From: Chryseobacterium sp. YIM B08800
GTDB lineage: Bacteria; Bacteroidota; Bacteroidia; Flavobacteriales; Weeksellaceae
Length of the DNA: 64,000 nt
NCBI RefSeq assembly: GCF_026163565.1
Contig: NZ_JAPDKN010000040.1
Span: forward strand, 1-64,000
Direction of reading: 5' to 3'
Shown here: piece after piece, positions 1 to 64,000 of the stretch
How the letters are laid out: the number at the start of each line of letters is the position of its first letter
How positions within the stretch are numbered: position 1 is the stretch's first letter
The notes under the pieces: model-generated
Told to the model about the DNA's origin: nothing
Seen by the model: the letters and a program-made list of their open reading frames with translations, nothing else
Databases searched by the model: none
Program-made: the position numbers and the translations under genes

Positions 1-63
1 AGCCGCCGCCGAAACCAAAAAAAAATAGCGAGTGCGGAAAGCGGGATTAAGCTCCTAAAAAAA
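1..63. repeat. Possible partial dispersed repeat at the left edge
   Basis: The minus strand reads GAGCTTAATCCCGCTTTCC followed by a long T run. This resembles a family of intergenic elements with a CCCGCTTTCC core that I recall following genes in Chryseobacterium-like genomes. The element is cut by the window edge, so its other half is not visible. On the plus strand, one frame could instead be a protein tail ending AAAETKKK and a TAG at 26-28. I cannot decide between the two. Confidence 0.25.
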
Positions 64-762
64 TCAATTACAAATCGTAAGAAAACTATGACCTCTCATG
101 TGAACTTTTATCATCGCTTCAGATTTTAGTTCGCTGTAAATACTTTGGTCGAAAGCCTTAACGTCATTCAATTTAGAGTCTATGAAATCTGCAATTCGTA
201 CCACCGAAAAATAAAAATTTCGGTATAGAGACATATCTACCGTACTTCCGAAACGAGGAAGAAAAGCCTTTAAAAACGGAATTTTTTTCTGATGCAGATT
301 GTAATCGGGGCAGTAGCCTGTTTTTTCTTTTGCGGTGATCAATTCGTAATGATTGATGTAATCCAGAATCGTTTCATTTTCTTTCATCGAAATTTTATTT
401 TTCTGAAAATATTGATGGATTCTGTCTAAAATATGTTGAGCATATTCCATCATCGTGATACTTTTCATTTCTGAAATGTTGCTGATTCCTGTTTTAAAAT
501 TTTTCGCATTTTTAAGATTCATATTAAAAGAAATTCCAAAGTTTTCATGATATGGAAAGAAACAATTATTTATTTCGATCACGGCATCTGCCTGCAATCT
601 GTCTTTCGAAAAATTATAGCATAAATACGGCTTATACATCTCTTTCAGATGAAGAAGAAAATCGGTCTCATTTGTATTTCGATTGTTTTCAAACCAGTTT
701 TCTAGATTGTTATAATAATCATTTTCAAATTCTCTGAAGCTTAAATAAAACGGGATTTCCAT
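64..762 (-). CDS. Hypothetical protein, 232 aa
   Basis: I do not recognise this protein. It is soluble-looking, with no signal peptide and no membrane segment, and is rich in aromatic residues and lysine (for example FYLSFREFENDYY near the N-terminus). I start it at the ATG ending at 762 (MEIPFYLSF). The frame stays open further upstream, but that extension is basic and reads like translated intergenic sequence. The convincing efflux terminator at 851-880 lies upstream of it, so it is probably transcribed separately. Nothing visible points to a function. The next gene to the left is outside the window. Confidence 0.6.
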   Translation of the reverse strand: MEIPFYLSFREFENDYYNNLENWFENNRNTNETDFLLHLKEMYKPYLCYNFSKDRLQADAVIEINNCFFPYHENFGISFNMNLKNAKNFKTGISNISEMKSITMMEYAQHILDRIHQYFQKNKISMKENETILDYINHYELITAKEKTGYCPDYNLHQKKIPFLKAFLPRFGSTVDMSLYRNFYFSVVRIADFIDSKLNDVKAFDQSIYSELKSEAMIKVHMRGHSFLTICN

Positions 763-850
763 AACTCTCAATATTTTATACTGCAAAGCTATAGTGGTAA
801 TGCGCCAAAACTTGACGCGTTTTATTTTGATGTAAATTATTTTCAATAAA

Positions 851-880
851 AAGTCCGGCTCTAAAGTTAGAACCGGACTT
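851..880 (-). terminator. Rho-independent terminator of the efflux operon
   Basis: AAGTCCGGCTCT (851-862) pairs with AGAACCGGACTT (869-880) with one G-T wobble. On the minus strand it is followed by a T-rich run. It lies 42 bases past the stop of the outer-membrane factor gene. Confidence 0.8.
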
Positions 881-921
881 CAACGAATGAAATAATGATA
901 TATGAATAAAAAAACTTAACC

Positions 922-2364
922 TTATTTCCAGCCGCCACCTAAACTTTTGTAGATGTCGACAACAGTGCTTAACTGTTTTTCTTTGGCTTCGATCAATTCC
1001 ATTTTTGCATCTAAAGCATCTCTTTGGTTTAAAAGAACTTCCAAATAATCTGCTCTTGAGTTTTTGAAAAGCTGATTAGCAATATCAATAGATTGGTCTA
1101 AAGCCTGTGTTTCTTGTGATTTTAACTGATAATATTGGTCAATATTTTTCACTTTCGACATTAGATTTGAAATATCTAAATACGCATTCAGAATGGTTTT
1201 GTCATATTCATACAAAGCCTGAATTTGTTTTGCATCTGCTGTTTGAAAATTAGCTTTAATCGCACTTTTATTAATCAGTGGTCCTGCCAATTCTCCAACC
1301 AAATTGTAAGCAATAGACTCTGGCATTTTAACTAAATAAGAAGGTTTAAAAGCTTCCAATCCTAAAGTTGCAGAGATTTCCAAGCTTGGATAGAATTCTT
1401 TTCTTGCCGCTTCAACATCTAGTTTTGCAGCCTTTAATTCTAATTCAGCCTGTTTAATATCGGGACGATTTGCCAATAACTGAGACGGAATTCCTGTATA
1501 AACCGTTTGCGGAATGGTCGACATAAAGCTTTCCTTAGTTCTTACGATCGGTTGCGGATAACGACCACAAAGCGCATTGATCTGATTTTCCTTTTCAGTG
1601 ATTTCCTGACGGATCGTGTATTCTGTCGCTTTTGATTTAGCCAATTCAGCTTCAAACTTTTTCACTGCCAATTCTGTTGCGGCAGCTGCCTGTTTCTGGA
1701 TTTTTGAAATTTCTAAAGCTCTCGTCTGCAGTTTGATATATTGCTGAATAATATCCAATTGGTTATCAAGCGCCAGTAATTCGTAATAATTATCAGCAAC
1801 TTCCTCAATCAGATTTGAAAGAACAAAATTCTTTCCTTCCACAGTCGAAAGATAATGAGCAACGGCTGCATCTTTCTCATTTCTGAGTTTTTTCCAGATG
1901 TCGATTTCCCAGTTTGCCATCAAACCTCCCTCGAAATTCCCAAGCGGATCAGGCATTTCTTTTCCTGGTTCAATTTCAGTTGAAGCATCTCCCGCTCCTT
2001 CACTGGTGTAACGACCCGCTTTTTTTACTCCGGCTCCTAAACCAGCTCTCACAATTGGGGAAAGTTTTCCTTTTTTAGCAACCACTCCACTTTTGGCAAT
2101 TTCAATTTCCTGAAGGGTAATCATCAACTCCTGATTATTCTTAAGAGAAGTTTCAATTAAACTTACAAGATTAGGATCAGTAAAGAACTGTCTCCACGGT
2201 GTTGTTCCGCTGTTGTTATTAACATCCTGCTGTTCATCTTGTTTAAAATTCTCAGGAATATTATTTTTTACGTCGTCTTGAATCACCGTTGCCATCGGAG
2301 CTTTACAGCCCGCCAAAACAAGCGATACGGCAATGGCTGCAATATATTTATTATAAATCTTCAT
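922..2364 (-). CDS. Outer-membrane efflux factor, NodT/OprM (TolC) family lipoprotein
   Basis: This is the outer-membrane channel of a tripartite RND efflux system. The N-terminus MKIYNKYIAAIAVSL followed by VLAGC is a lipoprotein signal with the lipidated Cys at residue 20. Two OEP repeats follow, rich in long helices (for example SLIETSLKNNQELMITLQEI), with the NodT-family segment LLANRPDIKQAELELKAAKLD in the middle of the chain. At 480 aa it is normal length. The start is the ATG ending at 2364, which overlaps the end of the pump gene by 14 bases; an ATG three codons upstream is possible. It is the last gene of a MFP-pump-OMF operon. The substrate cannot be read from the sequence. Confidence 0.92.
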   Translation of the reverse strand: MKIYNKYIAAIAVSLVLAGCKAPMATVIQDDVKNNIPENFKQDEQQDVNNNSGTTPWRQFFTDPNLVSLIETSLKNNQELMITLQEIEIAKSGVVAKKGKLSPIVRAGLGAGVKKAGRYTSEGAGDASTEIEPGKEMPDPLGNFEGGLMANWEIDIWKKLRNEKDAAVAHYLSTVEGKNFVLSNLIEEVADNYYELLALDNQLDIIQQYIKLQTRALEISKIQKQAAAATELAVKKFEAELAKSKATEYTIRQEITEKENQINALCGRYPQPIVRTKESFMSTIPQTVYTGIPSQLLANRPDIKQAELELKAAKLDVEAARKEFYPSLEISATLGLEAFKPSYLVKMPESIAYNLVGELAGPLINKSAIKANFQTADAKQIQALYEYDKTILNAYLDISNLMSKVKNIDQYYQLKSQETQALDQSIDIANQLFKNSRADYLEVLLNQRDALDAKMELIEAKEKQLSTVVDIYKSLGGGWK

Positions 2365-5300
2365 GTTTATCATCGTGTTGGTAAGGTTCTGTTTGTTCTG
2401 TTAAAGGATTTTCTTCTTCGTATTTTGCCAATCTTGTTTTGTCGGCAATCGTTCCGAAAATGTAATATAATCCAGGAATGATCATCAGTCCGAAAACGGT
2501 TCCTAAAAGCATACCTCCTGCAGCCGCGGTTCCGATAGTTCTGTTTCCTACAGCTCCCGGTCCGGTTGCCATTACCAAAGGAATTAATCCTGCAACAAAT
2601 GCAAATGAGGTCATCAAAATTGGTCTGAAACGCACTGCTGCACCTTCAATCGCTGCTTTTGCCACCGAAATTCCTTCTTCTGCTTTTTTCTGAACTGCAA
2701 ATTCAATGATCAATACCGCATTTTTACCTAAAAGTCCGATCAGCATGACCATTGCAACCTGTGCGTAAATGTTGTTTTCCAATCCTAATAATTTCAGACA
2801 TAAAAACGCTCCGAAAATCCCTGTCGGTAAGGAAAGAATTACTGGTAAAGGGAGAATGAAACTTTCATACTGCGCCGAAAGAATTAAATAAACAAATCCT
2901 AAACAGATCAAGAAGATATAAACCGCTTCGTTTCCACGACCTACTTCGTCTTTTGAAATTCCTGCCCAGTCGATCCCGAAACCTCTTGGTAACGTTTTAT
3001 CAGCAACTTCCTGAATGGCTTTGATCGCCTGTCCTGAACTATAACCCGGAGCCGGAGTTCCACTTACTTCAGAAGAATTATACATATTATGTCTCGTGAT
3101 CTCTGAAAGACCATACACTTTTTCCAAATGCATAAAATCGGAATACGGAACCATTTGATCTTTGTCATTTTTCACATACAATTTCATCAAGTCACTTGGC
3201 AAAGCACGATATTGTGGCCCCGCCTGAACAATCACTTTATAAGGTCTGTCGAAGCGGATGAAACTTGTTTCATAGTTTGAACCAATCAAAGTAGAAAGAT
3301 TGTCCATTGCTTTTTCGATACTTACGCCTTTTTGCTCTGCCAGATCGTTATCTATTTTAAGCATATACTGAGGGAAACTCGCAGAATAGAACGTGAATGC
3401 GGAACCTAATTCCGGACGTTTTTTCAATTCTTTCACAAAATCGGTACTTACCTGCTCCATTTTATGGTAATCTCCACTTCCTGCTTTATCGAGAAGTCTT
3501 AATTCAAAACCACCTGCAGCACCATAACCAGGAATAGAAGGCGGTTGAAAAAATTCAATATTCGCTCCCGGAATATTTTTAGCTTTTTCTTCGAGCTTTT
3601 CTATAATCTCAGCAGCAGATTCTGAGCGTTCTTCCCAGCTTTTAAGGTTAATCAAACACGTTCCTGAATTTGAACCTGTTCCTTCTGTAAGAATTTCGTA
3701 GCCAGCTAAAGATGAAACGGACTGTACTCCATCAATATCTTCAGATTCTTTCAACAATTCTCTTGCAATCTGATTGGTTCTTTCTAATGTTGAACCCGGC
3801 GGAGTCTGGATAATCCCATAGATCATTCCCTGATCTTCACTAGGAATAAATCCTGAAGGCAATGAGTTGCTTAAAAAGTAAGTACAAGCACAAAAAAACA
3901 ATAACAAAGGAAGTGTGATGAACTTTTTAGTGACTGTTTTATTCAATACCTTTTCATATTTACCCGCTCCTTTATTAAATGCATTATTAAATTTATCTAA
4001 AAGGATCGTGATCGGACCTTTCTTTTTAGCTTTCCCGTGATTATTTTTTAGAATTAAAGCACATAAAGCCGGAGTCAATGTCAACGCAACAACTCCTGAA
4101 AGAATAATCGATGAAGCCATTGTAATAGAGAACTGGCGATAGAAAACACCCACCGGACCCGACATAAATGCCACCGGAATAAATACCGCCGCCATTACCA
4201 ATGTGATTGCGATAATCGCTCCACTGATCTCGTGCATCGCTTCTTCAGTTGCTTTTAATGCAGAAAGACCTTTTTCTTCCATCTTGGCGTGAACCGCTTC
4301 AATCACAACAATTGCATCATCGACGACGACTCCAATTGCCATTACCAAAGCGAAAAGCGAAATCATATTTAAAGTAATTCCAAATGCGGACATCACTGCA
4401 AAAGTTCCTACCAATGAAACCGGAACTGCGATTGCCGGAATCAATGTTGAACGCCAATCTCCCAAGAATAAAAATACCACGATTGCTACCAAAATAAAGG
4501 CTTCAAATAAAGTATGCACTACTTTTTCAATGGATGCATCCAAGAATCTTGAAACATCATAACTGATGTCATAATGCATTCCTTTAGGAAAAGTAGTTTT
4601 TTCAAGGTCTTTCATTAAAACTTTTACGTTTTTGATAACGTCACTTGCGTTAGAACCATAAGATTGTTTTACTGTAATCGCAGCAGATGGTTTTCCATTT
4701 AATGTAGAATAAATATCGTACATCGAAGAACCAAATTCGATATCGGCAACATCTTTTAATCTTACAAATTCGCCGGCAGATTTAGCTTTAAGAATAATAT
4801 TTCCGTAATCTTTTTCATTATTAAAACGTCCTGAATATTTCAAAATATATTCAAAAGACTGAGAACGTTTCCCCGAACTTTCCCCCGTTTTTCCGGGAGA
4901 AGCTTCCAAACTTTGTTGGTTTAAAGCTTCCATTACTTCATCGGCTGAAATATTGTAAGCCGTTAATCTGTCAGGTTTCAGCCAAATACGCATTGCATAT
5001 TCTCTGGTTCCCAAAATGTCGGCAAAACCTACTCCACTTACCCTTCTCAATTCAGACATTACATTGATATCTGCATAGTTGAAAAGGAATTTTTGGTCAG
5101 CTTTAGGATCGTCACTGTACAAGTTTATGTACATCAACATATTGGGTTCTTCACGGGTAATTTTTACCCCTTCACGCACAACCAAAGGTGGAAGCTTATT
5201 CACTACCGAAGAAACACGATTCTGAACATTAACCGCTGCAACATTTGGGTCGGTTCCCAAATCAAATACTACCTGAATGGAAGTTTCACCATCATTTCCT

Positions 5301-5545
5301 GCATCGGAAGTCATATATTTCATTCCCGGAAGACCATTTAGCCCTCTTTCCAATGGAATAACTACAGATTTAATCAATAATTCGTTATTCGCACCCGGAT
5401 AAGTTGCCGTAATATTTACTTTTGGTGGCGAAATCGCAGGAAACTGAGTAATAGGAAGTTTCATTAACGATAAAACTCCCATAAAAACGATAATCAAAGA
5501 GATTACAATCGACAGAACAGGTCTGCGTATGAATTTTTTAAACAT
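2351..5545 (-). CDS. RND efflux pump, HAE1 (AcrB/MexB) family
   Basis: This 1064-aa inner-membrane drug/proton antiporter has the usual RND layout: an N-terminal helix (MFKKFIRRPVLSIVISLIIV), two large periplasmic loops and two blocks of membrane helices. The proton-relay Asp pair is present in GVVVDDAIVVIE (helix 4), and the partner Lys in GLLGKNAVLIIEFA (helix 10). The N-terminal segment LPITQFPAISPPKVNITATY is typical of the hydrophobic/amphiphilic efflux group, not of heavy-metal pumps. It is co-transcribed with the fusion protein upstream and the outer-membrane factor downstream, with which it overlaps. No TetR- or MarR-type regulator gene is adjacent. Confidence 0.95.
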   Translation of the reverse strand: MFKKFIRRPVLSIVISLIIVFMGVLSLMKLPITQFPAISPPKVNITATYPGANNELLIKSVVIPLERGLNGLPGMKYMTSDAGNDGETSIQVVFDLGTDPNVAAVNVQNRVSSVVNKLPPLVVREGVKITREEPNMLMYINLYSDDPKADQKFLFNYADINVMSELRRVSGVGFADILGTREYAMRIWLKPDRLTAYNISADEVMEALNQQSLEASPGKTGESSGKRSQSFEYILKYSGRFNNEKDYGNIILKAKSAGEFVRLKDVADIEFGSSMYDIYSTLNGKPSAAITVKQSYGSNASDVIKNVKVLMKDLEKTTFPKGMHYDISYDVSRFLDASIEKVVHTLFEAFILVAIVVFLFLGDWRSTLIPAIAVPVSLVGTFAVMSAFGITLNMISLFALVMAIGVVVDDAIVVIEAVHAKMEEKGLSALKATEEAMHEISGAIIAITLVMAAVFIPVAFMSGPVGVFYRQFSITMASSIILSGVVALTLTPALCALILKNNHGKAKKKGPITILLDKFNNAFNKGAGKYEKVLNKTVTKKFITLPLLLFFCACTYFLSNSLPSGFIPSEDQGMIYGIIQTPPGSTLERTNQIARELLKESEDIDGVQSVSSLAGYEILTEGTGSNSGTCLINLKSWEERSESAAEIIEKLEEKAKNIPGANIEFFQPPSIPGYGAAGGFELRLLDKAGSGDYHKMEQVSTDFVKELKKRPELGSAFTFYSASFPQYMLKIDNDLAEQKGVSIEKAMDNLSTLIGSNYETSFIRFDRPYKVIVQAGPQYRALPSDLMKLYVKNDKDQMVPYSDFMHLEKVYGLSEITRHNMYNSSEVSGTPAPGYSSGQAIKAIQEVADKTLPRGFGIDWAGISKDEVGRGNEAVYIFLICLGFVYLILSAQYESFILPLPVILSLPTGIFGAFLCLKLLGLENNIYAQVAMVMLIGLLGKNAVLIIEFAVQKKAEEGISVAKAAIEGAAVRFRPILMTSFAFVAGLIPLVMATGPGAVGNRTIGTAAAGGMLLGTVFGLMIIPGLYYIFGTIADKTRLAKYEEENPLTEQTEPYQHDDKHEDL

Positions 5546-5555
5546 AAAAAAATTA

Positions 5556-5615
5556 TAAATGATAAATTATTAATGATGAATGATGGATCAATGATCGCTT
5601 ATCAATTATCATTTA
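5556..5615. repeat. AT-rich inverted repeat between fusion-protein and pump genes
   Basis: TAAATGATAA (5556-5565) is matched by TTATCATTTA (5606-5615). The loop contains repeated TGATnAATGAT-like units and GATCAATGATC. It fills the 73-base gap inside the efflux operon. It could be an intercistronic hairpin that tunes the relative expression of the two genes, or a remnant of a dispersed repeat. Confidence 0.5.
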
Positions 5616-5618
5616 TTT

Positions 5619-6704
5619 TTACTCTGCTTTTAATTTTAAAGATTGAAGAACTTTCTTCGGATCCTGGAATTTCACTTTTACTTTTTGGTCGTCTTTCACT
5701 TTCTGAACTCCTTCCAATAAGATTTTATCACCTCCTGAAAGACCAGATGCAACAACGTAAATATCCGGAAGTTCATAGGCAACCTTAATATTTTTAGATT
5801 TTGCTACTCCATTTTTATCAACAACAAAAACATATTTTTGATCCTGAATTTCGTAGGTTGCTTTCTGAGGAATAATTAAAGCGTTCTTCAACGGTAAAGT
5901 CATACGGACTTTTCCTGTTTCACCATTTCTTAATAGTTTTTCAGGATTTGGGAACTTAGCTCTGAAAGCAATATTCCCGGTTTCGTTATCAAACTGACCT
6001 TCGATGGTTTGAATTTGTCCGGTTTGATTAAATAAATCTCCGTTTGCCATTACCAGATTTACATTCTGATTTCCTCGGTCTGCAACATTCTTCTGATAAT
6101 TAAGATATTCAGGTTCAGAAACATTGAAATAACTGTAAATATCTGTGTTGTCTGAAAGCGTCGTTAAAAGATCACCTTCGTCTACCAAACTTCCCAGTTT
6201 TAAAGGAATTCTGTCGATCACTCCAGAGAACGGAGCTTTAATATCTGTAAATGAAAGATGGATTTGTGCTAATTTCATTTCAGCATTGGCAGCATCCAAT
6301 TTAGCTTTTGCCATTAATCTTTCGTTCTTAGAAACAATATCGTTGCTTGCTAAAGTACTTGCATTTCTCAGCTCAATTGAAGCCTGCTCTACTTCAGCTT
6401 TTGCTTTTAATAATTCAGCCTGATACAATTGAGGCATAATTCTGAATAATGTTTGTCCGGCCTTTACATATTGACCTTCGTCTACATAGATTTTCTCAAG
6501 GAAACCTTTTTCCTGAGCACGGATTTCAATGTTTTTTACAGATTGGATTTGAGCTACAAAATCTTTGTTAATAATCGTATCCATTTTCACAGGTGAAGTC
6601 ACCGGATACACTGAATCTTCTTGTTTTTCTTCCTTTTTCTCGTTACAGCTAAACAGCAAGAGAACAGCGCTTAAGACAGCACCTGAGACAACTCTTTTCA
6701 TCAT
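5619..6704 (-). CDS. RND efflux membrane fusion protein (AcrA/MexA type lipoprotein)
   Basis: This periplasmic adaptor links the pump to the outer-membrane factor. It has a lipoprotein signal with the lipid Cys at residue 20 (AVLLLFSCNEKK). Next come a barrel-sandwich/lipoyl half (EIRAQEKGFLEKIYVDEGQYVKAG), a short coiled coil (LLKAKAEVEQASIELRNAS) and the second lipoyl half (DIKAPFSGVIDRIPLKLGSL). Beta-barrel and membrane-proximal domains finish the protein at 361 aa, which is normal length. It is the first gene of the operon. Adjacent ATG codons at the start make the exact first residue uncertain by one. Confidence 0.94.
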   Translation of the reverse strand: MMKRVVSGAVLSAVLLLFSCNEKKEEKQEDSVYPVTSPVKMDTIINKDFVAQIQSVKNIEIRAQEKGFLEKIYVDEGQYVKAGQTLFRIMPQLYQAELLKAKAEVEQASIELRNASTLASNDIVSKNERLMAKAKLDAANAEMKLAQIHLSFTDIKAPFSGVIDRIPLKLGSLVDEGDLLTTLSDNTDIYSYFNVSEPEYLNYQKNVADRGNQNVNLVMANGDLFNQTGQIQTIEGQFDNETGNIAFRAKFPNPEKLLRNGETGKVRMTLPLKNALIIPQKATYEIQDQKYVFVVDKNGVAKSKNIKVAYELPDIYVVASGLSGGDKILLEGVQKVKDDQKVKVKFQDPKKVLQSLKLKAE

Positions 6705-6798
6705 AATTTTAGAGTGGTATAATCGTTAAAAGTTTAATTTGAATAAATAATTCTGGAGTTTTTACATTGTGAAATCATTCCAAACACAACGCAACGTA

Positions 6799-6824
6799 TT
6801 TTTGTTCCGGTTTTGGAACAAAAA
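6799..6824. promoter_or_regulatory. Palindrome upstream of the efflux operon
   Basis: TTTTTGTTCC (6799-6808) and GGAACAAAAA (6815-6824) form a perfect 10-bp inverted repeat around a 6-base loop. It lies 95 bases upstream of the fusion-protein ATG and 22 bases beyond the stop of the preceding gene. It could be an operator for the efflux operon or a weak terminator of the upstream gene. No T run follows on the minus strand, which favours the former. Confidence 0.45.
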
Positions 6825-6845
6825 AGAAAATCGAAAAATGAAATT

Positions 6846-7232
6846 TTAGATTCTGATAGAACGAATCAGAATAAATGTTTTTACAGAATTGAAATGCTGT
6901 AAAAATTCGGAAATTGAAGGTTTAAACCTTTTTTTGAATAATAATCCAAATGAATAAATCAACCCAAATACACTGGCAAAAACAATAATTGCCTGCACCG
7001 TATCTGAAAACTGAAAATCGTCTTCAGCCAATTCTATCGAAAAACCATCTGTAGTATCTGATATTTGATTAACAGAAAATTTTGCAGGTAATTTGGTATG
7101 ATTAAGCTTGTTTGGATAATTATGAGAAACATGACCAGAAAAATCACTGCGTAAAGTTTTGACATTAAGTTTGCTTTCCACTATAAAAAGCAGAAAAAGG
7201 CTGGTCAAAAAATATACGATATAGTTTCTCAT
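6846..7232 (-). CDS. Small membrane protein of unknown function, 128 aa
   Basis: I do not recognise the family. It has an N-terminal hydrophobic segment (YIVYFLTSLFLLFIV, residues about 4-18), a polar middle of about 65 residues, and one clear transmembrane helix (VQAIIVFASVFGLIYSFGLLF). A basic C-terminal tail follows. I start it at the ATG ending at 7232. A second ATG 12 bases upstream overlaps a possible TAnnTTTG box (minus strand, 7242-7249). It lies just upstream of the efflux operon on the same strand, but the 140-base gap with a palindrome argues against a single transcript. Confidence 0.6.
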   Translation of the reverse strand: MRNYIVYFLTSLFLLFIVESKLNVKTLRSDFSGHVSHNYPNKLNHTKLPAKFSVNQISDTTDGFSIELAEDDFQFSDTVQAIIVFASVFGLIYSFGLLFKKRFKPSISEFLQHFNSVKTFILIRSIRI

Positions 7233-7424
7233 TTCAAGATGCAAATGTATGTCTTGATTTTAATACTCGATTCACTATTAACAAAATTTAACTCTTCTTG
7301 AAATACGCTGAAAAAATCAATGAGAGAAGCGATTCATTAAATTTAACTTTAAAAAAAATCATTTTATAACCATATAAATCTTTTAAATTATTAAAATTTA
7401 ACGCATTTTAACAACTAATATTTG

Positions 7425-7432
7425 TAATTTTG
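7425..7432 (+). promoter_or_regulatory. Bacteroidota -7 box (TAATTTTG)
   Basis: TAATTTTG matches the TAnnTTTG -7 consensus of Bacteroidota sigma-A promoters and lies 46 bases before the lipoprotein start at 7478. I see no TTG element at the usual distance upstream. Confidence 0.45.
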
Positions 7433-7477
7433 TACCACCAAAACAATTTATTAAACCCTTAAAAACCAAAGTTACAG

Positions 7478-7858
7478 ATGAAGAATTTTCCCGTCGGATT
7501 TTTTATAATCCTCGCATTATCGGCGTGTACACATTCCGCCAAAGACCCAGACACAGCAGCAGTAAAGCAAGAAGCGCATACATCTCAGGATGACATTACA
7601 AAGACAACTGTTGTAGACCGTCACGGTGACGAAATGGAAATTATTACCAATAATACTAAAAACACTGTTGTTGTAAGATTAAACGGACAAAGTTATGAGC
7701 TCAAAAAAAACATAGAAAACCCCAGTTTTTCTACAGCAGATAACAAATATCAATTTACAGAGACCAAAAATGAAGTCACTTTTTTAAAAAAAGATGCCGA
7801 TATGGTTTTATTTCATGCAAAAAAAGATCAGCCAACCAAAAAAATGGCTTTACAATAA
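7478..7858 (+). CDS. Small lipoprotein, possibly MliC-like lysozyme-inhibitor fold
   Basis: It has a lipoprotein signal, MKNFPVGFFIILALSAC, with the lipid Cys at residue 17. After a short linker, the C-terminal 75 residues form a small beta-rich domain with the pattern VVVRLNGQSYELKK, then a stretch ending NKYQFTETKNEVTFLKK. That order (hydrophobic strand, G-x-x-Y-x-L, Ser-rich turn, Y-x-F strand, then a basic/acidic strand) resembles MliC/PliC inhibitors of c-type lysozyme. The typical Cys pair and the SGARY signature are absent, so this is only a suggestion. It is monocistronic, with its own -7 box and a terminator. Confidence 0.7.
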   Translation: MKNFPVGFFIILALSACTHSAKDPDTAAVKQEAHTSQDDITKTTVVDRHGDEMEIITNNTKNTVVVRLNGQSYELKKNIENPSFSTADNKYQFTETKNEVTFLKKDADMVLFHAKKDQPTKKMALQ

Positions 7859-7863
7859 TAAAC

Positions 7864-7887
7864 AAAGACGCTTAAAAAAGCGTCTTT
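7864..7887. terminator. Bidirectional terminator
   Basis: AAAGACGCTT and AAGCGTCTTT form a 10-bp stem with a run of A in the loop. A run of T follows on the plus strand. It lies between two convergent genes, the small lipoprotein and the FAD oxidoreductase. Confidence 0.85.
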
Positions 7888-7891
7888 TTCT

Positions 7892-8923
7892 TTAAAATCT
7901 ATCGATTGAAATCTCTTTGGGTAATGGAATATTATTTTCAATATAATCAAATAATGTCTTTGAGAAATAACATCCATTAAGAATTCCGCGAGCTCCTAGG
8001 CCATTAAATACATACAAATTGGAATGCTGAGAATGCCTTCCCAAAATAGGTCTTCTATCTTTTACGGTTGGTCTGAAGCCAAAATGCACTTCTTTAATTT
8101 CAAAATCGTTTGGATAAAATTCTGAAAGCCCTTTTTGTAATTGCTCGACTGCAGAATTATCTATTTCGTGATGCAATTGTTCTCTATCATACGTTCCACC
8201 ATAAAAATGGAGATTATCTTCCAAAGGAAATAAAAAATGTTTTTTCTTAATGGTAATATCCTGCTGAATAGGTTCAGAAAGTTTTACACGAATGTGATGT
8301 CCTTTGTTTGGATTAACAGCAATATCTGAAAAGTATGAATTTTCTTTTACCCCCATTCCTTCACAAAACAAAATATTTTTAAAGCTAAAATCTTTGTAAA
8401 CAGAATTTGAAGTATCGATTTTAGAATAATCAAATTTTTCTTTGATTAAATTCCCTTTATTTTCTAAATAACCTAATAAACCAGTGAAAAATCCCTTAAC
8501 ATTAAGTCTCGCTGACTGATTGACCTTTCCTGTCTGAAAGTCGTTTTTTACCCCATTTAAATGATCGAAATTTTCATCTAAAAAGTTTTTTAGGTCATCA
8601 TTCACCGATTTTTTAAGCCAAAGCTTTTGTTCATTCTCATCATGAAAAATTCTATGAATAGGAGATTCTATCAAATAATTTTCACCTGTATAAAATTCAA
8701 TTTCTTTTAAAGATTTTTTCAAGAAATCTATTTGTTCTTGTGCTAACCAAAATGTCGTAAACTTTTTTAAAACTACCGGATTGATAATTCCTGCAGAAAT
8801 TTGTGAAGCACTTTTTTTTCCTTCTGAGAAAATTACAAAAGATTTATTATTTAAAAGCAACTGATGAGCAAAAAATAAAGCCGCATAACCATCACCAACA
8901 ATGATGTAATCTACATTTTTCAT
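7892..8923 (-). CDS. FAD-dependent oxidoreductase (DAO / MnmC-C-like family)
   Basis: The N-terminal dinucleotide-binding fold is DYIIVGDGYAALFFAHQLL (residues 4 onward). The D-amino-acid-oxidase-type C-terminal part includes GFRPTVKDRRPILGRH and the FAD-tail motif VFNGLGARGILNGCYF. That tail resembles the oxidoreductase half of MnmC and GlyA-type oxidases. At 343 aa it is of usual size for this class. I start it at the ATG ending at 8923, just before the Rossmann strand. The longer in-frame start adds eight unlikely residues. It lies downstream of gldN but beyond a terminator. The substrate is not known. Confidence 0.8.
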   Translation of the reverse strand: MKNVDYIIVGDGYAALFFAHQLLLNNKSFVIFSEGKKSASQISAGIINPVVLKKFTTFWLAQEQIDFLKKSLKEIEFYTGENYLIESPIHRIFHDENEQKLWLKKSVNDDLKNFLDENFDHLNGVKNDFQTGKVNQSARLNVKGFFTGLLGYLENKGNLIKEKFDYSKIDTSNSVYKDFSFKNILFCEGMGVKENSYFSDIAVNPNKGHHIRVKLSEPIQQDITIKKKHFLFPLEDNLHFYGGTYDREQLHHEIDNSAVEQLQKGLSEFYPNDFEIKEVHFGFRPTVKDRRPILGRHSQHSNLYVFNGLGARGILNGCYFSKTLFDYIENNIPLPKEISIDRF

Positions 8924-8993
8924 ATAAAGGATTCTATTAAAATTCATATATAATCACTTGCCACAGCTATATAAAAAGGTGATTATATAATAA

Positions 8994-9024
8994 AAAAACC
9001 TGAGTAAATGTACTCAGGTTTTTT
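8994..9024 (-). terminator. Terminator after gldN
   Basis: AACCTGAGTA pairs with TACTCAGGTT around a 4-base loop, flanked by A and T runs. It lies about 20 bases after the gldN stop and closes the gldKLMN block. Confidence 0.88.
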
Positions 9025-9042
9025 ATAAATATCAAGTGAAAT

Positions 9043-9981
9043 TTAGTAATTCCACATATCGTTTTCCATTTGAAGAATCTGATCCTTGATTCTTTGGCTT
9101 TCAGCCAACTGCTCTTCAGCATTTCTAGGAATATAATCTTTAATAGTACCGTCACCTAGACCGCTGCTTGATTTGTAGATGATCGAAGAGAATCTTCTTG
9201 CATTAATTATATCATCAAAAGATAAATCCGCTGACGAATTTGCTCTGTTGTATACATAATTGTTTGCTAAAATATCTCTCGCTTTTGGATAATAAATCCA
9301 AAATAAATCGATTAATTCATCTTTACCAGCAATTGGATTACCATTTGCATCAAAAACACCTTGAACATTAGGGTCTGGTCCCATTGCAGCTATACCAAGA
9401 GGTCTGTATTTCATCATACCATCTCTTTTGTCAATAAACCACATACCCATAATTTTTAACATCTTAACATTTTCAGATGTAGTTTCAAAAATATCGGTAT
9501 TTTCTTTTATTTCTTGCTCTGTAGGCTTTCTACCTGATGCAATAATATCAACGATAGCATCACCAGTTACAATTTTTTGTAATCTAGCTTTTATTTGCTC
9601 AGGAGTAAGTTTGGTAGAAAAGTTTTCGTCATCATAAACTTCTTCAATTTGACCACTCATAGCTCCATCTAACAAAACTTGATATAAAGATCTGGTAGTT
9701 TTAGATAATAATCCATTTGGGTTATCATAATAGAATGGTTGATTAATCTTATCATTAAGATCAATAACTTCCCATACCGTCATACTTTTTAAGATGTCTT
9801 TCTCATCTACAAAGCCATATTCTAAAGGAGTAACTTTATTACTAACAACAGTATCTCCTACTTTTTTCATATTTTCAGCTCTCATCTGTCTGAACTCTTC
9901 CGGAGAAGAGGCATTTAGAATAGTCTGAGAAAATGCAAACCCAGATGCTAATACTAAAAGACTGCTAATATATTTTTTCAT
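9043..9981 (-). CDS. gldN: T9SS/gliding protein GldN (PorN)
   Basis: This periplasmic protein of the type IX secretion core binds GldK to form the ring attached to the outer membrane. It has a signal peptide, MKKYISSLLVLASGFAFSQ. The family signature follows: PLEYGFVDEKDILKSMTVWE, then LNDKINQPFYY, and WFIDKRDGMMKYRPLGIAAMG in the middle. It is 312 aa, which fits GldN. It is the last gene of gldK-gldL-gldM-gldN, 17 bases after gldM. The assignment is firm from both sequence and order. Confidence 0.95.
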   Translation of the reverse strand: MKKYISSLLVLASGFAFSQTILNASSPEEFRQMRAENMKKVGDTVVSNKVTPLEYGFVDEKDILKSMTVWEVIDLNDKINQPFYYDNPNGLLSKTTRSLYQVLLDGAMSGQIEEVYDDENFSTKLTPEQIKARLQKIVTGDAIVDIIASGRKPTEQEIKENTDIFETTSENVKMLKIMGMWFIDKRDGMMKYRPLGIAAMGPDPNVQGVFDANGNPIAGKDELIDLFWIYYPKARDILANNYVYNRANSSADLSFDDIINARRFSSIIYKSSSGLGDGTIKDYIPRNAEEQLAESQRIKDQILQMENDMWNY

Positions 9982-9998
9982 AATAATTCTATTTAACC

Positions 9999-11588
9999 TT
10001 ATGGAACATTAATAACGATTGGAGTAATTCTCTTAACAGGTCCTTCCAATCCTTGAGCTGTTGCTTTGATTTCAATAATCGAAACAATATCTCCAGATCT
10101 TACATTTTTCAATAAACCTTCTGCAGGTTCTAATGAATTTCCTTTTACCAACATTGCTGCTTTACCAGGAACTCTAACCATAAATTCAGTTACAGTGAAA
10201 CTAACCGGGAAGTCGAAATCTGGAATCGCTGCCTGTACAGTTTGGTTTTTAATTGAGCTAGCCGGCATGCTTAGAGCATTCTGTCCTCTCATTTGACCTT
10301 GTGGAGGAGGTACATTTTTAATTCTATATTCAAATACTTGAGATACTCTCTTACCTGTAGGATCAGTACCTGAAAGTGTCAGATTAATTGTATTTCCAGT
10401 AGTTGGTTTTACATTCCATTTACCCTTACCTGAGCTTGATACATTTCCACTTGAAGCTGTTAAAGATAGTTGAGCATTATCTGCACCAAGGATAGATCCT
10501 GAAACAGGATTCTGTAGTCCTCTATACATAACGTTCATCTTATCAGCTGAAAGTAACAGACCTTGTTCAAGTTTTACTTGTTGTGGACCTGCGATTACAT
10601 TATAAGTATGTGTAAATGGATATTGCGTTGCTTTACCAGTTGCATCTGTTAAAGTAATTACACCACCAATCTTTTTCTCACCAAGACCTCCAGTATTTAA
10701 AGGTAGGAATCCTTTTCCATTTTCTTGTCTGCTAACACCACTGATGCTAATTTTACTACTGTTAGAATAGTTACCTAACATAACAATAGCCTCAGCTTTT
10801 TTACCAGCTTGTACATCAGTTGGAGCAGAAACAATTGCTTCATATTGATTAAACTTAATACTAGCATCAACTTTTTCCTGAAGCATTAACGCCAATGCAT
10901 CTGACTGTACGTTTCTTGCATCATTCTGAATAATCTCTAGATTTGAAATCGCAGCAATAAGAGGTTGGTGATAGAATTTATTCTGAAACCAAGTTTTACC
11001 ATTTGGAGATTTCCCTGCAGGATACTCTGCAATGATAGATCTATTTGCTCTTTCAACTAATTTCAACAACTGTGGGTTACCTCCAAAATTAGCCACAATG
11101 TAAGATCTTACATCATCTAATTGCTTTTTAAGCTCTAAAGCTTTTGCAGAAGGTGTGTTTTCATCACCATCCTTAAAGAAATATTCAGTTGTAGCCTCAT
11201 TATTGTTCAATGCTGAGAAGTTTTCACTTACATCCATGTCTTTTCCTGTTTTAGGATCTTTATCATGGAAGTCTGATTGTTTCTTAAGCGTTACTTTGAT
11301 ATCTTCAGCTGCTTTTACCAATACATCGATCTTAGCTTTCAGTCCCTTATACTGTTCCCAAGCTGTTGCATAAGTATCGGGCACTTGTTCAGCTTTAGCC
11401 TCTAATGTTTTTTCAAAAATATCTTCATTTTTCTGCTCTGTCAAAAACCTTGTTTCATTTAAGGCTCTTGTAGAATCATAATATGATCTGATAATTTCAA
11501 CATCGATGTTGAGGGCCATCATAGCGATGAACACCAAATACATCAGGTTGATCATCTTCTGACGTGGAGTCTGTTTTCCTTTTGCCAT
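9999..11588 (-). CDS. gldM: T9SS motor protein GldM (PorM)
   Basis: This inner-membrane protein pairs with GldL as the T9SS and gliding motor, and its long periplasmic part reaches toward GldK/GldN. The N-terminus is a short cytoplasmic stretch (MAKGKQTPRQ) followed by one transmembrane helix, MINLMYLVFIAMMALNIDVE. The rest of the 529 residues are periplasmic, first helical (LNETRFLTEQKNEDIFEKTL), then beta-rich domains with a C-terminal region containing PPPQGQMRGQNALSMPAS. Length and order match the family. It sits between gldL (41-base gap) and gldN (17-base gap). Confidence 0.96.
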   Translation of the reverse strand: MAKGKQTPRQKMINLMYLVFIAMMALNIDVEIIRSYYDSTRALNETRFLTEQKNEDIFEKTLEAKAEQVPDTYATAWEQYKGLKAKIDVLVKAAEDIKVTLKKQSDFHDKDPKTGKDMDVSENFSALNNNEATTEYFFKDGDENTPSAKALELKKQLDDVRSYIVANFGGNPQLLKLVERANRSIIAEYPAGKSPNGKTWFQNKFYHQPLIAAISNLEIIQNDARNVQSDALALMLQEKVDASIKFNQYEAIVSAPTDVQAGKKAEAIVMLGNYSNSSKISISGVSRQENGKGFLPLNTGGLGEKKIGGVITLTDATGKATQYPFTHTYNVIAGPQQVKLEQGLLLSADKMNVMYRGLQNPVSGSILGADNAQLSLTASSGNVSSSGKGKWNVKPTTGNTINLTLSGTDPTGKRVSQVFEYRIKNVPPPQGQMRGQNALSMPASSIKNQTVQAAIPDFDFPVSFTVTEFMVRVPGKAAMLVKGNSLEPAEGLLKNVRSGDIVSIIEIKATAQGLEGPVKRITPIVINVP

Positions 11589-11629
11589 TCTTTTTTCTTT
11601 AGTTTTTTGTTTAAATAATGGTTAAGGAA

Positions 11630-12322
11630 TTATGACTTCATAGCAGTTAACATACCACCGTAAACTCTGTTTAAGCTGTTTAAGTTAGTTGTTAAACCTT
11701 GTAATTCTTGATTAAATTTCTCAGATTGCTCTGCTGATTTTTGCATATCATCAACATATTTTTTAGCAAAATCTGATTGTCTCTGACCATTTTCTAACTG
11801 CATTGCATAAAGAGCATTCATGCTTTCCATGTGTGAAGCAGCTTTGTTTAATTGGTCATTGTATTTGTGTGTAGAAGCAGATACGTCAACAGTTTGGTTG
11901 ATTTGATCTACTGAGCTTGAGAATTTATCAATCCCTGTTCTTAGTCTATCAAATAATTGTACGTCAAGCTTAGCATCCTGAAGCATTTTATCTAACTTAC
12001 TTGAAAGAGAGTTCTCTAATTCCGCAAAATGATCTACTGTATTCTTTGCAGAGATATTTGAATGTAGAGGATTTGGATTTGCATGCTTATCCAACAATTC
12101 AGGATAAACATTTTCCCAGTGGTACGACTCTTCAGCAGCAGGAGGGTCGAATGCAAAAATAATAAAGATAATCGCCTCAGTTACAAGCCCTACTGTAAGA
12201 GCGATGTTTCCGTTAATTGGTCCCAAGGTAATGTGAGTAATTTTAAGCCAAGCTCCAAGAATTACAATTGCAGCACCGAATGAATAGAAGAAATTCATCC
12301 AAGCATCTTTAGTCTTAAACAT
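11630..12322 (-). CDS. gldL: T9SS motor protein GldL (PorL)
   Basis: This cytoplasmic-membrane stator-like subunit of the proton-driven T9SS motor has two helices at the N-terminus: FFYSFGAAIVILGAWLKITH and NIALTVGLVTEAIIFIIFAF. The lysine in helix 1 (K27) and the glutamate in helix 2 (E49), known to matter for proton use in the family, are both present at those positions. The remaining roughly 165 residues are cytoplasmic and helical or coiled-coil. At 230 aa it is normal length. It lies 56 bases after gldK and 41 before gldM. Confidence 0.96.
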   Translation of the reverse strand: MFKTKDAWMNFFYSFGAAIVILGAWLKITHITLGPINGNIALTVGLVTEAIIFIIFAFDPPAAEESYHWENVYPELLDKHANPNPLHSNISAKNTVDHFAELENSLSSKLDKMLQDAKLDVQLFDRLRTGIDKFSSSVDQINQTVDVSASTHKYNDQLNKAASHMESMNALYAMQLENGQRQSDFAKKYVDDMQKSAEQSEKFNQELQGLTTNLNSLNRVYGGMLTAMKS

Positions 12323-12378
12323 ATAAGTTAGTTTTTTTTAAATGTTATAAATTGATAATAAAAATAATTTAAGCAATA

Positions 12379-13791
12379 TTATCTGTTAACTCTTTTCGCT
12401 TTAACAGCTGCTTCAGGAATATCTTGTACTGTTCTGAAACCGATATAACTTCTTGCAGAATCTTTGTTTTCCCAGTCTCTTGCACCTGTCATCAACATAT
12501 AACCAACATCTTTCCAAGAACCTCCTCTTACAGATTTTTTGTTATCTACTTTAGATTTAATAGAAGGATTTAAAGTAGAAGAGAATCCATAAGCAGAATT
12601 GTTATAACCTGATTCTGTCCATTCAGAAACGTTACCTGCCATATCAAATAATCCGAAAGTATTCTTTTTGAATTTTTTTACAGGAGCAGTGTAAGTGTAA
12701 GTTCCTTTTTTCTCATCTTCCATATAGCTACCTCTTTTTGGCTTGAAGTTTGCTAAATAACAACCTCTATCATCCATTAAATAAGGACCACCCCAAGGAT
12801 AAGTAGCATTTTGTTTTCCACCTCTTGCTGCGTATTCCCATTCCATTTCGTTAGGAAGACGGAAACGTAAAGGTCTTTGTTGTTTTCTTTTCAAGCTTTC
12901 GTTATAATCAGACTTTAATTTAGTTCTGAAATCACAGTATGCTCTTGCCTGATCCCAAGTTACCCCAACAACAGGATAATCTTTGTAAGCTTTGTGCCAG
13001 AAATACTGTTCAAATAAAGGCTCATTATAAGTAAAGTGGAAATCATTTACCCAAACTGTTGTATCTGGATAGATTGCAATACTTTCGCTTCTTAAGAAGT
13101 TTGCACCTCTTTCGTTATCAGCGATAGCAACATCCATATCTCCCCATCTATAACCATATTTTAATTTACTAACATCAATAAGTCTTTCACTTCCTACTCT
13201 AGAAGATGCAGGTAAATACATAGACTCAAGAACTTCAGCATATTCTACATCAGGATATTTTGATGTATTCCAATGTAATGGAATTTTCCAATCTAATCTT
13301 TTAGTATCATCGTAACCGTCTCTACCTCCGGCTCCTTCAAGATATTCTTGATATGGTGTTAAATTTTCTTCTTTTTTAGCAAGATAAGCATAGTCTCCGA
13401 TGCTTGCACCTCGGCCACCACCATCGCCACCTTCACCAGCTGCTTCAGCAAGCATAGTTCTAGCGATAGAATCTCTTACATAATTGATGAAAACCCTGTA
13501 TTCTGCATTAGTAGTTTCCGCCTCATCCATAAAGAAAGGAGCAACAGTTACAGTTTTCAAAGGTGCAGTTTCACCATTATTGGTAAATGATTCATCGGCC
13601 ATACCAGCAATAAACGAACCGCCAGGAATTGCCACCATACCATAAGGTCTTTGTGCAACAAATGATTTTGTTTTTTCTCTAGGTATCAATTCTCCTTTTG
13701 TTCCAGGCTTCCCTACAGAAGAAGATCCACCACCTGAACAAGATACCGATGCTACCGACGCAGACAATAATAAAAGAAATATCCTTTTCAT
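12379..13791 (-). CDS. gldK: T9SS/gliding lipoprotein GldK (PorK), FGE-sulfatase fold
   Basis: This outer-membrane lipoprotein forms the periplasmic T9SS ring with GldN. It has a lipoprotein signal with the lipid Cys at residue 18 (SASVASVSC) and then a Gly/Ser-rich linker. The formylglycine-generating-enzyme-like domain includes MVAIPGGSFIAGM, YPVVGVTWDQARAYCDF, RLPNEMEWEYAARGGK, FDMAGNVSEWTE and VRGGSWKD. GldK proteins use this fold structurally and are not known as enzymes. A Gly-rich stretch (GEGGDGGGRGAS, near residue 120) interrupts the early part of the domain. It is first in gldKLMN, 108 bases after glmS. Confidence 0.95.
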   Translation of the reverse strand: MKRIFLLLLSASVASVSCSGGGSSSVGKPGTKGELIPREKTKSFVAQRPYGMVAIPGGSFIAGMADESFTNNGETAPLKTVTVAPFFMDEAETTNAEYRVFINYVRDSIARTMLAEAAGEGGDGGGRGASIGDYAYLAKKEENLTPYQEYLEGAGGRDGYDDTKRLDWKIPLHWNTSKYPDVEYAEVLESMYLPASSRVGSERLIDVSKLKYGYRWGDMDVAIADNERGANFLRSESIAIYPDTTVWVNDFHFTYNEPLFEQYFWHKAYKDYPVVGVTWDQARAYCDFRTKLKSDYNESLKRKQQRPLRFRLPNEMEWEYAARGGKQNATYPWGGPYLMDDRGCYLANFKPKRGSYMEDEKKGTYTYTAPVKKFKKNTFGLFDMAGNVSEWTESGYNNSAYGFSSTLNPSIKSKVDNKKSVRGGSWKDVGYMLMTGARDWENKDSARSYIGFRTVQDIPEAAVKAKRVNR

Positions 13792-13899
13792 GTTAATTTT
13801 TATAATTAAGCCGTAAATATATAATTTTTTTAAGAAACTTTTAAGATTTTTTTTAGAATAACGAAAAAAACCTGAACTTATTTTATTTCCAAGTACTTT

Positions 13900-15753
13900 T
13901 TACTCTACAGTTACTGATTTTGCAAGATTTCTTGGCTGGTCTACATTAGCACCTCTATACACTGCTATATAATAAGCTAATAGCTGTAAAGGCACTGAGG
14001 CTACTATTGGAGAAAAACATTCTGAAGTTTCAGGAATTTCAATTACATAATCTGCCATTGAACTTACCTGAGTATCTCCTTTGTTTACTACCGCAATTAC
14101 TTTACCTTTTCTAGCTTTAATTTCCTGCACATTACTTACAATCTTATCGTAGTGTCCTTTTTTAGGTGCAATGATAACGATTGGCATATTTTCGTCAATT
14201 AGAGCGATTGGTCCGTGCTTCATTTCTGCCGCAGGATAACCTTCAGCATGGATGTAAGAAATCTCTTTTAATTTAAGAGCACCTTCCAAAGCTGCAGGAT
14301 AATTGTAACCTCTTCCTAAGTAAAGGAAATTGGTTGCATTAATAAAGTCTTTTGCAATATTTTGAGTAAGCTCGTGAGTTCCCTCCAAAACTTCTTCGAT
14401 TTTCTTAGGAATCGCATCCAGTTCAGAGATAAGACTCATAAATTCAGCATTTCCTAAATTACCATTATGTTTTCCTAATTTTAATGCAATTAAAGAAAGA
14501 ATAGTTAACTGAGCAGTAAACGCTTTTGTAGAAGCAACACCAATTTCTGGTCCTGCATGAGTGTAAGATCCCGCATCTGTAATTCTCGCAATAGAAGAAT
14601 CTACTACATTACATATACCATATATAAATGCACCTTTTTCTTTAGCTAGTTTTAATGCAGCCATTGTATCTGCAGTTTCTCCTGACTGAGAGATAGCAAT
14701 TACAACATCTTTATCTGTAATAATCGGATTTCTGTATCTAAATTCTGAAGCATATTCTACTTCTACAGGAACTCTTGCAAATTCTTCAATTAAATATTCA
14801 CCGATAAGACCTGCGTGCCATGAAGTACCACAAGCAATGATGATGATTCTGTTAGCGTTTTTGAATTTTTCTACATGATCCCAAATTCCCGCCATTTTAA
14901 TAACACCTTCATTTACAATAAGTCTTCCTCTCATTGTATCGTGAATAGATTTTGGCTGTTCAAAGATTTCTTTCAACATAAAATGCTCGTATCCACCTTT
15001 TTCGATCTGCTCTAAACTTAATTTTAATTCTTGAATTTCAGGAATTATTTTAGAATTTTCTGTGATTGTTCTGATGTCTACACCGCCTTCTAATGATATA
15101 GTTGCCATGTGACCTTCTTCAAGGTAAATCGCTTCTTTTGTAAATTCAACAAAAGGAGAAGCATCAGACGCAATAAAATATTCTTTATCACCAATTCCGA
15201 TTGCCAACGGAGAACCTAATCTTGCAACAACCAAAAGTCCTGGATAATCTTCGTGCATTACTGTAATAGCATAAGCTCCATAAACTTCGTTAAGAGCATA
15301 TCTTACAGCTTCAGGAAAATCAGTTTCTGAGCTAAGCTCAGTAAAATACTGAATAAGATTAACTAAAACTTCTGTATCTGTTTCAGATTTGAAAGAAAAC
15401 CCTTTCTCGGTAAGCATTGTTTTAATTGTATCATAATTTTCAATAATACCATTATGAACAAGTGCAATTTTCCCATTGTTAGAAACATGAGGATGCGAGT
15501 TTCTATCGCTTGGTACACCGTGAGTTGCCCAACGCGTATGCCCCATTCCTATTTTTGCAGTTCCTTTTAAATTATGAGAAATATTGACTAAATCATCAAC
15601 TTTTCCTTTGGTTTTTTCAACACTAAAGCTGTTGGCAGTATTTTCTAAAACAATTCCGGCACTGTCGTAACCTCTATATTCTAATCTTCTAAGACCATTG
15701 ATAACAATATCATAAGCATCTTGAAAACCTGTATAACCAACTATTCCGCACAT
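13900..15753 (-). CDS. glmS: Glutamine--fructose-6-phosphate aminotransferase (isomerizing)
   Basis: It makes glucosamine-6-phosphate from fructose-6-phosphate and glutamine, the first step toward UDP-GlcNAc, peptidoglycan and LPS. The N-terminus MCGIVGYTG supplies the catalytic Cys2 of the class II glutaminase domain. GHTRWATHG and HNGIIENY are glutamine-site motifs. Two SIS domains follow, the first with IIIACGTSWHAG and SQSGETADT, the second with GRGYNYPAALEGALKLKE. The C-terminus DQPRNLAKSVTVE is the conserved sugar-channel tail. At 617 aa it is full length. It lies 28 bases downstream of the DUF4270 gene on the same strand and is probably co-transcribed with it. Confidence 0.97.
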   Translation of the reverse strand: MCGIVGYTGFQDAYDIVINGLRRLEYRGYDSAGIVLENTANSFSVEKTKGKVDDLVNISHNLKGTAKIGMGHTRWATHGVPSDRNSHPHVSNNGKIALVHNGIIENYDTIKTMLTEKGFSFKSETDTEVLVNLIQYFTELSSETDFPEAVRYALNEVYGAYAITVMHEDYPGLLVVARLGSPLAIGIGDKEYFIASDASPFVEFTKEAIYLEEGHMATISLEGGVDIRTITENSKIIPEIQELKLSLEQIEKGGYEHFMLKEIFEQPKSIHDTMRGRLIVNEGVIKMAGIWDHVEKFKNANRIIIIACGTSWHAGLIGEYLIEEFARVPVEVEYASEFRYRNPIITDKDVVIAISQSGETADTMAALKLAKEKGAFIYGICNVVDSSIARITDAGSYTHAGPEIGVASTKAFTAQLTILSLIALKLGKHNGNLGNAEFMSLISELDAIPKKIEEVLEGTHELTQNIAKDFINATNFLYLGRGYNYPAALEGALKLKEISYIHAEGYPAAEMKHGPIALIDENMPIVIIAPKKGHYDKIVSNVQEIKARKGKVIAVVNKGDTQVSSMADYVIEIPETSECFSPIVASVPLQLLAYYIAVYRGANVDQPRNLAKSVTVE

Positions 15754-15781
15754 ATTTTAATCAAGTGTATTTTTTAATATT

Positions 15782-17389
15782 TTATTTTTTTGTTCCGAAA
15801 GTCACTCTTAGTTTAATTTCATTAGGAGTAACGGTTGTATCATTCTCAGCGTTTGTTGGGTCTGATCCTACAAAGACAGCTCTTCCCATAGAAAAGGCTC
15901 TGGTAGTATAATTGTATCCCGCAATAGTACCTGAAGAGTTAGGTGCAAACTGAGCAAGATCTATTTTGAAATATTTATCATTATAAGCAGCCCCCGATTC
16001 AACAATATCTTTTAAAGATTTGGTTACTGTAAAATCGTAATAAGCAGGGTTCTTATCCAAATCATACGCTCTTAACGGGATAAATAAAGCTCCTAGAGAA
16101 GTATAATCTGTGGTAAATGCTGTTGTTTCTTTTCCACTAGAGTCTTTATCTCTTTGAACAATCGTAAAGTTAGTAGGTTTTACATAAGGATTAGACCATT
16201 CTGACTTATCTGTATAGATTCTGATTTTTGCACTGATAATAGCTGCTTTATCATTTTGATATAACTGTTTGAGTTTATCTATCTCTTCTTTTTTGAATTT
16301 TACACCAATGGAATTACCACCCATTCCTTGTGCATACAATTTCTTATCTCCGGTTGTTGTATTTGGTATTACACTTTGAATAGCCGCACTAGTTCTATCA
16401 TACTCATAATAAGCAGAATGTACATTTGTCCCTTTTACATCAAACTCATATTTTGTTTGAGGTCTTGTAGTTGTTCCATTTTCAACTTTATCATTCTTAT
16501 AATACATTATAAGTTGCATATCATTTGGAGTAAACTGAAATAAGTAACCGTCATTTTCAACAACAGATACTTTCAACCCTCTAAAATGTCTGATAAAATT
16601 TGACACATCATTTAATTCTGGCTGTCCTTTCTTATCAATAATTTTAGTTTGGAAAACAGACGGTGTCAATTGAATTCTTACTGAAGGGGTCGATGAAGTA
16701 AATAATTCAGTGTTATCAGAATCTTTTGTAACGACAACAGAACTTACACTTCCATCTTTGATTTCTTTTGAACCTAAAGCTGTGGTATTTGTCAAGAAGT
16801 TTTTATTAGAATAAACAATATCATTAACCCCATTCATAAATTCAGTAACTTCATTTACCCTTAGAGTAAGCTTACCTCCGTTAAGTTTTGCTTTACCATA
16901 TTTTTTAATAGGATATGTATTAACTACTTTTTTAGCATCAACATTTCCATCCGGATAAACATAACTTTCATTTGTGGTAGTTGTAAGAGAATCTAAAGAC
17001 ACCACAGGCTTAAGAACCAAAACCACAGAATCTACCACCGCATTAGTTCCAAAATCAGGGTTATAAGAAGCTAATCTTACTTGAGTAAAATAAGAAGCTT
17101 TTTGCTTACCAAACTGATTCTCATCAAAAGCTCCCAAAACAGCAGTTGAAGAAGTTGAGCCAGAGCTAATAAGATTTAATAATTTGAATGCATCTGTTCT
17201 TATGGTATCATTATTATTAATATTATAAGCAATAAGATCATAAGAAGTTTCAGCTCCTTCTGCCGCACCATTTAAAAATAGTTGCTCACCTAAAGAATCT
17301 GGTTCCGGTTCGCAGTTATAAACCAAAACACCACCTAAAACCATTACAGAAAGAATGGTGAAAATTTTTCTAATATTATAAATCATCAA
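15782..17389 (-). CDS. DUF4270 family lipoprotein
   Basis: This 535-aa exported lipoprotein of a Bacteroidota-specific family has no assigned role. The lipid Cys is at about residue 26 (VMVLGGVLVYNCEPEPD). The following GEQLFLNG matches how DUF4270 proteins begin, and the rest is beta-rich, with short strands such as VVDSVVLVLKPVVSLDS and AKIRIYTDKSEW. It lies 8 bases after the glycogen-synthase-like gene and 28 before glmS. I recall this order as common in flavobacteria, and it suggests a cell-envelope function. Confidence 0.85.
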   Translation of the reverse strand: MMIYNIRKIFTILSVMVLGGVLVYNCEPEPDSLGEQLFLNGAAEGAETSYDLIAYNINNNDTIRTDAFKLLNLISSGSTSSTAVLGAFDENQFGKQKASYFTQVRLASYNPDFGTNAVVDSVVLVLKPVVSLDSLTTTTNESYVYPDGNVDAKKVVNTYPIKKYGKAKLNGGKLTLRVNEVTEFMNGVNDIVYSNKNFLTNTTALGSKEIKDGSVSSVVVTKDSDNTELFTSSTPSVRIQLTPSVFQTKIIDKKGQPELNDVSNFIRHFRGLKVSVVENDGYLFQFTPNDMQLIMYYKNDKVENGTTTRPQTKYEFDVKGTNVHSAYYEYDRTSAAIQSVIPNTTTGDKKLYAQGMGGNSIGVKFKKEEIDKLKQLYQNDKAAIISAKIRIYTDKSEWSNPYVKPTNFTIVQRDKDSSGKETTAFTTDYTSLGALFIPLRAYDLDKNPAYYDFTVTKSLKDIVESGAAYNDKYFKIDLAQFAPNSSGTIAGYNYTTRAFSMGRAVFVGSDPTNAENDTTVTPNEIKLRVTFGTKK

Positions 17390-17397
17390 AATGTATA

Positions 17398-18168
17398 TTA
17401 ATATAATTTACTGATAGAGTCTACATCAAGGTATTCAGATTTTGAAGTAGTCGTTTCATTGAAACCTTTATCAAGATCACCGTTCAAAAACTCGTCACCT
17501 TTTACAACTTCGTCTACATAATTCATACTTTCAATTACGAAACTCTCGAAGCTTGGTTTATTTAACGCATTTAAATCTGAAATATTATCAAACTGCAGTT
17601 TCTCTCCTACATTTCCTGCCAAAGCTGCATCTTTCTCATTATATAATGAAAGTACAATTTTAGCATCCTTGAAATAAGTATCAGATTTGTAGTATGTTTT
17701 CAGATAAATAGGCACGAAAGAAGACATCCATCCGTTTAAGTGGATAACATCCGGAACCCAGTTTAGTTTCTTGATCGTTTCTATCACACCGCGTGCAAAG
17801 AATATAGCTCTCTCGTCATTATCTTCAAAAGCTACTCCTTCGTCATCAAAATAATATTGCTTTCTTTTAAAGTATTCTTCATTATCGATAAAGTAAACCT
17901 GTAGTCTTTCACCCGGAAGTGAAGCCACTTTAATAATTAAAGGCTGATCTAAATCATTGATAATAATATTCATCCCTGAAAGACGAATTACTTCATGAAG
18001 CTGGAATTTTCTCTCACTTATCTGTCCGAATCTTGGCATAAAAACTCTTACATCATTGCCTTCTTGGTGCATTTTAAGTGCCATCTTGTTTACCACCGCT
18101 GCTAAATTTGTATCTTCCTGATAAGGGTACATCTCTGTGGTAATGTACAGTATTTTCTGATTGGGCAT
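17398..18168 (-). CDS. Half-length glycogen/starch-synthase-like protein (GT5 N-domain only)
   Basis: It matches only the N-terminal (acceptor-side) Rossmann half of GlgA: KILYITTEMYPYQEDTNLAA, then GNDVRVFMPRFGQI, VYFIDNEEYFKRKQYY and PDVIHLNGWMSSFVP. It stops at 256 aa, so the C-terminal nucleotide-sugar half is absent. The usual Lys-x-Gly-Gly ADP-glucose motif is replaced by the segment around EDTNLAAV. Catalytic glycogen synthesis is therefore unlikely. Such short proteins are annotated as glycogen/starch synthase in flavobacteria. It is divergent from panC and first in a likely operon with DUF4270 and glmS. Confidence 0.8.
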   Translation of the reverse strand: MPNQKILYITTEMYPYQEDTNLAAVVNKMALKMHQEGNDVRVFMPRFGQISERKFQLHEVIRLSGMNIIINDLDQPLIIKVASLPGERLQVYFIDNEEYFKRKQYYFDDEGVAFEDNDERAIFFARGVIETIKKLNWVPDVIHLNGWMSSFVPIYLKTYYKSDTYFKDAKIVLSLYNEKDAALAGNVGEKLQFDNISDLNALNKPSFESFVIESMNYVDEVVKGDEFLNGDLDKGFNETTTSKSEYLDVDSISKLY

Positions 18169-18206
18169 ATAATTTTTTATATAATTTTTAAATAACGCTT
18201 AATATG

Positions 18207-18214
18207 CAAAATTA
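18207..18214 (-). promoter_or_regulatory. -7 box for the glgA-like operon
   Basis: The minus strand reads TAATTTTG, matching TAnnTTTG, 39 bases before the start codon of the glycogen-synthase-like gene. It is in the divergent region shared with panC. Confidence 0.5.
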
Positions 18215-18307
18215 CGAAAAAACATTCAACATTATCCTAATTAACATTTTTTTACGATAGTTGTTAAGATATTAGTGGAAAACTAAAAATAAATATCTTA
18301 ATATTAG

Positions 18308-18315
18308 TATTTTTG
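18308..18315 (+). promoter_or_regulatory. -7 box for panC
   Basis: TATTTTTG fits TAnnTTTG and ends 20 bases before the panC ATG. Together with the minus-strand box near 18210 it marks a divergent promoter pair. Confidence 0.5.
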
Positions 18316-18335
18316 AATTGTTATTAAAATAAACT

Positions 18336-19184
18336 ATGGAAGTTCTAAAAAACAAAAAAACACTTCAGGATTTTATAGAAAGACAGAAGGAAATGGGCAA
18401 AAAAATAGGTTTTGCACCTACAATGGGAGCTTTACACAATGGTCATCTGTCATTATACGAGGCTGCCAGAAAAGAAAACGACTTGGTAATTTCTTCAATA
18501 TTTGTAAACCCTACACAATTTAACAATGCTGAAGATCTCGAAAAATACCCTAGAGATACCGATCGTGATATATTTATTCTAAAAAATTCAGAACTGGTAG
18601 ACGCTGTTTACCTTCCACAAGTTGAAGATATTTATCCTGAGAAAACAGAAAGCCAGCATTACGACTACGATGGTTTGGAAAACGAAATGGAAGGAAAATC
18701 AAGACCGGGGCATTTTGACGGCGTAGGAACTGTAGTTGAAGAACTTTTCAGACAGGTAAAGCCAGACAATGCTTATTTCGGAGAAAAAGATTTTCAGCAA
18801 TTGGCTATTATCAAAAAAATGGTCGAAAAAAAGCAACTTCCTATTAAAATAAAAGGAGTTTCTATTTACAGAGCAGAAAATGGTTTAGCTTTAAGCTCAA
18901 GAAACCAACGTCTCACTGAGGCAAGAAAAGAAGATGCCAAAATAATTTTCGAAACATTAACAAAAGTTAAAGAATGGTTTAAAAACACTTCAGTTTTTAA
19001 CATTAAAGAAAATGTAGACGAAATTTTTTCTCATCAACAAAACATGAAACTAGAATATTTTTTAATTGCTGATGAAAGTACATTAAAAGAAACCAATCAA
19101 AGAGAAGATAAAAATTCTTACAGAGCCTTTATTGTAGTTGATGTAGACGGAGTAAGACTGATTGATAATATGCATTTGGATTGA
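18336..19184 (+). CDS. panC: Pantothenate synthetase
   Basis: It joins pantoate and beta-alanine with ATP to give pantothenate (coenzyme A pathway). The nucleotidyltransferase signature is present as PTMGALHNGHLSLYEAA (HxGH motif), followed by IFVNPTQFNNAEDLEKYPRD, SRPGHFDGVGTVV, YFGEKDFQQLAIIKKMV and the KMSKS-like LSSRNQRL. At 282 aa it is full length. Transcribed alone, it diverges from the glycogen-synthase-like gene. No panB or panD is in the window. Confidence 0.97.
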   Translation: MEVLKNKKTLQDFIERQKEMGKKIGFAPTMGALHNGHLSLYEAARKENDLVISSIFVNPTQFNNAEDLEKYPRDTDRDIFILKNSELVDAVYLPQVEDIYPEKTESQHYDYDGLENEMEGKSRPGHFDGVGTVVEELFRQVKPDNAYFGEKDFQQLAIIKKMVEKKQLPIKIKGVSIYRAENGLALSSRNQRLTEARKEDAKIIFETLTKVKEWFKNTSVFNIKENVDEIFSHQQNMKLEYFLIADESTLKETNQREDKNSYRAFIVVDVDGVRLIDNMHLD

Positions 19185-19192
19185 CACAAAAA

Positions 19193-19220
19193 TCAAAGGC
19201 TTCCGGAAGGAAGCCTTTGA
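19193..19220 (+). terminator. Hairpin after panC
   Basis: TCAAAGGCTTCC and GGAAGCCTTTGA form a perfect 12-bp stem with a GGAA loop, 9 bases after the panC stop. No T run follows, so it is terminator-like rather than canonical. Confidence 0.6.
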
Positions 19221-19273
19221 ACACCAAATCACAAAATATTAATATGAAAAAAATTTACTTTTCAGTAAACTTG

Positions 19274-19346
19274 TGACCCGGCTGGGATTCGAACCCAGGA
19301 CCCATACATTAAAAGTGTATTGCTCTACCAGCTGAGCTACCGAGTC
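19274..19346 (-). tRNA. tRNA-Lys (anticodon TTT), copy 1
   Basis: 73 bases that fold as a tRNA: acceptor GACTCGG/CCGGGTC, D arm GCTCAGCTGGTAGAGC, anticodon loop CTTTTAA with TTT, and T arm GGGTTCGAATCCC. CCA is not encoded. Identical to the copy at 19545-19617. In both copies the 6 bases before the 5' end (GTGACC) are complementary to the 3' end GGTCAC. Confidence 0.98.
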
Positions 19347-19426
19347 GGTCACATCCAATTAACGACGACAAATATAAAATTAATTTTATAAAATATCAAT
19401 TATTAATTAAATAATTTTTTCTGCAG

Positions 19427-19509
19427 TGCCTGCGACTGGACTCGAACCAGCACATCCTTAGGAAACCACCCCCTCAAGATGGCGTGTCTACCAATTTCAC
19501 CACACAGGC
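19427..19509 (-). tRNA. tRNA-Leu (anticodon GAG)
   Basis: 83 bases, class II, with a long variable arm. The acceptor pairs GCCTGTG with CGCAGGC, and the anticodon stem-loop is CCATC-TTGAGGG-GGTGG with anticodon GAG. The T loop reads GGTTCGAGTCC. CCA is not encoded. It lies between the two identical tRNA-Lys genes on the same strand. Confidence 0.96.
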
Positions 19510-19544
19510 AATAAAATTACAAAAATCTAGTAATTTTTCGCTAG

Positions 19545-19617
19545 TGACCCGGCTGGGATTCGAACCCAGGACCCATACATTAAAAGTGTATTGCTCTACC
19601 AGCTGAGCTACCGAGTC
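19545..19617 (-). tRNA. tRNA-Lys (anticodon TTT), copy 2
   Basis: Identical over 73 bases to the copy at 19274-19346, plus the same leader (GTGACC) and the same base after the discriminator. It is the first of the three tRNAs in transcription order. Confidence 0.98.
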
Positions 19618-19733
19618 GGTCACTTTATTATCAAGTTTCATTGTTAAGTAATGTCCCTTGTTTTTAGTGGTGCAAAGATAGGACTTTTTTCATTATCTCA
19701 AAACTTTTTCGCAAATTTGTTTAAAATATTTTC

Positions 19734-20249
19734 ATGATAATTTCACTAGTAGGGTACATGGGAAGTGGCAAATCTCACATTTCCAAAATATTAAGCGATA
19801 AAATAAATTTTAAATTAATTGACCTCGATAAAGAAATTTCTCGTCGAAATAAATTGACTATTCCCGAAATCTTCGAGAAAAAGGGAGAAATTCACTTTAG
19901 AAAGCTAGAAAGAGAAACTTTGGAGGAAATTTTAGCCAGCCAAGAAAACATCGTTTTAAGCTTGGGTGGAGGAACGCCGGTTTATTATAATAATATGGAA
20001 ATTATTAATAATAACTCGAAAAGCTTTTTTTTAAGAGCTTCTATTTCAACTTTAGCTGAAAGAATTTCAAAACAGAAAGAAAAAAGACCCTTAATTGCAA
20101 AAATTCCCGATGAAGATATCCCGGAATTTATTGCCAAACATTTATTTGAGCGAAATGTTTTTTATAACAAAGCACAGTTTAGTATTAATACAGATAATAA
20201 AAATCCTGAAGACATTATTCAGGAGATAATAGAAAAGCTCTATCTCTAG
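19734..20249 (+). CDS. aroK: Shikimate kinase
   Basis: It phosphorylates shikimate at the 3-hydroxyl with ATP in chorismate synthesis. The Walker A motif is GYMGSGKS (residues 7-14). The shikimate-binding DLDKEISRR and FRKLERETL follow, then the Walker-B-like LSLGGGTPVYY and the lid segment KEKRPLI with its Arg. At 171 aa it is of usual size. It is a single gene after the tRNA cluster. The ATG at 19734 is preceded by an AT-rich leader. Its terminator overlaps the last codons. Confidence 0.96.
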   Translation: MIISLVGYMGSGKSHISKILSDKINFKLIDLDKEISRRNKLTIPEIFEKKGEIHFRKLERETLEEILASQENIVLSLGGGTPVYYNNMEIINNNSKSFFLRASISTLAERISKQKEKRPLIAKIPDEDIPEFIAKHLFERNVFYNKAQFSINTDNKNPEDIIQEIIEKLYL

Positions 20250-20256
20250 AGCTTTT
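20233..20256. terminator. Bidirectional terminator overlapping the aroK end
   Basis: AAAAGCTCTA and TAGAGCTTTT with a TCTC loop, followed by a T-rich run. It serves the convergent aroK and S4-domain genes and includes the aroK stop codon. Confidence 0.82.
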
Positions 20257-20274
20257 TCTTTTCCTTAATTATTT

Positions 20275-20712
20275 TTAATCGTTGGCTTCAGAATCATTCC
20301 CGTCTTCACCAAAAAAATCATCCCAATCTGTAAAATCTGCAGTTACGTCGTTTTCTACATAATCATCCATATCTCTTCTGTCTTTTTTGGTAGGTCTACC
20401 TTCTCCTCTGTTGCGATAATATTCCTGAGACATTTTTCTCATCATTAATTGCTCGTACTGATCTTTATCGGTCACATCTTTGATATGAAGCGGAACTAAT
20501 TTGGCCCCAATTCTACTTTTAGGAATCTGTATTACTTTAATTTTATACTCGATTTGGTTTTTACGGATTTTGATAATATCCCCTTCTTTTACTTCTTTAG
20601 AAGACTTTACAACCGAGGTTCCGATAGAAACTCTGTTCTTTTTTATTTCATCCGCAGATACCGATCTTGTTTTATAAAAACGAATGCTCCATAAAAATTT
20701 ATCTATTCTCAT
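20275..20712 (-). CDS. S4-domain RNA-binding protein (Hsp15/HslR-like)
   Basis: This small cytoplasmic RNA-binding protein has an N-terminal S4 domain, MRIDKFLWSIRFYKTRSVSADEIKKNRV, then VKEGDIIKIRKNQIEYKIKV. A basic stretch (RNRGEGRPTKKDRR) and an acidic tail (DDYVENDVTADFTDWDDFFGEDGN) follow. It resembles Hsp15, which rescues stalled 50S subunits carrying peptidyl-tRNA. It has 145 residues and reads convergently to aroK. The specific function here is inferred only from the family. Confidence 0.85.
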   Translation of the reverse strand: MRIDKFLWSIRFYKTRSVSADEIKKNRVSIGTSVVKSSKEVKEGDIIKIRKNQIEYKIKVIQIPKSRIGAKLVPLHIKDVTDKDQYEQLMMRKMSQEYYRNRGEGRPTKKDRRDMDDYVENDVTADFTDWDDFFGEDGNDSEAND

Positions 20713-20721
20713 ATTTTTTTA

Positions 20722-20729
20722 TACTTTTG
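20722..20729 (+). promoter_or_regulatory. -7 box upstream of the FKBP-like lipoprotein
   Basis: TACTTTTG matches TAnnTTTG and lies 38 bases before the ATG at 20767. It is in the short divergent gap with the S4-domain gene. Confidence 0.45.
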
Positions 20730-20766
20730 TCGTTATATTATTTGTAAAGTAATTAAAGTTTTTGAA

Positions 20767-21501
20767 ATGAAAAAAATATTTTTGTATATCCTTGCAGGAT
20801 CGTTGTGTTTCGCAGCTTGTAAAAAGGATGATGAAGTGGAAACTTTCGTAGAACCGGAAGACATCAATGTAAGAAACTCTTATGACGAGCAGGCTATTCA
20901 GAAATTCATGGATAACAACTACTTGGATACGCAGGGAAACATAAAAGCTTTCACATCGGATGCAGCTGATGATAATGAGAAAAAACTTTCTGAGCTGAAT
21001 CCTCAAAAGCTTCCTTCCGGAGTTATTTATATTAAAAGAACCGGAGCGCAGCCAGAAGATACCACGCCTCCTTCAACTGGTGTTGCAATAGAAGATTCTA
21101 CTCAAATCAGAACAATGATGAGAGCCAATTATTATCTTGCGACAGATGTAGACGGAAATGTGTCATTGGGGAATGCAGGGGTTCTTTTAAACACTATCGA
21201 CGGAAATGGGTCTCCCACAACTGATCCTATGTTTTATTATGTGAAAAAATCTGTAAAAACAAGTGTAGGACAAAGCGATAGTAATTATTACGAAATTAAA
21301 GGTTTAAAAGAAGGTTTAAAATATTTTACCGGTTTTGAAAATTTATTAAACGAGAGTTCTTATAATTTACAGGGCGTAATTATTGTTCCTTCTAAAGCAG
21401 CATTTGCAAGAAATGCAAATTATTACAATCTTCAAAATGCTTCTTTTGTTTTCAGTTTTCAAATTTACGGAGCGAAGCACAGACCTTCTGCTCAACAATA
21501 A
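20767..21501 (+). CDS. Lipoprotein with a divergent FKBP-type isomerase domain
   Basis: It has a lipoprotein signal with the lipid Cys at residue 18 (LAGSLCFAAC) and an acidic linker. The region SYDEQAIQKFMDNNYLDTQG resembles flavobacterial gliding-associated peptidyl-prolyl isomerase lipoproteins. The C-terminal part KGLKEGLKYFTGFENLL, then VIIVPSKAAFARN and SFVFSFQIYGA, follows the FKBP pattern (G-x-x-x-G, I-P-S-x-x-A, final strand). The usual aromatic pocket residues are poorly kept, so activity is doubtful. It is 244 aa and monocistronic. Confidence 0.7.
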   Translation: MKKIFLYILAGSLCFAACKKDDEVETFVEPEDINVRNSYDEQAIQKFMDNNYLDTQGNIKAFTSDAADDNEKKLSELNPQKLPSGVIYIKRTGAQPEDTTPPSTGVAIEDSTQIRTMMRANYYLATDVDGNVSLGNAGVLLNTIDGNGSPTTDPMFYYVKKSVKTSVGQSDSNYYEIKGLKEGLKYFTGFENLLNESSYNLQGVIIVPSKAAFARNANYYNLQNASFVFSFQIYGAKHRPSAQQ

Positions 21502-21518
21502 ACAATTTAAACATAAAA

Positions 21519-21547
21519 AAACGCTTCGGATTTCGAAGCGTTTTTTA
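21519..21547. terminator. Bidirectional terminator
   Basis: ACGCTTCG and CGAAGCGT form the core stem, extended by runs of A and T on either side. It lies between the convergent FKBP-like lipoprotein and glutamate-synthase-family genes. Confidence 0.9.
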
Positions 21548-21548
21548 T

Positions 21549-23051
21549 TTATCTCACATTCCCTAAAATATCCGGGAAATATTTATCTGAAAGATGCTCA
21601 AACTCATCACCTCGCATAAACATACTTGCATCAACTTCTTCGTAAGAACTTCTTCCTGCCGCAGCAATTAATTCGTTACAAGTGTGCAATGTATTTTTGT
21701 GGAAATGATATACCCTTTCCGCTTTATCAGTTACATCAAGCCCTTTAATTAACATTTTATCCTGTGTTGCAACACCTGTCGGACAATTATTGTTATTACA
21801 TCTCAAAGCCTGAATACAGCCAAGAGAAAACATAAATCCTCTCGCATTGTTACACATATCTGCTCCCATTGCAACCGCTCTTAAGATATCTAAACTTGTT
21901 AATACTTTTCCACTCGCAATGATGCGCAATTTACTTCTAAGATTATAATTTCTCAGGGTACGATTTACAAATATTAAAGCAGGTTCCAAAGGCATCCCTA
22001 CTCCATCCGAAAACTCAGGTGGTGCTGCTCCGGTTCCTCCTTCTGCTCCGTCGATGGTTATAAAATCAGGATAAATTTTCAGAACATTCATCTGAACGCA
22101 AATATCTTCAAACTCTTTGGTATCACCTATACACAGCTTAAAACCAACAGGTTTACCACCAGAAAGTTCCCTCAGCTGTTGTACAAATCTCAACAATCCC
22201 GCAGCATCAGAAAAAGACGAATGAGAAGGTGGAGAAATAATCGTCATTCCTGGTGTGACGTGACGTATTTTAGCAATTTCGGGAGTATTTTTCACACCCG
22301 GCAAAACTCCACCATGACCAGGTTTCGCACCTTGAGATAATTTAATCTCAATCATTTTTACATTGGGAAGCGTAGAATATTTTGTGAACAATTCAGGATT
22401 AAATTTTCCTTCATCATCTCTACAACCAAAATATCCGGTTCCTATTTGCCAGCAAAGATCTCCTCCTTCTAAATGGTGAGGTGAAATACCTCCTTCTCCT
22501 GTATTATGGTAAAAATTTCCTTTTTTTGCACCTTTATTTAGCGAAATTTGAGCCCTGTCACTCAATGCACCAAAACTCATCGCTGAAATATTAAACAACG
22601 ACGCATGATAAGGTTGAGTACATTGCTCACCTCCTACCCAAACTCTCGGAAGTTCTTCTTTTGGAGATTTAGCATAAATAGAATGCTTAATGCCCTCATA
22701 TTTTCTGTGATTTACTTCTAGCTGAGTTCCAAAAGGAACGGTGTCGCTGATATTTTTTGAACGCCTGTAGACTGCAGAACGTTGATTTCTCGGAAATGGT
22801 TTTCCGTCTGTTTCTCTTTCAATGAAATACTGCTGCATTTCAGGCGAAATACCTTCAAAAAAGTACCTGAAATATCCCAAAACCGGAAAATTCCTTAGAA
22901 TTGCATGTTTTGTTTGGTAAGAATTATAAACTCCTAATGCATAAATTGCTGTTAACAGCGTAGGAATCCAATAATGTGCTTTGATCAGTAACGCCACAAC
23001 CCATGTTGCAGCTACCAATACAATTCCCCAAGATAAAAACTTATCTCTCAT
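21549..23051 (-). CDS. FMN-binding glutamate-synthase-family protein
   Basis: It corresponds to the FMN/synthase domain of the large glutamate synthase subunit, without the glutaminase domain. Two hydrophobic helices come first (WGIVLVAATWVVALLIKAHYW). The synthase barrel follows: ISAMSFGALSDRAQISLNKG, HNTGEGGISPHHLEGGDL, KLSQGAKPGHGGVLPG, ITIDGAEGGTGAAPPEF, and the cluster-like CNNNNCPTGVATQDK. Length is 500 aa. Such proteins are often membrane-linked and uncharacterised. No gltD partner is adjacent, so ammonia assimilation should not be assumed. It is monocistronic. Confidence 0.88.
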   Translation of the reverse strand: MRDKFLSWGIVLVAATWVVALLIKAHYWIPTLLTAIYALGVYNSYQTKHAILRNFPVLGYFRYFFEGISPEMQQYFIERETDGKPFPRNQRSAVYRRSKNISDTVPFGTQLEVNHRKYEGIKHSIYAKSPKEELPRVWVGGEQCTQPYHASLFNISAMSFGALSDRAQISLNKGAKKGNFYHNTGEGGISPHHLEGGDLCWQIGTGYFGCRDDEGKFNPELFTKYSTLPNVKMIEIKLSQGAKPGHGGVLPGVKNTPEIAKIRHVTPGMTIISPPSHSSFSDAAGLLRFVQQLRELSGGKPVGFKLCIGDTKEFEDICVQMNVLKIYPDFITIDGAEGGTGAAPPEFSDGVGMPLEPALIFVNRTLRNYNLRSKLRIIASGKVLTSLDILRAVAMGADMCNNARGFMFSLGCIQALRCNNNNCPTGVATQDKMLIKGLDVTDKAERVYHFHKNTLHTCNELIAAAGRSSYEEVDASMFMRGDEFEHLSDKYFPDILGNVR

Positions 23052-23107
23052 AAGAATATAGATTTAAAACGTTAAAGAATAAATTTAGTGGAAATATAGC
23101 AAACAGG

Positions 23108-24454
23108 CTATGCTTTTGCTAAAAAACTTTCGTAAGACGATTGCACAGAAACCGTGCCATCTGACAGGATTTTTTCTAAATTTAGAAATTCAATTTGATT
23201 TACTGAAGCCTGGTCAAAGTCTTTTTGCACCCTCACATAGTTCTCTGTGAAGCCGTACATTTTGCCGTCTTTATTTTCATGCTCCCAAAGAACAGGAAGC
23301 GTTTTTCCTAATTGAGTCTGGTAAAATGCCATTTTCTTCTTTTCAGAAAGAATTCTAAGCATCTTATTACGTTTTTTTCTTTCCGGGATTGGAACAACAC
23401 CCTGCATTCCTACTGCTTCGGTATTTTCTCTTTCAGAATAAGTAAATACATGAAGATATGAAATAGGAAGTTCATTCAGGAAGTTATACGTTTCCATGAA
23501 TAATTCTTCGGTTTCGCCAGGGAAACCAACGATAACATCCACACCAATTGCCGCATCGGGCATTACTTCGCGGATTTTATGAACCCTGTCGTTATACAAT
23601 TTGGTAAGATAACGACGTTTCATTTTTTTCAGCAATTCATCACTTCCCGATTGCAAAGGGATATGAAAATGCGGTACAAAACTCTTGCTTTTAGAAACCA
23701 ATTCGATGCTTTCGTCTTTCAAAAGATTAGGCTCAATAGAAGAAATACGGATTCTTTCAATTCCTTCAACTTGATTAAGTTCAGAAATTAAATCTAAAAA
23801 AGTATGTTCGTGTCTTTTGTTCCCGAACTCACCTTTACCGTAATCACCAATATTTACACCTGTTAAAACAATTTCCTTGATATCTTTTGCCGCAATTTCT
23901 CTGGCATTTTTCAGAACATTTTCGATGGTATCTGAACGTGAAATGCCTCTTGCTAAAGGAATTGTACAGTACGTACATTTGTAATCGCACCCATCCTGAA
24001 CTTTCAGAAAAGCTCTGGTTCTGTCGCCAATAGAATAACTTCCGATAAAAAAATCGGTTTCTTCGATTTCGCATGAATGAACCACACCTTCGCTTTCAGA
24101 TTTTTCTAAATCGTCGAGATAACTCAAAATATTGAATTTTTCTTTGGCTCCAAGAACCAAATCTACCCCAGTGATTTGTGAAATTTCTTCGGGTTTCAAC
24201 TGTGCATAACATCCAACAATTACCACCAAACCTTCAGGATTGGCTTTCATGGCTCTTTTTACGTGAAGTTTACATTCACGGTCGGCGTTTTCGGTAACCG
24301 AACAAGTATTGATTACATAAATATCTGCTCTATCATCGAAGCTTACCTTATCATAACCAGCATCAGTTAATTGACGAGCAATAGTAGATGTTTCCGCAAA
24401 GTTTAATTTGCAGCCAAGAGTATGAAATGCGGCAGTTCTATGAAAGTGAGACAT
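23108..24454 (-). CDS. mtaB: tRNA t6A37 methylthiotransferase MtaB (radical SAM)
   Basis: It adds a methylthio group to t6A37 of tRNAs reading ANN codons, giving ms2t6A. The N-terminal UPF0004 domain has its three cluster Cys at C15, C51 and C82 (HTLGCKLNFAET, NTCSVTE, VGCYAQL). The radical SAM cluster is C156-x3-C160-x2-C163 in GCDYKCTYCTIP. A TRAM-like C-terminus (YVRVQKDF) follows. At 448 aa it is full length. HTLGCKLNFAET fits MtaB better than MiaB or RimO. It is the upstream neighbour of the glutamate-synthase-family gene, 56 bases apart. Confidence 0.93.
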   Translation of the reverse strand: MSHFHRTAAFHTLGCKLNFAETSTIARQLTDAGYDKVSFDDRADIYVINTCSVTENADRECKLHVKRAMKANPEGLVVIVGCYAQLKPEEISQITGVDLVLGAKEKFNILSYLDDLEKSESEGVVHSCEIEETDFFIGSYSIGDRTRAFLKVQDGCDYKCTYCTIPLARGISRSDTIENVLKNAREIAAKDIKEIVLTGVNIGDYGKGEFGNKRHEHTFLDLISELNQVEGIERIRISSIEPNLLKDESIELVSKSKSFVPHFHIPLQSGSDELLKKMKRRYLTKLYNDRVHKIREVMPDAAIGVDVIVGFPGETEELFMETYNFLNELPISYLHVFTYSERENTEAVGMQGVVPIPERKKRNKMLRILSEKKKMAFYQTQLGKTLPVLWEHENKDGKMYGFTENYVRVQKDFDQASVNQIEFLNLEKILSDGTVSVQSSYESFLAKA

Positions 24455-24519
24455 TTATTTTCCTGAATTTTGTGGGTGCAAAGATAATCAATTTAATATA
24501 AACCTTAAATTGATTTGGT

Positions 24520-25113
24520 CTATAGTTTATAATCGTCTCTTACTTCAGGACTATTCGCAAAGCAAACAGAAGACGAATTTTGAATTTCTGACTCATCTTT
24601 TGCAAATTTATCTTTCATTTCTTTATTAAAATCCTGAGATTTATTTCTTGCGATAGAAAGCGTTTTCCAGTCTTCATTTTTCATCATTTTAGCAATAAAA
24701 ACAAGCTGACCGATATGATAAGGATAGTGAGCCAATTGTCTGAAAACTGCATCAATCACCGAATGCGCCTCGTTTCTTATATAAATTGTTGAATATAAAT
24801 TTTCATCATTAATCTGATTTAAAGCATTAAAAAGACAGTTCCAGCCTTTTTCCCAATATTGCAAAACCTCATCTTTCGTTTTAAAAGTATTTACGAATTC
24901 TTCATCACGGTGTCTCCAAGGTTTTTCACCATCCTCCGTTAAAAAATTCGTCCATCTCGACAGCATATTTCCTGCAACATGCTTCACAATTACGGCAATG
25001 GAATTACTTTCTTCTTTGAACTGCCAGAAAACCTGCTCGTCTGAAAGTTGCTTAAATGATTTATCGCCGAGCATTTTATAATATTCAAATCTTTTGATAA
25101 ATAAATCTTTCAT
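24520..25113 (-). CDS. DinB-like / DUF1572 family protein
   Basis: This four-helix-bundle protein of the DinB superfamily probably binds a metal through three His residues: one in VKHVAGNML and two in QLAHYPYHIGQ. The family pattern includes RFEYYKMLGDKSFKQLSDE near the N-terminus and SRWTNFLTEDGEKPWRHRDEEF in the middle. It has 197 residues, of which the last 30 are an extra polar tail with no clear domain. DinB-like enzymes include thiol-dependent S-transferases, but the substrate is unknown here. It is preceded by an AT-rich region shared with the divergent SnoaL-like gene. Confidence 0.82.
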   Translation of the reverse strand: MKDLFIKRFEYYKMLGDKSFKQLSDEQVFWQFKEESNSIAVIVKHVAGNMLSRWTNFLTEDGEKPWRHRDEEFVNTFKTKDEVLQYWEKGWNCLFNALNQINDENLYSTIYIRNEAHSVIDAVFRQLAHYPYHIGQLVFIAKMMKNEDWKTLSIARNKSQDFNKEMKDKFAKDESEIQNSSSVCFANSPEVRDDYKL

Positions 25114-25183
25114 GATGAATGTTTAATATTTTATTTAAAACCAATTTAAGATTTTTCACGTATATAAATGTAAATTGCAACCT

Positions 25184-25543
25184 ATGAATTGTAAGATTAG
25201 CCATTTTATGCAGGATTTAAACTCCTTAAACATTGAAAAGCTTGAAAAATGGTTTACAGATGAAACTGTGATTTGGATTCCGCCTACAAAAGAAATTTCA
25301 GGAAAAAGCAGGATCTTAGCGTTATTCAGGGCTATTTTCAAACGATATGAAAAAATTGAATGGAGCGTTTCTGAAATTTTCAACCTAGGAAATAACAAAT
25401 ATTTTTACCAGACCAACTCTTTAGGCAACATATCCGGAAAAGGAAGTTACACTAATGAAATCTGTACCATCATACAATTTTCAGAATGTGGAAAAATACT
25501 TTATCTCTCTGATTATTTTAAAGATACAAAATCTTTTAATTAA
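25184..25543 (+). CDS. SnoaL-like / NTF2-fold small protein
   Basis: This 119-aa protein has the short NTF2-like cone fold pattern: LNIEKLEKWFTDETVIWIPPTKEISGKSRILALF, followed by beta strands (KYFYQTNSLGNISGKG, EICTIIQFSECGKILYLSDYF). The segment after the first helix reads like the pocket of SnoaL-type proteins, often enzymes or scavengers of small molecules. I prefer the ATG at 25184 to the TTG three codons earlier. No partner gene is nearby; it diverges from the DinB-like gene. Confidence 0.75.
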   Translation: MNCKISHFMQDLNSLNIEKLEKWFTDETVIWIPPTKEISGKSRILALFRAIFKRYEKIEWSVSEIFNLGNNKYFYQTNSLGNISGKGSYTNEICTIIQFSECGKILYLSDYFKDTKSFN

Positions 25544-25574
25544 CAAGAGCCACCTTAAAAAAAGATGGCTCTTG
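25544..25574. terminator. Bidirectional terminator
   Basis: CAAGAGCCA and TGGCTCTTG form a 9-bp stem with an A-rich loop between the convergent SnoaL-like and adhesin-like genes. The left arm starts directly at the stop codon of the former. Confidence 0.85.
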
Positions 25575-25594
25575 TTCTATTTAATCATTTCTAA

Positions 25595-27691
25595 TTATTC
25601 TCTGTTTTTCACCAATACCCAGCCTGAGTACTTAATTGGTGTTCCTTTTTTATCATTTTCGTTCCATGATACAGAATACCAATAATTTCCGGTAGGAACT
25701 TTTTTATTACCTGCAGTTCCGTCCCATTTATAATTATTCAGCTTATCTGCCTGGAAAATTTTGTTTCCGTATCTATCAAAAACATTGAAGATCAAATTCT
25801 GTTTGCTTGCCAAAGCAGAATAATCTATTACATCATTGATGCCGTCTCCGTTTGGCGTGATCACATTCACCAAATTAGGAACGACAATTCCGATTTCTAT
25901 TGGTTCGCAATCGTAAGCGTCTTTCACGTAGACTTTATGATCTCCTCTTTTTACATTCGTAAATACGTTAGAATCTTGCCAAGCGATACCATCCATTGAA
26001 TATTGGTAAGGAGCTTTTCCTCCGTTTACATTAATTGTTATAGTCGTATTAGAAATATCAACACTTGTAATAACCGGCTGTTCTGAAGAATATACTTTTA
26101 CATTTTGCAAAATGATACATTCTCCGGTTTTTAATTTCACCCAATAATTTCCTACACCAACATTAGAGATCGTTTGTGTTGTCGCTCCTGTACTCCATTC
26201 ATAACCATCAAATCCAGCTCCTGCATCCAAAGTGGTTTTATCTTCGATACAAATGGTTTTATCTTTTAAAACAGTGGAATATACCGGCGGAATTACTTCT
26301 AGGGTGATTTTAGAAATCCCATAACAACCGTTTCCATCTATTACTTTTACATAAACCATAGCATTGGGTGAAATAAAATTAGTGAAAGGAATTATTTCGT
26401 TTGTACCGTTCGTAGCGTCTGTAAGCGAAGGATAAAATTTCTTGGTAACCCCAGACTGAGCTGTCACAGAAGCTGTCGTAAGATTAAAAGAAGCCGTCTT
26501 AAGATTAACATCAAATATACAAGCTCTCAAAGTAGCATCGTTTACTACAACTTCAGGGTAAAAACGCAGAGTGATCTCCGCTACATCTGAACAGCCGTCG
26601 TTTGTTTTAACATCAGCATATACAATTCCTTCAGCTGACAAATGTATATTTGGATTTGAAATTTGCCCTGTTCCGGAATTTAAAGCAGCCAAGGTAGGGT
26701 AATAAGTTATTGTCACGTTTGTACCCCCAAAAACGTTTGCAGTAGTTAAGTTAAATGTAGCTTGACCACTTTTATTGTTATTACACGCAAAAATTGTAGC
26801 ATCATTCGCCGTTATATTTCCTAATTTAAATTTAAAAGCACCAATTTGGCGGCACGAATTAAGTACATTATTAGGATTCGTTGGATCTTGATAATGAATA
26901 CTATAATAATAAGTTGTAGTTGTATTCACAATCAAAGGTGCTGTAATAGGGCTTGCTCCGGAAAGCGCATCATTTTGTGATGTATGATAAGAAATCGTAA
27001 AATTGGGGTTTCCATTTAAGATTCCTGCAGTTAGTGTACTGAAATCAAACAAAGCAGGACTTGAGCAGATAAGAATCTCTCTCGGATCATTCGGGTTAGC
27101 CGCAGGAATTCCCGGCGGAACAAACGGATTCGGCTGTAATGCAGGGTTTGTAAAAGGAGAAGCTAAAGTAGCAGTTCCGCCCCAAGTTAAAGAAAATGGC
27201 GCTGTTGTACTTCCACCTGCTCCAACCCAGTTGTCTATATATAAATAATAAGTTTGCCCTGCAACTACATCCATATATTGACAATAAGGAGTTGTAGAAC
27301 CTCCCGCTGCACTTGTAATTGTACTTGTCATATTCAACCCTGTTGCAGCGCCTACTCCGATTACGGTTGCCGCATTGCATCGAATTGGTGAACCTAAACT
27401 TCCACAAACAGCGTTTGGTCCATAAATCGCCCAGTCATAATCTGCATTGGGATTGGTGGGAATCAAATCAAAGGTAAGCGTTCCACTGGTCGCAATTGTT
27501 AATTTATACCATATTGAATTGTGTTCGCCATCTATGAGACAGCCTCCCAATGATTCATCAACCAGACCAATTCCTGTGGGACTATATGTAATACTAGAAT
27601 TTCCGCAAACAGCTAAAGCCGTAGAACAATCTGCCTGTGAATAAAAGCTTTGTGAAATACAAAAAAGAATGAATAGTAGAGTTTTTTTCAT
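25595..27691 (-). CDS. Secreted adhesin-like protein with T9SS type B sorting domain
   Basis: It is exported by Sec and then by the type IX system. A signal peptide MKKTLLFILFCISQSFYSQ is followed by a sugar-binding-like N-terminal beta domain (HNSIWYKLTIATSGTLTFDL and YPYC-type strands). Several repeats contain the pattern NDATIFAC / NDATLRAC with x-N-L-T-T-A. The last 85 residues are the gliding-motility C-terminal (CHU_C) domain: NVITPNGDGINDVIDYSAL, FDRYGNKIFQ, YKWDGT and PTGNYWYSV. Length is 698 aa. It probably acts at the cell surface. The ligand is unknown. Confidence 0.9.
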   Translation of the reverse strand: MKKTLLFILFCISQSFYSQADCSTALAVCGNSSITYSPTGIGLVDESLGGCLIDGEHNSIWYKLTIATSGTLTFDLIPTNPNADYDWAIYGPNAVCGSLGSPIRCNAATVIGVGAATGLNMTSTITSAAGGSTTPYCQYMDVVAGQTYYLYIDNWVGAGGSTTAPFSLTWGGTATLASPFTNPALQPNPFVPPGIPAANPNDPREILICSSPALFDFSTLTAGILNGNPNFTISYHTSQNDALSGASPITAPLIVNTTTTYYYSIHYQDPTNPNNVLNSCRQIGAFKFKLGNITANDATIFACNNNKSGQATFNLTTANVFGGTNVTITYYPTLAALNSGTGQISNPNIHLSAEGIVYADVKTNDGCSDVAEITLRFYPEVVVNDATLRACIFDVNLKTASFNLTTASVTAQSGVTKKFYPSLTDATNGTNEIIPFTNFISPNAMVYVKVIDGNGCYGISKITLEVIPPVYSTVLKDKTICIEDKTTLDAGAGFDGYEWSTGATTQTISNVGVGNYWVKLKTGECIILQNVKVYSSEQPVITSVDISNTTITINVNGGKAPYQYSMDGIAWQDSNVFTNVKRGDHKVYVKDAYDCEPIEIGIVVPNLVNVITPNGDGINDVIDYSALASKQNLIFNVFDRYGNKIFQADKLNNYKWDGTAGNKKVPTGNYWYSVSWNENDKKGTPIKYSGWVLVKNRE

Positions 27692-27823
27692 ATCTAATTG
27701 ATTATTAGTTAAAGTATATCAAATATAGCTAAATTTAATTAATCTCACCAAATAATGACAAAAACAAAATATTTATTAATAAAACAATATTCATATTAAA
27801 TTATTCATACCTATTTAGCAAAA

Positions 27824-28621
27824 CTATTTAATACTAGTCATGTTTCCACAAAGGTTTTCGAGGTGAAAGATCTTATGAAAAGGGCTTTTTACCTCAGCTA
27901 AATGTTCCCTGTCTTGAATAAAAGTATATCGCGATGCAATAGAATTCATATCTGAAACAATAACCAGCCAACATTCATCAACAGAAGTATCGTAATATGG
28001 AAATTTTTCGTTCTTTTTTTCGATCAGTTCAATAATTTTCTCGGAACAGAGCTCATCAAAAAGGCTCATATTATATTCATACGTAATAAAAACATTTCTG
28101 CGGTGAGAAGATTTTCGGATATTTTTCACACAGCCAACAGGTTTTCCTTTTTTAATGCTTTTATAAATATTCAGAATAATTTCCTGCTGATTTTCCAGAG
28201 AATCAAACTTAATATTTGTATGAAATTCTAAAAAATAAACACCACGATATTTCGTAGTGTCTTCTTGTTCGAGTAATATTTCTGCCTGACGGAAAATCTT
28301 ATTTAAGTTACTTTCCACCTTTTTCATTTCAAGATGATTAATCACTTCTGTCAATTCTATTCCTATCTTTTTTTCGTTAAGAGTGGCAATAAAATCGGGG
28401 CTTTCGCAGGTAAGATTATCAAAAGTAACTTCCGGAAAATGATGCATAAAAGAGTTAAGCAATAAAATTTCTGCTTTTTTCTTATACTTTTCGCGGTCAT
28501 GAAGTTTTGATTCATCAATCTTTCGGTGATATTTTTCCATCGGCTTCTTCTTCAAATGCCGATTGAGATGATACAGGCTGAGATTTTTTATTAAATCTTC
28601 ATCAGAAAATGCTCTTTTCAT
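27824..28621 (-). CDS. Hypothetical protein with possible PD-(D/E)xK nuclease-like core
   Basis: No family is recognised with confidence. Near residue 75 the segment SPDFIATLNEKKIGIELTEVI has the shape of a PD-(D/E)xK active site, with P-D, a turn, then a strand ending E-L-T. The usual final Lys is Thr, which weakens a catalytic claim. The basic N-terminus (LNRHLKKKPMEKYHRKIDESK) could bind nucleic acid. The rest is mixed alpha/beta. It is 265 aa from the ATG ending at 28621; a start ten codons upstream is possible. It sits alone between the adhesin and the divergent DUF3667 gene. Confidence 0.6.
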   Translation of the reverse strand: MKRAFSDEDLIKNLSLYHLNRHLKKKPMEKYHRKIDESKLHDREKYKKKAEILLLNSFMHHFPEVTFDNLTCESPDFIATLNEKKIGIELTEVINHLEMKKVESNLNKIFRQAEILLEQEDTTKYRGVYFLEFHTNIKFDSLENQQEIILNIYKSIKKGKPVGCVKNIRKSSHRRNVFITYEYNMSLFDELCSEKIIELIEKKNEKFPYYDTSVDECWLVIVSDMNSIASRYTFIQDREHLAEVKSPFHKIFHLENLCGNMTSIK

Positions 28622-28786
28622 GTGTGGTCTTTTAAAAGTTAATAATGACACATGTTTTCACGGTTAAGACTGAAAGTTTTTGATAATCAAAAATTTATGT
28701 ATTAAATATATGAAATTATAAGATACATTCAGTGAAAAACAAAAAATTTAAAATTCATTTAATATTTAATTTTATCTCTGAATTTT

Positions 28787-28794
28787 TATCTTTG
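28787..28794 (+). promoter_or_regulatory. -7 box upstream of the DUF3667 gene
   Basis: TATCTTTG matches TAnnTTTG and ends 17 bases before the ATG at 28812. Confidence 0.5.
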
Positions 28795-28811
28795 AATAAA
28801 AACTACTATTT

Positions 28812-29597
28812 ATGAACGCAATACATGCTGAATGTAAAAACTGCCACCACAGTCTGAATGAAGATGATAAGTTTTGCTCCAAATGCGGACAAAATACCGA
28901 TACCCATAAAATAAATTTACACTATGTAATCCACGAATTAGTTCACGGAATACTGCACCTCGACGGAGGAATTATACACACCACCAAAGCTTTGTTTACA
29001 AAGCCGGGAATTATGATAAGAGAATATCTGGAAGGCAAAAGAAAAAATCATTTTAGCCCGATTATTTATATTGTTATTCTATCTACGATAATGGTCTTGA
29101 TTAACCATTATGTATATAGTGATAATATTCTTTCAGGTCTTGACACAATACAATCAACTAATCAAAACGATACGGAAAAGATAGTAATCACATTTTTTAC
29201 CCAAGCTGCAGAATGGATTTTTAATCACCTTACACTTTTATATTTATTGCAAGTTCCGTTAACGTCCATTGGTTTTTATTTCGTTTTCAAAAAAATGACA
29301 CAATATTCATTTTTCGAATGGTTACTCATTTTTTCATTCTGCATGATTCAGACAATGATCATTACAATAGTTTTATTTTTGGCCAATAAAGTATTACCCG
29401 GAATCATGTTTATAGGCAATATTTTTATTTATGGAATATTCATTTGGACAATCTTTCAGTTATTATCAAAATTTGAAGTTGGTAAAGTAATTGTTAACTT
29501 TATTTTAAGCTTACTTATAAATTTTTCAATTACCTTCATTATCTTGCTTGGAGTAGTAATTTATTATTTAAATTCAAATCCGGATTTTATCCGATAA
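28812..29597 (+). CDS. DUF3667 membrane protein with zinc ribbon
   Basis: It has an N-terminal zinc ribbon (CKNCHHSLNEDDKFCSKCGQ, two C-x2-C pairs) and the DUF3667 signature HGILHLDGGIIHTTKALFTKPG followed by IREYLEGKRKNHFSPI. At least four transmembrane helices make up the rest (IIYIVILSTIMVLI, LLYLLQVPLTSIGFYFV, WLLIFSFCMIQTMIITIVLF, and the C-terminal pair). It is 261 aa. The function is unknown. It ends 18 bases before the glucan phosphorylase gene and may be co-transcribed with it. Confidence 0.85.
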   Translation: MNAIHAECKNCHHSLNEDDKFCSKCGQNTDTHKINLHYVIHELVHGILHLDGGIIHTTKALFTKPGIMIREYLEGKRKNHFSPIIYIVILSTIMVLINHYVYSDNILSGLDTIQSTNQNDTEKIVITFFTQAAEWIFNHLTLLYLLQVPLTSIGFYFVFKKMTQYSFFEWLLIFSFCMIQTMIITIVLFLANKVLPGIMFIGNIFIYGIFIWTIFQLLSKFEVGKVIVNFILSLLINFSITFIILLGVVIYYLNSNPDFIR

Positions 29598-29615
29598 CAA
29601 TAAAATACACATTTA

Positions 29616-31280
29616 ATGGATTTTAAAAATTTTCAAATACCTTTCAGTATTAATCCAAAATATGCTGAAAAAGTCGCTTATTTTTCAATGGAATTTGCTC
29701 TTGAGCAGGTTTTAAAAATATATTCCGGAGGATTAGGTTTTTTAGCAGGTTCACATATGAGAAGTGCCTACAATCTTAATCAGGATCTTATCGGGATCGG
29801 AATTTTATGGAAATTCGGGTATTACGATCAGGCGAGAAATCATGATCAGACTTTACAACCTACATGGACAAGAAAAATGTATAGCTTTCTTGAAGATACA
29901 GGGATAAAATTTCAAATTGAAATTCACAGTGCTCCGGTTTGGGTAAAAGTTTGGTATCTTGATCCTGAAATTTTCAATACTGCACCGATGTTTTTTCTTT
30001 CCACAGACGTACCTGAAAATGATCATATTTCAAAAACAATTTGCCACAGATTGTACGACGCCAACGAATCTACAAAACTTGCACAATACATCCTTCTGGG
30101 AAAAGGAGGTGCAAAACTTTTAGATGAAATGAATATCGAAAGAGATGTTTATCATCTGAATGAAGCTCACGGACTTCCTGCAGCGTTTCATTTATTGAAA
30201 AAATACGACGGAGATATTCAGAAAGTAAAAGAAAAACTGGTTTTTACAACACATACCCCTGAAGAAGCAGGAAACGAAAAGCACAATCTGAAACTATGCT
30301 ACGATATGTCTTATTTCTCAGGTTTAAGCATGGAAGAAGCAAAAGCGATAGAAGGTTCTGACGGAGAACTTTTCAATCATTCACTTTGTGCTTTGAAAAT
30401 GGCAAGAATTGCAAACGGTGTTTCAAAACTACACGGTGAAGTTTCCCGAGCAATGTGGAGTAAATATCCCGGAATCTGTGAAATCAAATCGATTACCAAT
30501 GCACAGGAATTCAAATATTGGGGCGACAAAGAACTTTACAATTCTAAAGACGAAAAAAACGACACTCTTTTCGACTACAGAAAGAAAATTTTAAAAAAGA
30601 GATTATTCAGAATTGTAGCCGATCAAACCGGAAATTTATTTGACCCTAATATATTTACAATAGTTTGGGCAAGAAGGTTTGCAGGTTATAAAAGAGCAGA
30701 TTTGCTTTTGCAGGATAAAGAAAGATTCAGAAAACTACTCAACAATCCAAAATATCCGGTTCAGATTATTTGGGCGGGAAAACCTTATCCGATGGATTAT
30801 TCTTCGATCTCCACCTTCAATGTTTTGGTAGAGGAAAGCAAAAACCACAAAAACATGGCGGTTTTAACGGGATATGAATTGGCTTTAAGTAAATCTTTAA
30901 AACAAGGTTCAGATCTCTGGTTAAATAATCCGAGAGTTCCCAGAGAAGCTTCAGGAACATCAGGAATGACCGCTGCAATGAACGGTTCTGTAAACCTTTC
31001 CACTGACGATGGCTGGATTCCTGAGTTTGCAAAACACGGAGAAAATTCTTTCGTTGTTCCGAAAGCAGATTACATGAATATGAGCATTTATGAACAAGAC
31101 CGATATGATTTCAACAAATTATATGAAATTCTTGAAAACGAAATTCTTCCAATCTATTACGATCAACCTGATAAATGGCGAAAAATACAGCAAAATTCTA
31201 TGAAAGATGTGAAGCAAAATTTCAACAGCGATAGAATGGCAGACGAATATTACAGCATTTTGTATAATCATAAAGTGTAA
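29616..31280 (+). CDS. Alpha-glucan phosphorylase family protein (GT35), PLP-lysine replaced
   Basis: This is a homologue of the short bacterial glucan phosphorylases, which release glucose-1-phosphate from glycogen. Recognisable segments are YFSMEFALEQVLKIYSGGLG (start), HLNEAHGLPAAFHLL and FTTHTPEEAGNEKH, ARRFAGYKRADLLLQD, and QIIWAGKPYP. In the cofactor loop EASGTSGMTAAMNG, Thr452 stands where GlgP-type enzymes have the Lys that carries pyridoxal phosphate. The reading frame is otherwise intact at 554 aa. Either this subfamily works without PLP, or it is inactive or acts as another glucan transferase. It follows DUF3667 by 18 bases. Confidence 0.85.
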   Translation: MDFKNFQIPFSINPKYAEKVAYFSMEFALEQVLKIYSGGLGFLAGSHMRSAYNLNQDLIGIGILWKFGYYDQARNHDQTLQPTWTRKMYSFLEDTGIKFQIEIHSAPVWVKVWYLDPEIFNTAPMFFLSTDVPENDHISKTICHRLYDANESTKLAQYILLGKGGAKLLDEMNIERDVYHLNEAHGLPAAFHLLKKYDGDIQKVKEKLVFTTHTPEEAGNEKHNLKLCYDMSYFSGLSMEEAKAIEGSDGELFNHSLCALKMARIANGVSKLHGEVSRAMWSKYPGICEIKSITNAQEFKYWGDKELYNSKDEKNDTLFDYRKKILKKRLFRIVADQTGNLFDPNIFTIVWARRFAGYKRADLLLQDKERFRKLLNNPKYPVQIIWAGKPYPMDYSSISTFNVLVEESKNHKNMAVLTGYELALSKSLKQGSDLWLNNPRVPREASGTSGMTAAMNGSVNLSTDDGWIPEFAKHGENSFVVPKADYMNMSIYEQDRYDFNKLYEILENEILPIYYDQPDKWRKIQQNSMKDVKQNFNSDRMADEYYSILYNHKV

Positions 31281-31320
31281 TTTTTTTAAAAACCACATTT
31301 CTGATTAATCCAAATAAAAA

Positions 31321-31343
31321 TCGGTTTGAAATACTCAAACCGA
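31321..31343. terminator. Bidirectional terminator
   Basis: TCGGTTTGA and TCAAACCGA with flanking A and T runs, between the convergent phosphorylase and DUF6496 genes. Confidence 0.88.
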
Positions 31344-31351
31344 TTTTTATT

Positions 31352-31543
31352 TTAGTCATTTTTCTTTTTCTGCTTGGGAACTTTCAAGCCAGCTTCTTTA
31401 GCTTCAGAAATACCGATTGCAACGGCTTGTTTTCTGTTAGTAACTTTTTCTCCAGAGGAAGATTTTAACTCACCTTCTTTAAACTCCTTCATCACTTTTC
31501 CCACTTTTTCCTGAGCTTTTTCTGAATATTTTGTCTTGCTCAT
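31352..31543 (-). CDS. DUF6496 small basic protein, 63 aa
   Basis: This short, highly charged protein has the DUF6496 pattern YSEKAQEKVGKVMKEFKEGELKSS, then NRKQAVAIGISEAKEAGL and a Lys-rich end. It resembles small stress- or DNA-associated proteins but has no proven role. The gene lies 12 bases downstream of the next minus-strand gene at 31556, so the two may be co-transcribed. Confidence 0.75.
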   Translation of the reverse strand: MSKTKYSEKAQEKVGKVMKEFKEGELKSSSGEKVTNRKQAVAIGISEAKEAGLKVPKQKKKND

Positions 31544-31555
31544 GATATTTAAATT

Positions 31556-32020
31556 TTAAGATTTGGATTTCGAAACACCGATTTCATAAACACAGGCGTG
31601 TTTCAGATATTTTGATCGCTCTCTTGAAGTTACCGATTCTAAATGATCATTTTTTATAACAATAATTGGATCTTCCGTATTTTCAATTTCAAAACTGGCA
31701 AAATATCTTTCTTCAGGACCTGTTTTATCCATACTTGCTTTGATCTTTTGAAGTTCAGCTGCATATTGCTTAAAACCGGGATCAGAAGAATGTATAAATT
31801 TATATTCCGGACCTGCTTCTACAAAATAATGGAGTTTTTTCTCAATAATTCCTGCCTCATCAGTAATCTGCGGATTATCGTTTCCATCTTTAAAAGCCAC
31901 CTCAACCAATTCCCCGCCTTCATTTTGTACAAAATTTTCAGCCTCATTAAAGTTTGAAAATCCTGTAATTACTACTTGATCTTTTAGATCATAACGATTA
32001 AGTTTTTTATTAGTTTCCAT
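31556..32020 (-). CDS. Hypothetical protein, 154 aa
   Basis: Not recognised. It looks cytoplasmic: METNKKLNRYDLKDQVVITG, then an acidic region with NPQITDEAGIIEKKLHYFVE, and SFEIENTEDPIIVIKNDHLESV toward the C-terminus. I start at the ATG ending at 32020 because the longer reading in the same frame (to 32137) overlaps the promoter side of the dipeptidyl peptidase gene and reads like translated leader. It lies directly upstream of the DUF6496 gene on the same strand, so the two may form a small stress-type unit. Confidence 0.55.
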   Translation of the reverse strand: METNKKLNRYDLKDQVVITGFSNFNEAENFVQNEGGELVEVAFKDGNDNPQITDEAGIIEKKLHYFVEAGPEYKFIHSSDPGFKQYAAELQKIKASMDKTGPEERYFASFEIENTEDPIIVIKNDHLESVTSRERSKYLKHACVYEIGVSKSKS

Positions 32021-32109
32021 AATTATTTTTCTTTGGTTATAAAATATATTCAATTCTTTTGCCAAAACATTGCAACAAAAGCTTTTTCTTATCAGATTAA
32101 TAAAATTAT

Positions 32110-32117
32110 TATCTTTG
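32110..32117 (+). promoter_or_regulatory. -7 box upstream of the dipeptidyl peptidase gene
   Basis: TATCTTTG fits TAnnTTTG and lies 19 bases before the ATG at 32137. Confidence 0.5.
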
Positions 32118-32136
32118 AAATTCTTTAAATTAAGCA

Positions 32137-34266
32137 ATGAAAAAATTCTTACTTACCCTTACTGTTATTGCAGCGTTTCAAAATGCTACGTCACAGGAAA
32201 TCACTTTAGATAAAATATATTCAGGATACTACCGTGGCAAAGGCATTGCCGGAATTGCATCTATGAAAAACGGTGAAAATTATTTGGTCATCGAGCAAGG
32301 TGGAATTGCAAAATATTCTTACAAAACATCTCAAAAAGAAGGAAATCTGGTCGATGGAAATTTTGAAAGCTATGAGTTTTCTGATGATGAGTCTAAGATT
32401 CTTTTATTAAAAGAAAGTCAGCCTATTTACAGACATTCTTTTTTAGGAGTTTATGATGTTAAAGATTTAAAATCTGGCAAAGTTTTGAGTTTAAATGACG
32501 GAAAACCAGTTCAGGAACCAAGATTTTCACCAGATGCTACCAAAATTGCTTTCATTGTTGATAACAATTTGTTTTATCAGGATTTAAATTCAGGAAAAAT
32601 CACTCAGATTACAGAACACGGAGTGAAAAATAAAGTTCTGAATGGTTTGGCAGACTGGGTATATGAAGAAGAATTCGGACATGCAAGATTGTATGAATGG
32701 ACTAAAAACTCAGCAGACATTTTATTTGTAAAATTGGTGGAAACCGATGTTCCGGAAATTTACATTCCTCTTTACGGAAAATCACTTTACCCGACCGAAA
32801 TGCGTTATAAATATCCTAAAGCTGGAGAAAAAAACTCTGTTGCAACCGCTCATATTTATCATTTAGCAGACGGGAAAAAGACAAAAGTAGATCTTGATCA
32901 ATTTAAAAACTATTACATTCCAAATGTTATTCAGACAGCGAATGCAGATGAAATTGTTTTAATTACTTCACAAAGAACACAAAATGCGTCTGATGTTTTA
33001 AAAGTAAATACCAAAACCGGTGAAGCAAAAAAATTGTTTACAGAAACTGATGACAAGTGGATTGATACAGACAATGTAACTTTAGAATTCCTTGATGACA
33101 ACAGTTTTCTTTGGGCTTCAGAAAGAGATGGTTTCCGTCATTTGTATTGGTTTGACAAAGATGGAAAGCTGAAAAAGCAGGTTACAAAAGGAAATTGGGA
33201 AGTAACAGAATACTATGGTTACAATCCTAAATCTCAGGAAATTTTCGTTCAGACTACAGAAAAAGGAAGCATCAATAAAGTGGTTTCTAAAATCAATATC
33301 CAGAATGGAAAATCGCAGTTGATTTCAAATGCAGAAGGAAATAATGACGCAAACTTCAGTAAGAATTACAATTATTTCATCGAAACTTCTTCTACAGCAG
33401 CAAAACCTTACACTTTTGTTTTGAAAGACGGGAACGGAAAGCAGTTGAAAGAACTTCAAAATAATGATGATCAGCTTAAAAAATTACAAGCAGATCAATT
33501 TGCAGTAAAAGAATTTATTACGATTCCGAATGCTGCAGGAGATCAGATGAACGCTTGGATCATTAAACCTAAAAACTTCGACCCAAACAAGAAATATCCA
33601 TTATTCATGTACCAATATTCTGGTCCCGGATCTCAACAAGTTTCTAATTCTTGGGACAATGGAAATGCACTTTGGTTTGAAATGTTGGCTCAAAAAGGAT
33701 ACATCATTGCTTGTGTAGACGGACGTGGAACTGGTTATAAAGGAGCAAAATTCAAAAAAGTAACCTATAAAAACTTAGGAAAATACGAGATTGAAGATCA
33801 AATTGTTGCAGCAAAATGGTTAGGAAATCAAAAATATATCGATAAAACAAGAATCGGAATTTTCGGATGGAGTTTTGGAGGATATATGGCAAGTTTGGCA
33901 ATGACAAAAGGTGCCGATGTTTTCAAAGCAGGAATCGCCGTTGCACCAGTGACCAACTGGAGATATTATGATTCAGTTTACACCGAAAGATTTTTACTAA
34001 CACCACAGGAAAATCCTGCAGGGTATGATGATAATTCGCCTACAACTTATGCTAATTTGTTGAAAGGTAAATTCTTATTGATCCACGGAACAGCCGATGA
34101 CAACGTACATTTCCAAAATTCTATGGAATTCTCTGAAGCTTTAATTCAAAACAAAAAACAGTTTGAGTTTATGGCTTATCCTGATAAAAACCACGGAATT
34201 TACGGTGGACAAACAAGACCACAATTATATCAAAAAATGACAGATTTTATTTTGGAGAATCTTTAA
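32137..34266 (+). CDS. Dipeptidyl peptidase IV family protease (S9B)
   Basis: It removes N-terminal dipeptides, typically Xaa-Pro, from peptides in the periplasm or outside. It has a signal peptide (MKKFLLTLTVIAAFQNATSQ) and an eight-bladed propeller containing DWVYEEEFGHARLYEW, whose Glu pair (about E177-E178) anchors the substrate amino group. The C-terminal hydrolase has nucleophile S579 in GWSFGGYM, D654 in GTADDNVH and H686 in DKNHGIYGG. It is 709 aa, full length. It is immediately upstream of a toxin-antitoxin pair and three peptide transporters, fitting peptide use. Confidence 0.94.
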   Translation: MKKFLLTLTVIAAFQNATSQEITLDKIYSGYYRGKGIAGIASMKNGENYLVIEQGGIAKYSYKTSQKEGNLVDGNFESYEFSDDESKILLLKESQPIYRHSFLGVYDVKDLKSGKVLSLNDGKPVQEPRFSPDATKIAFIVDNNLFYQDLNSGKITQITEHGVKNKVLNGLADWVYEEEFGHARLYEWTKNSADILFVKLVETDVPEIYIPLYGKSLYPTEMRYKYPKAGEKNSVATAHIYHLADGKKTKVDLDQFKNYYIPNVIQTANADEIVLITSQRTQNASDVLKVNTKTGEAKKLFTETDDKWIDTDNVTLEFLDDNSFLWASERDGFRHLYWFDKDGKLKKQVTKGNWEVTEYYGYNPKSQEIFVQTTEKGSINKVVSKINIQNGKSQLISNAEGNNDANFSKNYNYFIETSSTAAKPYTFVLKDGNGKQLKELQNNDDQLKKLQADQFAVKEFITIPNAAGDQMNAWIIKPKNFDPNKKYPLFMYQYSGPGSQQVSNSWDNGNALWFEMLAQKGYIIACVDGRGTGYKGAKFKKVTYKNLGKYEIEDQIVAAKWLGNQKYIDKTRIGIFGWSFGGYMASLAMTKGADVFKAGIAVAPVTNWRYYDSVYTERFLLTPQENPAGYDDNSPTTYANLLKGKFLLIHGTADDNVHFQNSMEFSEALIQNKKQFEFMAYPDKNHGIYGGQTRPQLYQKMTDFILENL

Positions 34267-34292
34267 GATTTTATCTGAATTAAATATAAAAA

Positions 34293-34320
34293 AATCCGAA
34301 TCTCACCTAAGATTCGGATT
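34293..34320. terminator. Bidirectional terminator
   Basis: AATCCGAATCT and AGATTCGGATT around a short loop, with A and T runs outside, between the convergent peptidase and toxin genes. Confidence 0.88.
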
Positions 34321-34322
34321 TT

Positions 34323-34625
34323 TTATTTTCTGTCTCTCCATTGTTCTGGATTTCTGGAAGTGTGAAAAACAGAATATATTTCAATTAAATTCTTCTCTTT
34401 GTTATAGAAATAATGAATGCCAAAGGGAAATTTCTTGAGAAAAACGATTCTATTATTATCATATTTAAGTTCACAAGCTAAAGGGTTTTCTTTTATAAAA
34501 TTAATTTTAGAACGAAAGTCTTTAAGAAAATTAGCCCAGAGTTTTTTATCAATTTTTCTGTACCAATCATTGATTTCTTTTAAATCATTTTTTACAAAAT
34601 GGCTGTATATTAATTTAGTCACCAC
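34323..34625 (-). CDS. ParE/RelE-type toxin
   Basis: Small basic toxin of a type II system. The 100-aa chain runs IYSHFVKNDLKEINDWYRKIDKKLWANFLKDF, then FKENPL-like and KFPFGIHYFYNKEKNLIEIYSVFHTSRNPEQW, which is the ParE fold with the conserved FPF-x-I-x-Y and the C-terminal Arg/His. ParE toxins typically act on DNA gyrase and RelE toxins on mRNA; the target here is not determinable. The start codon overlaps the end of the antitoxin gene by 11 bases, a strong sign of translational coupling. Confidence 0.9.
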   Translation of the reverse strand: MVTKLIYSHFVKNDLKEINDWYRKIDKKLWANFLKDFRSKINFIKENPLACELKYDNNRIVFLKKFPFGIHYFYNKEKNLIEIYSVFHTSRNPEQWRDRK

Positions 34626-34860
34626 TTTCTAAGTCATTTAGATAATCATTCATTTCAGACTCAGAAACAAAACTTTCAGGATGATTTTGTGAATACCTCA
34701 CTCTTTTTCTCACTTCATCTTTTTGCCATTCAGGAACTTCATATTGTTTTTCCTTAAAATATTTATACTTCAGAAAATCAATAAAATCATTTACTTCATA
34801 CAGAAACTCTTTCGGTAAGGTTTCCAAATTACTTTCAATATCTTTTATAGTGGTTTCCAT
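34615..34860 (-). CDS. Antitoxin (DUF2281-like)
   Basis: This acidic 81-aa partner of the toxin gene starts METTIKDIESNLETLPKEFLYEVNDFIDFLKY. That helix-turn pattern is typical of DUF2281 antitoxins. The C-terminal half (SFVSESEMNDYLNDLES) would form the toxin-neutralising tail. It is first in the two-gene operon and likely autoregulated, but no operator was recognised in the 87 bases before the divergent POT gene. Confidence 0.85.
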   Translation of the reverse strand: METTIKDIESNLETLPKEFLYEVNDFIDFLKYKYFKEKQYEVPEWQKDEVRKRVRYSQNHPESFVSESEMNDYLNDLESGD

Positions 34861-34917
34861 TTTCTATCTTTTATTTTACTCAAAGTTAATAAAATTCAAA
34901 TATTGTTTTTAAAATTT

Positions 34918-34925
34918 TATATTTG
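34918..34925 (+). promoter_or_regulatory. -7 box for the first POT gene
   Basis: TATATTTG matches TAnnTTTG, 22 bases before the ATG at 34948. No TTG lies at the 19-base distance. Confidence 0.5.
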
Positions 34926-34947
34926 TGAAATTGTAAAAATCTTATAC

Positions 34948-36615
34948 ATGAAAACCAAACATCCTAAAGGACTTCCCTATCTATTTTTCACAGAAATGTG
35001 GGAGCGTTTCGGCTATTATTTAATCCTCGGAATTTTTGTGCTGTACATGATCGACAGCGAAAAAGGCGGATTGGCTTTTGACGATAAAAGCGCTGATGAT
35101 ATTTTCGGAACTTTTATCGCACTGACTTATTTAACGCCATTTTTGGGTGGATTTTTAGCCGACAGAGTTTTAGGATACATCAAAGCAATCTACATTGGCG
35201 GATTCTTGATGGGACTGGGTTATCTCGGAATTGGTTTTTTTAAAGAACTCCCTCTATTTTATGCTTCATTAGCTTTAATTATCATCGGAAACGGATTTTT
35301 TAAACCAAGTATTTCTACATTGTTAGGAAATTTATACAACGAAGAACCTTACAAAGCCAATAAAGATGCAGGATACAATATTTTCTATATGGGAATCAAC
35401 ATTGGTGCTTTTGTCTGTAATATTATTGCTGCTTTCATGCGTAACAAATACGGATGGGGACCAGCTTTCATGACCGCCGGAGTAGGAATGTTTGTAGGAC
35501 TTTTGGTTTTCACCATCGGAAGACAGCATATTCTTCAGGCAAATGTTTTGAAACCTGCACAAGAAGGAGATACTAAAATTTCTGATGTTTTGGTGAAAGT
35601 ATTTTTACCTGCAGTAATTTTCGGATTGATTGGTTGGTTTTTACCTGGCTATATTTTTGGAAGCAATATTTTCGGAAGCAACAGTACAGACGCATTTATT
35701 TTTGCGTGTATTCCTGTGATTTATTTTTACGTCATGCTTTATGTAAAAGCAAATGCAGAAGACAAAAAACCAATTGGTGCATTATTGGCAATTTTTGCGG
35801 TAAGCTTAATGTTTTGGGCTGTTTTCAAGCAAAACGGAACCGCTTTGACTCGTTGGGCAAATTTTTACACAGAAAGAACCGTTCCTGCAGCTATAGAAAA
35901 ACCTTTAGAATCAATTTTCTTAGTTGACAAAAAAGACTATCTTGACAAAGAAGTTTCTGTGTATGACGACCAATATCAGGTAAAAAAAGACAAAGACGGC
36001 AAAGCTTTAAAGGAGCAAGGAAAAGATATTTATTTCAGAAATATTTCTGAAGCAGACAAGGCAAAACTGGAAGCCAATCCTTCACAAACAGTAAATCTTT
36101 ACAATACAGAATTGTTCCAGTCGATTAATCCGGGTTGGGTAATTCTATTGACTCCTGTTGTCGTTGCATTCTTCATGATGCTTCGCAGAAAAGGAAAAGA
36201 ACCGAGTACTCCTTCAAAAATTGTTTTAGGATTATTTATCTCCGCACTATCATGTTTGGTAATGGTTGGAGCTGTTTATGCCGGACAAAACGGTTTAGTA
36301 AAAGTATCTGCTTTATGGTTGGTTGCAGCTTATGGAGTAATTACAGTCGGAGAACTTTGTCTTTCGCCGATGGGATTATCTTTGGTTTCAAAACTTTCGC
36401 CACCAAGATTAACAGCTTTGATGATGGGTGGATTTTTCCTTTCAACATCAATCGGAAACAAACTTTCTGGGGTTTTAGCGAGCTTCTGGTACGACTATGA
36501 CAATAAAGCTAATTTCTTCATTGTAAATTTCGGATTATTGCTTTTAGCTACTTTACTGGGACTTTCAATATTAAAAAGACTTAATAAAATCATGAAAGAA
36601 AAGGGTGTAAATTAA
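34948..36615 (+). CDS. POT-family peptide:H+ symporter, copy 1
   Basis: This inner-membrane MFS transporter takes up di- or tripeptides with protons. The POT signature E-x-x-E-R-F is present as FFTEMWERFGYYLILGIF, followed by FLGGFLADRVLGYIKAIY and GNGFFKPSISTLLGNLY. About 555 aa from the ATG at 34948; the upstream in-frame region is the promoter. Compared with its two paralogues it carries an extra hydrophilic stretch of about 65-75 residues (KKDYLDKEVSVYDDQ through ANPSQTVNLYN), where the next copy has only a short loop. That stretch is probably an external domain. Confidence 0.93.
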   Translation: MKTKHPKGLPYLFFTEMWERFGYYLILGIFVLYMIDSEKGGLAFDDKSADDIFGTFIALTYLTPFLGGFLADRVLGYIKAIYIGGFLMGLGYLGIGFFKELPLFYASLALIIIGNGFFKPSISTLLGNLYNEEPYKANKDAGYNIFYMGINIGAFVCNIIAAFMRNKYGWGPAFMTAGVGMFVGLLVFTIGRQHILQANVLKPAQEGDTKISDVLVKVFLPAVIFGLIGWFLPGYIFGSNIFGSNSTDAFIFACIPVIYFYVMLYVKANAEDKKPIGALLAIFAVSLMFWAVFKQNGTALTRWANFYTERTVPAAIEKPLESIFLVDKKDYLDKEVSVYDDQYQVKKDKDGKALKEQGKDIYFRNISEADKAKLEANPSQTVNLYNTELFQSINPGWVILLTPVVVAFFMMLRRKGKEPSTPSKIVLGLFISALSCLVMVGAVYAGQNGLVKVSALWLVAAYGVITVGELCLSPMGLSLVSKLSPPRLTALMMGGFFLSTSIGNKLSGVLASFWYDYDNKANFFIVNFGLLLLATLLGLSILKRLNKIMKEKGVN

Positions 36616-36637
36616 TCCCCCGAAATAAGAAATAAAT

Positions 36638-36659
36638 AGCCGTAGACGATTCTGCGGCT
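36638..36659 (+). terminator. Terminator after POT copy 1
   Basis: AGCCGTAGA pairs with TCTGCGGCT (one G-T wobble) around CGAT and is followed by six T. Confidence 0.8.
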
Positions 36660-36687
36660 TTTTTATTTTAAAAATAGAATTAAAACC

Positions 36688-36717
36688 TTGCCAAAAACCC
36701 AAAAAAAACTATATTTG
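36688..36717 (+). promoter_or_regulatory. Full Bacteroidota promoter for POT copy 2
   Basis: TTG at 36688-36690, then exactly 19 bases, then TATATTTG at 36710-36717. This is the classic -33/-7 arrangement, and the ATG follows 30 bases later. It is the best-formed plus-strand promoter in the window. Confidence 0.75.
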
Positions 36718-36747
36718 TGGGTCTTAACAGAAATTTAACAATCAAAT

Positions 36748-38142
36748 ATGGATACAGTACAGAAGAAAGGACATCCTAAAGGTTTGTACCTTTTGTTCTT
36801 CACCGAGATGTGGGAGCGTTTTTCTTATTACGGAATGCGTGCAATTTTGATCCTTTATTTAACTAAGAAATTAATTGAAGGAGGATTAGGAATGGATGAG
36901 CAGAATGCAACCTTATTATATGGTTACTTCACCGGTCTTGTTTATTTTACACCGCTTATCGGAGGTTGGCTTGCCGATAAATTTTTAGGAAAACGTTTGG
37001 CAATTACAATCGGTGGTATCACCATGATGATTGGACAGTTTGTATTATTCGGAATGAATACCACAACCGGACTTTACATCGGTTTAGCCTTACTAATCAT
37101 CGGAAATGGTTTCTTTAAACCTAATATTTCTACTTTAGTGGGTGGTTTATATGCAGATGGCGACGACAGAAGAGATTCTGCATTCTCTATTTTCTACATG
37201 GGAATCAACTTAGGAGCTTTAATTGCGCCTTTCATTATCGGATATTTTACAGATAACCTTTTTGCAACAACCAATGCAGACGGTTCTATTGCTTATGGAT
37301 ATAGATACGGTTTCCTTACAGCGGGAATCGGAATGTTTTTAGGTCAGGTTGTATTTAATATTTTTGCTCAAAAATATTTGGGAGATTTGGGTAGAAAACC
37401 TGTAAAAACAACAGGAACTGAAGATAAAGTAACTACTGAAGGACAATCTATCAACCCAGTAACAGGAAAAGCTTTAACTAAACCTGAAGAAGGACAAAGA
37501 ATTACAGTAATCTTTATTTTATTCTTATTTGCGGTATTCTTTTGGGCTGGTTTCGAACAGGCAGGATCTTCTCTATCTTTATATACAGATAAATTTATCA
37601 ATAGAAATGTTTTCGGATTTGAAATTCCAACATCTTGGTTTCAGTCGGTTAACCCTATTTTCATTGTAACATTAGCGCCATTATTTGCAATATTCTGGAG
37701 TTCTAAATTGGGTAAAAAACTTTCTACTCCTGTAAAAATGGGTGTTGGTATGATTATCTTAGGTCTTGGTTTCTGGTTTATGCTTGGAGCTGTTGCAGAA
37801 CGTAATGCAAACGGAGACATTGCTGATATTGCAAACAAAGCAGGAATTATGTGGTTGATTATGACTTATTTACTACACACTATTGGTGAACTTTGTCTTT
37901 CGCCGGTAGGTTTATCAGTTGTTACAAAATTATCTCCACCAAAATTAGCTTCAATCTTGATGGCAGTTTGGATGTTGGCTTCATCAATCGCTAACTTCAT
38001 CGGAGGATTCTTAGCTTCAATTGTAGAAACTTTGGGAGCAGGGCAAGTATTTACATACATTTCAGGATTTGTTATTGCTTGTGGATTATTGCTTCTTTTA
38101 CTAAGCAAATTCATCAGCAAAATGATGCATGGCGTAAAATAA
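36748..38142 (+). CDS. POT-family peptide:H+ symporter, copy 2
   Basis: 464-aa MFS peptide transporter. The N-terminal signature is LLFFTEMWERFSYYGMRAI, with GWLADKFLGKRLAITIGG, GNGFFKPNISTLVGGLY and the second-half POT motif TIGELCLSPVGLSVVTKLSPP. It is the plain, ancestral-length member of the three. It has its own promoter and terminator, so it is regulated separately from copy 1. Whether copies differ in substrate (length or charge of peptide) cannot be told from sequence alone. Confidence 0.95.
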   Translation: MDTVQKKGHPKGLYLLFFTEMWERFSYYGMRAILILYLTKKLIEGGLGMDEQNATLLYGYFTGLVYFTPLIGGWLADKFLGKRLAITIGGITMMIGQFVLFGMNTTTGLYIGLALLIIGNGFFKPNISTLVGGLYADGDDRRDSAFSIFYMGINLGALIAPFIIGYFTDNLFATTNADGSIAYGYRYGFLTAGIGMFLGQVVFNIFAQKYLGDLGRKPVKTTGTEDKVTTEGQSINPVTGKALTKPEEGQRITVIFILFLFAVFFWAGFEQAGSSLSLYTDKFINRNVFGFEIPTSWFQSVNPIFIVTLAPLFAIFWSSKLGKKLSTPVKMGVGMIILGLGFWFMLGAVAERNANGDIADIANKAGIMWLIMTYLLHTIGELCLSPVGLSVVTKLSPPKLASILMAVWMLASSIANFIGGFLASIVETLGAGQVFTYISGFVIACGLLLLLLSKFISKMMHGVK

Positions 38143-38166
38143 AAAGTATTTTCAAAATAATAATTA

Positions 38167-38191
38167 AAACCTCTGATTTTTTCAGAGGTTT
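38167..38191 (+). terminator. Terminator after POT copy 2
   Basis: AAACCTCTGA and TCAGAGGTTT stem, then a long T run. The DUF1016 gene begins only 18 bases later, so it must have its own promoter or be read through. Confidence 0.88.
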
Positions 38192-38208
38192 TTTTTTACA
38201 TTCGTAAG

Positions 38209-39204
38209 ATGGAAGTTTCTGAAGATTCTTTGTTTCAATCCATAAAGGAAATTATTAATCAATCGCGCGAAAAAGTTTTTCGTATTGCGAATTCTACTCT
38301 ATTATTAACTTACTGGCAAATCGGACAATTAATTGTTGAAGACGAACAAAAAGGAAAAGAAAGAGCGGAATATGGAAAATATACTTTAAAAAACCTTTCA
38401 AAAAAACTCACTTTAGAATTTGGGAAGGGATTTGATTATACAAATCTTTCCAATATGAGAAAGTTTTATCAGGCTTTCCCAATTGTTGACGCATTGCGTC
38501 AACAATTGAGCTGGACACATTATAGATTGTTAATAAGGTTAGATAATTCAGATAAAATGAATTATTATATTAATGAATCAATCCAAAATAACTGGAACTA
38601 TCGGGATTTAAAAAGACAAATCAATTCTCTTGCTTACGAAAGAGTTTTACAGCATAAAAAATCCTCACACGAAACCATTCATAGTGTTTTAAAAGATCCT
38701 TATATTTTTGAGTTTTTAGGGATAAAATCTGACGAAAAAATTTCAGAAAAAGAAATTGAAACCAGAATTATCGACCATATTCAAAAATTTCTTTTAGAAT
38801 TTGGGAAAGGTTTCGCTTTTGTAGCAAGACAACAACATATCTGCACAGACACTTCAGATTTTTACATAGATTTAGTTTTCTATAATTACATTCTGAAATG
38901 CTTCGTTATTATTGATTTAAAAACAGGAGAACTTTCACATCAAGACATTGGTCAAATCGATATGTACGTAAGAATGTATGATGATCTTAAACGAGGCGAA
39001 GACGACAATCCAACTATCGGAATTCTTTTATGTTCCGAAAAAGACGAAACTATTGTAAAATATTCTGTTTTAAATGACAAAAACAATCTATTTGCAAGCA
39101 AATATTTATTGTACCTTCCGAAAGAAGAAGAATTAAAACAAATTATTGATCAAGACAGAATTCGTTTTGAGCTTGATGAGGAAGACAAAAAACAACAATC
39201 TTAA
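38209..39204 (+). CDS. DUF1016 / YhcG-type PD-(D/E)xK nuclease-like protein
   Basis: It has an N-terminal DUF1016_N helical domain (INQSREKVFRIANSTLLLTYWQIGQ, SKKLTLEFGKGFDYTNLSNM and LSWTHYRLLIRLDN). The C-terminal nuclease-like domain has DFYIDLVFYN followed by CFVIIDLKTGEL, the D-(n)-D-x-K pattern with Lys kept. It is 331 aa and complete. DUF1016 proteins often sit in restriction or defence regions. This one stands alone between two peptide transporters, separated by a terminator on the left, so it looks like an insertion into the locus. The substrate is unknown. Confidence 0.9.
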   Translation: MEVSEDSLFQSIKEIINQSREKVFRIANSTLLLTYWQIGQLIVEDEQKGKERAEYGKYTLKNLSKKLTLEFGKGFDYTNLSNMRKFYQAFPIVDALRQQLSWTHYRLLIRLDNSDKMNYYINESIQNNWNYRDLKRQINSLAYERVLQHKKSSHETIHSVLKDPYIFEFLGIKSDEKISEKEIETRIIDHIQKFLLEFGKGFAFVARQQHICTDTSDFYIDLVFYNYILKCFVIIDLKTGELSHQDIGQIDMYVRMYDDLKRGEDDNPTIGILLCSEKDETIVKYSVLNDKNNLFASKYLLYLPKEEELKQIIDQDRIRFELDEEDKKQQS

Positions 39205-39241
39205 TCGATTTCAAAATTATATACTCTAATTACTTTCTATT

Positions 39242-40753
39242 ATGAACTTAACGCTCGACGAGATACAAAATTTCAAAGGAAAATATCCAAAGCAAATATG
39301 GTCACTCTTTTTTTCCGAAATGTGGGAACGCTTCTGCTTTTACGGAATGCGTGGAATGTTGGTTTTCTTTATGATTTCACAACTTAATTTCCATGAAAAA
39401 GAAGCCAATCTTCAATATGGAGCAACACAGGCTTTCGTTTATGCTTTCACTTTCGTGGGTGGGCTTTTCGCAGATAAAATATTAGGATTCAGAAAATCTC
39501 TTTTTTGGGGCGGGCTTTTAATGATTATCGGAAGTTTAATTTTAGCTACAGATCCCCATAAATTTTTCTTTTTAGGAATTGCATTTACCGTTGTGGGAAC
39601 AGGTTTTTTTAAACCAAATATTTCTTCAATGGTTGGTCAGCTTTACAAACCAAATGACTCGAGAGCTGATGCAGGATTTTCGCTTTTTTATGCAGGAATT
39701 AACTTAGGAGCTTTACTTGGTGGATATTTATGTATTGCCATCGGAAAAGGAGAATTACTTTCCCATTTAATACCAGAAGGTTTGCATTGGAATGTTGCTT
39801 TCGGATTAGCTGCAATTGTAATGGTGATCAGTTTAATCAATTTCATATTTACCCAGAGAAGTTTAGGAACAATAGGTCTTCAGCCAGGACATCCTGATCA
39901 TGAAGCAAAATCAGCTCCAATGCCCAAATGGAAAGAATATGGAGTGTATATTTTATCATTGATATTCATTCCAATCATTATGACCATGGTTTCCGTTCCG
40001 GAATACACCGATTATTTTATGTGGACAGTGGGACCTTTAACGTTAATTTATCTATTTTTTGAAATGAGCAAAGTAACAGCTACCGAAAGAAAAAAACTTT
40101 TCGCGGCCTTAATTTTCATTCTGTTTTCAATTTTATTCTGGGGGATCTACGAGCAAAGTGGAGGTTCATTAAGTATTTTTGCTGCTAAAAATTTAAATAA
40201 AGATCTATTCGGTTTAGACCCAAATGGTGTAAACAATTCCGGAGGAGCATTTTTCATTATTTTCCTTGCACCATTACTTGGGTTATTATGGATCTGGATG
40301 AGCAAAAGAAAAATAGAGCCCAACACAATTATTAAATTCGGGTTAGGATTTGTATTTTTAGGATTAGGCTATTACGTTTTATTTGCGACCAGATTGTTTG
40401 CGGATTTACAGGGAATTACTTCTTTAAACTTCTTTACATTAGCTTTACTAGTAATCACCTTGGGTGAATTATGCCTCTCACCTATCGGGTTATCAATTAT
40501 GACGAAACTTTCCACCAAAAATCTCCAGGGAATGATGATGGGAATGTGGTTTCTTGCTTCAGCTTATGGTCAATATGTTGCTGGAATTATTGGCGCAGGT
40601 TTAGCGGATGCAAAAGAAGGCTCAACAAACTATGACGCATTAATTACATACACAGAAGGTTACAAACAACTAGGATTATATGCCGTAATTGCCGGTGTGG
40701 TATTAATTTTGATATCTCCGTGGGTGAAAAAACTCATGCAGGAAGTCCGTTAA
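39242..40753 (+). CDS. POT-family peptide:H+ symporter, copy 3
   Basis: 503-aa MFS peptide transporter. The signature is LFFSEMWERFCFYGMRGML (Cys and Phe replace Gly and Tyr of the other copies), then GLFADKILGFRKSLFWGG, GTGFFKPNISSMVGQLY and TLGELCLSPIGLSIMTKLSTK. It follows the DUF1016 gene by 37 bases and precedes a thioredoxin-like gene by 20, so these may share a transcript. It is more distant from copies 1 and 2 than they are from each other, judged by the N-terminal extension and loops. Confidence 0.95.
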   Translation: MNLTLDEIQNFKGKYPKQIWSLFFSEMWERFCFYGMRGMLVFFMISQLNFHEKEANLQYGATQAFVYAFTFVGGLFADKILGFRKSLFWGGLLMIIGSLILATDPHKFFFLGIAFTVVGTGFFKPNISSMVGQLYKPNDSRADAGFSLFYAGINLGALLGGYLCIAIGKGELLSHLIPEGLHWNVAFGLAAIVMVISLINFIFTQRSLGTIGLQPGHPDHEAKSAPMPKWKEYGVYILSLIFIPIIMTMVSVPEYTDYFMWTVGPLTLIYLFFEMSKVTATERKKLFAALIFILFSILFWGIYEQSGGSLSIFAAKNLNKDLFGLDPNGVNNSGGAFFIIFLAPLLGLLWIWMSKRKIEPNTIIKFGLGFVFLGLGYYVLFATRLFADLQGITSLNFFTLALLVITLGELCLSPIGLSIMTKLSTKNLQGMMMGMWFLASAYGQYVAGIIGAGLADAKEGSTNYDALITYTEGYKQLGLYAVIAGVVLILISPWVKKLMQEVR

Positions 40754-40773
40754 CAATTTAAATCACAAATAAG

Positions 40774-41307
40774 ATGAAAAAAATATTTGCATTGATCTTC
40801 GTTATTCACTCTGTTTTTGCCTTTTCCCAAGTAAAATGGATGACGATTGAAGAAGCATTAAATGCACAGAAAACACAGCCTAAAAAAATCATCATCGATT
40901 TTTATGCAGATTGGTGTGGCCCGTGTAAAATCATGGATAAAAAAACGTATGGAAATCCCATAATTTATGAGTTTTTAAATGAAAATTATTATCCCGTTAA
41001 ATTTAATTCTGAAGATAAAAATACCATAGAAATCTACGGTCGAAAATTCTCTAATGAAAACACTTCTCACAAAAAAGGAAGAAATTCGCTTCACGAATTC
41101 ACGCAGTTTATGAATGTAAATGCAGTTCCAAGTACAGTTTTTCTAGATGAAAATGGAAAACCTATTACAATGTTGCAAGGCGAATTGTCTGCAAAAGAAT
41201 TAGAACCTTATCTTGAGTTTATCTCGAATGATCTGTACAAAAAAGTAAAAACCAAGCAAGATTGGGAAGATTATCAGAAAAAATTCAGATCTAAAATAAA
41301 AGATTAA
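40774..41307 (+). CDS. Secreted thioredoxin-family protein
   Basis: It has a signal peptide (MKKIFALIFVIHSVFAFSQ) and a thioredoxin fold with the active-site motif C48-G-P-C51 in YADWCGPCKIMDKKTY. The cis-Pro strand is NAVPSTVFLDENGKPITMLQG. It is 177 aa. DUF953/Thioredoxin_7-like features (the KxTYG segment after the motif) suggest a periplasmic reductase. It may follow POT copy 3 in one transcript, but a direct link to peptide uptake is not shown. Confidence 0.9.
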   Translation: MKKIFALIFVIHSVFAFSQVKWMTIEEALNAQKTQPKKIIIDFYADWCGPCKIMDKKTYGNPIIYEFLNENYYPVKFNSEDKNTIEIYGRKFSNENTSHKKGRNSLHEFTQFMNVNAVPSTVFLDENGKPITMLQGELSAKELEPYLEFISNDLYKKVKTKQDWEDYQKKFRSKIKD

Positions 41308-41327
41308 TCGTTTTAAAACATATAATT

Positions 41328-41352
41328 AAGGCTTCCGTTTTTTGGAAGTCTT
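41328..41352 (+). terminator. Terminator after the thioredoxin gene
   Basis: AAGGCTTCC pairs with GGAAGTCTT (one wobble) and is followed by TTTTT. Confidence 0.78.
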
Positions 41353-41437
41353 TTTTATTTTACCGAAATTCGAGCTTTTATTTTTTCATTCAAAACACGG
41401 ATAAAAAACTCGAAGCACACATCACGAAACTCGGAAA

Positions 41438-43522
41438 ATGACTTTAGAAACCCCCATAGAATATGTAAAAGGAATCGGTCCTGAGCGAGCCAAACTCATT
41501 AAAAATGTGTTGGGAATTTCTATTGTGGAAGATCTTCTCAACTTCTACCCGATCCGGTATTTAGATAAAAATAAAGTTTACAAAGTAAACGCACTTCAGG
41601 AAAGCAATCTTGAAATTCAGCTGAAAGGAAAAATTTCCAATGTGCAGGAAATCCTCACCGGAAAAGTAAAAAGGCTGACCGCAAAATTTAATGACGACAC
41701 CGGAAGTATGGATCTGGTTTGGTTTCAATATTCGAAATGGCTGAAAGAACAACTTCCTGTCAACCGCGAAGTTTTTATTTTCGGAAAGATCAATGCGTTT
41801 AACAATCAGTTTTCGATGCCGCATCCGGAAATTGAACTTGATGAGAACAAAGAAAAAGACAACAGATTAAGACCTATTTATCCAAGTTCTGAAAAGCTAA
41901 CGAAAAGAGGTTTAAATCAAAAATTCTTTCAGGTAATTCTGAGAAATATCTGCAAAGAGATTCCTAATCTTATTCAGGAAAATCTTTCGGAATCTATAAT
42001 GAGTTCGATGAAGTTTTTATCGAGGCAACAGACTTTTTTAAACATTCATTTTCCAAAAAATTTAGATTATTTTGAAAAGGCAAATCAGCGTTTAAAGTTT
42101 GAAGAATCATTTTTCTTTCAGCTAGGATATGCTTTAAAAAAGCTTCATCATAAAACACAATCTGTAGGAAATCCGTTTCCGATTGTTGGTGATCATTTTA
42201 CCGGATTTTACGAAAAACATCTTCCATTTGAACTCACCGGAGCTCAAAAAAGAGTTTTAAAGGAAATCCGAATGGACATGAAAAAGCCGATTCAGATGAA
42301 CCGACTTTTGCAGGGAGATGTAGGTTCAGGAAAAACGATGGTCGCTTTATTAACAATGTTGATCGCCTTAGACAATGGTTTTCAGAGCTGTCTGATGGCT
42401 CCGACGGAAATTCTGGCACAGCAACATTACAACGGAATTAAAGATCTATTAAAAGACACAGAAATTAAAGTCAGCCTTTTGACGGGTTCGGTAAAAGCTT
42501 CTGCGAGAAAGGTTATTCACCATGAATTAGAAAATGGTGAGCTGTCGATTTTGGTAGGAACTCATGCTGTTTTGGAAGACAAAGTAAAATTTAAAAACCT
42601 CGGATTGGCAATTATCGACGAGCAACACCGATTTGGGGTCGCTCAAAGAGCGAAACTGTGGGCTAAAAATAAAATTCCGCCTCATATTTTGGTGATGACC
42701 GCAACTCCGATTCCGAGAACTTTAGCAATGAGCTTTTATTCGGATCTCGACGTTTCTGTGATTGATGAAATGCCGGTTGGGAGAAAAGCGATCATTACCG
42801 CTCATCGAAGAGAAAAAGACAGAACTTATGTTTATCATTTCTGTCATGAAGAAATACGAAAAGGCAGACAGATTTACTTTGTTTATCCGTTGATTGAAGA
42901 ATCTGAAACTTTAGATTATAAAAATCTGATGGAAGGTTTAGAGCATATTATGGACAACTTTTCGAATTATGAGGTAACGATGCTTCACGGGAAAATGAAA
43001 CCCGATGAAAAAGATGCCGCGATGAATTATTTTGCCTCAGGAAAGTCACAAATTATGGTCGCAACAACCGTAATTGAAGTTGGTGTAAATGTTCCAAATG
43101 CTTCAGTTATGGTAATTGAAAGTGCTGAAAGATTTGGTCTTTCACAGCTTCACCAACTTCGTGGAAGAGTTGGAAGAGGAGCCGAACAGAGCTACTGTAT
43201 TTTGATGACCTCCGATAAAATGTCTGCCGAAAGCCGAACAAGAATCAGAACGATGACCGAAACCAATGATGGTTTTAAAATTTCTGAGGTCGATATGCAA
43301 TTGCGTGGTCCAGGTGATATTTTGGGAACTCAGCAAAGCGGTGTCGTTGATTTTAAAAGACTCGATCTGGTGAATGATGCACCAATCATTAAAACCACAA
43401 AAAAAATGGTTGATAAAATATTGGAAGCAGATCCGCATTTATCAGGAACTGATCATCAGATCATTAAATATTATTATATCCAAAATTATAAAGGGAAAAA
43501 TAAGTGGAGTAAGATTTCGTAA
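41438..43522 (+). CDS. recG: ATP-dependent DNA helicase RecG
   Basis: It unwinds branched DNA and reverses stalled forks. The N-terminal wedge/OB domain (LEIQLKGKISNVQEILTGKV) is followed by helicase motif I LLQGDVGSGKT (Lys299), DEAH-type motif II IIDEQHRFG (Asp394), TATPIPRTLAMS and motif VI QLRGRVGRG. The C-terminal RecG wedge-associated domain ends it at 694 aa, full length. It is preceded by the thioredoxin terminator and followed by a small secreted protein. Confidence 0.97.
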   Translation: MTLETPIEYVKGIGPERAKLIKNVLGISIVEDLLNFYPIRYLDKNKVYKVNALQESNLEIQLKGKISNVQEILTGKVKRLTAKFNDDTGSMDLVWFQYSKWLKEQLPVNREVFIFGKINAFNNQFSMPHPEIELDENKEKDNRLRPIYPSSEKLTKRGLNQKFFQVILRNICKEIPNLIQENLSESIMSSMKFLSRQQTFLNIHFPKNLDYFEKANQRLKFEESFFFQLGYALKKLHHKTQSVGNPFPIVGDHFTGFYEKHLPFELTGAQKRVLKEIRMDMKKPIQMNRLLQGDVGSGKTMVALLTMLIALDNGFQSCLMAPTEILAQQHYNGIKDLLKDTEIKVSLLTGSVKASARKVIHHELENGELSILVGTHAVLEDKVKFKNLGLAIIDEQHRFGVAQRAKLWAKNKIPPHILVMTATPIPRTLAMSFYSDLDVSVIDEMPVGRKAIITAHRREKDRTYVYHFCHEEIRKGRQIYFVYPLIEESETLDYKNLMEGLEHIMDNFSNYEVTMLHGKMKPDEKDAAMNYFASGKSQIMVATTVIEVGVNVPNASVMVIESAERFGLSQLHQLRGRVGRGAEQSYCILMTSDKMSAESRTRIRTMTETNDGFKISEVDMQLRGPGDILGTQQSGVVDFKRLDLVNDAPIIKTTKKMVDKILEADPHLSGTDHQIIKYYYIQNYKGKNKWSKIS

Positions 43523-43542
43523 TTTAAACCAAAAAATCATCC

Positions 43543-44112
43543 ATGATGAAGCAAATATTTTCAACCGCCCTTTTCTTTATTCTAGCAATAAATACTAATG
43601 CTCAAAACAAAAATATTATTTCTGAAATTGAAAAAAAAGTTTTGGATATAAATAATGACGAGAGCTTAACGATCTATAAAGTTCCTTCGGATAAAATTGC
43701 TAAGGTTAAGAAATATGGACAAGATGAAAATATTGATGTTTTCAAAAAGGGAGACCAGACAGTCAAAATCGTAGATTATTCAAAGGATAATGTAGGCGGT
43801 TACCAACAATTCATCATATATCTGCAAAATGAAAAACCAATATTCATTGAAACAGAAAGCAAAACAATCATAAAAGCAAGACCCGTAGATTTCAAAAAAA
43901 TTGAAATCTCTGAGTCTGTAGAAAAATCAAAGATATTTGTAATAAATTGGGATAAAGATTTTTTTGATTATCTATTTTGGGATAAGAAAACCAATGTATA
44001 CAAACAACCTGAAGAAGAACATAAAAATTCGATACTTTCCTCCAAAAAAGATGATGTTATAAGAGTTTTAAAGTTGAGCCAATTTACAACGAAAAACATT
44101 TTTGAAGAATAA
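43543..44112 (+). CDS. Hypothetical secreted protein, 189 aa
   Basis: No family is recognised. A signal peptide (KQIFSTALFFILAINTNAQ) shows export. The mature part is acidic and Lys-rich, with INNDESLTIYKVPSDKIAKVKKYG and, near the end, WDKDFFDYLFWDKKTNVYKQP. No Cys, so not a lipoprotein or disulphide protein. It starts 20 bases after recG; the two could share a transcript, but the functions are unrelated. Two Met codons begin it; I take the first. Confidence 0.6.
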   Translation: MMKQIFSTALFFILAINTNAQNKNIISEIEKKVLDINNDESLTIYKVPSDKIAKVKKYGQDENIDVFKKGDQTVKIVDYSKDNVGGYQQFIIYLQNEKPIFIETESKTIIKARPVDFKKIEISESVEKSKIFVINWDKDFFDYLFWDKKTNVYKQPEEEHKNSILSSKKDDVIRVLKLSQFTTKNIFEE

Positions 44113-44115
44113 GAA

Positions 44116-44613
44116 TTACAGAACAAATTCCATCAAATAATCGTCCATCACATACCCATTTCCAATATCAAAAACACCTTCATCATATACTTTATAGCCT
44201 TGAGATTCGTAGAATTTCTTCGCTGAATTATGCTTATTGACATTCAGAATAATTCTATTATCTCCACTTTCTAACGTTTTTTTATTTAAAAACTCAAGCG
44301 TTTTTTTGCCTAAACCTTTTCCTTTGCTTTCAGGAACCAAATAAATTCGGTGAAGCTTGGTTGTGTTTTCTTCGTAATGATTTTCAAAACCAATAAATCC
44401 GTCATATTCATTGGAGTTTTCATCAAAAACAAGATAATAATGATAATCAGTATTTTTCAGATGAGTTGAAATTTCAGATTGAGAATACATTGTGCTTAAC
44501 ATGTATTCCATCTGCTCAATAGATAAAATTTCTGCATAGGCATTTTCCCAAGATCTTTTGGCTAGATCCTGAATTAAAAGGATATTTTCTTCTGTTGCTT
44601 TGATTAATTTCAT
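44116..44613 (-). CDS. GNAT-family N-acetyltransferase
   Basis: It transfers an acetyl group from acetyl-CoA. The CoA-binding motif is LVPESKGKGLGKKTLEFL, preceded by the beta4 strand KLHRIYL. The C-terminal ILNVNKHNSAKKFYESQGY is motif B of the family. It is 165 aa from the ATG ending at 44613; an in-frame ATG 11 codons upstream overlaps the start of a long inverted-repeat element and is less likely. The substrate is unknown. It converges with the secreted hypothetical gene. Confidence 0.88.
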   Translation of the reverse strand: MKLIKATEENILLIQDLAKRSWENAYAEILSIEQMEYMLSTMYSQSEISTHLKNTDYHYYLVFDENSNEYDGFIGFENHYEENTTKLHRIYLVPESKGKGLGKKTLEFLNKKTLESGDNRIILNVNKHNSAKKFYESQGYKVYDEGVFDIGNGYVMDDYLMEFVL

Positions 44614-44629
44614 TAGTAATAAGATTGTG

Positions 44630-44777
44630 TTTGACACATAAGTCACAAAGATTTAAATTAGTCTTGAAAATATTTCAGAACACATGAGAGAGAGAAAATC
44701 AAAGATTTTCAAAACTAAGGTGCTCTAAACTGTTTTCAAACATGGTAACTAAAAACTAATGTGACTCATGTGTTAAA
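44630..44777. repeat. Intergenic inverted-repeat element, 148 bases
   Basis: The end sequences TTTGACACATAAGTCACA (44630-44647) and TGTGACTCATGTGTTAAA (44760-44777) are inverted copies with 16 of 18 positions paired, the two differences being G-T wobbles. The interior has a perfect small hairpin GAAAATC-AAA-GATTTTC (44694-44710). No reading frame is visible. It makes up about half of the 307-base gap between the GNAT and dapA genes, the only gap over 300 bases in the window. It is MITE-like in size but without a clear target duplication. Confidence 0.6.
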
Positions 44778-44793
44778 AATTTTAGATTAAAAA

Positions 44794-44818
44794 AGTGAAA
44801 AGCATTATACTTTTCACT
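44794..44818 (-). terminator. Terminator downstream of dapA
   Basis: AGTGAAAAG and CTTTTCACT with an 7-base loop. On the minus strand a T run follows. It is 103 bases beyond the dapA stop, with the element at 44834-44889 in between. Confidence 0.7.
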
Positions 44819-44833
44819 CTTATTATCGCAAAG

Positions 44834-44889
44834 TTTGTCATTTCGTAGGAATCTAAGCTAGATTGTAAAGATGCTTTCAGCATGACAAA
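44834..44889. repeat. Second intergenic inverted repeat downstream of dapA
   Basis: TTTGTCAT (44834-44841) and ATGACAAA (44882-44889) frame a 56-base unit containing TCGTAGGAATCTAAGCTAG. It resembles a dispersed GTCAT...ATGAC repeat that I recall from Chryseobacterium-like genomes. It lies right after the dapA gene and would form an imperfect hairpin in its mRNA. Confidence 0.5.
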
Positions 44890-44920
44890 CAGAGCGTAAA
44901 TTTTGATATTTAATAAAATA

Positions 44921-45793
44921 TTATATTTTCGCCATTTCAGCTTTTATTTTCGCATAAAGCCCTTCTGAAGCAGGAACCAATGGAAGTCTCAAATAATTTT
45001 TGATCAATCCTTTTTCTGCCAAAACAACTTTAATTCCGCAAGGGTTTCCTTCTGCAAAAATCAGTCTTGTGATCTCCACTAATTTATTGTGAATTTCATA
45101 AGCTTCATCCACTTTTTTATCAAAAGCTAGCTGAACCATTGTAGAAAATTCTTTTGGATAACCTTGCCCGATTACAGAAATTACACCATTTCCACCAGCT
45201 AAAGTTACAGGAAGTGTATATTCATCATCACCAGAAACCAAATTAAAACCTTCAGGTTTTTTTCTCAAAATATCAAAATACTGAAGAATATTTGGTGCAG
45301 CTTCTTTAATTAAGAATAAATTCGGGAATTCATTTGCCAAACGCAAAGTAGTTTCAGCTTCTACATTTTGTCCAGTTCTTGAAGGAACGTTATAAATGAT
45401 AATATTCTTTCCGGTAGAAGCCAACATTTTATAATGCTGATAAAGCCCTTCCTGATTAGGTTTATTATAATAAGGAGACACCGATAAAACAGCCGTAAAA
45501 TCTGATAAATCAGTTTCTTCGATTTGCTGTTTGACTTCAAGAGTATTGTTTCCGCCAATTCCTAAAACCAAAGGAAGACGTTTATTATTCACCTTAATGA
45601 TGTGCTCAACTACCTGTTTCTTCTCGTCTGAAGAAAGTGTAGCAGCTTCAGCTGTAGTTCCCAATACTACCAAATAGTTGGTTCCGTTTTCGATGTTGTA
45701 CTCAACAAGTTTTGTCAAACTTTCGAAATCTACGGATAAATCTTCATTAAAGGGTGTTACCAAAGCAACACCTACTCCTTTTAAAATGCTCAT
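44921..45793 (-). CDS. dapA: 4-hydroxy-tetrahydrodipicolinate synthase
   Basis: It condenses pyruvate and aspartate semialdehyde in lysine/DAP synthesis. Pyruvate-site residues T46/T47 (LGTTAEAATLS), Tyr134 (YNVPSRTG) and the Schiff-base Lys163 (LFLIKEAA) are all present. The N-terminus GVGVALVTPF is typical. It is 290 aa, full length. Monocistronic: it has a consensus promoter with TTG and TAnnTTTG, and a terminator beyond a repeat element. Confidence 0.97.
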   Translation of the reverse strand: MSILKGVGVALVTPFNEDLSVDFESLTKLVEYNIENGTNYLVVLGTTAEAATLSSDEKKQVVEHIIKVNNKRLPLVLGIGGNNTLEVKQQIEETDLSDFTAVLSVSPYYNKPNQEGLYQHYKMLASTGKNIIIYNVPSRTGQNVEAETTLRLANEFPNLFLIKEAAPNILQYFDILRKKPEGFNLVSGDDEYTLPVTLAGGNGVISVIGQGYPKEFSTMVQLAFDKKVDEAYEIHNKLVEITRLIFAEGNPCGIKVVLAEKGLIKNYLRLPLVPASEGLYAKIKAEMAKI

Positions 45794-45814
45794 CTGTTCG
45801 AATTATTTTCCCCA

Positions 45815-45844
45815 AATTTAATCAATTCATACAAGAATTTACAA
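45815..45844 (-). promoter_or_regulatory. Full promoter for dapA
   Basis: On the minus strand TTG (45842-45844), then 19 bases, then TAAATTTG (45815-45822). The dapA ATG is 21 bases further. It matches the Bacteroidota consensus in both boxes and spacing. Confidence 0.72.
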
Positions 45845-45874
45845 TATTTAATCCTATTTTATTATACATATAAT

Positions 45875-45882
45875 TATATTTG
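45875..45882 (+). promoter_or_regulatory. -7 box of the nucleotidase-porZ-recO operon
   Basis: TATATTTG fits TAnnTTTG and lies 17 bases before the ATG at 45900. It would start the four-gene plus-strand transcript. Confidence 0.55.
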
Positions 45883-45899
45883 CATATACTAAAGATATT

Positions 45900-46655
45900 A
45901 TGCAAAATAAATTCTTATTGCTAGGAATTGCCTTGTTATCACTTACAGCCTGTAAAACGACACCGTTACAGGTTGCCAATGTGCAGACACAGAAGAACAT
46001 TTCTATTAATAAAGAGCTGAAGGACGATGAAGGTTTTGCGAAATTTATCGAGCCTTACACTCTGAAACTTAACAAAGAGATGAACCAAAAAATCTCTTAT
46101 ACCCAAGTAAATCTTACCAAGGAAGGAGACAACAGTAATTTGGGAAACCTTTTAGCTGACTACACTTTTGACGGAGCAGATGTTTGGACAAAAGCCAATC
46201 TTAATAAAAACGTAGATGCTGCCTTAATCAATATCGGCGGAATTCGTACTACGATTGGAAAAGGAGACATTCTTCTGAAAAATGTTTTCGAAGTTATGCC
46301 TTTTGAAAATGAAGTCATCATTGTAAAAATGAAAGGTTCAGATTTGCAGGGATTGTTTGATTACTATGCAAAAACGCAGGTAAATAATCCGGTTTCTCAT
46401 TTATATATAGAAACCAACAACGGACAATTAACCAAAACTTTAATCAACGGAAAAGAGGTAAATCCGAATCAGGATTATTATATTGCAACGTCTGATTATC
46501 TGGCTTTGGGAGGTGATAATATGAAATTTTTCAGCAAAGGAGAATCAATTCCTACAGGAATGAAATTGAGAGATTTATTTATTGATTATTTTAAGAAAAA
46601 TGCTGAAATCAATCCGAAGGAAGATATTCGTTTAAATTTTATTGGGAAGAAATAA
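45900..46655 (+). CDS. 5'-nucleotidase C-terminal-domain lipoprotein (split enzyme, part 1)
   Basis: This lipoprotein contains only the C-terminal substrate-binding domain of UshA-type 5'-nucleotidases. The lipid Cys is residue 18 (LLSLTACKTT). Family motifs are SNLGNLLADYTFDGADVWTKA, INIGGIRTTIGKGDILL, VFEVMPFENEVIIVKMKG and SDYLALGGDNM. It is 251 aa with no metallophosphatase half; that half is the next gene, overlapping by one base. The two presumably act together in the periplasm on nucleotides or similar phosphates. The domain order is reversed relative to UshA. Confidence 0.92.
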   Translation: MQNKFLLLGIALLSLTACKTTPLQVANVQTQKNISINKELKDDEGFAKFIEPYTLKLNKEMNQKISYTQVNLTKEGDNSNLGNLLADYTFDGADVWTKANLNKNVDAALINIGGIRTTIGKGDILLKNVFEVMPFENEVIIVKMKGSDLQGLFDYYAKTQVNNPVSHLYIETNNGQLTKTLINGKEVNPNQDYYIATSDYLALGGDNMKFFSKGESIPTGMKLRDLFIDYFKKNAEINPKEDIRLNFIGKK

Positions 46656-47605
46656 TGAATAGAAAGAGTTTTTTAAAAACAATAGGTGGCGGAACTTTAG
46701 CAATGTCTTTAGCTCCCAATTTGATGATGGCGGAAGAATTGAGTTTAAATTCATTCAAATCTGCTCACAAATTAACGATTCTTCATACCAACGATCAACA
46801 CAGCAGAATTGAACCTTTTGACGAAAGCTATACCAAAAATCCTAATCAGGGTGGTTTTGCGAGAAGAGCAAGTTTAATACAAAAAATAAGAAGCGAAGAA
46901 AGCAATCTTTTGTTGCTGGATTCTGGTGATATTTTTCAGGGAACACCGTATTTTAACTTTTTCGGAGGTGAACTGGAGTTTAAACTGATGTCGATGATGA
47001 AATATGATGCATCAACGATGGGAAATCATGATTTCGACAATGGTTTAGATGGTTTTCTAAAGGTTTTGCCTAATGCAGAGTTTCCATTTATCTGTTCGAA
47101 TTATGATTTTAAAAACACAATTCTCGACGGAAAAACTTCGCAGTATAAAATATTCAACAAAAACGGCATCAAAGTCGGAATTTTCGGGGTAGGCATTCAG
47201 TTGGATGGTTTGGTTGGGAAGAAACAGTACGGAGAAACCATTTGGTCTGATCCTATTGATGTGGCGCAACATTATTCTAATTTTCTAAAAAATGAGAAAA
47301 AATGCGACCTTGTGATTTGTCTTTCTCACATCGGATATGATTACAAAGATGAACCCGAAAAAATAAGTGATAAAATTTTAGCCTCAAAAACAGAAAATAT
47401 TGACTTAATTTTGGGAGGTCACACTCATACTTTTCTACCGGAACCTCAAACCTTTAAAAACAGACAGGGGAAAAACGTGTTGGTAAACCAAGTAGGTTGG
47501 GCAGGTCTTCTTTTAGGCAGAATAGATTTCTTTTTTGATTCAAACAAAAATATAAAACAGATTTCCTGGAATAATCAGGCAATCGACAGCAGCATAACAG
47601 TATAA
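46655..47605 (+). CDS. 5'-nucleotidase metallophosphatase domain (split enzyme, part 2)
   Basis: This is the catalytic half. Metal-binding motifs are all present: LHTNDQHSRI (D, H), LLDSGDIFQG, TMGNHDFDNG, LSHIGYDY and ILGGHTHTFLP. The N-terminus MNRKSFLKTIGGGTLAMSL looks like a Tat-type leader with R-K instead of R-R, so Tat export is likely but not proven. It is 316 aa. The ATG overlaps the previous stop (TAATG). It is second in the nucleotidase-porZ-recO operon, with one base between its stop and porZ. Confidence 0.92.
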   Translation: MNRKSFLKTIGGGTLAMSLAPNLMMAEELSLNSFKSAHKLTILHTNDQHSRIEPFDESYTKNPNQGGFARRASLIQKIRSEESNLLLLDSGDIFQGTPYFNFFGGELEFKLMSMMKYDASTMGNHDFDNGLDGFLKVLPNAEFPFICSNYDFKNTILDGKTSQYKIFNKNGIKVGIFGVGIQLDGLVGKKQYGETIWSDPIDVAQHYSNFLKNEKKCDLVICLSHIGYDYKDEPEKISDKILASKTENIDLILGGHTHTFLPEPQTFKNRQGKNVLVNQVGWAGLLLGRIDFFFDSNKNIKQISWNNQAIDSSITV

Positions 47606-47606
47606 T

Positions 47607-49862
47607 ATGAAAAAAATCTCATTACTTTCTTTTGGTATTTTCGCAGCGTTGCAGTTTGTAAATGCGCAGAATATTTCTTCAAAAAAATGGGCAGACCTGT
47701 TCTCTTACAACAATGTTCTGGCGATGAAAGAAGATAACGGAAAAATCGTTGCCGCCACAGAAAACGGGATTTTTTATTATACAATTTCTTCAGGAGAAAT
47801 TACCAAGTTATCAAAGGCTAATGGTCTTCATGATGTGAAAATTTCTGCTTTTGATTACAATCCACAAACAAAAATAGGTTTAGTTGGATATCAAAACGGA
47901 GCCTTAGACATTATTACTCCACAAGGCGTAACGTATGTTGTAGATATCCCAATTGCAACGGGATACAATGGAAGCAAAAAAATCAATCACATTTCTATTA
48001 CAGGAGATAAAGCAGTTGTTTCTGTAGGTTATGGAGTTTCTATTTTTGATTTAAAAAAGAAAGAATTTGCTGACTCTGCTTTCTTTATTAACGGAGGTGT
48101 TTTTCAAGCCAGTAATGAAGCGACTATTTTAGGAAATAAAGTTTTTTCAGTAACCAATACCGGATTGAAAACCCATGAAATGAATACTACTTTTCCTGTG
48201 TTTACAACCTGGGCTACAGAAATGCCCGGAAACTTTACAAATATTGATTCAGAATCTGTTTTAGCTTTTTCATCTGCTACTGCAACTTACATTTACGATA
48301 GCGGAACATCAACTCCCATTGCACAAACTTTTGGTGGGATTAATGATGTGGTTGTAAATTCAAACAATATCATCATTACAGACGGCAGCAGAATTTACAC
48401 TTATAATACAAATGGAAATTTTGGTGGTAGCACAAGTGTGGGAGAAGCTTGCAATACGGCAACAACAATTGGCTCAAAAGTATATGGCGGAACTAAACTT
48501 TCCGGAGTTAAAACCGATGATAATATATCCTACAAACCAGATGGCCCCTATTTCAATGATTCTTACAAAATAAGATTATTTAATGATAATCAGCTTTTAG
48601 TTTCTACAGGAATTAGAGCAAACGGATATAATGAAACTCAAGTTAATTCAAAAAATCCGGGTTTTTATTATTTTACTGGAACTGAATGGGTTTATCCTTC
48701 TATTTTTGTTGGAACAACTATAGGTTTCAATGTTGTAGATGCTTTTCCAGACCCAGCAAATACTTCAGAAGTATATTTTTCGAATTATTACACTAATAAT
48801 TTTGGAGGTCATGGGATTTATAAAATGAAATACAATTCAACTTCTAAAGATTTTGACTTTGTAAAACGTTATGACTTAGGTGCACCCAATGGTTATGGAA
48901 GAAGACCTGTGGGCTTTACTTCAGATGATCAGAATAACATTATTGCATCTATTGCATATTCCGGACCAACTGCAGCATTAGCTTTTTATGACAGAGCAAC
49001 AGATAATTTTTTATTAAAAGATTTAAACGTTAGTACCGGGATTCAATATCCTGTTTTCAGTAATGATTTATTGTGGATTCCTATCCCAAGAACAGTTAAT
49101 TTCTTAGTTTACGACACCAAAAAAACAGCGAGTCTTTCTGATGATACACAATATTATTTAGATCAATCAAACAATATTCCTGCAAATACAATTTCTTTTG
49201 CAATGGATAAATCAGGAGATGCTTGGCTAGGTACTGAAGACGGAATAAGAATTTTACCCAATGCAGCAACCGAAATTAAAAACGACCCTCAATTTGAAGC
49301 TATTGTCATCGAACAAGGCGGACTTGCCGAAGAACTTTTCAGAGATGCTACTATTTTACATATCGAAGTAGATGGCGGAAACCAGAAATGGGTATCTGTA
49401 GAAGACGGAGGTGTTTATTATTTATCTGCTGACGGAGAAAAAACTATAAAATTTTTCAATAAAGATAATTCTCCGCTCCCAACGAATACTGTTACCGATA
49501 TTAAAGTTGATAAAAAAACAGGCAAAGTTTATTTTGTGACTTTTGACGGAATCGTTACTTACCAAGGTGATGTTGCAGATGTAACTAAAGACTTTGGAAA
49601 TGTTTTGGTTTATCCGAATCCTGTGGTTTATTCTCAGTTTAAAGGCAATGTAACCATCAAAGGTTTGGCTGAAAAAACAAACATCAGAATTACTGATGCA
49701 GCTGGAAATCTTGTACATTCTGCCGTTGCAAGAACCGGATATTACGAATGGAATCTTAATAACCAGAAAGGAAAAAGAGTTGCTTCAGGAATTTATTTTG
49801 TTTTGATGACCAACGAAGACGGCTCAGATAAAGCTACAGCAAAAATAGCGGTAGTTAATTAA
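47607..49862 (+). CDS. porZ: T9SS component PorZ
   Basis: It is a surface-exposed part of the type IX attachment complex that binds anionic LPS for cargo anchoring. It has a signal peptide (MKKISLLSFGIFAALQFVNA) and the PorZ N-terminal propeller signature: KWADLFSYNNVLAMKEDNG, AATENGIFYYTISSGE, LSKANGLHDVKISAF and VGYQNGALDII. A second propeller follows. The C-terminal T9SS type A domain starts near VLVYPNPVVYS and ends IYFVLMTNEDG. It is 751 aa. It overlaps recO by one base, an order that I recall as common in flavobacteria. Confidence 0.9.
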   Translation: MKKISLLSFGIFAALQFVNAQNISSKKWADLFSYNNVLAMKEDNGKIVAATENGIFYYTISSGEITKLSKANGLHDVKISAFDYNPQTKIGLVGYQNGALDIITPQGVTYVVDIPIATGYNGSKKINHISITGDKAVVSVGYGVSIFDLKKKEFADSAFFINGGVFQASNEATILGNKVFSVTNTGLKTHEMNTTFPVFTTWATEMPGNFTNIDSESVLAFSSATATYIYDSGTSTPIAQTFGGINDVVVNSNNIIITDGSRIYTYNTNGNFGGSTSVGEACNTATTIGSKVYGGTKLSGVKTDDNISYKPDGPYFNDSYKIRLFNDNQLLVSTGIRANGYNETQVNSKNPGFYYFTGTEWVYPSIFVGTTIGFNVVDAFPDPANTSEVYFSNYYTNNFGGHGIYKMKYNSTSKDFDFVKRYDLGAPNGYGRRPVGFTSDDQNNIIASIAYSGPTAALAFYDRATDNFLLKDLNVSTGIQYPVFSNDLLWIPIPRTVNFLVYDTKKTASLSDDTQYYLDQSNNIPANTISFAMDKSGDAWLGTEDGIRILPNAATEIKNDPQFEAIVIEQGGLAEELFRDATILHIEVDGGNQKWVSVEDGGVYYLSADGEKTIKFFNKDNSPLPTNTVTDIKVDKKTGKVYFVTFDGIVTYQGDVADVTKDFGNVLVYPNPVVYSQFKGNVTIKGLAEKTNIRITDAAGNLVHSAVARTGYYEWNLNNQKGKRVASGIYFVLMTNEDGSDKATAKIAVVN

Positions 49863-50548
49863 TGACTTCACAAGACGGATTTTTACTTTCATACATCAAA
49901 TATGGAGAAAACGACGCAGTTCTCCATTGTTTCACCGAAGAAGATGGTTTTCAAACTTATTTTCTGAAAGGAATTTACAGCAAAAAAAATAAGAAAAAGG
50001 CGTTTTTACTTCCATTGAACAAGCTTAATTTTTCTGTTAATGCAGGAAAAAACAGCGGAATTCAAACTATTTCAAAATTTGAAATTACGGAGGTAAATGA
50101 TGTTTATACAGACATCAAAGCCAATACGGTTATATTTTTTATTGCAGATTTTTTGAATCAGATTTTAAGAAATGAGAATCAAAATCAGATCATCTTTCAC
50201 ACGATTGATGAATTTATTTTTGAACTCAGTCAGCAAAATTACCGTTCTCATCTTATTCTTTTAATTAAAATTTTAAAAATTCAGGGTGTTGCACCACTCT
50301 TAGGAGATGGAAATTATTTGGATCCCGAAACAGGAACATTCTCCAATATAGGAACTCATCATTTTTTCGACAGTGAAAATTCTCAGCTATGGAAATTGAT
50401 TTTATCCTCTCAGAATCCTTATCAAATAAAAATTCCGCAAGCTATGAGAAAAACCTTTTTAGACAGTGTGCTGGTTTATTATCATTACCACATTACCGAT
50501 TTTAAAACGCCTAATTCACTTGAAATTATCCAGCAGATTTTCGAATAA
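49862..50548 (+). CDS. recO: DNA repair protein RecO
   Basis: It loads RecA with RecF/RecR in gap repair. The N-terminal OB-fold is DGFLLSYIKYGENDAVLHCFTEEDG, then GIYSKKNKKKAFLLPLNKL. The helical C-terminal domain follows (ILIKILKIQGVAPLLGD...). The usual zinc-binding Cys cluster in the C-terminal part is absent, as in many Bacteroidota RecO. It is 228 aa. Its ATG is inside the porZ stop codon (TAATG). It meets the convergent SDR gene with only one base between stops. Confidence 0.92.
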   Translation: MTSQDGFLLSYIKYGENDAVLHCFTEEDGFQTYFLKGIYSKKNKKKAFLLPLNKLNFSVNAGKNSGIQTISKFEITEVNDVYTDIKANTVIFFIADFLNQILRNENQNQIIFHTIDEFIFELSQQNYRSHLILLIKILKIQGVAPLLGDGNYLDPETGTFSNIGTHHFFDSENSQLWKLILSSQNPYQIKIPQAMRKTFLDSVLVYYHYHITDFKTPNSLEIIQQIFE

Positions 50549-50549
50549 A

Positions 50550-51359
50550 TTATCCGCCGTTTGAAAAACTTTCCAGACTTGTCATGCCTCCATCGATGAA
50601 AATACTCGTTCCGGAAATATAATCGGCCAAATCACTCGCTAAAAATGCTGCCAAATTTCCAACATCTTCAGGTTGACCAATTCTGTTATATGGAATTAAC
50701 TTCATTAAATCATTCATCGCTTCCGGAGTTTCCCATGCATCTTTATTAATCGGCGTTTGAATTGCTCCCGGACAAATAGAATTAACTCTGATTTTATCTG
50801 CGCCGTGTTCCTGAGCCAAAGTCTGCATCAGCATTTTTATGGCACCTTTACTTGCTGCATAATTTGCGTGACCCGCCCAAGGGATAATTTCGTGAACCGA
50901 ACTTATATGAATGATTTTTCCGCAAGCAACAGAACGGGTTGTATCGATTCCCCGGCGGAGAAATTCTTTAACAGCTTCTCTTGAACACAAAAAATGACCA
51001 CGCAAATTCACGCCCATTACAGTATCCCACTCTTCCAAAGTCATATCGATAAATTTGGCATCTTTCTGAATTCCGGCATTATTAACCAGAATATCAACGG
51101 TTCCGTATTCTGAAATTACATCTGAAAACATTTTTACCACCTGATCTTCTTTAGAAACATCGCATTGGTAAACCATTCCGTTTCCGCCGTTTTTCTGAAT
51201 TTCGCCTAAAACTTTTTGGGCTTCATCTTTAGATTTTTCAGATGAATGATTGATGATAACTGTTGCCCCGGCTGAAGCAAGAGATTTTGCAATTCCGGTT
51301 CCGATTCCGCTTGATGCGCCTGTAACAATGGCAACCTGATTTCTTAATAAAACTTCCAT
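50550..51359 (-). CDS. SDR-family dehydrogenase (glucose 1-dehydrogenase-like)
   Basis: The N-terminal NAD(P) fold is VAIVTGASSGIGTGIAKSL, with the active-site segment HISSVHEIIPWAGHANYAASKGA (Ser, Tyr-x3-Lys) and the C-terminal GTSIFIDGGMTSL. The overall length of 269 aa and LVNNAGIQKDAKFIDMTLEEW are most like glucose 1-dehydrogenases, which oxidise glucose to gluconolactone, but SDR substrates are hard to predict. It is a single gene, convergent with recO and with no visible terminator between. Confidence 0.88.
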   Translation of the reverse strand: MEVLLRNQVAIVTGASSGIGTGIAKSLASAGATVIINHSSEKSKDEAQKVLGEIQKNGGNGMVYQCDVSKEDQVVKMFSDVISEYGTVDILVNNAGIQKDAKFIDMTLEEWDTVMGVNLRGHFLCSREAVKEFLRRGIDTTRSVACGKIIHISSVHEIIPWAGHANYAASKGAIKMLMQTLAQEHGADKIRVNSICPGAIQTPINKDAWETPEAMNDLMKLIPYNRIGQPEDVGNLAAFLASDLADYISGTSIFIDGGMTSLESFSNGG

Positions 51360-51427
51360 ATTTTGATTTTAATGATGTTTAAAATCAATTGAAAGTATCA
51401 CGCCAAACTGACTGTTTGATTTTTAAA

Positions 51428-51913
51428 TTAATCTAAAATTTTAGACATCACAAACTGAGGCCCGCTTCTTCCGTCTATTTTTTTACCGGCATAAACATAT
51501 CCTTTTTTCGTATAAATTTGAAAAGCCAAATCATTTCTTTCATTCACTGATAAAACAATTTCATTACAATCTTTAAAATGTTCTTTAATAAAATCATCCA
51601 GAACAATCATCACAGATTTACCGACTCCTTTTCCCTGAAATTCAGGATTTATAGACAATGACCGAAGTAAAACCGAATTGTGATTATCAGTTAATTCTAA
51701 TTTATCATCACCAAAATCTAAAACACAAAAACCAGCCGCTTTTTCATCAGAAAAAATAGTAATCGGATAGGCAAAAAAATCATCATTTTGATTTCTTGCT
51801 TCAATTCTTTCCAAAGCTTGGTTTGGCAAAGCTGAAAACTGCGCCTGAATTTCATCAAGCTCATAATTTAATTCAGATAAATCTTTCGGTTTAAAAAACT
51901 GTAAATCAATCAT
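51428..51913 (-). CDS. GNAT-family N-acetyltransferase
   Basis: The acetyl-CoA motif is NPEFQGKGVGKSVMIVLDD and the preceding strand is SVLLRSLSI. Motif B is LSVNERNDLAFQIYTKKGY. It is 161 aa, full length. It may be an acetyltransferase for small molecules or protein N-termini; unknown. It is 3 bases from the DUF1684 gene on the same strand, so the two are likely in one transcript. Confidence 0.88.
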   Translation of the reverse strand: MIDLQFFKPKDLSELNYELDEIQAQFSALPNQALERIEARNQNDDFFAYPITIFSDEKAAGFCVLDFGDDKLELTDNHNSVLLRSLSINPEFQGKGVGKSVMIVLDDFIKEHFKDCNEIVLSVNERNDLAFQIYTKKGYVYAGKKIDGRSGPQFVMSKILD

Positions 51914-51916
51914 AAT

Positions 51917-52600
51917 TTAATGATGATAAATATCGTTGTACATTACGCCCGCTTTTATTTCTACCGGAAGCTTATTTTCTTCAGGAACAATCGGGCAATT
52001 GTAATCATAAGCATTATAGGCACAGAAAGGTTGATAAGACTGATTAAAATCTAACACAATCGTGTTGCCTTTCGGGATTTTTAAATCCATGTATTTTCCT
52101 CCGCCGTAAGTTTGTTTTTGATTGGTTTCATCACGAAAAGGCAAGAAAAGATGATCCTTATATTTTTCCATTTTCATCAGATCTAAACTTTGATAGATCG
52201 TTAAAGTATAAGATTTTCCGTCAATCGTAAAGTGGGCCTTCCCGTATTCCTGATATGACTTCGATTTTCCTGAAGAAGTGGGTAGATCAAAAGGTTCAGG
52301 GTTTTCATTTTTAACGAAATCAGCAATTACGCGGTATTTTAAGTCAATAGGAAAGAAAGGATGTTGTTTAAAATTTGTATAATTATCTCCTCGCAAAGGT
52401 GTTTCTTTCTTGTCGAGGTATTCTTTATTTAAATCTGTTTGAAACTTTTTTATTTCTCTTATCATTAAATATCCAAAAATATCTTTTTCAGTACAAATCA
52501 TTGGTTTGATTATAGGTACTGCATGCTTTGTTTTTTTCTTTTTTTGAGAAAACACGAAAAGTGGAAAGACAGCTATAAGAATTAATATAATTTTCTTCAT
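51917..52600 (-). CDS. DUF1684 family protein, exported
   Basis: It has a signal peptide (MKKIILILIAVFPLFVFSQ) followed by a Lys-rich stretch. The DUF1684 pattern is FYPIDLKYRVIADFVKN, then AHFTIDGKSYTLTIYQSLDLM, LFLPFRDETNQKQTYGGGKYMDL and the C-terminal VLDFNQSYQPFCAYNAYDYNCPIVP. DUF1684 proteins have unknown function. It is 227 aa. The GNAT gene follows 3 bases later and the 52618 gene precedes it by 17, so these three look like one transcript. Confidence 0.9.
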   Translation of the reverse strand: MKKIILILIAVFPLFVFSQKKKKTKHAVPIIKPMICTEKDIFGYLMIREIKKFQTDLNKEYLDKKETPLRGDNYTNFKQHPFFPIDLKYRVIADFVKNENPEPFDLPTSSGKSKSYQEYGKAHFTIDGKSYTLTIYQSLDLMKMEKYKDHLFLPFRDETNQKQTYGGGKYMDLKIPKGNTIVLDFNQSYQPFCAYNAYDYNCPIVPEENKLPVEIKAGVMYNDIYHH

Positions 52601-52617
52601 TTTAGATTTAATAAAAA

Positions 52618-53010
52618 TTACTCCGAAATTTTTATCCGGTAAATATCTGATGAATTTCTTTTAATTGATTTCACAAAAAAACCACCTTCTTCAGGAATTA
52701 TTTCTTTAAAATCAAAGCTTTTGCAATCTTTTGGCAAACCAGAAAACACTAATGTAAACCAGAAATCTTTCATAAACGGAACAACCGTCCAGTTCGGATA
52801 AATCGTAATATTTTCAGCGTGAATCAGTTTACTTTTATGGCTGGAACTATTATCAACAAGGTAAGTAGTATTCCAAATTCTGATCAAATTTCCCAAAAAC
52901 GGTGACGCAGGAAAACAGCAATGTACAATCACCTGCTTTTCTTCTTCAATTTTTGTCTGAAGAGCTTCAAGGATTTCCTTTGCAATAATCGGTTTTGAAA
53001 TAACTTCCAT
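52618..53010 (-). CDS. Hypothetical protein, 130 aa
   Basis: Not recognised. It looks cytoplasmic: KPIIAKEILEALQTKIEEEKQVIVHCCFPASPF, then RIWNTTYLVDNSSSHKSKLIHAENITIYPNW and a C-terminal strand region. I start it at the ATG ending at 53010 because the upstream in-frame part is an inverted-repeat element. It precedes DUF1684 by 17 bases, so the 52618, DUF1684 and GNAT genes may form one operon read after mqo. Confidence 0.65.
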   Translation of the reverse strand: MEVISKPIIAKEILEALQTKIEEEKQVIVHCCFPASPFLGNLIRIWNTTYLVDNSSSHKSKLIHAENITIYPNWTVVPFMKDFWFTLVFSGLPKDCKSFDFKEIIPEEGGFFVKSIKRNSSDIYRIKISE

Positions 53011-53036
53011 CTTGGTATGAGTAATGATTAATTGAT

Positions 53037-53078
53037 AATGGGTAATAAGCAACTTTACAAAATTACTTATTACCCATT
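53037..53078. repeat. Perfect 13-bp inverted repeat between mqo and the next gene
   Basis: AATGGGTAATAAG (53037-53049) and CTTATTACCCATT (53066-53078) with a 16-base loop, next to GATTAATTGAT/ACTTATCAC sequences. It is 16 bases past the mqo stop and about 27 before the next ATG on the minus strand. It could act as a transcription attenuator or be a remnant of a dispersed element; there is no T run. Confidence 0.65.
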
Positions 53079-53093
53079 ACTTATCACTTATAT

Positions 53094-54599
53094 TTAATGC
53101 TTAAGCTCTAATTTTTCTTTGCTGTGAGCTCTCATTCTTTTTGCCAGTTCAGGATTTTCGGATAATTTTTGTCCGTATGACGGGATCATTTCCAACAATT
53201 TATCTTTCCATTCTCCTTTTAATTTTTCAGGAAAACATTTTTCTAAAACATTCAACATCGCAAAAACCGCAGTTGATGCTCCCGGAGATGCTCCTAAAAG
53301 TGAAGCAATCGTCCCTTTATCATTAACGACAACCTCAGTTCCGAATTCTAATTTACCACCTAATTTATCATCTTTTTTGATGATCTGAACACGTTGTCCG
53401 GCAACTTTCAGTTCCCAGTCTTCTTCTTTTGCATCTTTCACAAACTCTCTCAAATGCTGCATTCTCTGAGCTTTTGTCATTGCAACCTGCTGAATTAGAT
53501 ATTTCGTTAAAGGAATATTATGCCACCAAGCTCCAAATAATGAACGGAGATTTTTGGTATTCACACTTTCAGGTAAATCGAGATAGCTTCCTTCTTTCAA
53601 AAATTTTGTTGAAAAACCCGCAAAAGGACCAAAAAGCAACGCTTTTTTACCATCAATAATTCTTAAATCTAAATGCGGAACAGACATTGGCGGTGCATCA
53701 ACTGTCGCTTGAGTGTAAACTTTTGCATGATGTTTTTCTACCAATTCCTGATTATGACTAACCAACCATTCTCCGGAAACCGGAAAACCTCCGTAACCTG
53801 CACTTTCTTTGATATCTGAACTGTCGAGCAAAGGCAATGCATAACCTCCTGCTCCAATAAAAACAAAATCTGCAACAACTTCCTGTTTATGATTGTTGAT
53901 GCGATCTTTTACTTTCATTTCCCATTTTCCGTTTTCTTTGGGATCGATGTCTTTTACTTCGTGATACAAAAAAACTTCTACATGAGAATCTTCTACAAGA
54001 TGGCGTCCCATTTTTCGGGTCAATGTCCCAAAATTGACATCGGTTCCGATATTCATTTTAGTAGCTGCCAAAACTTCAGATTGGTTTCTTTTGCTCATCA
54101 CCAAAGGAATCCATTTTCTCAAAATATCATGATCGGTAGAAAATTCCATTTCTGAAAACAGAGGTGAATTTTTCATTGCTTCGTGTCTTTTTTTAAGATA
54201 TTCTGCATCTTTTTCACCAAAAACCAAACTCATGTGAGCGCAAGAATTAATAAATTCCTGAGGATTCTGAATGTATTTTTTGTCAACCAAATAAGACCAA
54301 AACTGTTTTGAAATCTCAAATTGTTCTGCAATTTTTTCAGCTTTTGAAATATCTATACTTCCGTCTTCTTTTTCGGGTGTATAATTGAGTTCACAAAATG
54401 CAGAGTGACCCGTTCCTGCGTTGTTCCATGCAGCGGTACTTTCTTTGGCAAATCTTCCCAGTCTTTCGAAAATAGCAATATCTAAATTGGGATCAAACTC
54501 GTGAAGTAAAGTGGCTAAAGTAACACTCATAATTCCGCCTCCTATAAGCACAATATCATATTTTGGCTTAGGCGTTCTATTAGTAATTGAATGTGGCAT
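53094..54599 (-). CDS. mqo: Malate:quinone oxidoreductase
   Basis: It oxidises malate to oxaloacetate and passes electrons to the quinone pool at the inner membrane. The FAD-binding N-terminus is DIVLIGGGIMSVTLATLLHE, followed by ERLGRFAKESTAAWNNAGTGHSAFCELNY. SYGQKLSENPELAKRMRAHS closes the protein. It is 501 aa, full length. It is the start of a likely multi-gene minus-strand unit with the hypothetical, DUF1684 and GNAT genes. No malate dehydrogenase gene is present in the window. Confidence 0.96.
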   Translation of the reverse strand: MPHSITNRTPKPKYDIVLIGGGIMSVTLATLLHEFDPNLDIAIFERLGRFAKESTAAWNNAGTGHSAFCELNYTPEKEDGSIDISKAEKIAEQFEISKQFWSYLVDKKYIQNPQEFINSCAHMSLVFGEKDAEYLKKRHEAMKNSPLFSEMEFSTDHDILRKWIPLVMSKRNQSEVLAATKMNIGTDVNFGTLTRKMGRHLVEDSHVEVFLYHEVKDIDPKENGKWEMKVKDRINNHKQEVVADFVFIGAGGYALPLLDSSDIKESAGYGGFPVSGEWLVSHNQELVEKHHAKVYTQATVDAPPMSVPHLDLRIIDGKKALLFGPFAGFSTKFLKEGSYLDLPESVNTKNLRSLFGAWWHNIPLTKYLIQQVAMTKAQRMQHLREFVKDAKEEDWELKVAGQRVQIIKKDDKLGGKLEFGTEVVVNDKGTIASLLGASPGASTAVFAMLNVLEKCFPEKLKGEWKDKLLEMIPSYGQKLSENPELAKRMRAHSKEKLELKH

Positions 54600-54752
54600 T
54601 GTGTGAATTTTAATACGAATTTCGGGAAAAGTTTTAGATTAAAATAAGATTTAACTATTTAATTCTGTGCCGAAAACAAAATTTTTACCAACCCAGCGAA
54701 GACGATGGAAATTATCAATTTTAAATAATAGAATCGATATATTCAATAAAAA

Positions 54753-54777
54753 AGCATCAATGAAAATCACTGATGCT
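54753..54777 (-). terminator. Terminator after gpsA
   Basis: AGCATCAATGA pairs with TCACTGATGCT (one wobble) and on the minus strand runs into TTTTTTATT. It lies 28 bases past the gpsA stop. Confidence 0.85.
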
Positions 54778-54804
54778 TCTATATATTTTTAAAGGAAATT
54801 AATT

Positions 54805-55845
54805 CTAGTTCAGCTTTGCCGTTAGTTTTCTAAATTGTTTTTCAGCATTTTTGCCTTCATACAAAATTGTATAAACCGTATCAATAATCGGTAATTCCAG
54901 TTTTTTCTGTTTTGCTGTTTTATAAATAGAATCTGCAGCGTAATATCCTTCTGCAACCATGTTCATCGACTGAATTGCAGATTTCACGGTATATCCTTTT
55001 CCGATAAGATTTCCTAAATTTCTGTTTCTTGAAAACAAAGAATATGCTGTAACCAATAAATCTCCCAAATAAGCACTTTCGTTAACATCTCTAGGAGCCT
55101 CATAAATCGCTTCAAGGAAAGTTTCCATCTCTCTAATCGCATTCGATACAAAAACTGCCGTAAAGTTATCACCGTAACCCAAACCGCTTGCAATACCCGC
55201 TCCGATTGCAAAAATATTTTTAAGGATAGCACTGTATTCGTTTCCTAAAATATCTTTGCTGGAATTTACTTTGATAAAATCTGAATTGAAAATATTAACC
55301 AGTTTTTCAGAAACTTCGTCTTCCACCGTTGCCACCGTAAGATAAGAAAGTCTTTCCATTGCAACTTCTTCAGCGTGACACGGTCCTGCAATAACCGCCT
55401 GATTTCTGAATCCTATCTGGAATTCTTCTTTCAGATAATGTGCCACAACATCGTTCACTTTCGGAATAATCCCTTTAATTGCCGAAACGAAGATTTTGTC
55501 TTTATACTCACAAGTCATTTTATCTAAAGTATCTGAAAGATAAATAGATGGAGTTGCCAAGACAACAACATCACAAGCTGTCACCAACTCGTTGACATCA
55601 GTTGTTAATTTTAAATTTTTAAGATTGAAATTAACTGCCGTAAGATAAGTAGGATTGTGCCCACGCAGTTCAATTGCTCCTTTTACAAACTCATTTCTAA
55701 CACACCAATGCACGGTTTTGCAATTTTCAACAAGCATTTTTACAATTGCTGTTGCAAAACTTCCGCTACCAACAACGCCAACTGCAACGTCATTTTTGGT
55801 TTTTTTAGAAGTAGAAGATTCTGAGTTGTTTTTCTTTTTCGCCAT
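54805..55845 (-). CDS. gpsA: NAD(P)H-dependent glycerol-3-phosphate dehydrogenase
   Basis: It makes sn-glycerol-3-phosphate from DHAP for phospholipids. The NAD fold is VGVVGSGSFATAIVKMLVEN and the conserved AIKGIIPKVNDVVAH, AGPCHAEEV and KNIFAIGAGIASGLGYGDN segments follow. It has 346 residues, longer at the N-terminus by about 20 Lys/Ser-rich residues (AKKKNNSESSTSKKTKND) than most. Monocistronic, with its own -7 box and terminator. Confidence 0.96.
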   Translation of the reverse strand: MAKKKNNSESSTSKKTKNDVAVGVVGSGSFATAIVKMLVENCKTVHWCVRNEFVKGAIELRGHNPTYLTAVNFNLKNLKLTTDVNELVTACDVVVLATPSIYLSDTLDKMTCEYKDKIFVSAIKGIIPKVNDVVAHYLKEEFQIGFRNQAVIAGPCHAEEVAMERLSYLTVATVEDEVSEKLVNIFNSDFIKVNSSKDILGNEYSAILKNIFAIGAGIASGLGYGDNFTAVFVSNAIREMETFLEAIYEAPRDVNESAYLGDLLVTAYSLFSRNRNLGNLIGKGYTVKSAIQSMNMVAEGYYAADSIYKTAKQKKLELPIIDTVYTILYEGKNAEKQFRKLTAKLN

Positions 55846-55862
55846 AATTGAAATGTGATTTG

Positions 55863-55870
55863 CAAATATA
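55863..55870 (-). promoter_or_regulatory. -7 box for gpsA
   Basis: Minus strand TATATTTG fits TAnnTTTG and lies 17 bases before the gpsA ATG. Confidence 0.5.
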
Positions 55871-56023
55871 TTAAAACCGAGAAATATCGAAACTTTATAT
55901 CACCCAACATGAATCACTTTTTGAAAAATTTAACACTCTCGCACAATTAAATATCTAAAAATACGTTTATTACAATATTTTCTAAATTTTTGTTAAGAAT
56001 AAGGTCGAAAGTTTATTTTTACC

Positions 56024-56031
56024 TAAATTTG
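56024..56031 (+). promoter_or_regulatory. -7 box for the M23 peptidase gene
   Basis: TAAATTTG fits TAnnTTTG and lies 38 bases before the ATG at 56070. It sits in the 224-base divergent gap with gpsA. Confidence 0.5.
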
Positions 56032-56069
56032 CACCCTTAAAACCTTTTTAAATTCTAAGAGAAAGAAAA

Positions 56070-57083
56070 ATGAAGAAATTTTTAGGCAGCAAAAAGAAAG
56101 TAACAGTTCTAATTGGAGGGCTTTCACTGGTCGTTTTTGCACAAAGTATTTTCATTGCCAAATTGTTTTCTGAGAAAGATGACAAAAACTATGAAGTAAA
56201 TTTGGTAAAAATAAATACAGAAAAAGACAGCGTTGATTATCTGAAAATGAAAACAGATCTTGGCTTGGTAGATCAAACGGTTTCTCAACTGAATTCTTTT
56301 CTAAAATCAAAAGATATTAAGAGCGAAAAACTAATGGTTCTTGATAACGACAGTATTTCAAACTCAGTTTATCTGGCAAAACAATCAAACAGATACAGCC
56401 AATATCTGATGGACTTGCAGAAAAAATTAATGCAGGTTCCTCTAGGAATGCCTACTGAAGGGTATATTTCATCCAACTTTGGAATTAGAAAAAACCCAAT
56501 TCCTTTTAAAACTGTTTATGCATCTGTAAAACCAATTGCAGCAACTCCTACCGCCGTTGCAGCAACTCCAAAACCTGAAGTAAAAGCTGAACCGGTAGAA
56601 AAAATTGTAGAAGTAACCGACAGTTACGGCAATAAGAGAGAAATAAAGGTGATGGTAACTCCAAAAGCAGCAAGTGCAGCTTCTCCTTCTCCAACAAACT
56701 CTACAACTAAAAATGTAGCTGCTTCTAAAACTCCGGCAGAAAAGAATAATGCTCCTGCAGAAGCTGATCAAATGCAATTTCACAAAGGTTTGGATATTGC
56801 CGTTCCTTTTGGATCTGATGTTATAGCAACTGCCGCCGGAACTGTGATTTTCTCAGGACAGAAAGGCGGTTATGGAAACTGCGTCATTGTATCTCACGGA
56901 AATGGATTGGCAACACTTTACGGTCATCTTTCACAATTGGTTGCAAAAACCAATGAGAAAGTAAAAGTTGGACAAGTGATTGCAAAATCAGGGAATTCAG
57001 GACGTTCTACGGGACCGCATTTGCATTATGAAGTGCATAAAAACAATGCTCCGGTTAATCCGAAGTTGTTTATGAATTTGTAA
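56070..57083 (+). CDS. M23-family peptidase with internal insertion
   Basis: This zinc peptidoglycan endopeptidase is anchored by an N-terminal membrane helix (VTVLIGGLSLVVFAQSIFIAKLF). A short coiled region follows, then the start of the M23 fold at residues 125-147 (GMPTEGYISSNFGIRKNPIPFK). An 87-residue Ala/Pro/Thr/Lys-rich insertion (148-234) interrupts it. The catalytic half then resumes: H238-x3-D242 (FHKGLDIAV), H286 (LYGHLSQL) and H317-x-H319 (GPHLHYEVH). All zinc ligands are present, so it is likely active. It is 337 aa. The insertion is unusual in its position. Confidence 0.9.
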   Translation: MKKFLGSKKKVTVLIGGLSLVVFAQSIFIAKLFSEKDDKNYEVNLVKINTEKDSVDYLKMKTDLGLVDQTVSQLNSFLKSKDIKSEKLMVLDNDSISNSVYLAKQSNRYSQYLMDLQKKLMQVPLGMPTEGYISSNFGIRKNPIPFKTVYASVKPIAATPTAVAATPKPEVKAEPVEKIVEVTDSYGNKREIKVMVTPKAASAASPSPTNSTTKNVAASKTPAEKNNAPAEADQMQFHKGLDIAVPFGSDVIATAAGTVIFSGQKGGYGNCVIVSHGNGLATLYGHLSQLVAKTNEKVKVGQVIAKSGNSGRSTGPHLHYEVHKNNAPVNPKLFMNL

Positions 57084-57100
57084 ATAAATTATTTGTATCA

Positions 57101-57142
57101 AAAAAGCTTCGGCGGCACCTTTGGTGTCGCCGAAGCTTTTTT
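57101..57142. terminator. Strong bidirectional terminator
   Basis: AAAAAGCTTCGGCGGCACC and GGTGTCGCCGAAGCTTTTT form a very long, GC-rich stem with a 3-base loop. It lies 17 bases past the M23 stop and before the convergent oxidoreductase gene. Confidence 0.93.
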
Positions 57143-57161
57143 GATCTGTTGAATCGGTTTT

Positions 57162-57180
57162 CATCGGATTTTATCCGATG
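57162..57180. repeat. Short perfect hairpin next to the terminator
   Basis: CATCGGAT-TTT-ATCCGATG, an 8-bp perfect stem with a 3-base loop, 20 bases beyond the main terminator and 36 before the oxidoreductase stop. On the minus strand it is not followed by a T run. Confidence 0.55.
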
Positions 57181-57216
57181 CTTTGTTAAGTCGTCCCTTC
57201 GGGATTTTCAAAATAA

Positions 57217-57867
57217 TTAATAAGCTGCGGTGAATCTTTCTCGGATGTGATTGTTTTGCTCCAATTCATCAACCAAAACAACAGCGACATCTTCTACAGA
57301 AAGTACACTTCTCCCCTCTTCATTGAATACAGGATTTTCAAGAGCGGTTCTATATTTTCCGGTTCTGATTCCTGCTGTTCCTGGATGCATTTCGATTGCG
57401 GGGCTGAAAAAAGTCCAGTCTAAAGTTGTATTTTCTTTGATTTTATTTAAATAATCTCTTGCTGCAGTTGCTCCTGGCTTGATGTCTGCCGGAAAATCTG
57501 GTCCATCAACCAATTGATTTCCATCGATAAATAAACTTCCTGCACCACCAACTGTAATAAATCTTTTCACGCCCGATTTTTCAACTGCTTTTTCGATATT
57601 GATTGAACCATTTAGGAAATCGTTATAAAGATTTGGGTTCGTCCAACCCGCATTAAAACTGCTGATTACCGCATCATTTCCTTTCAAAGCTTCGGCCAAA
57701 TCATCTACATTGTTTACATCAACGCTTTTTGCTTTTACGTTTTCAGTTTCGTTTACTTTAGATGCATCTCTTACAATAGCTTCTACTTCAAAACCTCTGT
57801 TTGCTAATTCTTTTACTACTTGTGTTCCCACAAAACCTGTTGCACCGATTACCGCTACTTTTTTCAT
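57217..57867 (-). CDS. NAD(P)-binding NmrA-type oxidoreductase
   Basis: This atypical short-chain dehydrogenase (NmrA/SDR_a5-like) of 216 aa has an N-terminal Rossmann motif, KVAVIGATGFVGTQVVKEL, then AIVRDASKVNETENVKAKSVD, and GVKRFITVGGAGSLF. It lacks the Tyr-x3-Lys pair of classical SDRs. I start at the ATG ending at 57867, since the longer frame overlaps a palindrome at 57886-57910. The gene is 57 bases downstream of the Rrf2 regulator on the same strand, and that palindrome is nearly identical to one before the regulator. It is probably controlled by the Rrf2 protein. Confidence 0.85.
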   Translation of the reverse strand: MKKVAVIGATGFVGTQVVKELANRGFEVEAIVRDASKVNETENVKAKSVDVNNVDDLAEALKGNDAVISSFNAGWTNPNLYNDFLNGSINIEKAVEKSGVKRFITVGGAGSLFIDGNQLVDGPDFPADIKPGATAARDYLNKIKENTTLDWTFFSPAIEMHPGTAGIRTGKYRTALENPVFNEEGRSVLSVEDVAVVLVDELEQNNHIRERFTAAY

Positions 57868-57885
57868 AATATTTTTATTTAAATT

Positions 57886-57910
57886 AATTGTAATAAATTT
57901 TGTTACATTT
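57886..57910. promoter_or_regulatory. Candidate Rrf2 operator, site 2
   Basis: AATTGTAA-N9-TTACATTT, 25 bases, between the Rrf2 gene and the oxidoreductase ATG. Its reverse complement agrees with site 1 (58364-58388) at 23 of 25 positions, including the N9 spacer (CAAAATTTA against CAAAATTAA). It begins 19 bases before the oxidoreductase ATG. Confidence 0.7.
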
Positions 57911-57924
57911 TTGGTCAAAAATTT

Positions 57925-58335
57925 TTAATCGAAATATTCTGTAAATTCTTGTAAAGATTTATCTCCTAAAAATTGACAGACTAACGCATCAGTCTCTGTA
58001 AAAAGTTGTCCTAAATGTGTATTGATATTTTTCCCAATGGGACAAGCCGGGTTAGGATTATTATTTTTCTTACCTAAAACTTCTGAATTTTTCACTGCTG
58101 AATAAATTTCAGAAATACTTATGTTGGAAGCGTCTCTTCCCAACTGGCTTCCACCTTCTTTTCCTTTTCTACTAACAATTAATCCTGCTTCTTTTAAAAC
58201 ACCAATTTCTTTACGAATAATAACAGGATTTACATTAATACTTCCGGCAAGCCAATCAGAAGTAAGCCACTCCTGAGGAAATTTTGACAACAAAGTCATG
58301 ATATGTATCGCCGTAGCAAATCTGGTATTGTTCAT
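57925..58335 (-). CDS. Rrf2-family transcriptional regulator (YwnA-like)
   Basis: This winged-helix regulator of 136 aa has an N-terminal TRFATAIHIMTLLSKFPQEW, a recognition helix in SINVNPVIIRKEIGVLKEAGLI, and the wing VSRKGKEGGSQLGRDA. The usual three-Cys cluster of IscR/NsrR is absent; only Cys98 (NPACPIGK) and Cys120 remain, as in the YwnA-type members, which may sense redox or electrophiles by thiol chemistry. I start at the ATG ending at 58335. Its own promoter overlaps palindrome site 1, so autorepression is likely. Confidence 0.88.
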   Translation of the reverse strand: MNNTRFATAIHIMTLLSKFPQEWLTSDWLAGSINVNPVIIRKEIGVLKEAGLIVSRKGKEGGSQLGRDASNISISEIYSAVKNSEVLGKKNNNPNPACPIGKNINTHLGQLFTETDALVCQFLGDKSLQEFTEYFD

Positions 58336-58345
58336 AATTACTCTG

Positions 58346-58374
58346 CAAAGATACAAATATTTCAATTGTAACAA
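58346..58374 (-). promoter_or_regulatory. Promoter of the Rrf2 gene
   Basis: Minus strand TATCTTTG (58346-58353) with TTG at 58372-58374, 18 bases apart (19 is usual). The TTG lies inside palindrome site 1, so a bound repressor would block it. Confidence 0.6.
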
Positions 58375-58388
58375 AATTAATTACAATT
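58364..58388. promoter_or_regulatory. Candidate Rrf2 operator, site 1
   Basis: AATTGTAA-N9-TTACAATT, a perfect 8-bp inverted repeat with a 9-base spacer. It is centred 41 bases upstream of the Rrf2 start codon and overlaps the upstream promoter box. It is matched 23/25 by the site at 57886-57910. Confidence 0.7.
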
Positions 58389-58402
58389 AAATTTCGTTAA
58401 AC

Positions 58403-59869
58403 TTATTTTGTTTCAATTGAAATGATTTTCTTTCCTACATTTCCAAAGTAATGATTAACAAGAGGTTCATAAATTTTATATCCATTTTCAACATTCGTAA
58501 AAATGATCAATCCTTTTTTTGTTTTTGGTAAAAGAAAAACAATAGTATTTACTCCTTTATCAGAACCACCATGAGACAATGCAATTTCGTTATTTCCAAG
58601 ATCGTAAATTTCAAATCCTAAACCGAAAAACTTGTCTTTTTTAGTTTCAGTCTGTTTGGTTTTCATTTCTTCGGCAGTTTTTGTTGTCAAAAAATCATTA
58701 TTCAAAACAGCAACTAAAAATTTCCCGTAATCTTCTACAGAAGTTACTAAGTCATCGGCTGCATTTGGAGTTTTATTTTTTACAATTTCATACGGATTTC
58801 CGGAGTTATTGTAACCAAGTACCACTCTCTCAGAATATTTCTTTTCATTCCAGATATAACTTGTATCTTTCATATCTAAAGGCTGAAAAACAAGTTCTTT
58901 TGCTAATTCTTCAAGACTTTTGTGAAATTTATTTTCCAGGGCTTTTCTCAGATACTCAAAACCTTCACCCGAATATTGATATTTTGTTCCCGGATCAAAC
59001 TCAAAACGAAGTTTTTTATCATTATTCATCCATCTCCAATTCGGAAAACCTGTTTGATGGCTTAAAATTAATCTTGTCGTCAATTTTTTATGTCTTGGAT
59101 CTTTAGCAATATCAGGATCAATAAAGTATTTATCTAGTGGCTCATCAAGATTCCATTTACCAAGACTTACCAAGCGTAAAACCGTTATTGCAGTAACTGG
59201 TTTGGTTAAAGAAGCAACATTAAAAAGACTATTGTAAGAAGCCGATGTTTTATCATTTAGTTTTCCATAAACTTTTATTTCTGTCAACTTTCCATTCTCG
59301 ATAATTCCTAAACCTAAAGTTGGGATGTTATTATTTTTCAACAATTGCTCCAAATTATCGGTAAGTTTTGATTGGCCTGGGTCTCCGTGATCATAACTTA
59401 AAATATCACTCATAATCCAATTACCTTCTTTTTTTGTCCAGACTGTTGTAAATTTTGCCTGCCCGCCTAATGCATCTTGTTTATTTTTTTCACGGATAAA
59501 AAACTGATGTTCTCCGGACTGTATCGCACCATACAATTCGCCGTTATTGTATAATGGAAAAACTTCCAAACTACTTTCAATGACCTTACGAATTGGTTTT
59601 TGATTGGGATTTGAACAGATATTTTGTTTTGTTCTTTCGAGAAACAATTTCTTGTCCTGAAAGCCTCCATTATCATGATAGAATTTTAGATTCTCATCTA
59701 CTGATTTTTTAAGATACGTAAGGTCACAATTATTAAAACCTCGTTCAAAAAAAAGACTATCCTGTTTCTTTAATTCTAAAAATAATGGCGAATTTTTATC
59801 GATTTGTGCATTGAAATTTCCGAAGAAAAAGTAGAGAATAAAAATGCTGATCTTAAGTTTTTTAGGCAT
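58403..59869 (-). CDS. Serine hydrolase (beta-lactamase fold) with N-terminal DUF4440 domain
   Basis: It has a signal peptide (KLKISIFILYFFFGNFNAQ) and a SnoaL/DUF4440-like N-terminal domain (roughly residues 25-160, ending TTVWTKKEGNWIMSDILSYD). The class C beta-lactamase-like hydrolase has nucleophile S220 in NVASLTKPV (S-x-x-K), the Tyr in KYQYSGEGFEYL and the third motif HGG in LSHGGSDKG. It is 488 aa. Such proteins are esterases or D-aminopeptidases more often than lactamases. The combination of the two domains is worth noting. Confidence 0.88.
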   Translation of the reverse strand: MPKKLKISIFILYFFFGNFNAQIDKNSPLFLELKKQDSLFFERGFNNCDLTYLKKSVDENLKFYHDNGGFQDKKLFLERTKQNICSNPNQKPIRKVIESSLEVFPLYNNGELYGAIQSGEHQFFIREKNKQDALGGQAKFTTVWTKKEGNWIMSDILSYDHGDPGQSKLTDNLEQLLKNNNIPTLGLGIIENGKLTEIKVYGKLNDKTSASYNSLFNVASLTKPVTAITVLRLVSLGKWNLDEPLDKYFIDPDIAKDPRHKKLTTRLILSHQTGFPNWRWMNNDKKLRFEFDPGTKYQYSGEGFEYLRKALENKFHKSLEELAKELVFQPLDMKDTSYIWNEKKYSERVVLGYNNSGNPYEIVKNKTPNAADDLVTSVEDYGKFLVAVLNNDFLTTKTAEEMKTKQTETKKDKFFGLGFEIYDLGNNEIALSHGGSDKGVNTIVFLLPKTKKGLIIFTNVENGYKIYEPLVNHYFGNVGKKIISIETK

Positions 59870-59955
59870 TGATTAATTTTTGACAAAGATTCAGAATAAA
59901 CTGTTTTTAAATCAAAAAAAGAACCCGACAAAAACCCGACAATCATCTGTCACAT

Positions 59956-60528
59956 TTATATGATGTTGAAATTCAACTTATAACGAAGACTTTGTCTCTT
60001 ATCAATTTCGTAAGTGTTTCTCAAAATAATGTAAACATTTGCCAAAATTAAGAAGGTCATCGTTATCATAACAGATTCCCGACCTAATTTTAAGAGCACA
60101 ATTAACATAAAAATGATAGGCAAAATGATCGCTAAAAATATTTGAAGTGAGATAATCTGTTTTACAATTTGTGATTTATTTTTTGTAAAAAGCATAATCA
60201 ATAATGGCGGCAAAAAATTAGCAATCGGAAGCCATGCCAATGGAAGTGTGGAAAGATTGATTATTTTGACTAAACCGGAGTTAAAAGAATCGTCATTTTC
60301 TGTTACAATAATAGGTTCATCAACTTTAATCTCTTCTTTTATCGTCTCAGAAATCAATAGATCTTTTTCAGAAACATCAAGACTTGCGGCCAACGTTTTT
60401 AGTGTATAACCTTTCGGAATTGTACCTGCTTCAATTCTTTGAATAGTTCTTACCGAAATTCCTGATTTTTCAGCTAATTCTTCCTGAGTAAGATTTTGTC
60501 TCTCTCTTATTTTTCTTAATTCCGACAT
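59956..60528 (-). CDS. XRE-family regulator with C-terminal membrane domain
   Basis: The N-terminal helix-turn-helix is RKIRERQNLTQEELAEKSGISVRTIQRIEAG. After a linker come about four hydrophobic helices (LSTLPLAWLPIANFLPPLLIML, IISLQIFLAIILPIIFMLIVLL, MTFLILANVYIIL), resembling the DUF4870 arrangement. It is 190 aa. A membrane-tethered DNA-binding protein is suggested, perhaps sensing the membrane. It has a TAAATTTG -7-like box at 60548-60555 on the minus strand. Confidence 0.85.
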   Translation of the reverse strand: MSELRKIRERQNLTQEELAEKSGISVRTIQRIEAGTIPKGYTLKTLAASLDVSEKDLLISETIKEEIKVDEPIIVTENDDSFNSGLVKIINLSTLPLAWLPIANFLPPLLIMLFTKNKSQIVKQIISLQIFLAIILPIIFMLIVLLKLGRESVMITMTFLILANVYIILRNTYEIDKRQSLRYKLNFNII

Positions 60529-60581
60529 TCTTTTAAGTAGATCAAAGCAAATTTAGACATTCAAACATTTAGTATTCAAAA

Positions 60582-61532
60582 TTATAAGATCAATTTATCT
60601 AAATCTAACAACAAATAATTAATGATCTGATTAATTGTGCGCGTTGCCGACTGCATCTGATTAAGCATTGCCGCACGATTGTGAAGATCATCTGCTCTAT
60701 AAAGACCTCCATCTTTGAAAATAACCGACTGATCGGCTTTATTCTGATCATCATCAAACTGATAATGCAACCATCGTTGTTTCATGCTTGAAATAATAGA
60801 ATGCTGTTCTTTGTTTGAAAATCTTTTTTCGGTGTACATATACCAAATAAAGGGCGGAAAATTGGGAGATTCCAGTCTTTCGTTCCAGATATCTCGCAAT
60901 AAATTTCTTTGATGTATAAATTCAACTTTTTTACCTTTCGGATTTAAGGTTGCCAAACCAAAACCGGCTCCCAAAGCACCTCCGGTAATATCAATTGCAC
61001 TGCTCCAACCCTCATCTTTTACAATTCCGCCTGCAATTGAGGCGACAGCTCCTGCTGCAATTGAGTATAAAATGAGTTTATTATTCCTGGAATCATTTAA
61101 ATTATCAACATAATTTCCAATTTGCGCAACACGTTCACCTTCACAGTCAAATTCTGCAGCAACAGCATCCAATTCAGTCAGTGCAATTGTAATTTTGCTG
61201 TTGATTTTCATCTTTAATTGCAAAACTTTTACCTGAGAATTTAATGATGAATCTTTTTTCAGTTTTACAATTTCATTTACTTCATCTAAATTATCCAAAG
61301 CATTTAAAACCAAAATACTTTGATCGGAAAAAGTACTTTTCAATTGCTGATTAGCTGCAATGATTGAATCTGAATTATAAGAAGGCAATTTATTTTCATA
61401 ATTATACTTGAAAGGTGCCTTACAATAGCTGTCTCTCAAAGTCAAAATATTCTGTTTTATCACCTGATTTTTCTTTGAAACACAGGAAGTCAACAAAATA
61501 AAAACGGCAAAAATCGAGTATAGTTTTTTCAT
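60582..61532 (-). CDS. Lipoprotein of unknown function, 316 aa
   Basis: It has a lipoprotein signal with the lipid Cys at residue 17 (FAVFILLTSCVSKKNQ). The middle is helical, and a Gly/Ala-rich segment (ILYSIAAGAVASIAGGIVKDEGW, then ITGGALGAGFGLATL) may be a membrane or glycine-zipper region. No family was recognised. I start it at the ATG ending at 61532; an upstream Met gives a long hydrophobic extension that would hide the lipobox. It lies between the XRE gene (53-base gap) and an FKBP gene on the same strand. Confidence 0.65.
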   Translation of the reverse strand: MKKLYSIFAVFILLTSCVSKKNQVIKQNILTLRDSYCKAPFKYNYENKLPSYNSDSIIAANQQLKSTFSDQSILVLNALDNLDEVNEIVKLKKDSSLNSQVKVLQLKMKINSKITIALTELDAVAAEFDCEGERVAQIGNYVDNLNDSRNNKLILYSIAAGAVASIAGGIVKDEGWSSAIDITGGALGAGFGLATLNPKGKKVEFIHQRNLLRDIWNERLESPNFPPFIWYMYTEKRFSNKEQHSIISSMKQRWLHYQFDDDQNKADQSVIFKDGGLYRADDLHNRAAMLNQMQSATRTINQIINYLLLDLDKLIL

Positions 61533-61635
61533 TAAAAATTCAATTAAAGGAAATATGAATCTTATTACTAAGATAGCACAAATAAAAAAATCCACCTGAA
61601 AACAGATGAATTTTAATTTATTTTTAAGAACAGGA

Positions 61636-62070
61636 TTATTTAATATCCAATAATTCTACCTGAAATACCAAAGTAGAGTTTGGTCCGATTTCTTTGCTAA
61701 TCTGCTGATCTCCATAAGCCAAATGCGGTGGAATAATCAATCTCCATTTGCTTCCTACAGGCATTAACTGAAGTGCTTCTGTCCATCCTTTGATTACTTT
61801 ATTCAACGGAAAAGAAGCTGGAGTTCCTCTTTTTACCGAACTGTCGAAAACTTTTCCGGCAATTGTTGTACCGTGGTAATGGCATTTTACGGTAGATTTC
61901 GGACCTGGTTTGGGACCATCACCTTCGGTAATGATTTCGTATTGCAATCCGCTTGGTAACTGCACTACACTTTCTCTTTTACCGTATTCAAACATATAAT
62001 CCTGACCATCTTTCAGGTTTTTCTCTGCCAATTCTTTTTTCTTCTTAAATAACAAATCTGCTACTCCCAT
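61636..62070 (-). CDS. FKBP-type peptidyl-prolyl cis-trans isomerase
   Basis: The 144-aa protein matches FKBPs closely: QLPSGLQYEIITEGDGPKPG, TVKCHYHGTTIAGKVFDSS, PASFPLNKVIKGWTEAL, GSKWRLIIPPHLAYGD and STLVFQVELLDI. The short N-terminal helix VADLLFKKKKELAEKNLKDG is typical of the cytoplasmic Mip/FklB type. No signal peptide is seen, so it is cytoplasmic. The start is the ATG ending at 62070; the upstream in-frame extension is the translated repeat at 62109-62197. Confidence 0.93.
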   Translation of the reverse strand: MGVADLLFKKKKELAEKNLKDGQDYMFEYGKRESVVQLPSGLQYEIITEGDGPKPGPKSTVKCHYHGTTIAGKVFDSSVKRGTPASFPLNKVIKGWTEALQLMPVGSKWRLIIPPHLAYGDQQISKEIGPNSTLVFQVELLDIK

Positions 62071-62108
62071 AATTTTTTTTACAAAGATAAGATTTAAGTT
62101 TGGAAGCT

Positions 62109-62197
62109 GGAAGCTAGAAGTTGGATGACCGATTTTTGAGTTTAATAAAATTTGGAAACGAATCAAAACATCTAGCTTCCGACATCAAACATCCAAC
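62109..62197. repeat. Pair of opposed repeat units upstream of the FKBP gene
   Basis: GGAAGCTAG (62109-62117) and GTTGGATG (62120-62127) on the left recur in opposite orientation on the right as CTAGCTTCC (62172-62180) and CATCCAAC (62190-62197). Unlike a simple hairpin, the order of the two blocks is not mirrored. The left copy also has a tandem GGAAGCTGGAAGCT. It lies in the 232-base divergent gap between the FKBP and catalase-like genes. Confidence 0.6.
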
Positions 62198-62302
62198 ATT
62201 ATTATCGCTTCTGTTTACAGCACAAAAAACTTTAAAAAATGCTTAATATTCTCGTAACGTAAATTAAAAAACTTGGCGTTATCATTGAGTTTTAAAAACT
62301 AT

Positions 62303-63304
62303 ATGCCAAATCCGTTAAGATATAACAAGAACTTTGAAAAGCTGAGCTATGAAGAAAAACAACTTTTGGAAGAGACCAAAAAGAGCATTGCCGATTTTGT
62401 AGAATACTCTTCTACGATAAGTGACGTGAATTATGCCACAAGAAATGTTCATGCAAAAACGTATGCAGTTTTGAAAGGTGAATTTATCATCAGCAAAGAT
62501 ATTCCGAATGATTTAAAATCTGTTTTTGACAGTGATAAATACGAAATTACTGCAAGATTATCTAATGCGCATCTGAAGATCGATAAAAGCAAAAAAGACT
62601 TTCCTGCCTACGGTTTTGCTATTAAAATAAAAGATGATTCGGGAAGAACGATTTCAAATTATCCGTTGGTAAATTTCCCTTTGTTTCCGGTGAATTCTGT
62701 TTCTGTATTTTTGAAATTGTTTACTTCTGTCAATCGGTTTTTTGTAAAAAAATGGAGCAATTCTTTTTCGGTTGTAAAGCAGATTTACAAAGTCATTCCT
62801 TCTACTTTAAACCCCTCTTTTCTAAAAAATGTTTGGAAGCTTCTTTTAAACAAAAATAATTTCATGCTTTCTTTTGATTATCATTCTGTAGGAGTTTATC
62901 GTTTTGATGATAAAATGATCAAGATTAAAGTTAGCCCTAAAAATGTAGAGAAAAATTTTGGTAAAAAAGATTCTGTAAAAGAAGCTGTTGAAAGCTTTTG
63001 CAGAACTCATGATTATTTCGCTGAGGTTTATATTCAATTTTGCTATGATCTGAAAGATCAACCCATTAATAGACTCAATGTTGAATGGAAAAACTCTCCT
63101 TTCATCAAAATTGGAGAAATAAAAATTGAAAAAGGTTCATTGCTCAATCCTAAAGGCTGTGAAAATGAACTTCTCTCTTTTAATCCTTTTGAAAGTGCAG
63201 AAATTTTTCAGCCAGTTGGAAAAATTCAGAAACTCAGAGATGAAGCGTATAAAGTTTCGCTGCAGACGAGAAAGAAGATTAATAAGCTATTGAAGTATAA
63301 ATAG
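62303..63304 (+). CDS. Catalase-superfamily heme protein (short)
   Basis: A 333-aa member of the catalase/allene-oxide-synthase superfamily. The distal-His region is RNVHAKTYAVLKGEFIISKD (R-x-x-H) and the next conserved segment is YEITARLSNAHLKID. The proximal heme-Tyr motif R-x3-Y is in KLRDEAYKVSLQTRKK at the C-terminus. It lacks the tail of full-size catalases. Catalase activity is not certain; peroxidase or lipid-peroxide roles are possible. I prefer the ATG at 62303 to a TTG ten codons earlier. It is monocistronic. Confidence 0.75.
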   Translation: MPNPLRYNKNFEKLSYEEKQLLEETKKSIADFVEYSSTISDVNYATRNVHAKTYAVLKGEFIISKDIPNDLKSVFDSDKYEITARLSNAHLKIDKSKKDFPAYGFAIKIKDDSGRTISNYPLVNFPLFPVNSVSVFLKLFTSVNRFFVKKWSNSFSVVKQIYKVIPSTLNPSFLKNVWKLLLNKNNFMLSFDYHSVGVYRFDDKMIKIKVSPKNVEKNFGKKDSVKEAVESFCRTHDYFAEVYIQFCYDLKDQPINRLNVEWKNSPFIKIGEIKIEKGSLLNPKGCENELLSFNPFESAEIFQPVGKIQKLRDEAYKVSLQTRKKINKLLKYK

Positions 63305-63340
63305 TGTTGATAGTTGTTGGTTGTTAGTTGACAGTGAAAA
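63305..63340. repeat. Short TG-rich repeat downstream of the catalase-like gene
   Basis: The stretch after the stop reads GTTGATAGTTGTTGGTTG followed by TTAGTTGACAGTG, a chain of GTTG/GTTA units. It resembles simple dispersed repeats that I recall from Chryseobacterium-like genomes. It precedes the terminator. Confidence 0.4.
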
Positions 63341-63353
63341 TAAGAAATAAAAA

Positions 63354-63378
63354 AAGGCTTTACGATTTGTAAAGCCTT
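63354..63378. terminator. Bidirectional terminator
   Basis: AAGGCTTTAC and GTAAAGCCTT around a 5-base loop, with an A run before it, between the convergent catalase-like and TerC genes. Confidence 0.85.
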
Positions 63379-63398
63379 GTATGGATATTTTAATTTAA

Positions 63399-64000
63399 TT
63401 ATTCTTTTACTTCATCATCTTCCTTATCGGGAAACATGATAGAAATAAGTACAGAAAGTACCAAAACTCCACCTACAATTCCTAATGAGACAGGAGATGA
63501 GATATGATACCAAGGTGCAATTAACATCTTAACACCGATAAATGCTAAAATAATTGCCAAACCATAAGGTAGCTTGCTGAACATGTGAATGAAGTTTGCC
63601 AATAGGAAATACAAAGATCTTAATCCTAAAATGGCAAAAATATTCGATGTATAAAGAATAAACGGATCTTTTGAGATCGCAAAAATCGCAGGGATAGAAT
63701 CTACCGCAAAAAGAACGTCTGTAAACTCAATTACCCCAACAACAACCAATAATGGTGTTGCCATTTTGATTCCGTTTTGAACGGTAAAAAACTTGTCGCC
63801 ATCATAGTTATCTGAAACTTTCCAGAAACTTTTGATCAATTTTGCTCCTGCTGTATTACTGTAATCTTCGTCATCATCGTCATCTCCATCTCCCCAAGAT
63901 TTGATTCCCGCATAAATAAGGAATAAACCGAAAAGCGTCATTACAACATTGATTCTCACTGCGTGACCAAAAATATTCATTTCAGGCAAGTAAGTTAAAT
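63399..64000 (-). CDS. TerC/Alx-family membrane protein (5' end outside the window)
   Basis: The C-terminal 200 residues of a TerC-type integral membrane protein, often linked to metal (Mn) export or tellurite tolerance. Visible features are IFGHAVRINVVMTLFGLFLIYAGIKSW, an acidic loop (DGDDDDDEDY), then VGVIEFTDVLFAVDSIPAIFAISKDPFILYTSNIFAILGLRSLYF, which carries the conserved E-F-x-D and D-S-x-P residues. The frame is open to the window edge with no start codon of its own, so about 100-130 residues are missing. Monocistronic as far as visible. Confidence 0.88.
   Translation of the reverse strand, partial: LTYLPEMNIFGHAVRINVVMTLFGLFLIYAGIKSWGDGDDDDDEDYSNTAGAKLIKSFWKVSDNYDGDKFFTVQNGIKMATPLLVVVGVIEFTDVLFAVDSIPAIFAISKDPFILYTSNIFAILGLRSLYFLLANFIHMFSKLPYGLAIILAFIGVKMLIAPWYHISSPVSLGIVGGVLVLSVLISIMFPDKEDDEVKE

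Follow-up and report, generated by a model that had tools for sequence, protein, structure and literature searches.

Two near-identical palindromes flank an Rrf2-family regulator gene in the window (the whole 64,000-nt stretch of Chryseobacterium DNA analysed here), and on comparative grounds they are almost certainly operators of the adjacent Rrf2 protein. This assignment, first proposed by a sequence-only reading of the same DNA, is strongly supported by the conservation of the sites, by the synteny around them and by the identity of their core with the published SifR/HypR core. Overall, the locus likely encodes a thiol-based quinone or electrophile repressor that acts on two operators over itself and a reductase. 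The features are:

57217..57867, minus strand: gene of a YwnB-like NAD(P)-binding reductase, 216 aa (Pfam NAD_binding_10, E 1.2e-30)
57886-57910, no strand: candidate operator 2 (site 2), AATTGTAATAAATTTTGTTACATTT, 1 mismatch, within the 57-nt gap between regulator and reductase
57925..58335, minus strand: gene of the YwnA/SifR-like Rrf2-family regulator, 136 aa, its ATG beginning at 58335, with Cys98 in NNNPNPACPIG
58346-58353, minus strand: -7 promoter element TATCTTTG, 18 nt from the -33 TTTG
58364-58388, no strand: candidate operator 1 (site 1), AATTGTAACAAAATTAATTACAATT, 0 mismatches to AATTGTAA-N9-TTACAATT, overlapping the -33 box of the regulator promoter
58372-58375, minus strand: -33 promoter element TTTG, inside operator 1, assigned from sequence
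58403-59869: serine-hydrolase gene with a Beta-lactamase family Pfam domain, between operator 1 and the gene at 60582-61595
59956-60528: HTH gene, also between operator 1 and the gene at 60582-61595

The two palindromes and their conservation

Both palindromes were recovered at the positions that the sequence-only reading had assigned, both carry a TGTAA-N9-TTACA core, and site 1 agrees with the reverse complement of site 2 at 23 of 25 positions, as had been claimed. Across the whole 4.24 Mb genome, the two sites are the only places within 0-1 mismatch of the 25-mer; a reversed control pattern likewise matches at 2 places with ≤1 mismatch. When up to 3 mismatches are allowed, 263 places are found in the genome versus 193 for the control, and 7 in the window versus 3.3 expected, a number that 2 of 100 shuffles reached; the weak matches with 2-3 mismatches, in window and genome alike, were discarded because they exceed their controls just modestly. 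Since the bare count is matched by the control, the significance of the two sites comes from their flanking position and their conservation. Further, the exact 19-bp core occurs at 21 places in the genome (11 for the control), 15 of which were scored with a matrix built from 222 genus sites, the window's two included; the flanking pair scores 36.3 and 31.9 bits and, apart from these and a site before a nitroreductase gene described below, the remaining 12 scored loci reach ≤2.2 bits each.

Within the genus, the regulator was found in 146 of 148 genomes (E ≤ 1e-15), in one of them as a broken copy, and 111 loci out of the 146 were compared. The reductase gene lies downstream of the regulator on the same strand in all 111. 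The core is present before the regulator in every locus (exact in 109, with 1 mismatch in the other 2) and exact in the gap ahead of the reductase in 111/111, so that both places hold a core at ≤1 mismatch throughout. The sequence-only reading had named scattered copies of the motif, or its non-conservation at orthologous loci, as evidence against a regulon operator; with both examined, its proposal was not refuted, the core being kept in 111/111 loci. Moreover, the spacer is constrained too: the consensus approximates AATTGTAAYAAAWTTTRTTACAATT, effectively a 12-1-12 inverted repeat. Mean information inside the sites is 1.69 and 1.78 bits versus 1.01/1.02 and 1.25/1.01 bits in the 20-nt flanks, with a slight bias in the sites' favour from picking the best match per region. 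In the two genus genomes that lack the regulator (G033 and G134), a search at E ≤ 1e-10 found the reductase missing too, and three regulator-bearing genomes run alongside were all positive.

The broken copy, in G062 (C1:1394434-1394840), matches the regulator in two pieces, one with an internal TAG, and its locus retains both operator cores and the reductase. In several genus relatives (e.g. L022-L027), the DNA directly upstream of operator 1 appears to encode the C-terminus of the protein whose gene lies at 60582-61595 in the window (ending DLDKLIL). Upstream of operator 1, the window's clade seems to have acquired extra DNA (span 58403-60528), unless its relatives lost that stretch.

Promoter overlap and the role of site 2

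The TTG promoter box that the sequence-only reading had placed across site 1 corresponds to the -33 TTTG at 58372-58375 on the minus strand. Together with its -7 element, it fits the Bacteroidota -33/-7 consensus, given as TTTG/TANNTTTG in PMC6847099. A TTTG-N15-21-TAnnTTTG arrangement whose TTTG starts in site 1 occurs in 97 of the 111 genus loci, and TAnnTTTG lies ≤60 nt from the regulator start codon in 110/111, versus about 6% of shuffled sequences. Because TTTG is itself part of the operator consensus, promoter and operator signals are indistinguishable at that spot. Further, the same source describes the -33 motif of Flavobacterium johnsoniae as far less evident than the -7 motif (PMC6847099), which makes the -33 overlap weaker evidence for repression than it appears. 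In the gap ahead of the reductase, a -7 box of the TTTG/TAnnTTTG promoter was found in 0/111 genus loci. With a promoter-like -33 element in site 1 and no -7 box in the gap, site 1 is positioned to block the promoter.

We propose that the reduced Rrf2 dimer would bind the 12-1-12 inverted repeat with its TGTAA-N9-TTACA core. On site 1, the dimer would cover the -33 element, block RNA polymerase and repress its own gene; because the gap lacks a -7 box, the reductase is probably repressed from site 1 as well, as the second gene of a two-gene operon. Site 2, inside the operon, could strengthen repression of the reductase in one of three ways: as a road-block, together with site 1 at a distance of about 480 bp, or on an unrecognised promoter. 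From centre to centre, the sites are 471-485 bp apart, with 482 the value in 49 of the 111 genus loci, and since this distance is mostly fixed by gene length, it neither backs nor denies phase-conserved looping.

Site 2 could instead act in RNA, as a hairpin between the two genes of a shared message, leaving site 1 as the sole operator. Its arms are able to pair in RNA, and the missing promoter box in all 111 gaps would suit such a role. Folding calculations rule out a stable hairpin: the gap folds at just -0.5 kcal/mol, and 194 of 200 shuffles fold as well or better. The TGTAA and TTACA arms are exact in 111/111 loci, so that no compensatory change backs RNA pairing, and site 1, with the same word, lies entirely upstream of the -7 box. 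We regard the hairpin explanation as extremely improbable.

The regulator, the reductase and the likely signal

The regulator contains an Rrf2 domain (Pfam PF02082, E 9.2e-26, 91 bits versus a cut-off of 30), and its closest PDB match is Bacillus subtilis YwnA (1xd7, E 1.6e-24). By translation, Cys98 and Cys120 are its only cysteines. Cys98 belongs to a PNPxC motif present in all 8 sequences compared, at the start of helix 5 as read from the YwnA alignment; the His of the HxxPNPxC motif of SifR is Asn in the window's protein. Cys98 is found in 110/110 aligned orthologues and Cys120 in 5/110. The sequence-only reading was thus right that the three-Cys cluster is absent and that Cys98 is kept, and Cys120 falls away as a conserved feature. 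An iron-sulphur regulator of the IscR/NsrR type was rejected, as the three ligand cysteines are absent (Cys98 alone is conserved) and the IscR and NsrR models score far below cut-off. Assignment to HypR was rejected also: the HypR model (NCBIfam equivalog NF041852) is the regulator's best NCBIfam match, though at 59.8 bits versus a cut-off of 180, and there is no Cys33-Cys99 pair. By these comparisons, the regulator is a relative of YwnA and SifR with one conserved cysteine, Cys98.

The reductase matches pneumococcal YwnB (PDB 4r01, E 2.9e-34); a higher-scoring PDB match (3dhn, E 1.3e-57) is deposited merely as an NAD-dependent epimerase/dehydratase. The 4R01 structure is that of SpYwnB, for which PMC9218516 reports NAD(P)H quinone reductase activity. 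Homology to 4r01, combined with a core site before the gene, makes the reductase a candidate YwnB-type target.

In PMC9218516, SifR, the monothiol quinone sensor of Streptococcus pneumoniae, binds TGTAA-N9-TTACA, a site identified through the HypR core, and leaves DNA on quinone exposure through Cys102. The source sets a one-cysteine pattern, shared by SifR and YwnA, against the Cys33-Cys99 disulfide of HypR, describes the SifR sensor class from Firmicutes and a few Actinobacteria, and states the function of YwnA as unknown (PMC9218516). SifR resembles the window's system in its operator core, its single Cys in PNPxC and its YwnB-type target, and differs in its phylum and in that the S. pneumoniae ywnB is not adjacent to the regulator gene (PMC9218516). 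In the window, unlike with SifR, the reductase gene adjoins the regulator gene and an operator lies on each side of the latter; the genus, also unlike SifR, has sites before frnE or nitroreductase genes. Of the SifR targets, which also include the catE, yhdA and piu types, the comparison covered the YwnB type. The ywnA-ywnB pair of B. subtilis (1XD7), which the sequence-only reading had named as a similar pair, is borne out by PMC9218516; compared by gene order and structure match, it too has adjacent Rrf2 and reductase genes.

By this likeness, quinones and similar electrophiles would modify Cys98, which takes the place of SifR Cys102, and release the repressor from DNA; the putative NAD(P)H-dependent reductase would then reduce the quinone. 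The signal is likely an electrophile, a quinone or one like it, with Cys98 as its point of attack. The idea that a thiol sensor controls a quinone-type reductase, also put forward from the sequence alone, gains support from the YwnA/YwnB homology and from the linkage of the operator to other quinone-reductase families.

The main rival keeps the same operators and regulator and replaces the quinone signal with an oxidant signal or disulfide stress, from HOCl, allicin or diamide, in the manner of the HOCl sensor HypR of Staphylococcus aureus. HypR is an Rrf2 protein too, likewise has a conserved Cys around position 99 and, by PMC9218516, has the same operator core; its model also gives the best, if sub-threshold, NCBIfam match. 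According to PMC6943732, allicin strongly induces ywnA and ywnB in B. subtilis, YwnA is closely homologous to HypR, and YwnB is a MerA-like flavin disulfide reductase. The last statement is at odds with PMC9218516. Together they imply that the range of inducers may extend beyond quinones. Moreover, the FrnE-like and nitroreductase genes in the regulon (see below) fit a general thiol/electrophile stress. Against this, HypR works through its Cys33/99 switch, whereas the window's regulator has no Cys near position 33 and Cys120 is found in just 5/110 orthologues; the linked enzymes, further, resemble YwnB-, QorB- and Qor-type proteins. HypR also differs in being encoded in a hypR-merA operon. We judge the oxidant signal unlikely and retain a quinone or similar electrophile as the preferred one.

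Further candidate targets and distribution across Bacteroidota

An asymmetric pattern derived from the genus sites, TGTAACAAAWWWTATTACA, matches 122 of 148 genus genomes; a control has 0 matches. Among the matches listed are 31, from 31 different genomes, that are not at the regulator locus; every one of them falls 41-236 nt upstream of an frnE-family gene, and 22 were confirmed from retrieved loci. The encoded protein is a FrnE/DsbA-like thiol oxidoreductase (PF01323; PDB 5cnw FrnE, E 2.8e-51). Around the matches in three genomes (G096, G104 and G114; loci L212-L214), none of the frnE-locus genes was found nearby. An exact core lies within about 300 nt upstream of 70 of the 111 frnE genes examined (138 genomes have frnE), a tally that combines the 31 pattern-found sites, a set of 30 loci in which 9 have a site (5 already counted in the 31) and 55 additional genomes, 35 of which have one; minus the 31 pattern-found sites, it is 39/80. 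The genome of the window has no site upstream of its own frnE, which was dismissed as a target there. In 15 of the 22 retrieved frnE-site loci, as in L153 and L154, frnE and the operator are downstream of genes on the same strand that were named by eye as MFS-type exporter and alpha/beta-hydrolase-like.

One genome without regulator and reductase, G033, still carries an exact core before frnE, so that the site outlives the regulator, barring a recent loss or an assembly gap. This case would suit a different regulator to which the palindromes belong and which acts at the locus by chance. On the other side, the core is linked to the Rrf2 regulator across Bacteroidota families, it matches the operator that PMC9218516 gives for the regulator's own family, and the one further Rrf2 protein of this genome that exceeds the Pfam threshold (L381) lacks a core in its retrieved stretch. 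Ownership by another regulator is very improbable in our view, and the adjacent Rrf2 protein remains the one to which the sites are assigned.

In the window's own genome, a third site scores 11.9 bits, below the training minimum of 20.8 and next-best of the scored cores after the flanking pair:

L163 1498-1522 = contig C56 107561-107585: nitroreductase site, intergenic, about 100 nt before the nitroreductase gene

Of 30 loci with orthologues of this nitroreductase, 8, own genome included, carry the site between -100 and -102, and 1 of 25 further orthologues has an exact core upstream, for a total of 9/55, in the window's clade. Across the first 8 sites, the arms are constant and the spacer is variable; conservation also extends into a segment directly downstream, which means that other constraints act there. 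In the 8 nitroreductase-site genomes with frnE examined, no frnE site was found. The own-genome nitroreductase site probably belongs to the same regulon. Taken together, these sites suggest that many genus genomes have a small, lineage-dependent regulon that extends beyond the flanking pair.

The arrangement extends beyond the genus. In a draw of 395 genomes across the phylum, 38 have a relative of the regulator at E ≤ 1e-15, 7 of them Chryseobacterium; the other 31 genomes gave 32 loci, of which 27 have an exact core ≤60 nt upstream of the regulator, 3 have one with 1 mismatch (L193, L194, L205) and 2 (L199, L203) have no core there. Linkage to the reductase holds for 26 of these 32 loci, and 24 of the 26 have a core at ≤1 mismatch in the gap, the exceptions being L195 and L207. 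A GTDB set, consisting of the best 80 of 486 loci, covers Chryseobacterium, Epilithonimonas, Sphingobacterium, Pedobacter, Proteiniphilum and others, many of its loci coming from the same species as the 111-locus genus set. Among these best 80 of 486, 78 show an exact core before the regulator and the other 2 differ from it at one position; wherever the reductase is present (75 loci), the gap holds an exact core as well.

The remaining 5 of these best 80 (L372, L373, L374, L377 and L380) lack the reductase; in its position they have an NmrA-type gene of 282-285 aa, with an exact core in the gap in 5/5. These replacements, in Sphingobacterium and Proteiniphilum, are QorB/YtfG-like: the L374 protein matches YtfG (PDB 2zcu, E 5.2e-96), the L373 and L380 proteins are 88% and 87% identical to it, and those of L372 and L377 have their leading Pfam and NCBIfam matches in common with it. 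We take the YtfG of 2zcu to be that of E. coli, presumably the quinone oxidoreductase QorB. Further, L205, a distant second homologue in one genome, whose core has 1 mismatch, adjoins a gene for a zeta-crystallin-type quinone reductase.

The system is of a known kind, and Bacteroidota are new for it as far as the literature search reached: titles and abstract openings, in mainly open-access literature, described no Rrf2 quinone regulon in Chryseobacterium, Flavobacterium, Elizabethkingia or Bacteroidetes. The newer part is the lineage-specific targets. A broader generalisation is tentative and rather doubtful: one quinone-sensing repressor and its operator word would have been kept across Bacteroidota while the controlled enzymes were swapped by lineage (YwnB-like, QorB-like, FrnE-like, nitroreductase), and a second, intra-operon operator without a visible promoter would repress via a road-block or a loop of about 480 bp. 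The locus offers a concrete candidate electrophile-sensing regulon for Bacteroidota, with regulator, operator, promoter and targets together; its operator word, identical across phyla, is usable for mapping such regulons, and the target swaps suggest which enzymes can stand in for one another under a quinone sensor.

One entry labelled as a gammaproteobacterium, Glaciecola amylolytica (CP034120.1, L375), contains a complete unit of the Bacteroidota type, both operator cores included, and its neighbouring proteins are Bacteroidota-like as judged by eye; either a mislabelled record or a transfer of the unit may be the cause. Finally, the regulator homologues of L199 and L201 have PDKTC in place of PNPxC and a flavoprotein gene downstream (PPOX-type by NCBIfam in L201), with a core site ahead of the flavoprotein gene, which is possibly another target swap.
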